From: Ignavibacteriae bacterium HGW-Ignavibacteriae-4
Lineage (GTDB): Bacteria > Bacteroidota > Ignavibacteria > Kapaibacteriales > UBA2268
Reading direction: 5' to 3'
DNA: 42,495 bases
Assembly: GCA_002839765.1 (NCBI GenBank)
Contig: PGYR01000035.1
Location: 1-42,495 of the forward strand
Shown here: positions 1 to 42,495 of the stretch, piece after piece
How positions within the stretch are numbered: the first letter of the stretch is position 1
Layout: each line of letters begins with the position of its first letter
Notes under the pieces: generated by a model
Databases searched by the model: none
What the model was told of the DNA's origin: nothing
What the model saw: the letters and a program-made list of their open reading frames with translations, nothing else
Made by a program: the position numbers and the translations under genes

Positions 1-171
1 GAGCGGATTCCCAGACTTATCATTTACAAAACCAACTAGCTTTGCTGTGCCATAAGTTTCGGTAATAACTTTAGGAGTGTATTCATTGCCCGGTGCTACG
101 ATATCGCCTTCATCTTTTTTACAAGAGTTTATAGCAAGTATAAATAGGAATAGAAATAGTATTTTTTTCAT
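1..171 (-). CDS. Lipoprotein, 5' part only (cut by window start)
   Basis: Only the first 57 codons lie in the window; the reading frame is open at base 1. The product begins MKKILFLFLFILAINSC, a lipoprotein signal peptide with Cys17 as the likely lipidated residue. It is followed by a charged KKDEGD stretch like the export signals of Bacteroidota surface lipoproteins. The visible mature part (…TAKLVGFVNDKSGNPL) resembles the start of a carboxypeptidase-regulatory-like beta-sandwich, a fold often found at the N-terminus of surface proteins, but too little is present to assign a function. It is transcribed divergently from the permease gene at 311. No promoter motif could be fixed in the 139-base gap. 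Confidence 0.75.
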   Translation of the reverse strand, partial: MKKILFLFLFILAINSCKKDEGDIVAPGNEYTPKVITETYGTAKLVGFVNDKSGNPL

Positions 172-310
172 TTTTAACTCAAAATTGTTGTTTACTAACT
201 GTATAAATTAGTAATAAATCTATAATATAAAAATTTTAAGGTGTTTGATTTCCGAAGAAATCATTATCTTATTTCCGATTCAGTTGAACAAATCAAAAAA
301 TTAGATAAAT

Positions 311-1084
311 ATGGAATTTGTACTAATAGTTCTAATTGCCTTTGTATCAAGCTTTATGACGTTTATGTCAGGGTTTGGATTAGGTACACTTTTGCTTCCA
401 GTTTTTGCACTCTATTTTCCTATTCATATTGCCATTGCTATGACAGCAATAGTTCATCTGATGAATAATCTATTCAAATCATTTCTAATGAAGAAGCACG
501 TTGATTGGAAAGTAGTGCTAATCTTTGGTGTTCCATCTATGATATTCGCTATCCTAGGCGCAAGTATATTAAACGCATTGATAAATTATGACATTCAGTA
601 TAATTATTTACTGTTTGGATATGAATTGACAACTACACCGATTAATATAACAATCGCATCACTTATGATTATATTCGCTTTCTTTGACATTGTTCCCAGA
701 TTACAAGAAATAACTATTTCGAAGAAAGCATTACCAATAGGTGGAGCTCTCAGTGGTTTTTTTGGTGGTCTTTCTGGACACCAAGGCGCACTAAGAAGTA
801 CATTCTTAATAAAAGCAAAAATGCCCAAAGAAGTTTATATAGCTACTGGTATTATAATTTCACTAATGGTTGATGTTTCAAGACTTTTCATTTACGGCTT
901 TGGCAGAATAGCCACAGGAATAGAGGATAACTGGCAACTTTTAATTGCTGCTGTACTATCAGCTTTTATAGGTGCTGTGATTGGTAAATACTTTTTAAAG
1001 AAAATAACTATTGATTTTATTCGAATATTAATTGGTACTTTTCTTATATTAGTGTCTATCGCAATTGGACTAGGCGTGATTTAA
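311..1084 (+). CDS. TauE/SafE-family sulfite/anion exporter permease
   Basis: A 257-residue, very hydrophobic protein with about eight predicted membrane segments and little else. Length and layout fit the TauE/SafE family (UPF0721), inner-membrane permeases linked to export of sulfite, sulfoacetate or other organic anions. The glycine-rich loop GGALSGFFGGLSGHQGALRS at about residues 144-163 matches the conserved central loop of this family. The start at 311 places a hydrophobic helix directly at the N-terminus; no Shine-Dalgarno is visible. The acs gene begins 21 bases after its stop on the same strand, so the two are probably co-transcribed. That could hint at transport of a small organic anion, but the substrate cannot be read from sequence. 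Confidence 0.8.
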   Translation: MEFVLIVLIAFVSSFMTFMSGFGLGTLLLPVFALYFPIHIAIAMTAIVHLMNNLFKSFLMKKHVDWKVVLIFGVPSMIFAILGASILNALINYDIQYNYLLFGYELTTTPINITIASLMIIFAFFDIVPRLQEITISKKALPIGGALSGFFGGLSGHQGALRSTFLIKAKMPKEVYIATGIIISLMVDVSRLFIYGFGRIATGIEDNWQLLIAAVLSAFIGAVIGKYFLKKITIDFIRILIGTFLILVSIAIGLGVI

Positions 1085-1105
1085 TCAAAAAAATATAGAA
1101 TAAAA

Positions 1106-2983
1106 ATGATTCAAAAATTATATAACCCTTCGCAAAAAGTATTAGATAAAGCTCATATAAAAGATTGGGACAAGTTAAACGATTCAGCTCAAGCTAATCC
1201 AGAACAATTCTGGACTGGTATGGCAAATGAACTTCATTGGCATAAGAAGTGGGATAAATACATAGACGTTTCGAATGCACCTTTTTATAAATTCTTTGTT
1301 GGTGCACAGACTAATATAACTTACAATTGTCTTGATGTTCACTTAACGACAGCTAACCGAAATAAGATTGCTTATATATGGGAATCGGAGCAAGGGGAGA
1401 CAAAGTCCGTTTCTTACTTCGCTTTGCATAGAGAGGTAAGTAAGTTCTCCAATGTACTAAAGAGCTTCGGAGTTAAGAAAGGAGATAGAGTTACTATATA
1501 TATGGGTAGGGTGATGGAACAGGTCATTGCTATGCTAGCGTGTGCTAGAATAGGTGCCGTTCACTCTGTTGTATATGGTGGATTCTCTACAGAAGCACTT
1601 CATGAGAGAATAGAAAATAGTAAATCGAAAGTTGTTATTACCTGCGACGGTTCTTACCAAAGAGGAAAAATAGTAGAGTTAAAGAAAATTGCAAATGAAG
1701 CTGCTGACCGTTCAGGTTATGTAGATACTATTATTTGCGTGCAAAGAGTTAAAAATGAAGTAGAAATGGTAGCTGGTAGAGACCATTGGTATCATAAGTT
1801 AATGGAAATGCCAATAGCATCTTCAAAGTGCGAGGCCGAAATACTAGATGCAGAAGACCCACTATTTATGCTATATACATCAGGTACTACTGGCAAACCA
1901 AAGGCAATACTACACACGCACGGTGGTTATATGGTAGGTACTTATACTTCTCTAAAATATGTGTTCGATATTCAAGATGAAGATAGATATTGGTGTGCTG
2001 CCGATCCAGGTTGGATAACTGGGCACAGCTATATTGTATATGGACCTTTACTCAATGGGGCTACATCTATGATATACGAGGGTGCACCAAATTTCCCATA
2101 TCCTGACAGATGGTGGGCGATAATAGAGAAATATGGTATAAACATACTCTATACTGCACCGACTGCTATACGTGGACTTATGAGATACGGAGACGCTTGG
2201 CCTAAACGTCACGATTTATCATCACTGCGTTTACTCGGCTCAGTCGGTGAGCCAATAAACCCTGAAGCTTGGAGATGGTATCACGAGACAATAGGTAATG
2301 GCGAATGCCCTATTATGGATACGTGGTGGCAAACGGAAACAGGTATGTTTATGATAACACCTATGCCCACTGTTCCGCTCAAACCTGGTTCTGGTACTCG
2401 TCCATTCCCAGGAATATTAATGGATATTCTAGATGATGACGGTAATCCTGTAGCTAATGGGGAAGAAGGTAATCTAGTTATAAAGAATCCATGGCCATCT
2501 ATGATGCGAACTATATATGGCGATGACGAAAGATACAAAGCTCAATACTGGTCGAAATATCCAGGATACTACTTGACTGGTGATAGTGCAAAACGTGATG
2601 AAGATGGCTACTATTGGGTGATAGGTAGGGTAGATGATGTAATAAAAGTTAGCGGTTACCGATTAGGAACAGCCGAGATAGAATCTGCACTCGTAAGCCA
2701 CCCTTCCGTTGCAGAAGCTGCCGCAATTGGGCTACCGCATGAATTGAAGGGAAATGCCATTCATACTTATGTGATATTAGTGAACGGGGTAAACCCGACA
2801 GAAGAACTGAAACTAGAACTAATCCAACATGTCGGAAAAGAAGTAGGGCCAATTGCTAAACCACAATCTGTTGAGTTTGTTGACTCGCTACCTAAAACAA
2901 GAAGCGGTAAGATAATGCGTAGAGTACTTAAAGCAAAAGCACTAGGCGAAGACCCAGGAAATATCTCTACTCTTGATGATTAG
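1106..2983 (+). CDS. acs: Acetyl-CoA synthetase (AMP-forming)
   Basis: Cytosolic acetate:CoA ligase (EC 6.2.1.1), activating acetate through acetyl-AMP to acetyl-CoA. The 625-residue length is normal for the family (about 620-660). Visible motifs: the AMP-binding P-loop YTSGTTGKPKA near residue 257, the acetyl-CoA synthetase signature WCAADPGWITGHSY, the adenine-binding WWQTETG, and the C-terminal PKTRSGKIMRR. Lys602 in that last motif is the catalytic lysine that is reversibly acetylated and is reactivated by sirtuin deacetylases in well-studied species. A sirtuin gene lies at 19446 in this same window, though not adjacent. It follows the TauE-like permease by 21 bases and is followed by a weak hairpin at 3000-3020. 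Confidence 0.97.
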   Translation: MIQKLYNPSQKVLDKAHIKDWDKLNDSAQANPEQFWTGMANELHWHKKWDKYIDVSNAPFYKFFVGAQTNITYNCLDVHLTTANRNKIAYIWESEQGETKSVSYFALHREVSKFSNVLKSFGVKKGDRVTIYMGRVMEQVIAMLACARIGAVHSVVYGGFSTEALHERIENSKSKVVITCDGSYQRGKIVELKKIANEAADRSGYVDTIICVQRVKNEVEMVAGRDHWYHKLMEMPIASSKCEAEILDAEDPLFMLYTSGTTGKPKAILHTHGGYMVGTYTSLKYVFDIQDEDRYWCAADPGWITGHSYIVYGPLLNGATSMIYEGAPNFPYPDRWWAIIEKYGINILYTAPTAIRGLMRYGDAWPKRHDLSSLRLLGSVGEPINPEAWRWYHETIGNGECPIMDTWWQTETGMFMITPMPTVPLKPGSGTRPFPGILMDILDDDGNPVANGEEGNLVIKNPWPSMMRTIYGDDERYKAQYWSKYPGYYLTGDSAKRDEDGYYWVIGRVDDVIKVSGYRLGTAEIESALVSHPSVAEAAAIGLPHELKGNAIHTYVILVNGVNPTEELKLELIQHVGKEVGPIAKPQSVEFVDSLPKTRSGKIMRRVLKAKALGEDPGNISTLDD

Positions 2984-2999
2984 GAAGCGTTTTGAAAAG

Positions 3000-3020
3000 C
3001 CCTCTTGAATTTTAAGAGGG
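3000..3020 (+). terminator. Candidate terminator hairpin after acs
   Basis: Perfect 7-bp inverted repeat CCCTCTT / AAGAGGG with a 7-base loop, 17 bases after the acs stop. The downstream run is T-rich but interrupted (TTGGGTGATTTATTTT), so it is a weak intrinsic terminator. The stronger hairpin at 3112-3143 may complete termination. Confidence 0.5.
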
Positions 3021-3111
3021 TTGGGTGATTTATTTTAAGGGTTAGTATTTAGTGCAAAAACCTGTACCATGCGAAGCCGAAATGAAAAGTCTAATATAAT
3101 CTGCAAATAAA

Positions 3112-3143
3112 AAAGCCCAAACTGATAGAACAGATTGGGCTTT
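3112..3143 (-). terminator. Strong hairpin terminator between convergent genes
   Basis: Inverted repeat AAAGCCCAA … TTGGGCTTT, with a further inner CTG/CAG pairing. Read on the minus strand, the stem is followed by TTTTTTATTTG, a good U-tract, about 40 bases after the stop of the small lipoprotein gene at 3183. It can also act as a second stop for transcription coming from acs. Confidence 0.75.
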
Positions 3144-3182
3144 AGATTTATAAAATTAATTTACTATTTCTTTTAAATAATC

Positions 3183-3611
3183 TTACCTAATTAGTGTTTC
3201 TGAATTGTTCGAATATTTCTTGAAACTAATTCTCCAGTATAAGTATTCATTTTTTTTAAATTTTACGCTATTACTTTCAATCTCCATTAAGACATCACGA
3301 AGTAAAGACAATGAATCCAAATTTAACTCTTTATTAATATCACCTATTTGCTGATCTTTTTCATTTATAATCCATTTAATAGTTGCTTTTTCAGCAAGTT
3401 GACTATCATTATTATTTATGATTTCAAATTCTACATCGTTTATATCTTTTATGATTTCATCTATATTATCTTTTGTGACGAAAACTAGCAACGTAGAATC
3501 TGTTAAATATACTAAATCCTCAACATATAAAGTAAATTTAGGTACTAATATTTCTGAGTCATTGCATGAACTAATAATTAACAAAGCTATTATTAATATT
3601 ATGTTTTTCAT
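3183..3611 (-). CDS. Small hypothetical lipoprotein
   Basis: A 142-residue protein beginning MKNIILIIALLIISSC, a clear lipoprotein signal peptide with Cys16 as the lipidation site. The acidic residues after it (NDSE) resemble the surface-export context of Bacteroidota lipoproteins. The rest is a charged, mostly soluble domain with a run of Asp/Glu/Asn (VEFEIINNNDSQLAEKATIK) and no family I recognise. It stands alone, with a strong terminator at 3112-3143 and a 176-base gap upstream. A TATTTTTG box (minus strand, 3680-3687) in that gap fits the -7 element but lacks an obvious -33 partner. Function unknown. Confidence 0.7.
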   Translation of the reverse strand: MKNIILIIALLIISSCNDSEILVPKFTLYVEDLVYLTDSTLLVFVTKDNIDEIIKDINDVEFEIINNNDSQLAEKATIKWIINEKDQQIGDINKELNLDSLSLLRDVLMEIESNSVKFKKNEYLYWRISFKKYSNNSETLIR

Positions 3612-3787
3612 TTTGATTACCCCATTAAGTTTCTTTCTTTAGTTCAATTATATATAATGTTAGAACTCTCATAATCCGGCAAAAATATAAAATTGGATTA
3701 ATTATGGATACATAATACTAAATAGATAAAAAATTTCATAATTATATTATTTTTTTCTGAGTAAAATTATAGATGTATCTTAATATA

Positions 3788-5134
3788 TCACTCAACTAAG
3801 AGTAAATACTTCATCTTTTCTAGTTCTTCAAAGTGATAAGGGAAATTCCCTTTTTGAAGTATAGTGATGTTGGTGGCAGCTACTTCTGAAAGTAGTTTAT
3901 AGATTGATTTGTCTTCTGTGTATAGTTCGTATTTCTTCGATGGATTATTGTTTAGATAATCGAGAATCTCATCTGAATTATCAGTTAGTATATAGCTTAA
4001 CTCACCTGATTTATTGAAATCAACGGAGATATCTATCTTTTTATCGAATCCATCTTCAGATTCTACTATAAAATTTAATTCTTTCTCATCGGTATTCTTA
4101 ATTAGGTTATCTATATCAATTTCTAATCGGTTAGATTCTTCCAAACTTTCGATTTTATAGACCTGTTTTTGGTCTGTTAGTACGCTAATACTAATCGTTC
4201 TATCTAACTTATTTTTGATACCCACATAAGTAATAAGTGCTCGGTGAGGTCTTAGAACTAATTTATTAGTTTTTGAAGTTGTTAAATCCTTAGCTTCAGC
4301 ATAACTCAATTGTATTTTCCTCAATGAACGCTCTACCGTGCCATTTAACTCAAATAAAGCAATAGTAAACTCTGGCTCTATTACTTTGTTCCTCTCTCCA
4401 AAAATATCATTTTCCCCAAGTACAAAGCTAACACCAACTGACAAATCAATAAAGTCAGTCTTCCAGCTAGTAAGGTTATCGAGATTGTCTGAGAATATAA
4501 AGCTATAAGATACTGATGGTTTTAGGAAAACCGTCTCGCTTTTGTTCATTGGAAATAAGCCATTGAATCCGATAGTAGCTCCTAGTTTTGAACTATTTGA
4601 AGGGATTGAAAACCGTTGCTCATTTCTAATTCTTGTGCCTTCCTCTTTGAAAATACCAGCATCTACAGGCTTTACTATCGTCTCTTTGCTGTGTATTTGA
4701 TAATCTGAGACAGGGGAGGTATATAGAATTCCAACTTCAACAGCAAATCTCTGACTTACTCTATATCCACCACCAAGTGTGAGGTTGATTGACTCTAAGT
4801 TATAATCAAAATAATGTTCAAATTCACCATCTACGGCTTGACCATTTATATTAATTACTTCTGGTTCATACTCTAAGAAAGTAGTGTTCTGGTGTCTATA
4901 TGCGGCCTTTAATCCTATGTAATAATCTCTATCGAAATAGTAATTATAGTAGCCACCAAGACCATAGTGGAATCCCATTTGGAAATCTTCTTGACCATAG
5001 AAATATGTTTGATTTTCAACTGATTCTAGTTTTGTGTATTCGAGGTTAGGCCCAGCTATTATATTTATCCCAGCTTCGCTTCCAGTCTGGCTGATAGGGA
5101 GAAGGAGATACAATATGTTCAGTATGGCAAGCAT
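3788..5134 (-). CDS. Outer-membrane beta-barrel protein with extra C-terminal domain
   Basis: A 448-residue exported protein. The first about 22 residues are hydrophobic and end near TGSEA, but the N-region lacks the usual Lys/Arg. Residues about 23-250 show alternating aromatic/polar strands typical of the porin-like barrels of Bacteroidota (FHYGLGGYYNYYFDRDYYIG, LGGGYRVSQRFAVEVGILY, FIDLSVGVSFVLGE). From about residue 255 a second, non-barrel part begins (FELNGTVERSLRKIQLSYAE) with charged beta-rich sequence, which I cannot assign. The start lies 6 bases after the ribE stop and in the same reading frame (TAA CCT ATT ATG), so it is the last gene of the rnr-ribE operon. No terminator was found downstream. 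Specific role unknown. Confidence 0.7.
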   Translation of the reverse strand: MLAILNILYLLLPISQTGSEAGINIIAGPNLEYTKLESVENQTYFYGQEDFQMGFHYGLGGYYNYYFDRDYYIGLKAAYRHQNTTFLEYEPEVININGQAVDGEFEHYFDYNLESINLTLGGGYRVSQRFAVEVGILYTSPVSDYQIHSKETIVKPVDAGIFKEEGTRIRNEQRFSIPSNSSKLGATIGFNGLFPMNKSETVFLKPSVSYSFIFSDNLDNLTSWKTDFIDLSVGVSFVLGENDIFGERNKVIEPEFTIALFELNGTVERSLRKIQLSYAEAKDLTTSKTNKLVLRPHRALITYVGIKNKLDRTISISVLTDQKQVYKIESLEESNRLEIDIDNLIKNTDEKELNFIVESEDGFDKKIDISVDFNKSGELSYILTDNSDEILDYLNNNPSKKYELYTEDKSIYKLLSEVAATNITILQKGNFPYHFEELEKMKYLLLVE

Positions 5135-5140
5135 AATAGG

Positions 5141-5734
5141 TTAATCTTTATACTTGAGCATATTCTCAACGTACTTTCCAATTATATCAAATTCCAGATT
5201 TACTCTGGTACCGGGTTGGAAATCCTTGAATGTAGTATATTCAAAAGTATGAGGGATAATAGCTACTGTGAATTTATTATCTTGTATTGTGGCAATAGTC
5301 AAACTAACACCATTGATAGTAATTGAACCTCTTTCAACTAAGTATTTTGCTGAGTTTTCTGGAATATCGAAAGTAAATAGCCAATTCTTTGTTTCTTTAA
5401 CTATGCTATGAACAGCTGTTGTAGTATCAGTATGACCTTGTACGTAATGCCCACCAAATCTATCACCTGCACTCATAGCTCGTTCCAAATTGACAGATGA
5501 ACCCAAAGCTAAATCTCCGAGGTTTGTTTTACGCATAGTCTCTTCAACTGCTGTGGCTTTGAAAGAGTTGTTTGTGAATGTTTCAACGGTTAAGCATACT
5601 CCATTCACACAAATTGAGTCATCTATATCAGCGTCTGCTAATATACTATTACATTCGATAACTAGCTCAACAGCTTCACCTGCTTTTTCAATCTTAGTTA
5701 TTTTCCCAACTTCTTCTATCAAACCTGTGAACAT
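5141..5734 (-). CDS. ribE: Riboflavin synthase, alpha subunit
   Basis: Catalyses dismutation of two 6,7-dimethyl-8-ribityllumazine molecules to riboflavin plus a pyrimidinedione (EC 2.5.1.9), the last step of riboflavin synthesis, in the cytosol. The 197-residue length is typical. It begins with the family signature MFTGLIEEVG and contains the two tandem lumazine-binding repeats: NGVCLTVE and GGHYVQGHTD in and after the N-terminal half, NGVSLTIA in the C-terminal half. Its ATG overlaps the RNase R stop by one base (TAATG), which suggests translational coupling. Other rib genes are not in this window. Riboflavin would feed FMN to the flavodoxin at 18143, but the two loci are not linked. Confidence 0.96.
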   Translation of the reverse strand: MFTGLIEEVGKITKIEKAGEAVELVIECNSILADADIDDSICVNGVCLTVETFTNNSFKATAVEETMRKTNLGDLALGSSVNLERAMSAGDRFGGHYVQGHTDTTTAVHSIVKETKNWLFTFDIPENSAKYLVERGSITINGVSLTIATIQDNKFTVAIIPHTFEYTTFKDFQPGTRVNLEFDIIGKYVENMLKYKD

Positions 5735-7890
5735 TATAACTTCTCAATAAATTCAAAATCAATTTGTGATTTACCAATGTTAATCTTTGCAATTTTTACT
5801 CTCAATCTAGTACCAATAGTGAATTCGGTTTTAGTTCGCTTACCTAGGAATTTCAGATTTTTCTCGTCAAATCGGTAATAATCATTTCCTAAATCTTTGA
5901 CATGCAGCAAACCTTCCACATTTAACTCGTCTAATATAAGGAATAATCCGAAATTAATAACACCAGTAACAGTACCGTTGTATTCATTCCCAACTTTATT
6001 ACGAACCATAATTACTGCAGCTAGTTTATTACTAGCTCTTTCCGCTTCCATAGACTTTCTCTCAGTAAGAGATATATGGTCTGAAACAGTTTTAGTAAAT
6101 GGTTTAAGGTAATCAATTCTAGATTTAGAAGCTTTACCATTAGATTTCATATACTCTTTGAGTAATCTATGAACTACCAAGTCGGCGTATCTTCTGATTG
6201 GAGATGTAAAGTGAGTGTAGTCTTCAAATCCTAGCCCGAAGTGACCATAATTTTTTTGTGAGTATATAGCTTTTGCCATAGAGCGTATTAATACTTGATT
6301 AATTACAGGTGAGTTCGGAGTATCTTCAAATTTATTAAGAATATTATTTATATCCTTAGCCCTTACTTCACTAACTTTTTTGAACTTATTACCAGTCAAA
6401 TGACTTATGAATTGGAATGCTTCATTAACTACAGCTCTATCTGGGTCTTCGTGTATTCTATAAATGAAGGGAAGAGTGTCTTTGTTACCAGCCTTTTTAC
6501 TTAATCCTTTTACAAATAATGTAACAGAACGATTAGCAAGCAACATAAACTCTTCAATCATTTGAGTGGATTTGGTAGCACTCTTTATATTACTTTTGAT
6601 AGGAATTCTATCTTCATTTAGTTCAAAACGAAGTTCAGAACTAGAGAAATTGATACCACCATTCTCAAATCTTTTTCTTCGTAGCTTTTGAGAAATTTCT
6701 GCTAGGGTTTGCATTAAAGCAGTATTGTCATCTTTACCACCATTTATTGTGTCTAGAGCTTCTTCATAGCTATATCTCTTTTTACTATTGATTAGAGTTT
6801 CGTGCAATTCATAGTGGATTAATTCATAATTGCTATCTAAAGTCATAAAGACAGAAAAAGCATTCCTATCTATGTTCGGCTTGAGTGAGCAAATATCATT
6901 CGAAAGTACCTCAGGTAGCATAGGCACAACTCTATCTACTAGATATGTGCTATTGCCCCTTTCTCGTGCCTCTATGTCTATCTCTGAGTTCTCTGGTACA
7001 TAGAAACTTACATCAGCTATGTGTACACCTAGAACTATATTATTATTTTCATCATACTCTAAAGAGATTGCATCATCGAAATCCTTTGCATCCGCTGGAT
7101 CAACTGTGATTATAAACTTATCTCTTATATCTTTTCTGCCCTTGCTTAATTTTGTTTCACTAGGGTCTTTTATTTGATTTGCTTCTTTTTGTACTTTGAT
7201 GGGGAATGTTTCATTTAGCTCATATTCATCTACAATCCTATTGAAAGCCGACCTTAAATCATCTATATTTTCGTTCACTACTTTTACCTTTACTTTTGGT
7301 GGCTTTTTCGGATTACTCCAATCTGTTAAGACTCCTTTGGCTTTTTTTCCTTCCAACAATCCTAAATCATCATGCCATTCTATTAAAAAATCATATCTAT
7401 ATTTATCAGGATTTGTTTTCAGATAGTATTCACCATCACTATATTCTACTGTTCCTTCTATATCACTGTTCTTTCTTTCTACTATATCTACTACTACACC
7501 GTATTGCTTACCTTTTTTAACATCATATAACTTTACCTTTACCTTATCACCATCCAAAGCAGTATAACTATGTTCATTATCTACATAGAATATGCTATTA
7601 TGCGAGTCATTCGTAACTACAACTGAGTGGCCTCTTTTGTAATTGTAGAAACCTTCAATTAAATCGGTAGAGTCATCAACTAAGCTGTATTTATTTTTAC
7701 TATTCTTAGTTATAAGATTATTCTCAGATAGGTCAATTAAGATTTCTTCTAAATCAGAAACTTCAATTCCATTAGAACTTGAGTCTAATTCTTTTAATAT
7801 CTGACTTATATTAAGCGGTTTAGCAGTATCTGATAATACTAGTAATAATTGGTCGGTGAGTTGTTCTTTATTCATATTATGAATAAACAC
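5734..7890 (-). CDS. rnr: Ribonuclease R (RNB-family 3'-5' exoribonuclease)
   Basis: Processive hydrolytic 3'-5' exoribonuclease able to degrade structured RNA; cytosolic. Domain order over 718 residues: N-terminal winged helix (about 6-70), cold-shock OB domains (about 75-230), RNB catalytic domain (about 245-590), S1 domain (about 630-715; YNGTVTGVINFGLFLILDE). The catalytic aspartates sit in VDPADAKDFDDA: Asp264, Asp270, Asp272 and Asp273 correspond to the metal-binding quartet of RNase II/R. Two starts are possible. ATG at 7890 overlaps the upstream gene by 14 bases; ATG at 7875 (MNKEQL) leaves a one-base gap to its stop and is the likelier start. Middle of a four-gene minus-strand operon. 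Confidence 0.95.
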   Translation of the reverse strand: MFIHNMNKEQLTDQLLLVLSDTAKPLNISQILKELDSSSNGIEVSDLEEILIDLSENNLITKNSKNKYSLVDDSTDLIEGFYNYKRGHSVVVTNDSHNSIFYVDNEHSYTALDGDKVKVKLYDVKKGKQYGVVVDIVERKNSDIEGTVEYSDGEYYLKTNPDKYRYDFLIEWHDDLGLLEGKKAKGVLTDWSNPKKPPKVKVKVVNENIDDLRSAFNRIVDEYELNETFPIKVQKEANQIKDPSETKLSKGRKDIRDKFIITVDPADAKDFDDAISLEYDENNNIVLGVHIADVSFYVPENSEIDIEARERGNSTYLVDRVVPMLPEVLSNDICSLKPNIDRNAFSVFMTLDSNYELIHYELHETLINSKKRYSYEEALDTINGGKDDNTALMQTLAEISQKLRRKRFENGGINFSSSELRFELNEDRIPIKSNIKSATKSTQMIEEFMLLANRSVTLFVKGLSKKAGNKDTLPFIYRIHEDPDRAVVNEAFQFISHLTGNKFKKVSEVRAKDINNILNKFEDTPNSPVINQVLIRSMAKAIYSQKNYGHFGLGFEDYTHFTSPIRRYADLVVHRLLKEYMKSNGKASKSRIDYLKPFTKTVSDHISLTERKSMEAERASNKLAAVIMVRNKVGNEYNGTVTGVINFGLFLILDELNVEGLLHVKDLGNDYYRFDEKNLKFLGKRTKTEFTIGTRLRVKIAKINIGKSQIDFEFIEKL

Positions 7891-9958
7891 TTACAGTGTT
7901 CGTTTTTTCCTTTGATACTTTTAGTGTGTCGTTTACATTTTGTATTGAGTTTCTACAGTTAGAATTACTCTCTAATTCACAAATACCGACACTTACTGTT
8001 ATGTTATAACGTTTATCTGCAAGATATAGTGATTCGCTTGCTATTTTATTTCTTATTCTTTCGGCCCATAACTTAGCAGTCTGTGCATTTTTACCAGGTA
8101 GTATTAATATCAGATTGTTATCTAATACACCTTTCAAGTCTAATTTATCGAGTGTGGAATCCAACGAACTATTAATAAATTTTAAAATTGTTTCATTGAT
8201 TCTTTCATCTTGATCATCGATCGATTTATATTTATCAAATCCAATCGAAACTAGTGAACTTTGATAATTGAAATTAGAAATTCTAGAGAGTTCTTTTTCA
8301 ATCTCAAATACAATAGACTTTTCAGTTAATAAACCACTTTCTGGATCTTTATCAAATCCAGTTTTTATCATCTCTAGTAAGTGATTGTTTTCTATTATAT
8401 TAGAAGCTTTACTTACTAGTGACTTGATAAATGCTCTTTCATTTCTGTCTAAATTAGTTCCTTCTTTCCCTTCTATAGCAATTGCACCATAAGTTTCGAT
8501 ATCAGTAGAAAGGGGTATAACATAGAAAAAACCAGAGCTCATATCTTCGCCTACATTAATTCTAATCAAATCACTATCTGGATTAACTAAATAAATTTCT
8601 TGGTTTGTATCTATACATTCGGAAAGAATTGAATTATCATTATTAAATACAAATTCTACTTCAAAATCTGCATTTTCAGTTTTAGCTACAGATTTAATTA
8701 TGTAGTTCGTTCTCGTATCATCAAGTAAAACGGAGTAAACATTTCTAGTATTGAATAAAGTATCAAGATTACTTACTAACTCATGATAAACTATATTATT
8801 TCCCTTAGAATGTACTGTTTTTTCGAGTTGATTATATGCTTTTAAGTACTTAGAATCTTGAGCTAAATCATATTTATCTGAATAACTTCTGATGAGACCT
8901 GATATTAGCTTCGCAAAATGACTAAGAAAGTTAACCATAATAGCATCATAAGCATCGGAATGTTTAGAATCAGCCGTTAATACACCTATAACATTTTTAT
9001 CATAAATTACTGGAATTCCAATGAAGGAATTAGTTCCAGAATTCGAATTATAATAGGGGAGAAGGTCTAACTCAGCTGCAGGATTTATATCCGTAAGTAT
9101 CTCTGGCTTCATACTTCTTGCTATCTGACTTACTATGTCATTTCCAGCGATAAATTTAGATTTACGATTGATAACAGTCTTACTCTCAGTAGCGAATGAA
9201 TTGAGAATAATTTCATTCTTATGTTCATTGTAAAAGAAATAGGCTGCAGTTCTAGTATTACTTACTGACCTAATTGCCATTAGTATCCTATTGATAAAAA
9301 ACTCAAATTCCTTATCAGGATGTTCTTTAAGTATAGGCATTTCTTCTAGAAGTCCTTGGGTAGGGATATTAATCTCACGTTTTCTAAATCTATTTGGAGC
9401 TTTGAATTCTTCAACTACTTGAGCTGGTTCTTCAACAAATCTCTTTTCTATATTAATTGCATCAATTGTCTTTTCTTCACTTTTACTACTTTCAACAGAC
9501 GACTCCTTTTCTACTTGATTATTAGAATCCTCTATCTCTTCTTTTTCCTTTTTTACAATCCTAAAACCTTCTTCATCACCCATTGTATTTTTAACAGGTT
9601 TATTAATAATTTTAGGTAATTCTATATCGTCATTTTCAGATTTAGTTTCCTTATCCTCTATATCACCGCTATAGTTCTCTATAACTTGTCTCACAGCTTC
9701 AGGGCTTTTTTTAACGGTAATTTTAAAATTGGGAGGGGGATTTGATTTAAACTTCGTTTCAAATGATGAAGACATACGAGTAGTTAACTTCATCAATAAA
9801 ACAACTACACCTAATATAGAAATACTAACTCCAATGAGTTTGATTGCTATTTCAGATATAAAAAGAGAGATGATTATCCCTATTAATATCATACTGATAG
9901 GCATGATATCACTAGGGATAAACAACGATTTGAATTCATTGAATTTTTTGTTGGACAT
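7877..9958 (-). CDS. Membrane protein with two GAF domains and a degenerate GGDEF domain
   Basis: 693 residues: two close transmembrane helices (about 19-60), a charged low-complexity linker rich in Glu/Lys (to about 190), a GAF domain (about 205-345; SFIGIPVIYDKNVIGVLTAD is characteristic), a second GAF-like domain (about 375-530; FFYVIPLSTDIETYGAIAIE), and a C-terminal domain laid out like a diguanylate cyclase (about 540-693). In the last domain the start DPESGLLTEKS and the late ITVSVGICEL correspond to cyclase motifs, but the signature GGDEF position reads LDNNL. It is therefore probably not a cyclase and may instead bind nucleotide or act as a scaffold. It is the first gene of the rnr-ribE operon, with a candidate promoter at 9997-10028. 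Ligand and output unknown. Confidence 0.75.
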   Translation of the reverse strand: MSNKKFNEFKSLFIPSDIMPISMILIGIIISLFISEIAIKLIGVSISILGVVVLLMKLTTRMSSSFETKFKSNPPPNFKITVKKSPEAVRQVIENYSGDIEDKETKSENDDIELPKIINKPVKNTMGDEEGFRIVKKEKEEIEDSNNQVEKESSVESSKSEEKTIDAINIEKRFVEEPAQVVEEFKAPNRFRKREINIPTQGLLEEMPILKEHPDKEFEFFINRILMAIRSVSNTRTAAYFFYNEHKNEIILNSFATESKTVINRKSKFIAGNDIVSQIARSMKPEILTDINPAAELDLLPYYNSNSGTNSFIGIPVIYDKNVIGVLTADSKHSDAYDAIMVNFLSHFAKLISGLIRSYSDKYDLAQDSKYLKAYNQLEKTVHSKGNNIVYHELVSNLDTLFNTRNVYSVLLDDTRTNYIIKSVAKTENADFEVEFVFNNDNSILSECIDTNQEIYLVNPDSDLIRINVGEDMSSGFFYVIPLSTDIETYGAIAIEGKEGTNLDRNERAFIKSLVSKASNIIENNHLLEMIKTGFDKDPESGLLTEKSIVFEIEKELSRISNFNYQSSLVSIGFDKYKSIDDQDERINETILKFINSSLDSTLDKLDLKGVLDNNLILILPGKNAQTAKLWAERIRNKIASESLYLADKRYNITVSVGICELESNSNCRNSIQNVNDTLKVSKEKTNTVSVYS

Positions 9959-9996
9959 CTATTATTCTATTTAAAACTATATAAATTGAACAATGC

Positions 9997-10028
9997 CAAA
10001 TATATAAGATTTGTTGTACTGTATCAAA
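9997..10028 (-). promoter_or_regulatory. Candidate Bacteroidota-type promoter of the GAF-rnr-ribE operon
   Basis: On the minus strand TTTG (10025-10028) is followed after 20 bases by TATATTTG (9997-10004), matching TTTG-N20-TAnnTTTG. The -7 box lies 38 bases before the ATG at 9958. This is one of the best promoter matches in the window. Confidence 0.55.
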
Positions 10029-10049
10029 TAATACTTGTAAACATATATA

Positions 10050-11024
10050 TTAATATTGGAATCTACCTATCAAATCCCAAGTGTAAGTTGTTTCAACTAA
10101 TTGATTAAACTTAAAATTGCCGACTTTACCCGTTAATAGTGCTTTTATTTTAGCTTGAGAATATTTTACATTACCGCTAGTATGTAAATCTATATTCATC
10201 TCTCCAGTCGCAACACCAGAAGTAATTACACAGTTTTTATCTAAATCAGGTAAGATTACATTTTCCATCGGGTTATTTAAAGTTAGACTATCCATTTTAG
10301 TAGATATGTGATATTCATTATTTGAAAAACCTTTAAAAGTATTATTCAAATCACCACTGAATGGTACATTACAAATGAAAAATTCAGATTCACTATTCCA
10401 CGAAGTATCTTTGGTTACTTCAAAAGGAGGATAAACCCCTTTGGGCACATCAAATGAGAATTTCAGCCTATCATTTGAGAGTGAATAAAGAATTTGATTT
10501 CTTTTGATTTCGTCGTGAGTTTTTGCGTATTGCATCTTTTCTGATTCTAATTGGTCACCATCTATTTTTGAGACATCACCATAAGGTGAGTAAAGCATAT
10601 TGAATGTCTGACCATATTGAACATACGAAGTGAAAAAATCCATATAATTCAGTGGCATGTCCATGTCATAATCAGTAGTTCTGTAATAGACATTTAATTC
10701 TTTAGAGGATAATCTATACTCCATAGAGTCTGTTTTAACTTCGACTAATAAAAATCCATTATCATCAACTGGACCAGGCACAAATACATTGAACCAATAA
10801 GTGACTGTTTTATCATATTCATTAACTGTACTATCCTCAAAGACTCTCTTTACTTTAGTTGTTTCTGTAAACCTATATATATGGTACACTAACTGACTTA
10901 GGTTAAAAGATACATCGTATTTAGGAACCTCAGGAACTGTTTCTGATTCAGTTTTTGAAGAATTTTGACTATAAGAAAATGAATTAATTGAAAATAAAAG
11001 TAAGAATAAAGTAATAATTCGCAT
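10050..11024 (-). CDS. Secreted hypothetical protein
   Basis: 324 residues with a Sec signal peptide (MRIITLFLLLFSINSFSYSQ, cleavage probably after SYS-Q or shortly behind). The mature part is soluble, beta-rich and acidic/aromatic, with segments such as YWFNVFVPGPVDDNGFLLVE and GVATGEMNIDLHTSGNVKYS. I see no transmembrane helix, lipobox or catalytic motif. The general pattern resembles uncharacterised periplasmic proteins common in Bacteroidota, but I cannot name the family. It is not clearly in an operon: a 91-base gap separates it from the next gene downstream and 154 bases from ndk upstream. No terminator hairpin is evident after it. Confidence 0.7.
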   Translation of the reverse strand: MRIITLFLLLFSINSFSYSQNSSKTESETVPEVPKYDVSFNLSQLVYHIYRFTETTKVKRVFEDSTVNEYDKTVTYWFNVFVPGPVDDNGFLLVEVKTDSMEYRLSSKELNVYYRTTDYDMDMPLNYMDFFTSYVQYGQTFNMLYSPYGDVSKIDGDQLESEKMQYAKTHDEIKRNQILYSLSNDRLKFSFDVPKGVYPPFEVTKDTSWNSESEFFICNVPFSGDLNNTFKGFSNNEYHISTKMDSLTLNNPMENVILPDLDKNCVITSGVATGEMNIDLHTSGNVKYSQAKIKALLTGKVGNFKFNQLVETTYTWDLIGRFQY

Positions 11025-11142
11025 GATTAAACCAATAGTATTAAAAATTATTAAATATATTATAAGAAAGATTTCTTTCGGATTAGTTACGTAAATTAGT
11101 TTAAATAAGTTTCTATAAGTAGAAATGGTAGGCGATAAAAAG

Positions 11143-11165
11143 GCCCTCTTTTAAAAAAAGAGGGC
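11143..11165 (-). terminator. Intrinsic terminator of sucD-ndk
   Basis: Inverted repeat GCCCTCTTT / AAAGAGGGC with a 5-base loop, 13 bases after the ndk stop. On the minus strand the stem is followed by CTTTTTATCG, a short U-tract. Confidence 0.8.
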
Positions 11166-11178
11166 AAAATAATGAAGA

Positions 11179-11607
11179 CTAATGATTGATATTAACAATA
11201 TCAGATCTAGAGAAGAAGAAATTTGTTTCAATTGCTGCATTCTCATCAGAATCAGAACCATGTATTGCATTTGCTTCTATTCCAGCACCATACAATTTTC
11301 TTATAGTACCTTCTTCAGCATCAGCTGGATTAGTAGCACCAATTAATTTTCTAAAATCTTCTACTGCATTTTCTTTTTCTAAAGCAATAGGTACTACAGG
11401 ACCGCTTGTCATATAGTCTATTAATTCACCATAAAATGGTCTTTCTTTATGTACTTCATAAAAAGCACCAGCTTGTGCTCTTGTTAATCTAATTAATCTT
11501 AAACCATTTACTGTAAATCCAGCTTGAGTTATTTTAGCTACTATTTCGCCGATTACGTTTTTAGCTACCGCATCTGGTTTTATGATTGCTATTGTTTTGT
11601 TTGACAT
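11179..11607 (-). CDS. ndk: Nucleoside diphosphate kinase
   Basis: Transfers the gamma-phosphate between nucleoside tri- and diphosphates through a phosphohistidine (EC 2.7.4.6), balancing cytosolic NTP/dNTP pools. The 142-residue length is standard. It begins with the family's IAIIKPDAV and contains the active-site signature NAIHGSDS with the catalytic His116. It lies 38 bases behind sucD on the same strand and is closed by a strong terminator, so the pair is probably one transcript. Pairing with succinyl-CoA synthetase makes sense because Ndk is known in some bacteria to associate with that enzyme and interconvert its ATP/GTP product; physical association here is inference. Confidence 0.97.
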   Translation of the reverse strand: MSNKTIAIIKPDAVAKNVIGEIVAKITQAGFTVNGLRLIRLTRAQAGAFYEVHKERPFYGELIDYMTSGPVVPIALEKENAVEDFRKLIGATNPADAEEGTIRKLYGAGIEANAIHGSDSDENAAIETNFFFSRSDIVNINH

Positions 11608-11645
11608 TATTTGCCTTTTCTAATTAATAATACACTTAATAAAAA

Positions 11646-12545
11646 TTATAATCCTAAAGCTTTCTTTGCAGTTGTACCCAGAGTACCTGGAGTATCAACA
11701 ACAAAAATACCTGCATCTTTCATAGCAGCTATTTTGTCTTCTGCAGATCCCTTACCACCAGCAACTATAGCGCCAGCGTGTCCCATTCTTCTTCCTGGAG
11801 GTGCTGTTCTACCAGCAATGAAACCTACAACTGGTTTTTTTACAAATTCTTTGATGTATGCAGCAGCTTCTTCTTCTGCACTTCCACCAATTTCACCAAT
11901 CATAACTATACATTCCGTTTCAGGATCTTCATTGAATAATTTGATAGCATCGATAAATTGGGTACCTATTATTGGATCACCACCAATACCAATACAAGTA
12001 GATTGACCTAAACCTTCTTCAGTTAATTGCTTTACAGCTTCATAAGTCAAAGTACCACTACGTGAAACTAATCCAACTTTACCTCTTGAATGTATAAAAC
12101 CTGGCATAATACCGATTTTAGCTTCACCTGGTGTAATTACACCAGGACAGTTTGGACCGATAAGTCTTGAATCTGAATTTAATAATGCAGATTTAACTGA
12201 AATCATATCTTTAACAGGAATACCCTCAGTAATACAAATAATCAATGGAATACCAGCTTCAATTGCTTCTAATATTGCATCAGCAGCAAATGGAGGTGGT
12301 ACAAAGATAACTGTTGCATTTGCACCTGTTTTGATTACGGCTTCTTTAACAGTGTCAAATACTGCTACATTTTTTTCAAATTTATTTATTTCGTTACCAT
12401 TATAGCTCGTTCCACCTTTACCTGGTGTAACCCCTGCTACTACGTTAGTACCGTATTCTATCATTTGCATAGTATGGAATGTACCTTCAGTACCAGTTAT
12501 ACCTTGCACTAATAATTTCGTGTCTTTGTTTACTAAAACGCTCAT
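11646..12545 (-). CDS. sucD: Succinyl-CoA synthetase, alpha subunit
   Basis: Alpha subunit of succinate-CoA ligase (EC 6.2.1.5), the TCA-cycle step coupling succinyl-CoA cleavage to nucleotide phosphorylation; cytosolic. At 299 residues it has normal length. The N-terminal CoA-binding Rossmann part contains [11 protein letters not shown] and VTPGKGG, followed by LIGPNCPG. The phosphohistidine loop [18 protein letters not shown] has catalytic His256. The partner beta gene (sucC) is absent here; the upstream neighbour is a divergent sensor-kinase gene, so sucC must be encoded elsewhere. A TAACTTTG box at 12587-12594 may be its promoter. Confidence 0.97.
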
Positions 12546-12586
12546 ATATATTATATTGTTAATTATTATTTTACTTTTTTAATTTT

Positions 12587-12594
12587 CAAAGTTA
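12587..12594 (-). promoter_or_regulatory. Candidate -7 element for sucD-ndk
   Basis: TAACTTTG on the minus strand matches TAnnTTTG and lies 41 bases before the sucD ATG. No TTTG at the right -33 distance was found, so support is partial. Confidence 0.3.
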
Positions 12595-12633
12595 AAGAAA
12601 AATATCAAGATTTCACTATTCTAATTATTCTAC

Positions 12634-15600
12634 GTGGAGAAAAATATCAATTTAAAGCTATTCATAGTATATTCTTTTGTATTAATTCTATACATTTTGA
12701 ATGTACAATCATTACAATCCCAAACATACAAGTTAAGGGGTATTGACGTCAGAAACGGACTTTCTCAGAATTCGGTAAATTCTATTTATGAAGATAAATT
12801 TGGATTAATTTGGGTAGGTACTAATGACGGTTTAAATAGATTAGAAGGCGATAAGATAGAGATTTTCTATAGTGATGCAGAGAATAATTGTGCATTAAAA
12901 AGTGATAAAGTATTAGATATGAAGGAAGATAATAGAAACCGCTTGTGGTTGGCTACTTCTGGAATTGGGATTTCATATTATAATTATAAAAAGAATTGTT
13001 TTAGCTTTCTTGATATATCATACAAGGGTAATCAGGAGTTAGTGCAATCAATTGAAGTAGATACTGTTGATAATTCGTTATGGGTAGCAACTGATGGTGG
13101 TGGAGTATTTTACTATAACTATGTAACTAATAGGAAAAGAGATTATTTCAATAAAGTGAACAATGAAATTTTATCAACAGAGTTCAAAGCAATTAGAAAA
13201 ATTGGAAACAAAATATATGCAGGTAATGCCAAAGGTCAAATTATAGAATATAGTATATCTAAAAATTCAAAAAAAGTATATAATGTTGCTAATTCAAGAA
13301 TTATGAATATTGAGAAGCAAGATAATAGTCTATTTGTAACTACAGAAAGTAATGGTTATTTTTTATTTAACCCTATATCAAATCAAATAAATAAAAATAT
13401 AATAAATCTTACTGATGATATTGATAGTACTTATTTGTTAATAAAATCCTGCCAAAGAATAACTGATAATGAATTTGTAGTAGCTTCACTAGAGGGTATT
13501 TCATACATTCGAATAAATAATAACAATTTGACTTTGACAAAAAAAATTAGCAACAAGAATACAAATTTGGATTATAATTCATTTCTAAGTGTTCTAATAG
13601 ATTCAAAAGGAACCGAGTGGTATGGATCGAATGGATTTGGACTATTCTATAATAATGATTATTTCAACTCATTTAAAATAATAAAGAATAAAGAAAAAGA
13701 ACTATCATTTAGTTCAGTACGAAGTATTAGAAAGATTGATGATAAACTTTGGATAGGAGGTTATGGAGGTCTAAACAAGTATAGTGAGTTTAATAAAAAG
13801 ATGGAATATGTACCATATTCTGATCTTAATACTGAGACATGGGAATCATATATAGGTGCACAAAGTATTTATTGTTTTTTGCAAGATCCAAATAATTCTG
13901 ATATAGTATGGATAGGCAGTGAAGACAACGGATTATATAAGTATTCAAAGTCTAGAGATAAATATAAGTTCGTAAAGTTTAGTCAATTTAATGAGTTAGA
14001 TAATAGACTGAACTCTGTATTTACAATATGTTTATATAACAAGAATTTTATAATCGGAACTTCAAATGGCATTATTGCATTCGAGCCAAAAACGGAGACA
14101 TTTGGATGGATAGAATCTATAAATGAGGAAATAGGTAAAGATATACTACATGTGAGGAATATGTTTGTAGAAGGTAATCTACTTTACTGCGTTTTTGAAG
14201 GAGTTGGGACTTATACATACTCATTTGAAAATGCAAAACTAACTCAACTCGCAAATAATTTTCCTGGTATAGATAGAAGAATGTTCACCAATGCAAATTC
14301 TATTATACAATATGGAGACAAATTAATACTCTGTACTAAGGAAAAAGGCTTCTATATACTTAATCCAATTGATAGTTCCTTCACTAATTTCTACACTGGT
14401 AATGGATTAAATAATAATTGCGTTTATCAAATATTAGATGATGGAGACAATAATCTATGGGCATCTACTAATAAGGGAATCTCAAAAATTGATTTGTCTA
14501 CAAATATAATTACCAATTTCGATAACAAAATATTCGAATTGAATTCAGAATATAATTTAAATGCAGCTTTTAAATTAAATAACAATTCACTTTATTTTGG
14601 CGGTACTGACGGTATAGTTAATTTCAATCCTGCATCCATTTCAAATTTCGAGTTTAATCCAAACCTAATAATTAAATCAATCGAAATGAATTATAAAGAT
14701 AGTCTATACTTCTATTATTTTGTAACAGATGATACAATAAATGTATCATTTTTAGATGATTTAGTAGAAGTTGAAGTTATGACAGATGAGTATTTATTTA
14801 ATAAAGGTATAAAATATGAATACAGATGGAACGAATCAAGATGGATTTCTGGAACTGGAAGAAAAATACGATTAACAAATTTAATAATTGGAATGAATAG
14901 GATTGATATAAGAGTTTTCGATAATAATGGTGATATCAATCAAAGTATTACATTCTATATTAACCAGGAAGAAAGTATTTTAACAACAAGTACACTAATT
15001 GCTAGTTCTGCAATTTTTCTTCTAATAGTATTATATTTCTTATATAGAAGATTTATTCGTAATAGCACTAAAAAGAATAAAATACTATCAAATCAAAATG
15101 AAAAACTTGCCAAGGAATTAGTTCAGATCAAATACTTCAAGAACTTAATAGAAAATAATATATCAAGTGTAATTTGGAAAACAGATAAGAATTTCAATTT
15201 TGAATATTTCACTTCAAACATATACAGTTACTATGGTATAAATAAAGATTTTGAATTAATGAACTTATCAAATTTATATGTTCAAGAAGATATGATAGAA
15301 CTTAAAGAAGAGATATTTAAACTAAAACATTTCAGGAAAAAAATTGAAAGGAAGTTATTTCATAAAAGACCATTCAAGACAATAAATGAATATTCTGATG
15401 TTATTATTACTATTACAGTTGATAAGAATGGCAAATATGAAGGTCTAATCGGTGTAGTAGTAGATAATAAAGAGCATCAGAAAGCCAAACAACAAATTAT
15501 AGAAAGAGAAGAGCTGTTTAGTACATTAGTTAGTACTATACTCGAACCAGTATTGATTACTAACTGGAGTGGTGAAATACTTTTTGCTAATAATGAGGCG

Positions 15601-16971
15601 AAGAATGTTTTAGAAATAACTCAGAATGATATTTCTGAAAAGAATTTGTTTGAATATTTAGATGATTCTTTGAGTAATGAACTTAGAAAGGATTGCTATT
15701 TAGTCAAAAATGGAGAGTCATTCGAAAAGAAACAATATGAATTAAAAGTACAAGACAAACAAAAGACAATAGAAGGTAATGGTACCCAGTTAACATACTT
15801 CGGGAAAACAGTTTTTCTTCTCACATTTAGAGATGTAACTCAAAAGATAAAACTAATAAAGGAATTGACAATTGCCAAGATAGAAGCTGAGAGAAGTTCT
15901 GAATTAAAAACTATGTATCTATCTAATTTGACTCATGAACTCAAAACACCTATAAACGCAATATCTGGATTTACTGATATTATTATTTCAAAAAATGAAG
16001 ATAATACGCAAAAAAACTATCTGCAATCAATAAAAACAAGTTCAAATTTATTACTTCAATTAATAAATGACCTGTTGTTTTATACAAAAGCTGAAACTGG
16101 AAGACTTGAGTTAAGACCTGTACCAACTAATATTAAAACTCTATTCTCTGAAATTGAAAATATATTCAACTTAGAATTGAAAAAGAAGGATTTAAAGTTA
16201 ACAAAGGTAATTAATACTAATGGTATTGAACATTTATTAAATATAGATCAGTTGAAATTCAAACAAATACTTATTAATTTGATGAATAACTCTATTAAAT
16301 ATACCGAAAGTGGTAAAATTACTGTTAGTATAATATTAAGTTCAGTGAGTAAATCACAAGTTGACTTGTTACTTGTTATAGAAGATACAGGAAAAGGAAT
16401 ACCTAAATCCAGATTGAAAGAAATATTCTCAGCCTTCAAACAAGTTAATATTTCGGATGAGAATGTTGGATTTGGATTGGGATTGGCAATTGTAAAACGT
16501 ATTTTAGATACTATGAACGGTACTATAGTTGTAGAATCTGAATTGGAAAAAGGAAGTAAATTCACTGTTCAGATCAAAAATATAAATTTGGTAATTAATA
16601 AAAGAATAAAACTAGAAGTCTCTAACAACACTAGAAACAAATTGATTGAAAAATTAATAACAAGAGATAATAAATTAAGTATATATTCTTACGAAATACT
16701 TGATGAAATGCAACTTATGATAAATGGTAGATTCACAAGTAAGTTAAAGAATATAAATACAAACTTCCTACTAAAAGACATAAGTGAGTTTGCAGAGCAA
16801 CTTCACAATGTTGCCGAAGAAAAGGGGATAGACTTTATAAAATACTATGCTGAAGAGTTAAAAAATGCAACAAAAGCAATAGAAGTAGAAAAAATTAATT
16901 ATTTGCTTGAAAATTTTTATAAATTAGTTGAACTAATTAATAGATTAATGGAAAAACGGAATGGAAACTAG
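12634..16971 (+). CDS. Two-component propeller sensor histidine kinase, lacking a receiver domain
   Basis: 1445 residues. The start is GTG; no in-frame ATG precedes the signal-anchor region that follows. After it come about 14 propeller repeats of the type GLIWVGTNDGLNRL or NLWASTNKGISKID (about 35-670), i.e. two seven-bladed periplasmic propellers. Then a Y_Y_Y-type beta domain (about 690-775), a transmembrane helix (about 782-806), two PAS-like regions (about 835-950 and 965-1075), HisKA with His1101 in LTHELKTP, and a HATPase domain (N-box Asn1215/Asn1219, EDTGKGIP at 1250-1257, GFGLGL at 1279-1284). The tail (about 1380-1435) resembles the helical segment that usually follows a receiver in hybrid kinases, but no receiver is present. 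The next gene overlaps by 11 bases and begins with one. Signal unknown; such propellers often sense glycans or surface cues. Confidence 0.9.
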   Translation: MEKNINLKLFIVYSFVLILYILNVQSLQSQTYKLRGIDVRNGLSQNSVNSIYEDKFGLIWVGTNDGLNRLEGDKIEIFYSDAENNCALKSDKVLDMKEDNRNRLWLATSGIGISYYNYKKNCFSFLDISYKGNQELVQSIEVDTVDNSLWVATDGGGVFYYNYVTNRKRDYFNKVNNEILSTEFKAIRKIGNKIYAGNAKGQIIEYSISKNSKKVYNVANSRIMNIEKQDNSLFVTTESNGYFLFNPISNQINKNIINLTDDIDSTYLLIKSCQRITDNEFVVASLEGISYIRINNNNLTLTKKISNKNTNLDYNSFLSVLIDSKGTEWYGSNGFGLFYNNDYFNSFKIIKNKEKELSFSSVRSIRKIDDKLWIGGYGGLNKYSEFNKKMEYVPYSDLNTETWESYIGAQSIYCFLQDPNNSDIVWIGSEDNGLYKYSKSRDKYKFVKFSQFNELDNRLNSVFTICLYNKNFIIGTSNGIIAFEPKTETFGWIESINEEIGKDILHVRNMFVEGNLLYCVFEGVGTYTYSFENAKLTQLANNFPGIDRRMFTNANSIIQYGDKLILCTKEKGFYILNPIDSSFTNFYTGNGLNNNCVYQILDDGDNNLWASTNKGISKIDLSTNIITNFDNKIFELNSEYNLNAAFKLNNNSLYFGGTDGIVNFNPASISNFEFNPNLIIKSIEMNYKDSLYFYYFVTDDTINVSFLDDLVEVEVMTDEYLFNKGIKYEYRWNESRWISGTGRKIRLTNLIIGMNRIDIRVFDNNGDINQSITFYINQEESILTTSTLIASSAIFLLIVLYFLYRRFIRNSTKKNKILSNQNEKLAKELVQIKYFKNLIENNISSVIWKTDKNFNFEYFTSNIYSYYGINKDFELMNLSNLYVQEDMIELKEEIFKLKHFRKKIERKLFHKRPFKTINEYSDVIITITVDKNGKYEGLIGVVVDNKEHQKAKQQIIEREELFSTLVSTILEPVLITNWSGEILFANNEAKNVLEITQNDISEKNLFEYLDDSLSNELRKDCYLVKNGESFEKKQYELKVQDKQKTIEGNGTQLTYFGKTVFLLTFRDVTQKIKLIKELTIAKIEAERSSELKTMYLSNLTHELKTPINAISGFTDIIISKNEDNTQKNYLQSIKTSSNLLLQLINDLLFYTKAETGRLELRPVPTNIKTLFSEIENIFNLELKKKDLKLTKVINTNGIEHLLNIDQLKFKQILINLMNNSIKYTESGKITVSIILSSVSKSQVDLLLVIEDTGKGIPKSRLKEIFSAFKQVNISDENVGFGLGLAIVKRILDTMNGTIVVESELEKGSKFTVQIKNINLVINKRIKLEVSNNTRNKLIEKLITRDNKLSIYSYEILDEMQLMINGRFTSKLKNINTNFLLKDISEFAEQLHNVAEEKGIDFIKYYAEELKNATKAIEVEKINYLLENFYKLVELINRLMEKRNGN

Positions 16972-18067
16972 CAAAGGGAAAATACTAATAGTTGACGATA
17001 ACCCAACTAACATACAAGTTGTAGGGAATATATTGACTGAAAAAGGATTTGATATTGCATTTGCTCAATCAGGAGAAAAAGCAATAGAGCAGGTTCTCCA
17101 CACCGATTATGACTTGATACTATTAGATATTATGATGCCTGAGAAAGATGGTTTTGAGATATGTGAAACTCTAAAAGCAAACCCTCAGACAAAGGAAATC
17201 CCAATTATTTATCTTACTGCAAAATCTGATATAGATTCAATTATTAGAGGACTCCGTAATGGTGGTATAGACTATATTAGCAAACCATTCATCAAAGAGG
17301 AATTAATAGTAAGGGTTGAAAATCAGATTATGATGAAGAAAATTCAAGATGAATTAGTATTTGCTAATCGTTCTAAAGATAAATTCTTTTCTATAATTGC
17401 ACATGATTTAAAAAGTCCTATTAGTGCATTTAAAAATATTACAGATGTTCTAGTTCGTGATTATGATGATTTTGATAGAGAAGATATACATGATTTCGTT
17501 AAGAAACTGAATGAATCAGCTATTAATGTTTATAAACTTTTGGATGATTTGCTAGAATGGTCTAGAAACCAAAATAATAAAATAACATTTGATCCAAGTT
17601 TAATTTTACTCTCTAAGCTTTCTGAAAATATAATTGATTTGTTAGGTAATAACATAGAAAGAAAAGAATTAGAAGTAATAAATAAAATAGATGAAGACAT
17701 AAAAGTATATGCCGATTTGAATATGATAAATACAGTACTTAGAAATCTGATTTCTAATGCTATTAAATTCACTCAAATAGGTGGCAAAATAGAGGTTGGA
17801 TGCTCGGATTACGATGATGATAGTATGATTGTTTGGGTGAAAGATAATGGTGTAGGTATGCAACAATCTGATATTGAGAAATTATTTAAAATTGAAATAC
17901 ATCATACTACTCATGGAACTGACGAAGAGGTAGGAACAGGACTTGGATTAATACTTTGCCAAGACTTTATATTGAAGCATAATGGAAAAATTTGGGTAGA
18001 GAGTGTATATGGCGAAGGATCAACATTCTTTTTCACAATCCCAAAAGTGGATATAAATAATCTATAA
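16961..18067 (+). CDS. Receiver-histidine kinase hybrid (REC at N-terminus)
   Basis: A 368-residue cytosolic protein with no membrane segment. The receiver domain (about 5-125) has the acidic pocket in ILIVDDNPTN, phospho-acceptor Asp56 in LILLDIMMPEKDG, and the conserved Thr/Lys near YLTAKS and SKPF. A HisKA domain follows with His148 in IIAHDLKSP, then a HATPase domain with VKDNGVGM and GTGLGLILCQ. The gene begins 11 bases inside the end of the propeller kinase gene, implying translational coupling. Known logic of such pairs suggests that the propeller kinase phosphorylates Asp56 and this controls the second kinase; the final output regulator is not in the window. Confidence 0.92.
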   Translation: METSKGKILIVDDNPTNIQVVGNILTEKGFDIAFAQSGEKAIEQVLHTDYDLILLDIMMPEKDGFEICETLKANPQTKEIPIIYLTAKSDIDSIIRGLRNGGIDYISKPFIKEELIVRVENQIMMKKIQDELVFANRSKDKFFSIIAHDLKSPISAFKNITDVLVRDYDDFDREDIHDFVKKLNESAINVYKLLDDLLEWSRNQNNKITFDPSLILLSKLSENIIDLLGNNIERKELEVINKIDEDIKVYADLNMINTVLRNLISNAIKFTQIGGKIEVGCSDYDDDSMIVWVKDNGVGMQQSDIEKLFKIEIHHTTHGTDEEVGTGLGLILCQDFILKHNGKIWVESVYGEGSTFFFTIPKVDINNL

Positions 18068-18094
18068 TCATTTTATTCAAAAGATATTTATTCA

Positions 18095-18102
18095 TAATTT
18101 TG
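18095..18102 (+). promoter_or_regulatory. Candidate -7 element for flavodoxin gene
   Basis: TAATTTTG matches TAnnTTTG, 40 bases before the flavodoxin ATG. A TTTA about 20 bases upstream is only a partial -33 match. It would allow the flavodoxin gene to be expressed apart from the kinase genes. Confidence 0.35.
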
Positions 18103-18142
18103 TAAAACTTATAATTACAAAAACAAAAGTTGGTGTTATTTT

Positions 18143-18658
18143 ATGAAAATTGGTTTGATATACGGAACAAATACAGGCGTTACTGAGATTGTTGCTGAGA
18201 AACTAGATGAAGAATTAAGAGAAAACGGCTTAGATGTCGAATTACACGACATAGCAAGCGTTGACTTTGATACGATTGATAACTATGATACTTTGATCAT
18301 TGCTGTTCCTACATGGAATGATGGTGATTTACAGGATGATTGGGATGAGGTATTTGACCAATGGAGAAATTATAACTTCGAAGGTAAAAAGGTAGGTTTT
18401 GTTGGTACTGGTGACCAAGAAGCATATCATGAGAATTACCTAGATGCAATCGGTAAAATGGCTGCACCTGTTAGAAATTCTGGTGGGGAGGTATTTGGTA
18501 GAACTTCTACCAAGGGATTCCAACATACTAAATCAGTAGGTGATGATGGAGATGGTTTTTTCTGTGGTCTTGCTATAGACGAAGATAATGAACCTGAATT
18601 AACTGACGAAAGAATAGCTAATTGGGTAACACAGATTAAATCTGAATTGGGATTATAA
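18143..18658 (+). CDS. fldA: Long-chain flavodoxin
   Basis: A 171-residue cytosolic FMN-binding electron carrier. The phosphate-binding loop GTNTGVTE sits near residues 8-15 (Thr/Ser-x-Thr-Gly-x-Thr class). The aromatic-lined isoalloxazine loops are visible as VPTWNDGDLQDDWDE and GTGDQEAYHENYLDA. The insertion around residues 120-145, rich in Gly/Phe (TSTKGFQHTKSVGDDG), places it in the long-chain class (about 165-175 residues), typical of low-potential electron donors and often induced under iron limitation. It starts 75 bases after the kinase gene and probably has its own promoter. Transcription ends at the hairpin at 18685-18729. Confidence 0.93.
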   Translation: MKIGLIYGTNTGVTEIVAEKLDEELRENGLDVELHDIASVDFDTIDNYDTLIIAVPTWNDGDLQDDWDEVFDQWRNYNFEGKKVGFVGTGDQEAYHENYLDAIGKMAAPVRNSGGEVFGRTSTKGFQHTKSVGDDGDGFFCGLAIDEDNEPELTDERIANWVTQIKSELGL

Positions 18659-18684
18659 TCTAACTTCAGAATATTAAATTGAAT

Positions 18685-18729
18685 AAAGTGGTTGCAGTGA
18701 CTAATCTTCTATTAGTCCTCGACCACTTT
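18685..18729. terminator. Bidirectional terminator overlapping the 3' end of nusB
   Basis: Nested inverted repeats: outer AAAGTGGT (18685-18692) with ACCACTTT (18722-18729), inner GACTAAT (18699-18705) with ATTAGTC (18711-18717). The plus strand continues TGTTTATTTTG, giving a U-rich tail for the flavodoxin transcript. The hairpin covers the nusB stop codon and its last codons, so the two convergent genes share it. Confidence 0.65.
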
Positions 18730-19294
18730 TGTTTATTTTGCCATCAGTACCTAATTTTTTAAGTACAGAATCCAAAATTCCATTTACAAACATTTTACTC
18801 TTATCAGTACTGTATTTCTTTGATATTTCGATTGCTTCGTTTATACTAACTTTAGGTGGTATTTCTTCGAAGAAAACAAGCTCACAGATAGCTGATTGAA
18901 CTAAATATCTATCTATCTTAGCGATACGATCTATTTCCCAGTTCTGAGCAAATTCTTCCAATAACTCATTAAGGTAGGATGCTTTATTTATAATAGTATT
19001 AGCAAGCTTCTTACCGAATACTATATCTTCTTCACGCCATTTTATGGGAATATCAGATTCCATTTCAAGTATTTCTTCAGGTCTTAAGAATTTACCTTCT
19101 TCACTCTTTTGCTCGTCTTCTTCATCACCAAAGTAAAAAACTCTGTAAAAGATGTGATCAAACAATATATCGAGATCAGATTCGCAGCTATAATAAGCCA
19201 TTATTATCTGTAATACTTTTTCTCGGGCTAATCTTCTGTTTCCTTTCAGACTTCTTTTATCACTCAAAGGAAATACTTTATTTAATTCATTCAT
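18701..19294 (-). CDS. nusB: Transcription antitermination factor NusB
   Basis: RNA-binding helical protein that, with NusE/S10, binds boxA of nascent rRNA and supports antitermination. At 197 residues it is longer than the classical about 140. The N-terminal RLAREKVLQIIMAYY and C-terminal YLVQSAICELVFFEEIPPKVSINEAIEIS… blocks are characteristic; the C-terminal KMFVNGILDSVLKKL helix is present. The extra length is an acidic segment at about residues 48-95 (DEEDEQKSEEGKFLRPEEI), as in other long FCB-group NusB proteins. A basic stretch precedes the first helix (DKRSLKGNRR). It is a single gene whose end is inside a shared terminator hairpin. Confidence 0.93.
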   Translation of the reverse strand: MNELNKVFPLSDKRSLKGNRRLAREKVLQIIMAYYSCESDLDILFDHIFYRVFYFGDEEDEQKSEEGKFLRPEEILEMESDIPIKWREEDIVFGKKLANTIINKASYLNELLEEFAQNWEIDRIAKIDRYLVQSAICELVFFEEIPPKVSINEAIEISKKYSTDKSKMFVNGILDSVLKKLGTDGKINKSGRGLIED

Positions 19295-19408
19295 AAAGAA
19301 CTGGTAAACTTATTAAAATTTGTTTTTATTTTGAAACAGAACATAATACAAATCTTATAAATAATAAAGAAGAATATGATATAGAAAGCATATTTCATTA
19401 AAAATATC

Positions 19409-19416
19409 TATTTTTG
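19409..19416 (+). promoter_or_regulatory. Candidate -7 element for the sirtuin-acpS-rlmB operon
   Basis: TATTTTTG matches TAnnTTTG, 29 bases before the ATG at 19446. No clear TTTG is found at the -33 distance. Confidence 0.3.
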
Positions 19417-19445
19417 TTAATTCAATGAGTGCAAATTATTAGTTT

Positions 19446-20198
19446 ATGACCACACCAGAGAGTATAAAGAAAATCGTAGAACTATTATTAGTTTCTAATA
19501 ATATAACTGCACTTACTGGTGCTGGAGTTTCAGCTGAAAGTGGGATTGCTACTTTTCGTGACCCCGAAGGGTTATGGGCAAAGTTTGACCCTCTGGAACT
19601 AGCAAGTATAGACGGTTTTATGTCTAATCCTGAAAGAGTTTGGTCGTGGTATCAGTATCGTGTAAACATTGTAAATAATGCGAAGCCAAATAAAGGACAT
19701 TATGCACTTGCAGAATTTAATAAATTAAATATGAACTTCAATTTAATAACCCAGAATGTTGATGGATTACATCAACGAGCTGGTTCAGAAAATGTAATTG
19801 AATTACATGGTTCAATAATAAGAAATAAGTGCTTTAGTTGTAACGAAATTCACGAGGAAGAAATATTAAGTGAAAATCTTCTTAATTATTGCAAATATTG
19901 CAATGGTTTGATAAGACCTGACGTCGTTTGGTTTGGTGAGATGTTACCAGAAAGGGAAATTGATAAGGCACAAAAATTAGCATCTAAAACAGACTTATTT
20001 TTCTCTATTGGAACTTCTGCAGAAGTACATCCTGCTGCAGAGTTACCAATAATTTCTAAAAGAGAGGGAGCTGTATTAATAGAAATAAATCCTCTTAAAA
20101 CGCAACTATCAGAATTTGCTGATATACGGATTGCATTACCTTCAGGCGAAGCAATGCCATTGATTATAGAAGAATATAAAAAAAGAGTTATAAAATGA
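19446..20198 (+). CDS. cobB: NAD-dependent protein deacylase, sirtuin family
   Basis: Removes acetyl or related acyl groups from protein lysines using NAD+, releasing O-acyl-ADP-ribose and nicotinamide; cytosolic. 250 residues, normal for bacterial sirtuins. Visible motifs: NAD-binding TGAGVSAESGI (Gly25-Ala26-Gly27), FRDP at 37-40, TQNVDGLHQ with Asn104 and Asp106, and catalytic His121 in ELHGS. A structural zinc site is formed by Cys129, Cys132, Cys149 and Cys152, followed by GTSAEVHP near the C-terminus. Its known type of target includes acetyl-CoA synthetase, encoded at 1106. Its last four bases overlap acpS (ATGA), so it heads a coupled operon. Confidence 0.95.
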   Translation: MTTPESIKKIVELLLVSNNITALTGAGVSAESGIATFRDPEGLWAKFDPLELASIDGFMSNPERVWSWYQYRVNIVNNAKPNKGHYALAEFNKLNMNFNLITQNVDGLHQRAGSENVIELHGSIIRNKCFSCNEIHEEEILSENLLNYCKYCNGLIRPDVVWFGEMLPEREIDKAQKLASKTDLFFSIGTSAEVHPAAELPIISKREGAVLIEINPLKTQLSEFADIRIALPSGEAMPLIIEEYKKRVIK

Positions 20199-20569
20199 TA
20201 CTAGGAATCGGTACAGATATAATCGAAATAAATAGAATTCAAGGTACTTTAGAAAAGTACGGAGAGAGATTTAAGAATAAGATGTTCACACAAATTGAAA
20301 TTGATTATTGTGAGCAATACAAAGAGAAAAAATATGCTCATTATGCTGCTCGTTTTGCAGCAAAAGAAGCTTTTTCGAAGGCTATAGGTACTGGATTTGC
20401 TCGAGGATTCAATTTTAAAGAAATATATATTCAAAATTTGAATTCAGGTGAGCCTACAGTTGTATTGGAAGGAAAATTGAAAGAAAAATATGGTGAGAAT
20501 TTGATTAAAGTGTCGCTCTCACATACTGATAATAATGCAATAGCATATCTAATAATGGAATCAAAATAA
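20195..20569 (+). CDS. acpS: Holo-[acyl-carrier-protein] synthase
   Basis: Transfers the 4'-phosphopantetheine arm from CoA to a serine of apo-ACP (EC 2.7.8.7), activating ACP for fatty-acid synthesis. 124 residues, standard for AcpS. The two conserved magnesium-binding motifs are present: GIGTDIIEI with Asp8, and FAAKEAFSKAIGTG with Glu58. The C-terminal LSHTDNNAIAYLI is also typical. It overlaps the sirtuin gene by four bases and touches rlmB with no gap (TAA directly followed by ATG), so all three are translationally linked. Confidence 0.97.
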   Translation: MILGIGTDIIEINRIQGTLEKYGERFKNKMFTQIEIDYCEQYKEKKYAHYAARFAAKEAFSKAIGTGFARGFNFKEIYIQNLNSGEPTVVLEGKLKEKYGENLIKVSLSHTDNNAIAYLIMESK

Positions 20570-21328
20570 ATGAAAGACAACTATATATACGGTAAGAACG
20601 CTGTACTACAAGGAATAGAAGCAGATAAAGTAGAAAAAATATTCATAGCTTTTGGGGCACAAGGTGCATCTATAAATCAAATCTTCAAAGTAGCAAATCA
20701 GAATAAAATCCCTGTTACAAAATATGATAGGAAAAGATTTCGTGATTTAGAGAAGCTTGTTTGTCCTGGTGAAAATCTTTCTCAGAGTGTAATAGCAATA
20801 ACTAAGCAAGTCGAAACTCTTACAATTGTAGATATATTAGAATTAGCATACCAAAGTTCTGATAAACCTCTTATAGTGGCTTTAGATGAGATAACAGACC
20901 CACAGAATCTAGGTGCAATAGCTAGGTCTGCAGAGTGTGCGGGTGCAGCTGCACTTTTATTAACTGAGAGGAATTCTTCTCCTATTAATTCCTTTGCAAT
21001 TAAGGCATCGGCCGGTGCATTAACTAAAATACCAGTTGCTAGAGTTACTAATCTTGCTACTGAGTTATCTAATTTAAAAGAACATGGATTTTGGATAGTA
21101 GGTACTGAGGTTGATACCCATACAAACTATACCGACGATATCTATGATTCACCGATTGTTTTAGTAATTGGTTCTGAAGGAAATGGGATGAGACCAAGAG
21201 TAAAGAAAGTTTGTGATCATCTGGTTAAAATACCAATGATTGGTTCTACTCAATCTCTAAATGCTTCTGTTTCAGCTGGAGTAATACTATTTGAAATTCT
21301 AAGACAAAGAGGTTTTAAAAAGATTTAG
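20570..21328 (+). CDS. rlmB: 23S rRNA 2'-O-ribose methyltransferase, SpoU/TrmH family (RlmB-like)
   Basis: S-adenosylmethionine-dependent 2'-O-methyltransferase of the SPOUT superfamily. The 252-residue protein has the N-terminal substrate-binding domain (YGKNAVLQGIE, about 1-80) and the knotted catalytic domain with motif 1 EITDPQNLGAIARSAE, motif 2 VIGSEGNGM and motif 3 IPMIGSTQSLNASVSAG. This arrangement is that of RlmB, which methylates G2251 (E. coli numbering) in the ribosomal P loop. Related enzymes modify other sites, so the exact target is inferred. Its 3' end overlaps the convergent ABC permease gene by 14 bases, and no separate terminator is seen. Confidence 0.9.
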   Translation: MKDNYIYGKNAVLQGIEADKVEKIFIAFGAQGASINQIFKVANQNKIPVTKYDRKRFRDLEKLVCPGENLSQSVIAITKQVETLTIVDILELAYQSSDKPLIVALDEITDPQNLGAIARSAECAGAAALLLTERNSSPINSFAIKASAGALTKIPVARVTNLATELSNLKEHGFWIVGTEVDTHTNYTDDIYDSPIVLVIGSEGNGMRPRVKKVCDHLVKIPMIGSTQSLNASVSAGVILFEILRQRGFKKI

Positions 21329-22817
21329 TATTATTGTCTAATGAATAGCGTTTTTCTAAATATTTTGAAAGTTTTACAAATGGAAGTCCGATTATAAGAT
21401 AAATTATTGCCACGATTATACCCGTACCTATATAGTCGTAATAAGTTGCTGATAACTCTAGATAGCGTTTTGTTAACTCAGCCATTGCGATTACAGAAAC
21501 TAGAGAAGTATCTTTTAATAATGAAATAAAGTCATTAGTTACTGGTGGTATTACTAGTCTTATAGCCTGTGGGATTATAATATGTTTCAGTGCTTGTCTT
21601 CGAGACATACCTAAAGATACAGCAGCTTCCATCTGACCACGAGGTACAGAAAATAAACCAGCTCTATAGTTTTCTGCTTCATAAGCTGAATAATTCAATC
21701 CTAGCCCTAATATAGCCGCGGAGAATGGATCCATATTGATTCCTATGCTTGGTAGTGCATAGTATATAAAAAACAATTGTATGAGCAGGGGAGTGCCACG
21801 TATCACTTCTATGTATGTAGTAGCTAAAAACGAAAGGGGTCTCGGTGCATAAACTCTAGTTAATGCTATAATGAGTCCTAACACAATGGCTAATATCATA
21901 GATAGAACAGATAGAACAATAGTAGTAATGGCTGCTTCACCTAGTATCGGCAAATATCCTATATATCTTTCTACATAGTCATCAAACGATAGTTCAGTTT
22001 TTCTTGATTCAAGAAATGCTTCATATTTTACAGGTTTGATATTTGATACTGTTTTGTCGTCCAGATATAATGCGACCATGTAATTCCACATATCCCATTG
22101 TTCAAGTATCTCTCTTAACTTACCAGATGTGATAAGTTTCGTTATAGCAGTATTGATTCTAGTTTGAAGCAATGTATCTTGCTTTCTCATAACTATACCA
22201 TAGACTACTTCGCCTATCGGTTCGCCTGTCAATTTTAAAGCTGGGTTCCAACCGGCATAGTACTTTGCTACTGGTTCATCTATAAGAACTGCATCTAGTC
22301 TATTATTTTTTAAATCTTCATAAGAACTTGCCTCACTATCATAAGTTTTGACAGTAATATTGCCGTGTTCTTTTAGAATCCTTTCAGCTAATGACCCTTT
22401 TAGTGTGCCTACATTCTTATCTTCTAATCCATTCAGATCTTCTATATCTTTAGAATCAGTTCTTACTACAATTTGTTGGAATGTTATATAATAGGGGATA
22501 GAGAATGCAACTTCTTTCTTTCTATCTTCAGTTATTTCCAATCCATTGATTGCTAAATCATAGTCATTTCTTTTTAAACCTGGTATTAGACCATCCCATT
22601 GATTTTGGAAATGCTTATTCTCAATACCTAATTCTTTTGAAATTGCATTGATTATATCGACTTCAAATCCAATTAGCTTTGTAGGAATTCTTGGGTCTTG
22701 GAATACGTAAGGTGCGCCGCTTTCAGCGTCAGCAGCCCAACGCAACATATCTTTATCTTGGGAAGATAAATTAAGAGTAAATATAAATATTAAAATGGAG
22801 TAAAGTAAAGATTTCAT
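21315..22817 (-). CDS. Polar amino-acid ABC transporter: fused substrate-binding protein and permease
   Basis: 500 residues joining two usual proteins. The Sec signal peptide (MKSLLYSILIFIFTLNLSSQ) leads into a periplasmic binding domain (about 25-245; IGFEVDIINAISKELG, DGLIPGLKRNDYDLAINGLE, NVGTLKGS), then a linker, then a permease domain with about five helices (about 290-485). The permease EAA loop starts at Glu397 (EAAVSLGMSRRQALKHIIIP), where it contacts the ATPase. The organisation matches GlnH-GlnP-type fusions importing glutamine or other polar amino acids. Substrate is not certain; glutamine or another polar or basic amino acid are the likely options. The ATPase gene lies immediately upstream with a 3-base gap. 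Confidence 0.93.
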   Translation of the reverse strand: MKSLLYSILIFIFTLNLSSQDKDMLRWAADAESGAPYVFQDPRIPTKLIGFEVDIINAISKELGIENKHFQNQWDGLIPGLKRNDYDLAINGLEITEDRKKEVAFSIPYYITFQQIVVRTDSKDIEDLNGLEDKNVGTLKGSLAERILKEHGNITVKTYDSEASSYEDLKNNRLDAVLIDEPVAKYYAGWNPALKLTGEPIGEVVYGIVMRKQDTLLQTRINTAITKLITSGKLREILEQWDMWNYMVALYLDDKTVSNIKPVKYEAFLESRKTELSFDDYVERYIGYLPILGEAAITTIVLSVLSMILAIVLGLIIALTRVYAPRPLSFLATTYIEVIRGTPLLIQLFFIYYALPSIGINMDPFSAAILGLGLNYSAYEAENYRAGLFSVPRGQMEAAVSLGMSRRQALKHIIIPQAIRLVIPPVTNDFISLLKDTSLVSVIAMAELTKRYLELSATYYDYIGTGIIVAIIYLIIGLPFVKLSKYLEKRYSLDNNTKSF

Positions 22818-22820
22818 ATA

Positions 22821-23666
22821 CTATATAGCCAGCAGTTTAAGATAATCCCTAGTTCTACTATCCTTAGGATTTGAAAACATTTCTTCAGGAGGAGCCATTT
22901 CTATTATCTCTCCTTTGTCCATAAAGACTACTATATCGGAAGCATTCTTTGCAAAATTCATGGAATGTGTAACCACTATTTGTGTCATTCCTTCTTTGTT
23001 CAAATCAGTCATTACTTTGATTACTTCGTCAACTAACTCAGGGTCTAGGGCAGAAGTTGGCTCATCATATAGCATTACTTTAGGATTCATTGCTAAAGCT
23101 CTAGCTATAGCTACTCTTTGTGCTTGACCTCCAGATAATTGATTTGGCATTCTATCAATAAAATCCTCCATCCCAACTTTAGCTAGTAATTTGATTGCAT
23201 GTAGTTTTGAATTTTCTACATCTTTGCCTTGAACTATTTTTGGAGCAATAATAATATTGTCTAATACATTATAATTTGGGAAGAGGTTTAAACCTTGAAA
23301 AAGCATCCCAACTTTAGTTCTAAGTTTGTGTGCTTTTAGTTTAAAATCTTGGTCTAATTTATTTTCTTCTATTGAATTTATGAAAGGCATCCCAACTTTA
23401 TTTCGAATTTTACTGACTTTCTTCTCAAATTCTTTTCTATCTTTTGTTCTAGATAATTCAATATCATCAATTTTAATCGTACCTTCATCTAAAATTTCTA
23501 AGCAATTTAGACATCTCAACAATGTAGTTTTACCACAGCCTGAACGACCAATTATTGATATTAATTGCCCTTTCTCCACATCCAAATCTATACCTCGGAG
23601 TATGTGTGAATCTCCAAAGTATTTATGTAGGTTTCTTATCTGAACTATTTTATTTTCGCTATTCAA
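22821..23666 (-). CDS. Polar amino-acid ABC transporter ATP-binding protein, with internal duplication
   Basis: Energises the adjacent fused importer (GlnQ-like). Walker A is GRSGCGKT (40-47), Q-loop Gln124, signature LSGGQ (177-181), Walker B VMLYDEP (197-203) and switch His234. At 281 residues it is about 30-40 longer than relatives (240-255). The excess is an insertion between Walker A and the Q-loop: residues 81-95 (…KIRNKVGMPF) are imperfectly repeated 28 residues later at 109-123 (…KLRTKVGMLF). All catalytic motifs remain intact, so it is probably functional. The two genes form one transcript; no terminator is seen at their end. Confidence 0.93.
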   Translation of the reverse strand: MNSENKIVQIRNLHKYFGDSHILRGIDLDVEKGQLISIIGRSGCGKTTLLRCLNCLEILDEGTIKIDDIELSRTKDRKEFEKKVSKIRNKVGMPFINSIEENKLDQDFKLKAHKLRTKVGMLFQGLNLFPNYNVLDNIIIAPKIVQGKDVENSKLHAIKLLAKVGMEDFIDRMPNQLSGGQAQRVAIARALAMNPKVMLYDEPTSALDPELVDEVIKVMTDLNKEGMTQIVVTHSMNFAKNASDIVVFMDKGEIIEMAPPEEMFSNPKDSRTRDYLKLLAI

Positions 23667-23736
23667 TACAAATTATCATTTATTATATATACAAGATATG
23701 AATAATAATGTATTTTTCACAATAGATGTGCAAAAA

Positions 23737-23762
23737 AAAAGACGTTCAGTAGAACGTCTTTT
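23737..23762 (-). terminator. Intrinsic terminator after the OmpA-like gene
   Basis: Perfect inverted repeat AAAAGACGTTC / GAACGTCTTTT with a 4-base loop. On the minus strand the stem runs into nine T residues, 9 bases after the stop of the gene at 23772. It ends the MerR-WD40-OmpA cluster and insulates the ABC genes downstream. Confidence 0.88.
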
Positions 23763-23771
23763 CGATTTATA

Positions 23772-24485
23772 TTATAAAGAAACAATTTTTATATAGGATC
23801 TACCTATATATCTCTTGCCTTTGGCAGCTTTTTCAATAGGAGGAGGATTTTCTGGATCTGTGTTCTGATTAGCTCCTATAGAAATCCTATCTACACTTAC
23901 TCCAGAAGTAGCAAAAAAGTCTTTTAATGATTGTGCTCTATCTTTAGTAAGCTTTTCATTAGCGGCTTTATCTTTGTTATTATCTGGGAAACTGATTATT
24001 TGAACTTTTACTTCTGGGTTTAGTTTTAATGTTTCTTGTAAATCGTCCAATAATATCTCGCTACCTACTCTTAATTTCGATTTATTATACTCAAATGGAG
24101 GTACAGAAAGAGGTAATCTTACTCCAACTTCCTTGGGCATAATTAGAAAATCCTTAGAAATTTCAGCATATTTGTCAGTATTCGGAACATCAATAGAGAA
24201 CTGTTGATCCATAAAACCAGTTTTCTGTAATTTAATATCATAGGTTTCACCAGCTTTTAATCCTGTGATATAGTAATAACCATTTTCAGAAGCACGACTA
24301 CGAGTAGCCGTTACACGCTTTCCATCTTTCATTACTAATAGAGCAGTAGTTTCTGGTTGCTTAGTAACTTGATTAAATACGTTACCTGTCAATGAAACGA
24401 CAGCCTTTATAAAACCTTGTGATTGTAATTCACTGCTAATTAATAAAAAAGCAACGGTCGCAATTAATATGTGTTTAAATTTCAT
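23772..24485 (-). CDS. OmpA-family peptidoglycan-binding protein
   Basis: 237 residues with a Sec signal peptide (MKFKHILIATVAFLLISSELQSQ). The N-terminal half (about 30-120; LTGNVFNQVTKQPETTALLV, YYYITGLKAGETYDIKLQKTGF) is a carboxypeptidase-regulatory-like beta-sandwich. The C-terminal half (about 125-237) is an OmpA-like domain that would bind peptidoglycan: FEYNKSKLR, then LTKDRAQSLKDFFATSGVSVDRISIGA with the conserved Asp-Arg pair. The segment equivalent to the usual GHTD reads ISFPDNN, so it is divergent. It lacks an N-terminal barrel and would be periplasmic. The WD40 gene precedes it by 11 bases. Confidence 0.85.
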   Translation of the reverse strand: MKFKHILIATVAFLLISSELQSQGFIKAVVSLTGNVFNQVTKQPETTALLVMKDGKRVTATRSRASENGYYYITGLKAGETYDIKLQKTGFMDQQFSIDVPNTDKYAEISKDFLIMPKEVGVRLPLSVPPFEYNKSKLRVGSEILLDDLQETLKLNPEVKVQIISFPDNNKDKAANEKLTKDRAQSLKDFFATSGVSVDRISIGANQNTDPENPPPIEKAAKGKRYIGRSYIKIVSL

Positions 24486-24496
24486 TTTTATTCCTG

Positions 24497-25456
24497 TTAC
24501 TTTTGTTTTTCTAAAAATCTTACTGTACCGTCAACACAACCTAAAATGATAGTACTGGCATCATAAACCAAATCAACTGACCATATTTCTACACCAGCGT
24601 CATATTCCCATAGTAACTTAGAGTTACTTGAATCCCAAAGCTTTACTTTCTTGTCTAGACTTGCACTTACTAAAGTTGTATTATCTTCAGCAAATGAAAT
24701 ATCTTGTACTAACTCATCGTGAGCTTTCCAACTATTTAATAGCTTACCATCAGGCATTGACCAAATCTTAATTACTCCGTCTTGGTCAGAAGATGCTAGT
24801 TTCTTAGAATCAAATGAATATAATACTGTCAATACAGGTGCTTTGTGGTCTAACAACGTCATTACTGGTTCTTTTGATTCTAGATCTGTTGACCAAATCT
24901 TAATTGATTTGTCATCACTACAAGATGCAATAAATTTACCATCGTAACTATATGCTACGTTATTTGTCGGCTCAGTATGATCCCTAAGGGTCTTAATCTC
25001 TGTACCTAACCTATAGTCCCATAATTTAACCGTCTTATCAAAACTAGTTGAAGCTATAAAAGTGCTACTATCATCTTGACTGAAGTAAACTCCAATAACT
25101 TGGTCGGTATGACCTCTAAATATTTTTAATTGTTTACCTGTTTCTACATCCCAAACTCTAACAGTATGATCGCCTGAAGCAGATGCAATCCATTTATCGT
25201 TCCCAGAAAATGAAAGGTTATTCACTTGTCCTAAGTGACCTCTCATTGTAACTAGTTCCTTTCCTTCTGGAATACTCCATATCTTTATAGTTTCATCCAA
25301 ACTACAAGTCGCAACTTTAGAGTCAGCCTCATTTACGAATACACCAAGAACCTCATCATCATGTTTCCCCACTATTCTTTCTTTATACTTTAGTGAGTAC
25401 AGGCTACCATATGACATAGCTAGTATTATTAAACTAATAGTAAATTTCTTCAACAT
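24497..25456 (-). CDS. Exported WD40-repeat beta-propeller protein
   Basis: 319 residues from the chosen start. The frame is open to an ATG at 25498, but ATG at 25456 gives a proper signal peptide (MLKKFTISLIILAMSYGSLYS) and lies downstream of a TATTTTTG box at 25487-25494, so I prefer it. Seven WD40 repeats follow, each ending in the strand typical of the family (IKIWS, VRVWD, VKLWD, IKIWS, IKIWS, VKLWD, VRFLE), giving one complete seven-bladed propeller, with GH/DH dipeptides before most blades. It would act as a periplasmic interaction platform, and no enzyme domain is present. Co-transcription with the OmpA-like protein (11-base gap) suggests a joint envelope role; the partner is inferred, not shown. 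Confidence 0.85.
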   Translation of the reverse strand: MLKKFTISLIILAMSYGSLYSLKYKERIVGKHDDEVLGVFVNEADSKVATCSLDETIKIWSIPEGKELVTMRGHLGQVNNLSFSGNDKWIASASGDHTVRVWDVETGKQLKIFRGHTDQVIGVYFSQDDSSTFIASTSFDKTVKLWDYRLGTEIKTLRDHTEPTNNVAYSYDGKFIASCSDDKSIKIWSTDLESKEPVMTLLDHKAPVLTVLYSFDSKKLASSDQDGVIKIWSMPDGKLLNSWKAHDELVQDISFAEDNTTLVSASLDKKVKLWDSSNSKLLWEYDAGVEIWSVDLVYDASTIILGCVDGTVRFLEKQK

Positions 25457-25486
25457 TAAATTCCCTGTGTTCGTTTTCAAATTTTT

Positions 25487-25494
25487 CAAAAATA
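25487..25494 (-). promoter_or_regulatory. Candidate -7 element for the WD40-OmpA pair
   Basis: TATTTTTG on the minus strand, 30 bases before the preferred ATG at 25456 and overlapping the alternative upstream start. No TTTG at the -33 distance was found; it falls within and just after the 3' end of the MerR gene region. Confidence 0.3.
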
Positions 25495-25516
25495 ACAATT
25501 TTTTTCTTATTAGTTA

Positions 25517-25894
25517 TTACGTTCGTAGTAATTCAATAGTTTCCACTAGTCTTTTCTTTATATTTTGCAAATCTGTCAAAGATACTTGTTTCAGTATCTC
25601 TTTATACCCTTTACTTTTCTTGTAAATATAAACTCTGTCTTCTAAATTGTCATCATTTATGTCAGTATTCTTATTGATAAATGAAGATGCTTGTTTAGTA
25701 GTTAACTTGTAAGTATAGAGTAGTTCTTTCAGTATTAACATCTTATCGACTAATGCTTTATCGAATCTTCTGTTCCCTCCACGAGAACGCTTTGATTTTA
25801 AAAAAGTAACCTCACTTTCCCAATATCTAATCACATGTGGTTCGACTTTTAATAATTCACATACTTCGGATATCGACCAGTATAATTTTTTCAT
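25517..25894 (-). CDS. MerR-family transcriptional regulator
   Basis: 125 residues. The N-terminal winged helix-turn-helix is clear (WSISEVCELLKVEPHVIRYWESEVTFL, about 6-32, then GGNRRFDKALVDKMLILKEL), as in MerR proteins that bend promoter DNA. The short C-terminal part (about 75-125) is helical (NLEDRVYIYKKSKGYKEILK) and has no metal-binding cysteines, so it is not a metal sensor of the classic type. It resembles the small MerR-like regulators found near envelope genes in Bacteroidota. The WD40-OmpA genes follow on the same strand and may be its targets or simply neighbours. The effector is unknown. Confidence 0.9.
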   Translation of the reverse strand: MKKLYWSISEVCELLKVEPHVIRYWESEVTFLKSKRSRGGNRRFDKALVDKMLILKELLYTYKLTTKQASSFINKNTDINDDNLEDRVYIYKKSKGYKEILKQVSLTDLQNIKKRLVETIELLRT

Positions 25895-25979
25895 ATCTCA
25901 ATTATAGTAAAAAGTAAAAACAAAAATTAATATACTTTCCGTTAAAATAAAAATATTTTTTTTACTTCTAAGGATTTCG

Positions 25980-25987
25980 TAAATTTG
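25980..25987 (+). promoter_or_regulatory. Candidate -7 element for rpoZ
   Basis: TAAATTTG matches TAnnTTTG and lies 33 bases before the rpoZ ATG. The -33 region is a T-run rather than an exact TTTG. Confidence 0.4.
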
Positions 25988-26020
25988 TAATCGTTCAAAA
26001 TTAACTTTTCTAAGGAAATT

Positions 26021-26326
26021 ATGGAAAAATATATAGTTAATCCTGTTCAAGTACGTATGAAAGAAACTGCCAAAGGATCAGTTTACCAAGCTATCGTAGC
26101 TATGGGCTTTCGTGCTAGACAGATAAATGATGATATTAAAATGGAATTAAATAGCCGTATGGCTGATGTTATTCCTACTGGCGATGATTCTGAGGTTGTT
26201 AACCATGACCAATTGAATATAAGCCGCGAATTCGATAGAATTCCTAAACCTACATTTTTGGCTATGAAAGAAACATTTGAAGATAAATTAAAATTTGGTG
26301 ATCCCAAAGAACTTCAAGGTTTATAA
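26021..26326 (+). CDS. rpoZ: RNA polymerase omega subunit (Rpb6-like)
   Basis: 101 residues. The core KGSVYQAIVAMGFRARQIND (about 18-37) matches the conserved Rpb6/omega helix that clamps the beta' subunit (typically …A.RARQIN…), and FDRIPKPTFLAMKETFEDKLKF (about 71-92) matches the second conserved block, where other omegas read KPTxxALxEI. Its product assists RNA polymerase assembly. It is transcribed alone, convergently with bamD. In many Bacteroidota rpoZ and bamD are neighbours, which supports the call. Confidence is limited by the small size and divergence. Confidence 0.75.
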   Translation: MEKYIVNPVQVRMKETAKGSVYQAIVAMGFRARQINDDIKMELNSRMADVIPTGDDSEVVNHDQLNISREFDRIPKPTFLAMKETFEDKLKFGDPKELQGL

Positions 26327-26343
26327 ATTCAGTTTAAAATTCT

Positions 26344-26379
26344 AAAAAAAGCTACTTATTAATTTAAGTAGCTTTTTTT
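26344..26379. terminator. Bidirectional terminator between rpoZ and bamD
   Basis: AAAAAAAGCTACTT / AAGTAGCTTTTTTT with an 8-base loop. The flanking A- and T-runs give a U-tract in both directions: 17 bases after rpoZ on the plus strand and directly behind the bamD stop on the minus strand. Confidence 0.88.
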
Positions 26380-27126
26380 TTATTCTTTAATCGATTTTAC
26401 TTTTTCATACATGTCTTTCATTACAGAATTATAATTCCCTTCAGGAAATTTTTTATCATATAACATTATTATATTCTGTGCTTCATCAACTCTTTTCATT
26501 TTAAGTAGGGACTCTACTTTACCCATGTATGAGTCTTCAAAATACTGAGTGTCATCATATTTATTAATTACAAAATCATAATAAACTAGAGATGCTTTCG
26601 GATCATCTAATTTCTTATATAATTCTGCAATAGAAAATTCTCTATGAGCTAATTTTTCTCTCATTTCTTTTATTTTAAAGTCTGATTCTATTGATAAAGA
26701 ATCATTTGGGTAAGTTCCTTGGAACTCTATAAATGATTCTATAGCCTTCAGTGTATATTCTTGATCTCTTTCAAAAGGAGGTGAAAGATTATAGTAGCAA
26801 AGTGCACGCATGTAAAGAGATTGTTTATTATACTCTGAGGAAGGATAAATTCTTCTCAACGAATTATAGTTAAACGCTGCTAAAATATACTTTTCTCTTT
26901 TAAAGTCTATCTCTGCCAAGTAATATTGTGCATCATCAGCATATTGACTAGCAGGGTACTGTAGCTTAATAAGATCAAACATTTTTTGAGCTTCTATATT
27001 TTCATTATCCTCAAAATAGTCTTTACCTTGTTGGAATAGATTCTCTGCAGTCATATTCCTTGTATCTAGTCCACTTCCACAAGCTGTGAGTAAAGCTAAA
27101 CTTAATATTATAATTAATTTTTTCAT
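26380..27126 (-). CDS. bamD: Outer membrane assembly lipoprotein BamD
   Basis: TPR lipoprotein of the beta-barrel assembly (BAM) machinery on the periplasmic face of the outer membrane. 248 residues; signal peptide MKKLIIILSLALLTAC with lipidated Cys16. Five tetratricopeptide-type helical pairs follow. The first is the BamD-typical NLFQQGKDYFEDNENIEAQKMFDLI; the next ends YPASQYADDAQYYLAE, matching the family's P-x-S-x-Y-A-x-x-A pattern. The C-terminal repeats are less conserved. It is one of the essential BAM subunits in Gram-negative bacteria and would help insert the barrel proteins encoded at 3788 and 28507. Confidence 0.93.
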   Translation of the reverse strand: MKKLIIILSLALLTACGSGLDTRNMTAENLFQQGKDYFEDNENIEAQKMFDLIKLQYPASQYADDAQYYLAEIDFKREKYILAAFNYNSLRRIYPSSEYNKQSLYMRALCYYNLSPPFERDQEYTLKAIESFIEFQGTYPNDSLSIESDFKIKEMREKLAHREFSIAELYKKLDDPKASLVYYDFVINKYDDTQYFEDSYMGKVESLLKMKRVDEAQNIIMLYDKKFPEGNYNSVMKDMYEKVKSIKE

Positions 27127-27161
27127 ATTTGCAATATACGTAAAGAGAGTTAGTATAGTTA

Positions 27162-27199
27162 TAAAAAAAAAGGTTGATGACTAAAAAATCATCAACCTT
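27162..27199 (-). terminator. Terminator of tRNA-Leu
   Basis: 11-bp stem AAGGTTGATGA (27170-27180) / TCATCAACCTT (27189-27199) with an 8-base loop, 4 bases beyond the tRNA 3' end on the minus strand and followed by an uninterrupted T-run. Confidence 0.88.
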
Positions 27200-27203
27200 A
27201 GAG

Positions 27204-27287
27204 TACCCAGAGGGGGACTTGAACCCCCACGATGTTGCCATCACAGGATTTTAAGTCCTGAGCGTCTACCGATTCCGCCATCCGGGC
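27204..27287 (-). tRNA. tRNA-Leu (anticodon UAA)
   Basis: The 84-base minus-strand sequence folds as a class II tRNA. Acceptor GCCCGGA pairs with TCTGGGT (two G-U pairs). The anticodon stem CAGGA/TCCTG encloses loop CTTAAAA with anticodon TAA. A long variable arm GATG-GCAA-CATC is typical of Leu/Ser/Tyr tRNAs. The T-arm is GGGGG-TTCAAGT-CCCCC. The discriminator is A, the leucine identity base. CCA is not encoded. Confidence 0.97.
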
Positions 27288-27301
27288 ACATATTTGAGTC
27301 A

Positions 27302-27331
27302 CAAAACTAAATAACTTTTCGTTAAAACAAA
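27302..27331 (-). promoter_or_regulatory. Candidate promoter of tRNA-Leu
   Basis: On the minus strand TTTG (27328-27331), 18 bases, TAGTTTTG (27302-27309). The -7 box ends 14 bases before the tRNA 5' end, the spacing expected for a tRNA transcript with a short leader. Confidence 0.5.
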
Positions 27332-27403
27332 AAACTTTTTTTTAATTTTTTTTTGAAACTAAAATTTAGCATATTCGTTTCATAAAATAAAAAGGAGTTT
27401 CAA

Positions 27404-28504
27404 ATGAAAACTATAATGTCAATATCGATCTTATTTATGTTCGGGTTGATGTCTTGTACATCAACTAGGACTAGTAATTACTACAGCTATGATAAGCCAG
27501 ATGAACAGATAATTATTGTTGATAAAAACAATGTTCAAGGTGACTCAGGCAACAATAGTGGATGGGTTAATCCTCTATCAAATAAGAAAACAACTAAAAA
27601 TGTTTATACATCTGATAGCGGCTCAGACGTAACAGTTATTAACAATTATTATAATCAATCACCATATTATCAGCCCGTAGTTGTACCTTGGTGGAATAAC
27701 GTGTATTATTCTGGATATTATGGTTATCCATATTCTGGTTTTAGTATAGGTTATTCATATAATTGGGGACCGAGTTATTACGGTTGGTATTCTCCTTGGT
27801 ATAGATACCACCCTTCATTTGGTTTCGGTTGGGGTTACTATTATGATAATTATTACTATAATGGATACAATAATCATCACCATCACAACTATTCAGGTAA
27901 TTATTATAATAACAGAAATAATCAGAGATCTCGTGATTACGCTCAAAGAGACAATTACAATTATTACCGATCTCCTAGTACAAATACAGTAAGTTCTAGA
28001 AGTGCAATATCAGGATCATCTGGATATAATAGAACATCGAGTGCAGGTAGTGTTTATAATAGAAGTTTAGATAATTCTGCATATAACAGAAATACTGGCA
28101 CTAATTCGAATTATAACAGGACTACTGTGAGAGATAATTCTAGCAATACTAGAAATGCAAATGAATCGAACTATAATAGAAATAGTACCAATACTAGAAC
28201 AAACACAGATTCGTATAATAAATCTACATCACCAAATACAACTAGACAATCTACAAGAACAAATTCTACTAGAAGTACTGATGTGAATAAATCTAATAGT
28301 AATACTAATACTAATGGTTCAGGGTATAATAGATCAAGTGGAAGTTCTGGGTCAAGTGGCTCATCAGGAACTCGTTCAAATGGTTCAGGTTATAACAGAT
28401 CTTCTGGATCTTCTGGAGGTAGTACGGGTGGAAGTAGCGGACGTACATCTGGTGGCAGTTCTGGAAGTGGTGGGTCTAGCAACACAAGGGGTGGTAGAAG
28501 ATAA
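27404..28504 (+). CDS. Tyr/Asn/Ser-rich low-complexity lipoprotein with YNR repeats
   Basis: 366 residues. Signal peptide MKTIMSISILFMFGLMSC with lipidated Cys18. Residues about 85-165 are extremely rich in Tyr, Gly, Trp and Pro (YYGYPYSGFSIGYSYNW), with HHHH near residue 161. From about 170 to the end the sequence is almost only Ser, Asn, Thr, Arg, Gly and Tyr, carrying seven YNR and one YNK motifs at irregular intervals and ending in GGSSG repeats and GGRR. No fold or enzyme motif is visible; it is likely disordered or aggregating at the cell surface. An unusually good Shine-Dalgarno, AAGGAG, sits 7 bases before ATG. The barrel gene follows by 2 bases, implying co-expression. Function unknown. 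Confidence 0.8.
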   Translation: MKTIMSISILFMFGLMSCTSTRTSNYYSYDKPDEQIIIVDKNNVQGDSGNNSGWVNPLSNKKTTKNVYTSDSGSDVTVINNYYNQSPYYQPVVVPWWNNVYYSGYYGYPYSGFSIGYSYNWGPSYYGWYSPWYRYHPSFGFGWGYYYDNYYYNGYNNHHHHNYSGNYYNNRNNQRSRDYAQRDNYNYYRSPSTNTVSSRSAISGSSGYNRTSSAGSVYNRSLDNSAYNRNTGTNSNYNRTTVRDNSSNTRNANESNYNRNSTNTRTNTDSYNKSTSPNTTRQSTRTNSTRSTDVNKSNSNTNTNGSGYNRSSGSSGSSGSSGTRSNGSGYNRSSGSSGGSTGGSSGRTSGGSSGSGGSSNTRGGRR

Positions 28505-28506
28505 TA

Positions 28507-29559
28507 ATGTATAAAATATCATTATTAATTATATTAATAGCAACTACAGGATTGTCTTCTCAGAATATCGATGGTACTTTGATAGATGCAATTAGATACT
28601 CATCTGACAATAAAATTGTAAATACCCGATCCGCAGGATTGGGTTTTTCTTATATGGGCATACTTAATGATGTTGCAGCTATACATTATAATCCAGCAGG
28701 ATTGGCATTAAACAACAAGGCAGAAATTTCAGTTGGGACAAATTTTCAAAATAATTCTATTACTTCTAACTATTTAAAGAATACAAATAATACAGATACG
28801 AAAGACTTTAACTTTACAAACATTTCAATATCTTCTCCTGTAAGAGCTAATTATCAGAATTTAGATTTGTATAATATCGGCGTTTCATATTCTAATAGTA
28901 TGCAATTCAATCAATTCACAGAATCTGGCGGGTTTAATACAAGTAACTCATATATAAACTCCGAATCTAAGCAGGGAAGGGATTGGACAGAGAAGACAAA
29001 GATATCGCAAAATGGTGTGACTTTTATCAATGATAGTCTATACCAAGATTACGAATTGACTGAGTCTGGAAGTAATCATGATTTAACTTTTGCTTTAGCA
29101 AGTGAATATTTTGATGGCTTTTCGTTCGGTGGTAGTATAAATTTTGCCTTTGGATCATATAAATATGTTAGATTTCTAGATGAAACAGATACAAAGGAAA
29201 TATACCAAGAAAAAAGTGATGTGCCTCCATACTCTGATATAGATAAAGTATATCATACATTAGAATACAATCATGACTATACTTCTATAAGCTTTAATCT
29301 TGGATTAGTTTATACTTACCAGGACAATTATAGATTTAGTTTGAATCTTAATACTCCTGCTAATATGCGCATAGAAGAGTATTTCTATGAAGAAGCCGAA
29401 GTTCTTTTTGATGATAAAAGTAGAACAAAATATAATAATTTGGGTAGTAACAATACTACTTTGTATGATGTCTTATTGCCATGGTCAATCGCTTTTGGAT
29501 CATCATATAATTCAGATGAACTAACAATTGCTGCAGCTTTTCAATTTAAAAATTATTGA
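28507..29559 (+). CDS. Outer-membrane OmpP1/FadL-like barrel, N-terminal part (frameshifted gene)
   Basis: 350 residues with a signal peptide (MYKISLLIILIATTGLSSQ). The sequence just after it, TRSAGLGFSYMGILNDVAAIHYNPAGLAL, is the hallmark of FadL/OmpP1/TodX-type and PorV-like outer-membrane barrels (NPAGLA motif). Alternating amphipathic strands continue to the end. The frame ends at TGA (29557-29559), and the barrel sequence continues immediately in the frame beginning at 29556. Restoring one base (TAT TGG AAA CTG, giving NYWKLNNN) would join both parts into about 455 residues, normal for this family. As it stands the protein lacks its final strands and could not form a complete barrel. Probably co-transcribed with the YNR lipoprotein 2 bases upstream. 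Confidence 0.8.
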   Translation: MYKISLLIILIATTGLSSQNIDGTLIDAIRYSSDNKIVNTRSAGLGFSYMGILNDVAAIHYNPAGLALNNKAEISVGTNFQNNSITSNYLKNTNNTDTKDFNFTNISISSPVRANYQNLDLYNIGVSYSNSMQFNQFTESGGFNTSNSYINSESKQGRDWTEKTKISQNGVTFINDSLYQDYELTESGSNHDLTFALASEYFDGFSFGGSINFAFGSYKYVRFLDETDTKEIYQEKSDVPPYSDIDKVYHTLEYNHDYTSISFNLGLVYTYQDNYRFSLNLNTPANMRIEEYFYEEAEVLFDDKSRTKYNNLGSNNTTLYDVLLPWSIAFGSSYNSDELTIAAAFQFKNY

Positions 29560-29873
29560 AACTGAATAACAATATGCAAAGTGTTTTGGATGGTAATATA
29601 AAATTTGGTCTGGGTGTAGAATATCAAATACCATACTCTATAGTTCAGTTAAGAGGAGGAGCAACTTTTGAAACATCACCACTTGATAATAATAGCACTT
29701 TAACCAAATTATATAGTGGGGGAGTGGGACTATTCTTATTTGAATCTCTTAGAGTAGATTTCTTTGGTCAGCTATTTCAATCAAAAAAAGATATATATCT
29801 ATATGATTCACAGATTGTTAAAACTGAAAATAATATCTATAAACTAGGAATGGGTCTAACTTATAGATACTAA
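29556..29873 (+). CDS. C-terminal part of the frameshifted outer-membrane barrel
   Basis: 105 residues in the shifted frame, opening with TTG if translated alone. There is no signal peptide. The content is the closing part of a barrel: NIKFGLGVEYQIPYSIVQLR, SGGVGLFLFESLRVDFFGQLF, and the C-terminal strand YKLGMGLTYRY, whose final aromatic residue is the usual BAM recognition signal. It is almost certainly the 3' end of the gene at 28507, not an independent gene. Its stop overlaps the convergent mgtE stop by 4 bases. Confidence 0.75.
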   Translation: MKLNNNMQSVLDGNIKFGLGVEYQIPYSIVQLRGGATFETSPLDNNSTLTKLYSGGVGLFLFESLRVDFFGQLFQSKKDIYLYDSQIVKTENNIYKLGMGLTYRY

Positions 29874-31216
29874 TCCATCATATAGATCGCAATGTTAAAG
29901 TAAATAAGAAGTCCTGAAACATCGACTATAGTTGTTATAACGGGCCCCGAAATAACAGCAGGATCTAGTTTCATCTTATGCAATAGTATAGGGAGTAAAC
30001 TGCCAATTACATTTGACCAAAGTATAAGTATAATAAGTGAAGTACTAATAACCCATGCTAATTGTAAAGCGTGATCAGACTCTAGGTATCCTCTTATAAA
30101 GGCCACAATAGCCAGAGATACACCTAATAGCAATCCAACAACCATTTCTTTTCTAAATACTCTAAGCCAATCATTGTACCTAATATCATCCGTAGCAATC
30201 CCACGAATAATTAAAGTGGCTGATTGAGTTCCAGAGTTACCACCTGTCCCAGTTAATAAAGGAATAAACGCAACCAATGAAACAAACGCAACAGTAACGT
30301 AGTCGTAATGACTAATTACAGAAGCTGTTATAAAATTAGCGAAAACCATAGCTAATAGCCAGGGTACCCTTTTCCCATATAACTTCCATATACTAGCACT
30401 TAGGTATGATTGATCTAGAGGGTTAATACCAGATGTTCTTTGAAAATCCTCGGTTGTCTCTTCTTCTGAAACATCATAGATATCATCAAAAGTAACTATA
30501 CCAACAATGTATCCATTTGAATCAACAACTGGTAAAGCTAAAACATCATACTTTTCTAACATTCGAACTGCTTCTTCTCTATCATCGAAAGCTGAGAGTG
30601 ATAAGTATGTATCATCCATTAGTTCAGAAATTTTCATCTCCTCTTCAGCTAAGATGAGATTTTTTAAAAGAATATCATCAATTAGTCTTCCATTATCATC
30701 AATAACATACACACGGTAAATAGTCTCGCTATCTTTACCAAATTTACGAATATGTTCTATTGCTTGTCTAATTGTATAGTCGGGTTGAACTGTCACAAAA
30801 TCGGGTGTCATCAAACGACCAATACTCTCCTCCGGATAACCAAGCAAATACCTAGCTTCTTTCAAATCTTCAGCTGAAAGCATATTCATTAGTGATTTTG
30901 TCACTTTAGCCGGAAGCTCTTCTAGCAATGCAGTTCTATCATCGGGTGACATATCAGCAAGTAATCGACGAGTTTCTCCATCAGTTAATTCGTTTAGTAA
31001 CTGATCTCTTTCTTCTGAATCTATATGACTGAATACTTGAGTAGAGACTTCTCTAGGTAACGCTCTGAATAATAGAACTTTATACTCTTTCTCAATTTCA
31101 AGTAATAATTCAGCAATCTCAGCTGGTTCCCAACCTTCCAAACCAATTCGGAGGTCTTTCCATCTTCTTTGCTTAATAATATCTTCTATTTCAGGTCTGA
31201 GAAGTTCTTTTAACAT
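29870..31216 (-). CDS. mgtE: Magnesium transporter MgtE
   Basis: Mg2+ channel/transporter of the inner membrane. 448 residues in the standard order: N domain with repeats (about 1-130; LLADMSPDDRTALLEELPAK), two CBS domains (about 135-255; VYVIDDNGRLIDDI, VLALPVVDSNGYIVGIVTFDD), a plug helix, and five transmembrane helices (about 280-448). The pore region is marked by LTGTGGNSGTQSATL (about 320-335) and Asp432 in IVDVSG of the last helix, the conserved Mg2+-site residue. The CBS and N domains close the pore when cytosolic Mg2+ is high. It is a single gene whose 3' end overlaps the barrel gene by 4 bases. Confidence 0.97.
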   Translation of the reverse strand: MLKELLRPEIEDIIKQRRWKDLRIGLEGWEPAEIAELLLEIEKEYKVLLFRALPREVSTQVFSHIDSEERDQLLNELTDGETRRLLADMSPDDRTALLEELPAKVTKSLMNMLSAEDLKEARYLLGYPEESIGRLMTPDFVTVQPDYTIRQAIEHIRKFGKDSETIYRVYVIDDNGRLIDDILLKNLILAEEEMKISELMDDTYLSLSAFDDREEAVRMLEKYDVLALPVVDSNGYIVGIVTFDDIYDVSEEETTEDFQRTSGINPLDQSYLSASIWKLYGKRVPWLLAMVFANFITASVISHYDYVTVAFVSLVAFIPLLTGTGGNSGTQSATLIIRGIATDDIRYNDWLRVFRKEMVVGLLLGVSLAIVAFIRGYLESDHALQLAWVISTSLIILILWSNVIGSLLPILLHKMKLDPAVISGPVITTIVDVSGLLIYFNIAIYMMD

Positions 31217-31299
31217 TTACGTTTTTTCATTTTTAATATCGTACAAGTTAGTTACAATAGAAATAAATACAAATATATTATAGTAAATCTTTCTTTTAT

Positions 31300-31331
31300 T
31301 TTGCAATAAAGTAATATTAGATGTATTTTTG
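31300..31331 (+). promoter_or_regulatory. Candidate promoter of rpsT-tRNA-Arg
   Basis: TTTG (31300-31303), 20 bases, TATTTTTG (31324-31331), matching TTTG-N20-TAnnTTTG. It lies 39 bases before the rpsT ATG. Confidence 0.55.
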
Positions 31332-31370
31332 AAGTCAAATATTTTGTAAATAATAAAATCATTTAAGATT

Positions 31371-31631
31371 ATGGCTAATCATCAATCATCTGTCAAAAGA
31401 ATAAGACAAACTAAAAAAAGAAATTTATACAATAGAGAGTATAAAAAGCAAGTAAGAGTAGCAGTAAGAGCAGTTAGAGAATCTACTGAATATGCTACTG
31501 GTATGGACAACCTAAGCACTGCTATCAAAGTACTAGATAGAGCATCTGCTAAAGGTATCCTACATAAAAACAATGTATCTAGAAGAAAATCTAGACTTTC
31601 TAAGTTTATCAAATCTTTGAAAAAAGACTAA
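31371..31631 (+). CDS. rpsT: 30S ribosomal protein bS20
   Basis: 86-residue, strongly basic helical protein that binds 16S rRNA early in 30S assembly. It opens MANHQSSVKRIRQTKKRNLYNR, the recognised S20 N-terminus (…SAxKRxRQxxKRxxxN), and continues through AIKVLDRASAKGILHKNNVSRRKSRL, the conserved C-terminal helix. Length is standard. The tRNA-Arg gene begins 22 bases after its stop, and the shared terminator at 31743 suggests one transcript. Confidence 0.97.
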   Translation: MANHQSSVKRIRQTKKRNLYNREYKKQVRVAVRAVRESTEYATGMDNLSTAIKVLDRASAKGILHKNNVSRRKSRLSKFIKSLKKD

Positions 31632-31653
31632 GTATAAAACAAAGAAATAATTT

Positions 31654-31727
31654 GCACCCGTAGCTCAACTGGATAGAGCATCTGACTACGGATCAGAAGG
31701 TTTGGAGTTCGAATCTCTTCGGGTGTA
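31654..31727 (+). tRNA. tRNA-Arg (anticodon ACG)
   Basis: 74 bases in cloverleaf form: acceptor GCACCCG/CGGGTGT (one G-U), D-arm GCTC…GAGC, anticodon stem TCTGA/TCAGA with loop CTACGGA (anticodon ACG, wobble A normally converted to inosine), T-arm GGAG-TTCGAATC-TC. CCA is not encoded (next bases are CAC). Confidence 0.97.
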
Positions 31728-31742
31728 CACACATCTTATATT

Positions 31743-31774
31743 AAAACATCTTAATATTTATTGAGATGTTTTTT
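31743..31774 (+). terminator. Terminator of rpsT-tRNA-Arg
   Basis: AAAACATCT (31743-31751) pairs with AGATGTTTT (31764-31772), extended inward by A-T and G-U pairs around a 4-base loop, and runs into T8. It lies 15 bases after the tRNA. Confidence 0.85.
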
Positions 31775-31857
31775 TTATTTTATCTCTATTCTCCGTACTT
31801 TAGCATATATATATTATTAATTATATTCAATTCATAAAATGAAGTGGATGATATATT

Positions 31858-34224
31858 ATGGATTTAGTACTCTTATTTATTTCTACTTTCTTGGCTGTTG
31901 TTTTATTATTAATATTAATAAAACTCAGAAAAATTATAGTTGAAAAAAACAAGCTTCAAGAAAGGTTTGATTACTTACAAAGATTATCTAAAACTGGCTA
32001 TTTCGATGGTTATTTTTCAGATGATAATGTTTGGTGGTCAGAGGAACTAAATAAATTAATAGGTTTAGAACCGGATAATTATATCACACATAAAAAAGCA
32101 GCTTTAGATTTGATTTATGAGAAAGATCGAGCACAATATATAAACCAATTAGAGAATCTCATACAAACAAAAGAACCTTTAGCAACTGAATATAGAGGTC
32201 TAAAAAATGACACAGGTGAATTAAGACATTATAAAACAAATGTAGAGTTAATAACCGACAAACTAGGAAATCCAATTGGTCTAAGAGGAACAGTACAAGA
32301 CAATACTGATAAAAAAGAAATACAACAAGCTTTGAACGAAAGTGAAATCAAACAAGCAAATGTAATGTCGAACATCGATGATTTAGTATTTGTCGTGAAT
32401 AATGATGGTATATTTACTGACTTTTATAATTCATCAAATAGAGATGAACTATATGTTACACCTGAACAATTCCTGAATAAACATCACTCAGCAGTATTAC
32501 CTGAACACATATCCAAGAATTTCGATTCAATAATAAATCTGATAAAAATTGATGGTCAATCAAGACAATTTGATTATTCTATTGAAATAAACGGGGAAGT
32601 TAAATGGAATAATGTAAAAGTTTCAGTATTCAAAGGTAAAGATGGAAACAAAGAAGGGTATATTGTAGTAGCTAGAGATTTCACAGCAAGAATGCAAATA
32701 GAAAACAAACTCATAGAAAGTGAAAAGCGATTTAGAGAAATGACTGAACTATTACCAGTTGCTGTTCTCGAAGTTGATTTGGATGGCGCTATTAACTATG
32801 TGAATAGTAAGACATTAGAGTGGTTCGGTTATGAAAAAGGTGAAATGTTAGGAAGGTTGAAAACTAATGATTTAGTAGTACCTGAACAAAGAAATAAAAT
32901 AAAGGAAAACTTGAAAAGTAGAATTCAAAATCCTAACATGGGATCAATTGAATATTCAGGGATAAAGAAAAATGGTGAAGCTTTTGATGTATTACTATTT
33001 GCAAGTCCGATTAGGAATGGCAATGAGTTAATAGGTTTTAGAGGTGTCTTGATGGACATTTCTGAAAGAAAGAAACATCAATCAGAATTACAAAAAATAT
33101 CCAAATTGGAATCCTTAGGAATACTAGCTGGCGGGATAGCACACAATTTCAAGAATATATTAGCAGCTATTACACTATCCGTTGATGTAATTAAAATGAG
33201 TCCACTTTCAATAGAAAAACAGCTAAATAGAATAATAGCTAGTTTGGAACAAGCTAATGCATTAGCAACAAGATTTCAAACCTTCACTAAATCAAATGAA
33301 CCTGCATTAGAGACTGTAAACATAAATGAAATAATTGAAAATTCTGTAGAAATTGCTTTGGCTGGGACTTCTAATAAAATCAAATTGAATTTGGAGACGG
33401 AAATATTTTCTGTAAAAGCAGATAGTAAACAACTAAACGAAGTTATACTTAATCTACTCATCAATGCTTGTCAAGCTATGCCTAAAGGAGGTGATATTTC
33501 AATTACTACTAAGAACGTACATATTTTAAATAATCAGATTCAATCACTTTCTGAAGATGATTATGTGAAAATTGATATTGAAGATGAGGGAATGGGAATT
33601 GAAAAAGATGCAATTGAAGAAATATTTACTCCATTTTATACTACTAAGAAAGATGGACAAGGTTTAGGATTACCAACTGTTTATTTTATTATTAAAAATC
33701 ACGAAGGAGCTATTACTGTAACTTCAGAAATAAATAAGGGTACAATATTTACTATTTATTTGAAAAAACAAACAGAAAATCTAGATGAAATTTTAATTGA
33801 ACCATTTATTGATAATCCAAGAGTATTGAAAAAGACAAGAGTATTTCTAGTAGATGATGATGTTAATATCACAAATACAATGTTAGATGTGTCGGAAATA
33901 ATAACCGAACTAGAAATACAATCTTTCAACAATCCATTAAAAGCAATTAGCTTTTTTAAAGAAACTCATTTAGAAAATCCATTCGATATAGCAATTCTAG
34001 ATATGACATTAGTTGGATATGAAATAGATGGGTTAGATGTATTGAACGAAATTAAAAAAATCGACCCCAATATAAAGGCATTAGTCTTTAGTGGTCATTC
34101 CTCAAAGCCAGTAGTCTCTCATTATGAAGAATTTGGTTTCGATGGTCGATTAGAAAAACCGTGTAATTTTGAACATCTATTAGACACAATCCATAAAGTT
34201 TTAAATACAGAAAGAAACGCTTAA
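31858..34224 (+). CDS. Multi-PAS hybrid sensor histidine kinase with C-terminal receiver
   Basis: 788 residues. One N-terminal transmembrane helix (about 2-23) is followed directly by cytoplasmic domains: three PAS domains (about 40-155, 165-285, 290-405; each ends in a PAC-type segment such as RGVLMDISERKKHQ), HisKA with His429 in GGIAHNFKNIL, a HATPase domain (about 510-640; LLINACQAM, EDEGMGI, GQGLGLPTVYF), and a receiver (about 660-785) with acidic pocket Asp666-668 and phospho-acceptor Asp715. The phospho-His motif has HN where most relatives of this subclass have HD. There is no periplasmic sensor domain, so the signal is likely intracellular or membrane-linked. It stands alone with a hairpin terminator on its stop codon; partner unknown. 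Confidence 0.93.
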   Translation: MDLVLLFISTFLAVVLLLILIKLRKIIVEKNKLQERFDYLQRLSKTGYFDGYFSDDNVWWSEELNKLIGLEPDNYITHKKAALDLIYEKDRAQYINQLENLIQTKEPLATEYRGLKNDTGELRHYKTNVELITDKLGNPIGLRGTVQDNTDKKEIQQALNESEIKQANVMSNIDDLVFVVNNDGIFTDFYNSSNRDELYVTPEQFLNKHHSAVLPEHISKNFDSIINLIKIDGQSRQFDYSIEINGEVKWNNVKVSVFKGKDGNKEGYIVVARDFTARMQIENKLIESEKRFREMTELLPVAVLEVDLDGAINYVNSKTLEWFGYEKGEMLGRLKTNDLVVPEQRNKIKENLKSRIQNPNMGSIEYSGIKKNGEAFDVLLFASPIRNGNELIGFRGVLMDISERKKHQSELQKISKLESLGILAGGIAHNFKNILAAITLSVDVIKMSPLSIEKQLNRIIASLEQANALATRFQTFTKSNEPALETVNINEIIENSVEIALAGTSNKIKLNLETEIFSVKADSKQLNEVILNLLINACQAMPKGGDISITTKNVHILNNQIQSLSEDDYVKIDIEDEGMGIEKDAIEEIFTPFYTTKKDGQGLGLPTVYFIIKNHEGAITVTSEINKGTIFTIYLKKQTENLDEILIEPFIDNPRVLKKTRVFLVDDDVNITNTMLDVSEIITELEIQSFNNPLKAISFFKETHLENPFDIAILDMTLVGYEIDGLDVLNEIKKIDPNIKALVFSGHSSKPVVSHYEEFGFDGRLEKPCNFEHLLDTIHKVLNTERNA

Positions 34225-34247
34225 TAGTCTAGCTATTAAGCGTTTTT
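34215..34247 (+). terminator. Terminator overlapping the end of the PAS kinase gene
   Basis: 13-bp perfect stem AAACGCTTAATAG / CTATTAAGCGTTT with a 5-base loop, then TTTTT on the plus strand. The left arm includes the kinase stop codon. The minus-strand side has only a weak U-tract, so it may also help end the prolyl oligopeptidase transcript. Confidence 0.85.
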
Positions 34248-34273
34248 GGAACTAATATGAATTTGAATTATAA

Positions 34274-36352
34274 TTACATACCTAGTGTATTAAATATAAA
34301 TTTCCATTGTAAATATGTGTTTTCTACTTGCTTATCAATTGACTGTCCACTACCATGACCTGAATCAAAATCTACAAATAGAAAGATATCATTTTTCTGA
34401 CCAGGGTTGTTTTGCAATGCAGCTGCAAACTTCTTAGCATGTAAGGGATCAACTCTCGTGTCATTTTCACCTGCTTTAATCAGTGTAATAGGATAGTTAA
34501 CGCCTTCTTGTATATTTTGATATGGTGAGTAAGGTCTAATGAATTCAAAATCTTCAGCTTTATCAGGATCACCATACTCTGGTATCCAATATCTTGCAAT
34601 TAGGAATTTATGATATCTCAACATATCTAATAAAGGCACTGCAACAACAGCAGATTTGAATAAATCTGGTCTTTGTACTAAACAAGCGCCAGTTAGTAAT
34701 CCTCCATTTGACCCACCAAGAATACATAACTTTTCAGATTTAGTATATTCTTCTGATATTAAATATTCGGCAGCAGAGATAAAATCATTGAATACATTTT
34801 GCTTTCTATCTAACATACCTGCCTTGTGCCAGCTTTCACCGTATTCACTTCCTCCTCTTAGACATGCAATAGCATAGACACCACCTCTATTGATAAATGA
34901 AGCTTTATCACCTAAGAATGATGGCCCCATAGAAATATTGAATCCTCCATAACCATATAGTAATGTCGGATTAGTTCCGTCTAACTTTATATCTTTTCTA
35001 TGTGAAATGAACATAGGTACCATTGTACCATCTATTGATTTGTATTTAATCATTTTAGAGACGATATTATCAGTATTAATAGGTAATTCATCTTGGTAGT
35101 AGAATGTCCATTCTAATGTCTTACCATCGAGCTTATATAGCTTAGCAGGGCTAGTGAAAGTAGATAAACTAACGAATAATGTATTCATCTCTTCATTATA
35201 ACTCATGCCTGATATATCTCCGAATTCCGGAGTTCCTACTTCTTTAATATAATTACCATCAAAATCGTAAGCTGCGATATGACTAAGTACATCTTTCTTA
35301 TACATAATTAGTACATAGTCGGAAGTAAATGTGAATCCTTCTAAGACGGTTTCTTTTTCTGGATAGAATTCATACCAATTCTCAAATTCAGGCTTCTCTA
35401 TGTCAGTTACATATATTTTGAAATTCGGAGCTTCATAGTTTGATTGAAAATATATTTTCCCCTTATGAACATCTGGAAAGGCTGTAAATTCTTTAGAACT
35501 GAAAATTGTTTTAGGATCTTTATTATCACCTTGTTTTCTAATTTTCAGAGTATTAGAGTAAAAATCGCCTTGACTAAAGAATGTTAAACCTTCGTGTTTA
35601 GTATCCCAAACACTAGCTACATCTTTTGCATCATCAGGTTCTGCAAGTAATACATCTTTGTCTCTAATTGTACCTAACTTATGCTTATAAACTTGAATAG
35701 GTTTTTGATTGTCAATCATTTCGCGAGTTTGAACTGTTATATATGCATAACTTTCATCTTTAGCGAATGAAAAGGACCTAAGACCAGTAATGTCGGTTCC
35801 TATTTTCTTACCAGTTTTTGAATCCATTAATCTATAAGTATCTATTTCATCGCCTTTATATTGGGTTCCAATAGATATGATATTTCCATCTTCTGTAAAG
35901 TCTAATCCAGAAAGTGAAGTATTACCAGTCGGATCTAAATCAATAGGTGAGAACAATCTTATTTCTTTTCCTTCTATTATAGTATAAAGAGTATTGTGTT
36001 GCTCACCTTGTTTTCTTGCGTAGAAGAACTCACTTTTAGCTCTGAAAAATGGAGCACTTCTATAATCTCTATCATTAAGTGCTTTTATTTCATCTTTCAA
36101 TCCATCTATATCTTTTCCATTATTAAGTATATAGTCCACAGTTGAATTATGTTGCTTCTCTGACCATGCCCTTACTTCTGGGTTAGATTTATCCTCTAAC
36201 CATCTGTAATCATCTTTTATAACTTCACCGTGAAGTGTATCATAGACAGTAGATTTTTTTGTTTCTGGCGGTTGATACTCCGTCATTTCCTTTCCTTGTA
36301 GATTAGTTAATGCTACAGTAAATAGTAATGTAGCAATAGTTGTTTTAAACAT
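34274..36352 (-). CDS. Prolyl oligopeptidase (peptidase family S9A), exported
   Basis: Serine peptidase cleaving short proline-containing peptides on the carboxyl side of proline (EC 3.4.21.26). 692 residues with a signal peptide (MFKTTIATLLFTVALTNLQG), so periplasmic or secreted, as in other Bacteroidota-type enzymes. The N-terminal part (YQPPETKKSTVYDTLHG…DDYRWLED) and the seven-bladed propeller (about 80-415) gate the active site. The C-terminal alpha/beta hydrolase has Ser548 in GGSNGG, Asp631 in ENDTRVDP and His666 in DSGHGSG as the catalytic triad. It follows mutS2 on the same strand with a 38-base gap; linkage to a repair gene is probably incidental. Confidence 0.95.
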   Translation of the reverse strand: MFKTTIATLLFTVALTNLQGKEMTEYQPPETKKSTVYDTLHGEVIKDDYRWLEDKSNPEVRAWSEKQHNSTVDYILNNGKDIDGLKDEIKALNDRDYRSAPFFRAKSEFFYARKQGEQHNTLYTIIEGKEIRLFSPIDLDPTGNTSLSGLDFTEDGNIISIGTQYKGDEIDTYRLMDSKTGKKIGTDITGLRSFSFAKDESYAYITVQTREMIDNQKPIQVYKHKLGTIRDKDVLLAEPDDAKDVASVWDTKHEGLTFFSQGDFYSNTLKIRKQGDNKDPKTIFSSKEFTAFPDVHKGKIYFQSNYEAPNFKIYVTDIEKPEFENWYEFYPEKETVLEGFTFTSDYVLIMYKKDVLSHIAAYDFDGNYIKEVGTPEFGDISGMSYNEEMNTLFVSLSTFTSPAKLYKLDGKTLEWTFYYQDELPINTDNIVSKMIKYKSIDGTMVPMFISHRKDIKLDGTNPTLLYGYGGFNISMGPSFLGDKASFINRGGVYAIACLRGGSEYGESWHKAGMLDRKQNVFNDFISAAEYLISEEYTKSEKLCILGGSNGGLLTGACLVQRPDLFKSAVVAVPLLDMLRYHKFLIARYWIPEYGDPDKAEDFEFIRPYSPYQNIQEGVNYPITLIKAGENDTRVDPLHAKKFAAALQNNPGQKNDIFLFVDFDSGHGSGQSIDKQVENTYLQWKFIFNTLGM

Positions 36353-36390
36353 ATTAATTCTCAGTTTAATTATTTAATTCAATTTTATAT

Positions 36391-38775
36391 TTATTCTAAT
36401 TCTAAAACAGTAACACCTTCGCCACCTTCTGCCAATGTACCATTTCTGAAAGTCTTGATTGATGATTGCATTTTCAAATACTCATGTATTGCTTGTCTTA
36501 GTGCCCCTGTTCCTTTACCATGCAAAATTGTCAAGAAAGGTAAGCCCGCTATCACTGCATCGTTCATAAAATTTTCAACGATTGCAATTGCCTCATTAAC
36601 TCTTTCTCCTCTAACATCAATTCTAGTCTCTGCACCCATTTTGAAATACTTACTTGTGTCACTGTTTGATTTACTATTATCTTTCTTTATTTTCCCAGTT
36701 ACCTTTACTAGCTTACTTAGTTCCGTTCTGAATTTCAATCCATTGAACTCTACTACAGCATGCTTATCATCTTCTACAATCTCAATCACTAGACCTGGAG
36801 TGTCATAAATATCAATTCTAACAATATCACCTTTCTCAATTTTATCATCAGTTTTTGCTTTGACAACTTCTTTTTTCAATGGTTGAGATACTTTTCGTTT
36901 TAGCTCTTCTTTTTTCATTTCAAATTCTTTCTTTACTTCACCGAGCTTTCTTTTACCTTCTTGAATCTCTCTAATTGTATTTTCAACAAGTTTATTTGCT
37001 TCTGCAAGAACTAAATTAACTTCTTGTTGAGCCTTTAGTTTATAATCAGATTTATTTTTTCGGATTTCTTCTACTAATCTTTCATATTCGAGTTGTTTAT
37101 TTTCTGCTTTTCTCAAACTAGTTTCAGCATCAAGCTTCATTTTCTCAGCTTGTTTTCTATAGTTGACGATCTCAGAAATACTTCTATCTATTTCTGAATC
37201 CTTTGTATCCAAATAGCTTTCAGCTTTTTCTAGTATCAACTTTGATAGCCCAATACTTTCTGCTAAGTTAAAAGCATAACTGTTACCTGGTACTCCAGCT
37301 AAGAAATTATATGTTGGTTTTAGATTTGTCTCATCAAATTCGAGTGATGCATTCTCAATATTTTCTTTATTAAGAGCATAAGTCTTGAGTGATGATTGGT
37401 GAGTGGTTACTATGAATTTCAGATTATATTTTAGTGTAGTATCTAGGATACCTGATGCTAAAGCAGATCCTTCCTTAGGGTCTGTCCCTGAACAAATTTC
37501 ATCCACTAACATTAGTGCATCTGGGTCTGCAACATCCAATATATCTTTGATTCTTTTCATCTGCGAAGAAAAAGTACTCAAATCCATTTCAATTGATTGA
37601 TGATCACCAATTGATGTAAATAAATCCCTAAGCCCTGTCTTACAATATCCAAATGTATATATTCCTGACATTGCCATTAATAGATTGAGTCCGATATTCT
37701 TCAAAGCTACAGTTTTACCACCAGCATTCGGACCAGATATTAAATGCCCTTGTTTGATGGAATCAAAACTAATAGTAAGAGGAGTTACTTGTTTCTTATT
37801 TTTATTTTTTAGTAATAATGGATGGTATATATCTTTTAATTCTATTTCATTGCTTTCTACAATTACTGGCTTCATACCATCATATTTACGAGCATATTTT
37901 GCTTTAGCGTTGATTAAATCAATTCTTGTGATAAGTTCGTTAGTTGCTCTTAATACTTCAGCTTCTTGACCAATTTCTTCTGTGATTTCGCTTAGTATTC
38001 TGTATATCTCTTTTTTCTCATCATTTCTAAGTATAGATAAACTATTATTCATATCTATGATTTCAGATGGCTCTAAGAATACGGTACTTCCCGTATTAGA
38101 TAATCCGTGTATTATACCTGGTATTTGCTTTTTGAATTCAGTTTTAACAGGAATTACAAATCTTTCTTCCCTCATTGTATAGAAATCATCTTGCAACAAA
38201 TCCTCTTGGAAAGTCTTCTTGAGTATTGATTGTAACTTGTTTCTCAGTCTATCGGAAGTAGAAAGTATGTTTCTTCTTATTGATTGTAATTCTTTAGAAG
38301 CAGTATCTTTTACATCACCATTATCACTAATAGCATCATCTATATGCTTTTCTATAAATTGATTAAAGTGAATTAGTTCCTTCACCTTACTGAGATTTAT
38401 TAAATACTCACTTTTGTTGTAAATGTAATTATTAACTAATCTAAAAACTCTCAGATTATCTTTAATTCTTAATAGCTCATATTCGTCCAATACAGAATTT
38501 CTGATTTGTGCTTTTTTAAGTGAAGAATCTATTTCTCTTAATCCTGAAAGAGGTAACTCCTCTCCACTTTGGAAAATCTGAATTACATCTTCTGTCAAAT
38601 CTAATTCGTCTCTTAGGTCTTCTACATTATTATAAGGCTTTATATTAAGCGTGTATTCTGACGCTTTAGTAGAATTACAAAATTTCGAAATCTCTTCTAA
38701 TACTGTACCGAACTCTAATTCTTTTTCTGTTTCAATCAAAAGCCTACTTCTTAATAGATCTAACTCTTTACTCAT
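36391..38775 (-). CDS. mutS2: MutS2-family DNA/ribosome quality-control ATPase
   Basis: 794 residues. Helical core/clamp domain (about 1-320), MutS-type ATPase domain with Walker A GPNAGGKT (348-355) and Walker B-type VDEICSGTDP, a long charged coiled coil (about 515-640), a KOW-like basic segment (KIEKGDIVRIDIYDTPGLVI) and a C-terminal Smr nuclease domain (about 710-794; IDVRGERVNEA, ILHGKGTGALR with His752). It lacks the mismatch-recognition domain of MutS. Family members are reported to suppress recombination or to split collided ribosomes; which applies here cannot be read from sequence. It overlaps yqeY by one base (TAATG), so they are co-translated. Confidence 0.96.
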   Translation of the reverse strand: MSKELDLLRSRLLIETEKELEFGTVLEEISKFCNSTKASEYTLNIKPYNNVEDLRDELDLTEDVIQIFQSGEELPLSGLREIDSSLKKAQIRNSVLDEYELLRIKDNLRVFRLVNNYIYNKSEYLINLSKVKELIHFNQFIEKHIDDAISDNGDVKDTASKELQSIRRNILSTSDRLRNKLQSILKKTFQEDLLQDDFYTMREERFVIPVKTEFKKQIPGIIHGLSNTGSTVFLEPSEIIDMNNSLSILRNDEKKEIYRILSEITEEIGQEAEVLRATNELITRIDLINAKAKYARKYDGMKPVIVESNEIELKDIYHPLLLKNKNKKQVTPLTISFDSIKQGHLISGPNAGGKTVALKNIGLNLLMAMSGIYTFGYCKTGLRDLFTSIGDHQSIEMDLSTFSSQMKRIKDILDVADPDALMLVDEICSGTDPKEGSALASGILDTTLKYNLKFIVTTHQSSLKTYALNKENIENASLEFDETNLKPTYNFLAGVPGNSYAFNLAESIGLSKLILEKAESYLDTKDSEIDRSISEIVNYRKQAEKMKLDAETSLRKAENKQLEYERLVEEIRKNKSDYKLKAQQEVNLVLAEANKLVENTIREIQEGKRKLGEVKKEFEMKKEELKRKVSQPLKKEVVKAKTDDKIEKGDIVRIDIYDTPGLVIEIVEDDKHAVVEFNGLKFRTELSKLVKVTGKIKKDNSKSNSDTSKYFKMGAETRIDVRGERVNEAIAIVENFMNDAVIAGLPFLTILHGKGTGALRQAIHEYLKMQSSIKTFRNGTLAEGGEGVTVLELE

Positions 38776-39227
38776 TAACTATTACTCAATAATTTTCTAA
38801 CAATTTGCTGTACCATATTACCATCAGCTTTGCCACTAACCTCTTGCATCGCAGCACCCATCACTTTTCCCATATCAGAGATTTCTTTAGCGTCTATCTT
38901 TTTAATGATAGATACTATGACATTATTCAACTCTTCTTCAGTCATTTGAGCAGGCATAAACTCTTGAATTATCGTTAGTTCTTGTCTCTCCTTATCAGCA
39001 AGTTCAGTTCTACCTGCTTGCAAATACATACCTATTGAATCCTTTCTATTTTTAGCTGCTTTATTTAACATTTTAGTAACCTCTTCATCATTAAGCTCTT
39101 TTCCTGTTCCGTTTTTCTGAAACTCTAGTATCAGAGCTTTTAATGAGCGTAATGTTTCCAATCTAAGTTTCTGACCTTCTTTAAGGGCTATTTTCATTTC
39201 TGAGGTAATTTTTTCTTCAAAATTCAT
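38775..39227 (-). CDS. yqeY: GatB/YqeY domain protein
   Basis: 150 residues, the normal size of stand-alone YqeY. The domain is related to the tRNA-binding tail of the amidotransferase subunit GatB. Characteristic features: MKIALKEGQKLRLETLRSLKALI at the start (about 11-33), and the C-terminal MGKVMGAAMQEVSGKADGNMVQQIVRKLL, where conserved Gly and Lys residues mark the family. Its exact role is unknown; a link to tRNA-dependent amidation or translation is inferred. It is the first gene of the yqeY-mutS2 pair. Confidence 0.93.
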   Translation of the reverse strand: MNFEEKITSEMKIALKEGQKLRLETLRSLKALILEFQKNGTGKELNDEEVTKMLNKAAKNRKDSIGMYLQAGRTELADKERQELTIIQEFMPAQMTEEELNNVIVSIIKKIDAKEISDMGKVMGAAMQEVSGKADGNMVQQIVRKLLSNS

Positions 39228-39397
39228 TTCACTTCTCCATTTCTTATATCATTTGTTGCATTTTATTTACGCATATTTATAAAAATAGTATATTGTTTAT
39301 TAGTTTTGGTAAACTTTTAAAAAATAATATACGAGTTATTTTATTCATAGTTAAGAATGATTAAAACGTATTTATCAATAACCTTTTAGAGTATTAT

Positions 39398-41647
39398 ATG
39401 TTAATGAAAATAATAAAGTCTGACTATTTTTTAGCTATTCTAATTTCACTAATAACTACTGCCATTTTCTTTTGGGCTAATATAATAGGAGACGCATTCT
39501 TTTGGGAGGATATTGTTGAGTATGTATATCCATTTCAAAACTTTGCGGCTACTTCAGATGGAATTCCTTTTTGGAATCCTTTTACTTTTAATGGGATGCC
39601 ATTTTTTGCAGATATTCAGACAGGTTTTTTCTATCCACTTAATAGATTATTAGATTTATTTGTTTCGGACGGGAAATTACCTTTTGCTGCTCTACAATTA
39701 GTAATTATTCTTCATTTTGTGATATCGCAATTCAATACTTTTTACTTGTCACGTAAGTTAGGTATCTCTAAGTATGGAAGCTTATTAGCAGGAATTGGTT
39801 ATAGTTTTTCTATGCTAATGATTTGTCATACTATCCATCCTATGATAATATATCAACTAGCTTGGCTACCCTTAGTAATTGGCGTATTATATTCAGCATT
39901 TACTAAAGGGAAAATATACTTAGGAGTATTGAGTGGGTTGATATTAGGATTATCAATTCTTGCAGGTCACCCACAGTCAATCTTATATGAATTTATTTTT
40001 ATAGGATTATTCTCACTAGGTTTTCTTTTTAAGTCTTTCAAATCTGATGAGATGAATACACCCAAATTAGTGGTATCAACAATATTGACATTTATTATAG
40101 CGTATGGACTATTTACTGTCCAATTATTACCGGCACAAGAACTCGCTGATTTATCTCAAAGATCTGAAATAAGTTATGAAAAAGCAACAGAAGGTTCTTT
40201 ACATTTCAAGCAAGCCTTGACGACTGTAGTTCCGAATTTATTTGGGACTGTGACTGGGAATGACTTAAGAAGTGCATCATTCTACTTACCATTCGAAGGT
40301 GTTCAAGGTATTCATTACTATTGGGAAACTAGCTTTTACTTTGGAGCAATTATTTTTGCGCTTGGCTTATTTACAATTTTAGTTGGATATAAGGATATAA
40401 AAGTAATTACTTTTGCCGTTATTGCATTATTTGGATTCTTGTTTTCCCTTGGATCTAATTCATTTTTCTTTGATATATTTTATAACCTACCTTATATAAA
40501 TACATTTCGTATGCCAGCGAGGATGATGTTCTTCGTTACTTTAGGATTCAGTTTACTTGCTGGAATGGGGTTTGATTTACTTTTCGATAAATCTAAAAAA
40601 TATAGGAAAGAGCTAATAATTGCATTTTCAATACCTTTATTAATGACATTATTAGTCTCTTCAGGCTCATTATTCGAGAGTTTCAATACGCCACAGTTAC
40701 TTCAAGAAGGCATAAGCTCAAGAGCAATAGGAACAATTGTAATTCTACTTCTAGCTTTTGGTATCGCTTTCTTTACCTCGAATAAAGTTTTAAAAGCCAC
40801 TGTATCTGGATCGTTGTTAATTATTATTCTCTTTTTTGATCTTTATACAGTTGGAGGAGACTTTAATAAGAGTCCTCAGAATCCTATTGAAGACCAAATA
40901 CCTAATGGTTATAAAATGCCACAAGAATTTAAGAAAGCGTTTACACCTAATTTACCAGATGATATTTTTAGAGTGAATATGAGACTTTATCAGCCAGTTA
41001 GATATATGGCTATGAAACGTAACCAAGGTATGGTTGATAATATAATGCTAATTGAGGGTTATAATCCTTTATTATTACAAAGAGTAAGTCCACCTATGGC
41101 TAACATTGATTTGAGTATGGATATACTTAATGTTAGATATTCTGTAGGTATAGATAGAAACCTAAATGCTCCTAGATTCTTTGAGAACATGGACAGATTT
41201 GGGAATGCTTGGTTCGTAAATAAAGTTCTTGAAACTGATTCAACTAATATAAAGTCAATTATGGAATCGGGGGAATATGACTTAAAGAAAACAGCTATAT
41301 TTGAGAAAAAAGTTGATTTTAAATCGATTGAGGAAGAACCAAACACTAAAATTAAGTGTATTAGTTATGAAAATAATCGAATTGAATATAAAATCAGCAA
41401 TTCTACTGATGGATTCTTAGTATTAAGTGAGATATATTACCCATCGTGGAGAGCTGAAGTCAACAAAAAAGAATCAGAAGTACATCTAGTTGATTATTGT
41501 TTTAGAGCAATTAAGTTGAAGAAAGGAGAAAATCATGTTGTTGTTGAATATGATTCTGATACTTATAATACTGGATTTATTATTTCTATAATTACTCTTT
41601 TGCTCTCCATAGTTTCAATAACTATCCTAAGAAAATATGAAATATAG
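39398..41647 (+). CDS. YfhO-family integral membrane protein
   Basis: 749 residues. About a dozen transmembrane helices occupy residues 8-495, followed by an extracytoplasmic domain (about 500-720) and a last helix near the C-terminus (about 723-742). After the first helix, AFFWEDIVEYVYPFQNF and WNPFTFNGMPFFADIQTGFFYP are the hallmark of the YfhO family (polyprenyl-linked glycosyltransferase-like GT-C fold): the conserved D/E and NP residues sit in the first extracytoplasmic loop. The C-terminal segment VLSEIYYPSWRAEVNKKE (about 680-700) is also family-typical. Relatives are implicated in glycosylating lipoteichoic acid or surface polymers in Firmicutes; the substrate here is unknown. The next gene overlaps it by 11 bases. 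Confidence 0.9.
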   Translation: MLMKIIKSDYFLAILISLITTAIFFWANIIGDAFFWEDIVEYVYPFQNFAATSDGIPFWNPFTFNGMPFFADIQTGFFYPLNRLLDLFVSDGKLPFAALQLVIILHFVISQFNTFYLSRKLGISKYGSLLAGIGYSFSMLMICHTIHPMIIYQLAWLPLVIGVLYSAFTKGKIYLGVLSGLILGLSILAGHPQSILYEFIFIGLFSLGFLFKSFKSDEMNTPKLVVSTILTFIIAYGLFTVQLLPAQELADLSQRSEISYEKATEGSLHFKQALTTVVPNLFGTVTGNDLRSASFYLPFEGVQGIHYYWETSFYFGAIIFALGLFTILVGYKDIKVITFAVIALFGFLFSLGSNSFFFDIFYNLPYINTFRMPARMMFFVTLGFSLLAGMGFDLLFDKSKKYRKELIIAFSIPLLMTLLVSSGSLFESFNTPQLLQEGISSRAIGTIVILLLAFGIAFFTSNKVLKATVSGSLLIIILFFDLYTVGGDFNKSPQNPIEDQIPNGYKMPQEFKKAFTPNLPDDIFRVNMRLYQPVRYMAMKRNQGMVDNIMLIEGYNPLLLQRVSPPMANIDLSMDILNVRYSVGIDRNLNAPRFFENMDRFGNAWFVNKVLETDSTNIKSIMESGEYDLKKTAIFEKKVDFKSIEEEPNTKIKCISYENNRIEYKISNSTDGFLVLSEIYYPSWRAEVNKKESEVHLVDYCFRAIKLKKGENHVVVEYDSDTYNTGFIISIITLLLSIVSITILRKYEI

Positions 41648-42495
41648 CATTATTATATTGTTTATCCTTTTATCAATACAAATTGTAAAAGCTGATGAAG
41701 CAACTGATAAGTTGGAAAAATTATATAAACGAGAAAACTTAACTAATGAAAAGAAGGTTGATTTATTATTCAGATTATTAGTTGAATATAGAAATGTCCT
41801 ACCTATGAAAGGTATAGATTATGCTAGAACTGGATTAGAATTATTAGATAAAGATTCTAGACTTGATAGCCTTTACCGATTCAAATTCATAAATGGAATT
41901 GGTGATTCGTATCGATATATAAGTCGAAATGAAGAAGCAATAGATTATTATTTTAAGGCATTAAGGATTGCTGAAAAATCTAGAAAGGAAAGAGACAGAG
42001 CTATAGCTCTTAATAATATTGGACTTATATATAATAATATAAAAGACTTTAACCTTGCTTTAGACTATATAAAAAGATCATTTCGTATTTTCAAACAATA
42101 CAATGAAAAACCTTTAATTATCCAATCTTATAATAACTTAGCCTCAATTTATTGGAATGATAAGCAGATAGATAGTGCACTAAAATACTATAATTTAGCA
42201 TTCGAAGTAAGTAAAGAGATCAATGATTTAGTGGGGCTTTTACACAGTTATAATAATCTAGGTGTGGTATATTTAGGAAAAGGTGATAACTATACAGCAC
42301 TAGAATTTTTCTATAGATCTCTTGAAATTAGTAAAGATTTAAAAGATAGAAAAGGTGAAGCGCAAACGCTTAATAATCTTGGTCAAGTATTTATTAGTTT
42401 GGAGAAATATAATACAGCTGCGTCTAATATAGAAGATGCTTTATCAATAGCTCAAGAACTTAACGCTAAGGCAATAATTGCCGATAGTTATTTTT
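41637..42495 (+). CDS. Exported TPR protein, N-terminal part (cut by window end)
   Basis: 286 complete codons are present and the frame is still open at the window end. It begins MKYSIIILFILLSIQIVKADE, a signal peptide, then six or more tetratricopeptide repeats with typical consensus (ALNNIGLIYNNIKDFNLALD, SYNNLASIYWNDKQIDSALK, SYNNLGVVYLGKGDNYTALE, TLNNLGQVFISLEKYNTA). Exported TPR arrays of this kind in FCB bacteria usually form the sensor part of a membrane histidine kinase or LuxR-type regulator, but the output region lies outside the window. The start lies 11 bases before the YfhO stop, implying translational coupling. Confidence 0.88.
   Translation, partial: MKYSIIILFILLSIQIVKADEATDKLEKLYKRENLTNEKKVDLLFRLLVEYRNVLPMKGIDYARTGLELLDKDSRLDSLYRFKFINGIGDSYRYISRNEEAIDYYFKALRIAEKSRKERDRAIALNNIGLIYNNIKDFNLALDYIKRSFRIFKQYNEKPLIIQSYNNLASIYWNDKQIDSALKYYNLAFEVSKEINDLVGLLHSYNNLGVVYLGKGDNYTALEFFYRSLEISKDLKDRKGEAQTLNNLGQVFISLEKYNTAASNIEDALSIAQELNAKAIIADSYF

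Follow-up and report, generated by a model that had tools for sequence, protein, structure and literature searches.

Degenerate GGDEF proteins are known c-di-GMP receptors, and FimX and PopA, from organisms that use c-di-GMP, employ a non-catalytic GGDEF fold as a signalling module, FimX carrying an EAL domain in addition. GdpP/YybT proteins combine a transmembrane hairpin, a sensor domain and a degenerate GGDEF domain. PelD of Pseudomonas and Bacillus cereus unites a membrane part, a GAF domain and a catalytically dead GGDEF domain, and one study describes that streptococcal PelD lost its GGDEF domain where c-di-GMP enzymes are scarce (PMC7112168). The window analyzed here, meaning the whole stretch of 42,495 nucleotides, encodes a protein with features of each of these systems, hereafter the pseudo-GGDEF protein, which is laid out as follows.

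7877-9958, minus strand: coding sequence of the pseudo-GGDEF protein, 693 aa from an ATG start, with transmembrane hairpin, linker, GAF1, GAF2 and pseudo-GGDEF domain (open reading frame and profiles)
9779-9907, minus strand: hydrophobic hairpin, aa 18-60, read as two transmembrane helices with a minimal loop (sequence)
9638-9778, minus strand: conserved juxtamembrane segment, aa 61-107 (alignment, dN)
9389-9637, minus strand: fast-evolving part of the acidic linker, aa 108-190, dN 0.48-0.98 (congener comparison)
8864-9319, minus strand: GAF1, aa 214-365, the slowest-evolving globular part, dN 0.013-0.027 (Pfam, congener dN)
8384-8863, minus strand: GAF2, aa 366-525 (Pfam)
7880-8359, minus strand: degenerate GGDEF domain, aa 534-693 (Pfam, NCBIfam, PDB profile search)
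8138-8149, minus strand: DKLD at the position of the RxxD inhibitory site, aa 604-607 (alignment)
8111-8125, minus strand: LDNNL (L612-D613-N614-N615-L616) at the position of GG(D/E)EF, aa 612-616 (alignment)

The domain assignments were supported by Pfam GAF_2 (64.6 bits against a cut-off of 28.6), GAF_3 (39.0 against 27) and GGDEF PF00990 (34.9 against 23.8) and by the NCBIfam GGDEF domain (43.8 against 37.4), and PF00990 was matched by 50/50 family members at E<=0.001. An earlier note, made from the sequence alone, had proposed comparing the C-terminal domain with GGDEF structures; a profile of the family matched the PDB entry 3ign (E 1.7e-27), an agreement at the sequence level, while an AlphaFold model from the window protein plus three congeners had a mean pLDDT of 33.7, too poor for use in a fold comparison. 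The low-confidence model of the pseudo-GGDEF protein contains a helix at aa 22-60, and its hairpin of about 41 hydrophobic residues appears as a single merged peak in a crude hydropathy scan. Read as two helices, this hairpin would leave no room for a periplasmic domain, so the protein would not be an extracellular sensor. The linker (aa 96-213, 118 residues) holds 31 D/E and 20 K/R, and the membrane protein with two GAF domains and a long acidic linker that the note had described was thus recovered. The anchor is not family-wide: outside the order, the crude hydropathy scan leaves 12 of 40 relatives without one. Between congeners, dN over aa 1-107 was 0.016-0.028, and purifying selection was strongest on the hairpin and juxtamembrane segment together with GAF1; GAF2 and the GGDEF part evolve faster than the remaining folded protein.

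In placing GAF before GGDEF and passing both the Pfam and the NCBIfam cut-offs, the protein resembles GAF-linked diguanylate cyclases, but it differs from them at the active site. The GG(D/E)EF motif was found in 0/99 raw family proteins, and the metal Asp and the catalytic Glu were each found in 0/96 aligned members, a count that leaves out L048, L081 and L088, whose GGDEF part is missing or cut, while L089 is a canonical cyclase outside the family. The replacement of GGDEF by LDNNL and the improbability of c-di-GMP synthesis, both predicted beforehand, are therefore borne out, since every catalytic residue examined is missing in all 96 members. Atypical AGDEF cyclases are reported to exist (PMC3974145), but the idea that the protein is itself a working cyclase of unusual active-site chemistry was rejected on the residue counts, and we give it next to no credence.

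The same losses bear on the likeness to GdpP/YybT, which lies in the transmembrane hairpin, sensor domain and degenerate GGDEF domain. A GdpP-like unit whose degenerate GGDEF domain hydrolyses or binds ATP or GTP would suit two neighbours that handle nucleotides, ndk and NUDIX, and PF24898 is matched by 2/50 members. However, the other 48 have no PF24898 match, the 50 members together match six families of which none is DHH/DHHA1, and GAF domains stand in place of PAS. An assignment to GdpP itself was rejected on the PF24898 and DHH/DHHA1 results, and a unit that merely works in the GdpP manner seems quite improbable, the metal Asp and Glu being gone.

Likeness to PelD extends to the RxxD inhibitory site, which many family members elsewhere have kept (47/96 overall). 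Its retention falls from outside the class inward to the window genus, being intact in 8/8 (the eight outgroup members representing four families), 18/32, 21/52 and finally 0/4, DKLD or NELD being found in the window genus where RxxD is expected. Of the best-scoring GGDEF loci in genomes outside the class, 10/10 that were fetched carry RxxD...GGEEF. Unlike PelD, the window protein has two GAF domains, a different neighbourhood (DUF6263, rnr) and no RxxD in its genus. A PelD-like receptor whose degenerate GGDEF domain still binds c-di-GMP or some other cyclic dinucleotide would agree with the shared layout and the RxxD count, but the loss of RxxD in the window genus speaks against it, as does the absence of the codes that we take to be PelD structures from the profile's 60 PDB matches. 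On balance we think such a receptor improbable, also in view of the sparse c-di-GMP toolkit seen in the relatives.

Orthologues of the pseudo-GGDEF protein were found in 59 of the 60 nearest genomes (own included), in 158/197 genomes of the class and in 85/296 genomes of the phylum, 14 of these 85 lying outside the class. It is the sole GGDEF domain in 54 of the 56 nearest genomes with a match, other GGDEF domains among the 59 nearest genomes being confined to G000 and G016. Profile searches of the 59 nearest genomes returned PilZ in none and EAL in two, both times on foreign-looking contigs; the extra GGDEF-EAL contig of G016 has 63.5% GC against 31.8% for another contig of that genome. Across the 197 class genomes EAL occurs once, on the foreign-looking contig C3 of the window's own assembly, and G220 has one canonical GGDEF protein on a small contig. 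A GGDEF annotation in Ignavibacteriota-type genomes thus does not imply c-di-GMP signalling, and the class, with the protein in 158 genomes, EAL in one and canonical GGDEF in few places, offers a natural experiment in which a signalling domain would have outlived its messenger. Some class genomes also encode a second GAF-GGDEF protein, which reads R[YF]GxDE in 13 of 14 fetched and might be active.

The own assembly carries three canonical GGDEF proteins, on contigs C3, C20 and C88; proteins of this kind were found in none of three same-genus genomes. Correlation with the window was 0.945 and 0.967 for the two parts of C3, 0.923 for C88 and lowest, 0.823, for C20, the values of C3 and C88 not being outstanding among the 0.843-0.988 of 20 other own contigs. 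GC is highest, at 0.385, in the 15-kb part of C3 (other own contigs, 0.293-0.367). Shine-Dalgarno-like sites precede 16/24 open reading frames on C3 against 3/31 in the window and 1/26 in congener stretches, so C3, the bearer of the only EAL domain, stands out by two measures and is probably foreign to the genome; on the 20 other own contigs such sites precede 37/158 open reading frames, C40 (8/10) and C60 (7/11) also being rich. With 2/4 on C88 and 1/3 on C20, these two contigs could be native or foreign. Since their canonical GGDEF proteins are not proven foreign, c-di-GMP may occur in the window's own organism, and to this extent the still-binding receptor gains.

The gene lies in a same-strand array, sucD-ndk-DUF6263-[pseudo-GGDEF gene]-rnr-ribE, whose other features are listed below.

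5141-5734, minus strand: ribE, riboflavin synthase, downstream neighbour (profiles)
5734-7875, minus strand: rnr, RNase R, 713 aa from the ATG start (TIGR02063, homologue alignment)
9959-10049, minus strand: intergenic region of 91 bp, equal in length in four congeners, which are 87-95% identical to the window here (comparison)
9997-10028, minus strand: promoter-like sequence TTTG-N20-TATATTTG, in 4/4 congeners, which we take to be of the Bacteroidota type (motif)
10050-11024, minus strand: DUF6263 protein, upstream neighbour, kept in many genomes of the order (Pfam, neighbour table)
11179-11607, minus strand: presumably ndk, upstream neighbour, kept in many genomes (sequence)
11646-12545, minus strand: upstream neighbour that we take to be sucD, kept in many genomes (sequence)

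The rnr product exceeds the cut-off of the RNase R equivalog TIGR02063 (655.1 against 597.85 bits). Its ATG at 7875 is separated from the stop of the pseudo-GGDEF gene by the single base 7876, while a longer open reading frame from a GTG overlaps that gene by 14 bases, so that both spacings given earlier, an overlap or a one-base gap, are accounted for; homologues align from the ATG. As to conservation of the pair, rnr is linked in 4/4 same-genus genomes and beyond the genus, but in only 15/34 of the family. Over the order, same-strand adjacency was found in 28 of 57 determinable genomes and 6 of 10 families, the remaining 29 being unlinked; L048 and L081, at contig ends, are left out of the count, and three of the unlinked assignments rest on short downstream sequence (L054, 427 bases; L059, 495; L060, 956). 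L118 was missed by the clustering and is hence absent from the neighbour table; there BLAST places sucD and ndk on the upstream side of the gene and rnr about 1.4 kb beyond it downstream.

These data bear on the idea that the protein is a membrane receptor for RNase R, recruiting or gating the enzyme through its GAF and pseudo-GGDEF domains as an order-specific, degradosome-like tether. The one-base gap, the promoter-like region ahead of the pair and the presence of rnr 2.6 and 5.2 kb upstream of the gene in L058 and L061 would fit such a function, as would the clustering of linkage on the tree, which exceeds that of shuffles (0/500). Inheritance alone, however, also gives clustering, and the linkage is not obligate, having changed about 10 times over the tree, at least 3 times on well-supported branches. 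RNase R is present in 12/12 class genomes without the pseudo-GGDEF protein, and in G026 and G029, which have the protein, the RNase R search matched the S1 domain only. In other orders RpoD lies downstream of the gene in 29/39 loci and rnr in 1/39. Within the genus, between G001 and G002, rnr (0.915) and ribE (0.970) are alike and the pseudo-GGDEF gene is not (0.725), and because of this discordance rnr-ribE and the pseudo-GGDEF gene seem to have been inherited apart. The link is ancestral to the order and often lost, which makes rnr an old but dispensable neighbour. A membrane sensor tied to RNA decay, as first suggested, is not what these genomes point to, the pair being broken in 29/57 while the gene is kept in 59/60; we consider an RNase R receptor quite unlikely, though a direct tie to the enzyme is conceivable.

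We favour, with moderate confidence, a signal relay or scaffold in the cytosol, tethered to the membrane and without catalytic activity, once like a c-di-GMP receptor and kept for another job, in keeping with the GAF-based ligand-sensing scaffold originally proposed. The old GGDEF domain has probably been put to new use, because nearly all sampled relatives keep it and c-di-GMP enzymes are hardly found there, a setting in which it differs from PelD. It would share with FimX, which is also among the PDB profile matches, and with PopA the use of a dead GGDEF fold for signalling, but it differs in having no EAL partner domain as in FimX and in the c-di-GMP use of their organisms. In the relay or scaffold that we favour, the hairpin would pin the protein to the inner membrane face, GAF1 would bind a cytosolic ligand or partner, and the change would be relayed through GAF2 to the pseudo-GGDEF domain, through which the protein may dimerise or interact. 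A PelD-like c-di-GMP receptor with RxxD intact and GGDEF already dead is the probable origin of the family; the class would then have lost most or all of its c-di-GMP toolkit, the protein being retained in a role independent of c-di-GMP and its former nucleotide site decaying, completely so in the window genus. The rnr gene would be a co-directional neighbour from the ancestor of the order, probably co-transcribed. Where few c-di-GMP enzymes are visible, RxxD (18/32, 21/52) could have been retained for structural reasons, in which case the argument for a receptor origin would be weakened.

A bolder version, in which a c-di-GMP receptor outlived its lost messenger to become a class-wide hub with a new ligand or partner, a core regulator in transcription or RNA turnover, with a fossil I-site recording the loss, seems unlikely. 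The neighbours that such a hub would have are a sigma factor gene in some orders and RNase R in the window order.

Either way, this is an unstudied conserved protein of Ignavibacteriota-type bacteria adjoining housekeeping genes. In a body of literature with few subscription papers and no bioRxiv preprints, no title or abstract opening concerned the family or a degenerate-GGDEF/RNase R pair; the two terms co-occurred in a paper on NrnA. A paper with both "Ignavibacteri" and "GGDEF" likewise did not concern the family by title or abstract opening. Finally, the idea that EutN neighbours are microcompartment-independent was discarded, as 14 of 16 genomes besides the own one have EutN in the array and 14/14 have BMC shell genes.

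The protein encoded next to rnr, hereafter the sensor, was read from its open reading frame as follows:

7877-9958, minus strand, sensor coding sequence, 693 aa

Its two GAF domains and single GGDEF-family domain exceed Pfam cut-offs, and the cut-off of the NCBIfam GGDEF domain model is also exceeded. The N-terminus, with about 41 hydrophobic residues interrupted by one short polar turn, is best read as a predicted hairpin without a periplasmic domain, and the linker is acidic (31 D/E and 20 K/R in 118 residues). The rnr gene begins one base past the sensor gene, and its product exceeds the RNase R equivalog cut-off. Sequence and profiles thus confirmed what the earlier note had observed, namely LDNNL at the GGDEF motif position, two GAF domains, an acidic linker and tight linkage to rnr. 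GAF_2 and GGDEF were matched by all 50 aligned family members. In a crude hydropathy scan, 35 of 52 near-full-length members from the order Kapaibacteriales had two N-terminal segments and 17 had one, while 12 of 40 members outside the order had none, so the membrane anchor is not family-wide.

The family is broadly distributed. The sensor gene was found in 59 of the 60 nearest genomes (own included; the one lacking it is 72% complete), including three congeneric MAGs, two of them titled Ignavibacteriae/Ignavibacteriota. A profile search (E<=1e-30) recovered the family in 158/197 genomes of the class Ignavibacteria and 85/296 of the phylum Bacteroidota, 14 of the 85 lying outside the class. 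None of 99 raw family proteins (59 from the order, 40 outside) carried GG(D/E)EF, and neither the metal Asp nor the catalytic Glu occurred in any of 96 aligned members, 93 of which retained the second Asp of the DxD motif. Judged by these residues, the GGDEF domain is catalytically dead across the whole family, which bears out the earlier view that c-di-GMP synthesis is unlikely. The family profile nevertheless matches solved GGDEF structures by sequence (3ign, E 1.7e-27; PleD, 5e-12). Because dS was mostly high or saturated, dN was compared among congeners. The GGDEF part (0.07-0.20) and GAF2 (0.09-0.34) fell below the linker (0.48-0.98), indicating that the GGDEF domain is not decaying freely. 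Change was slowest, and below that of whole RNase R (0.034-0.074), in GAF1 (0.013-0.027) and in the hairpin plus juxtamembrane segment (0.016-0.028).

We also surveyed the c-di-GMP toolkit of these genomes. PF00990 matches occurred in 56 of the 59 nearest genomes, and in 54 of them the sensor was the sole match. The exceptions were G016, which encodes an additional GGDEF-EAL protein on a contig of 63.5% GC, and our own genome, with three canonical GGDEF proteins on contigs C3, C20 and C88. Shine-Dalgarno-like sites precede 16/24 ORFs on C3 versus 3/31 in the window, and C3 looks foreign on this basis; neither composition nor gene number decides the origin of C20 and C88. Three contigs of the assembly (C3, C40 and C60) are rich in such sites, unlike the window, and are probable contamination. 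PilZ was found in 0/59 nearest genomes and EAL in two, on C3 and the 63.5% GC contig; among the 197 class genomes, EAL occurred only on C3. An early census recorded four sequenced Bacteroidetes as having no diguanylate cyclases (PMC1183210). Some class genomes encode a second GAF-GGDEF protein, and 13 of 14 loci fetched read R[YF]GxDE, one (G220) being canonical. The 13 (L139-L141, L143-L152) are mostly ~340-370 aa long, carry R[YF]G[FVPAS]DE[FILMV] instead of RxGGDEF, and are possibly another dead or altered cyclase family. A conserved pseudo-GGDEF protein persists in lineages from which most or all c-di-GMP enzymes appear to have been lost.

The inhibitory site (I-site, RxxD) fades along the same lineages. 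It was intact in 8/8 family members outside the class (representing 8 of the 14 outside-class genomes and four families), 18/32 in other orders of the class, 21/52 in other genera of the order and 0/4 in the genus itself. Thirteen of the 14 outside-class genomes were tested and had 6-10 GGDEF matches each, sensor-family protein included; the best 10 GGDEF loci fetched from these genomes read RxxD...GGEEF. This gradient is the pattern expected if a former I-site receptor later lost its ligand. According to one study, Bacillus cereus PelD uses RxxD in its degenerate GGDEF domain to bind c-di-GMP; the domain has been lost in streptococci, which are not known to use this messenger (PMC7112168). 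In contrast to streptococcal PelD as described there, the sensor family kept its degenerate domain, suggesting that it has another use; any mechanism beyond this retention we only infer.

The earlier note had further raised the idea of a membrane sensor tied to RNA decay, should the link to rnr prove conserved. Linkage, judged in 57 of the 59 order genomes with the sensor gene, stood in 28 and failed in 29, two of the latter (L058, L061) having rnr 2.6 and 5.2 kb upstream. By family, the linked fractions were 15/34 (f1), 3/3 in each of f3, f4, f5 and f8, 1/1 (f10), and 0/4, 0/1, 0/2 and 0/3 in f2, f6, f7 and f9. On the gene tree, linkage required about 10 changes versus 21 in shuffles, at least three being forced by well-supported branches. 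The RNase R cut-off was passed in 51/59 nearest genomes, with partial matches in six more and only S1-domain matches in G026 and G029; RNase R was also present in 12/12 class genomes without the sensor. A tie to RNA decay is thus weakly supported, and a conserved pseudo-GGDEF protein in lineages with an apparent loss of most or all c-di-GMP enzymes is the better supported and more interesting reading.

Same-strand neighbours are DUF6263, ndk and sucD upstream of the sensor gene and ribE downstream of rnr. Within the genus, the closest pair is G000 (own genome)/G003 for sucD, ndk, DUF6263 and the sensor gene, and G001/G002 for rnr and ribE (0.915 and 0.970; sensor gene, 0.725). These discordant similarity patterns suggest that rnr-ribE was exchanged apart from the other four genes. 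Between window 5141-7875 and the congener loci L051-L053, similarity shifts as if a breakpoint lay near the sensor-rnr junction. Part of the class has the array sucD-ndk-NUDIX-[variable]-sensor gene, and outside the order deoB (16/39), EutN (17/39) and a sigma-70 gene (29/39; one representative product has regions 1.2 to 4) lie downstream, so the downstream position has at least one partner besides rnr. Both array halves are joined in L099, L103 and L120. An EutN/CcmL shell-vertex gene pair (L099 7704-8269) often sits between the sensor and sigma factor genes, and BMC shell genes occur in all 14 tested genomes having EutN in the array. Some relatives have the array bordered by a NamZ exo-beta-N-acetylmuramidase and an NlpC/P60 protein (L099 2919-4187 and 9187-9813). 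Many order members have two adjacent DUF6263-like proteins 5' of the sensor gene (L044 4699-5748), and the window has one (10050-11024). At window 12634-18067, a predicted 1445-aa hybrid-sensor-like protein precedes a response regulator whose C-terminus resembles a kinase.

The sensor gene is preceded by a promoter-like region of its own. The 91-bp gap 5' of the gene is equal in length in four congeners, with 87-95% identity to the window, although dS over the sensor coding sequence is high (1.2-2.6). Within it, 4/4 congeners carry TTTG-N20-TATATTTG, which fits the Bacteroidota promoter consensus. The motif occurs six times in the window (both strands) versus 2.8 expected from simple shuffles and is therefore weak by itself, its conservation being the stronger point.
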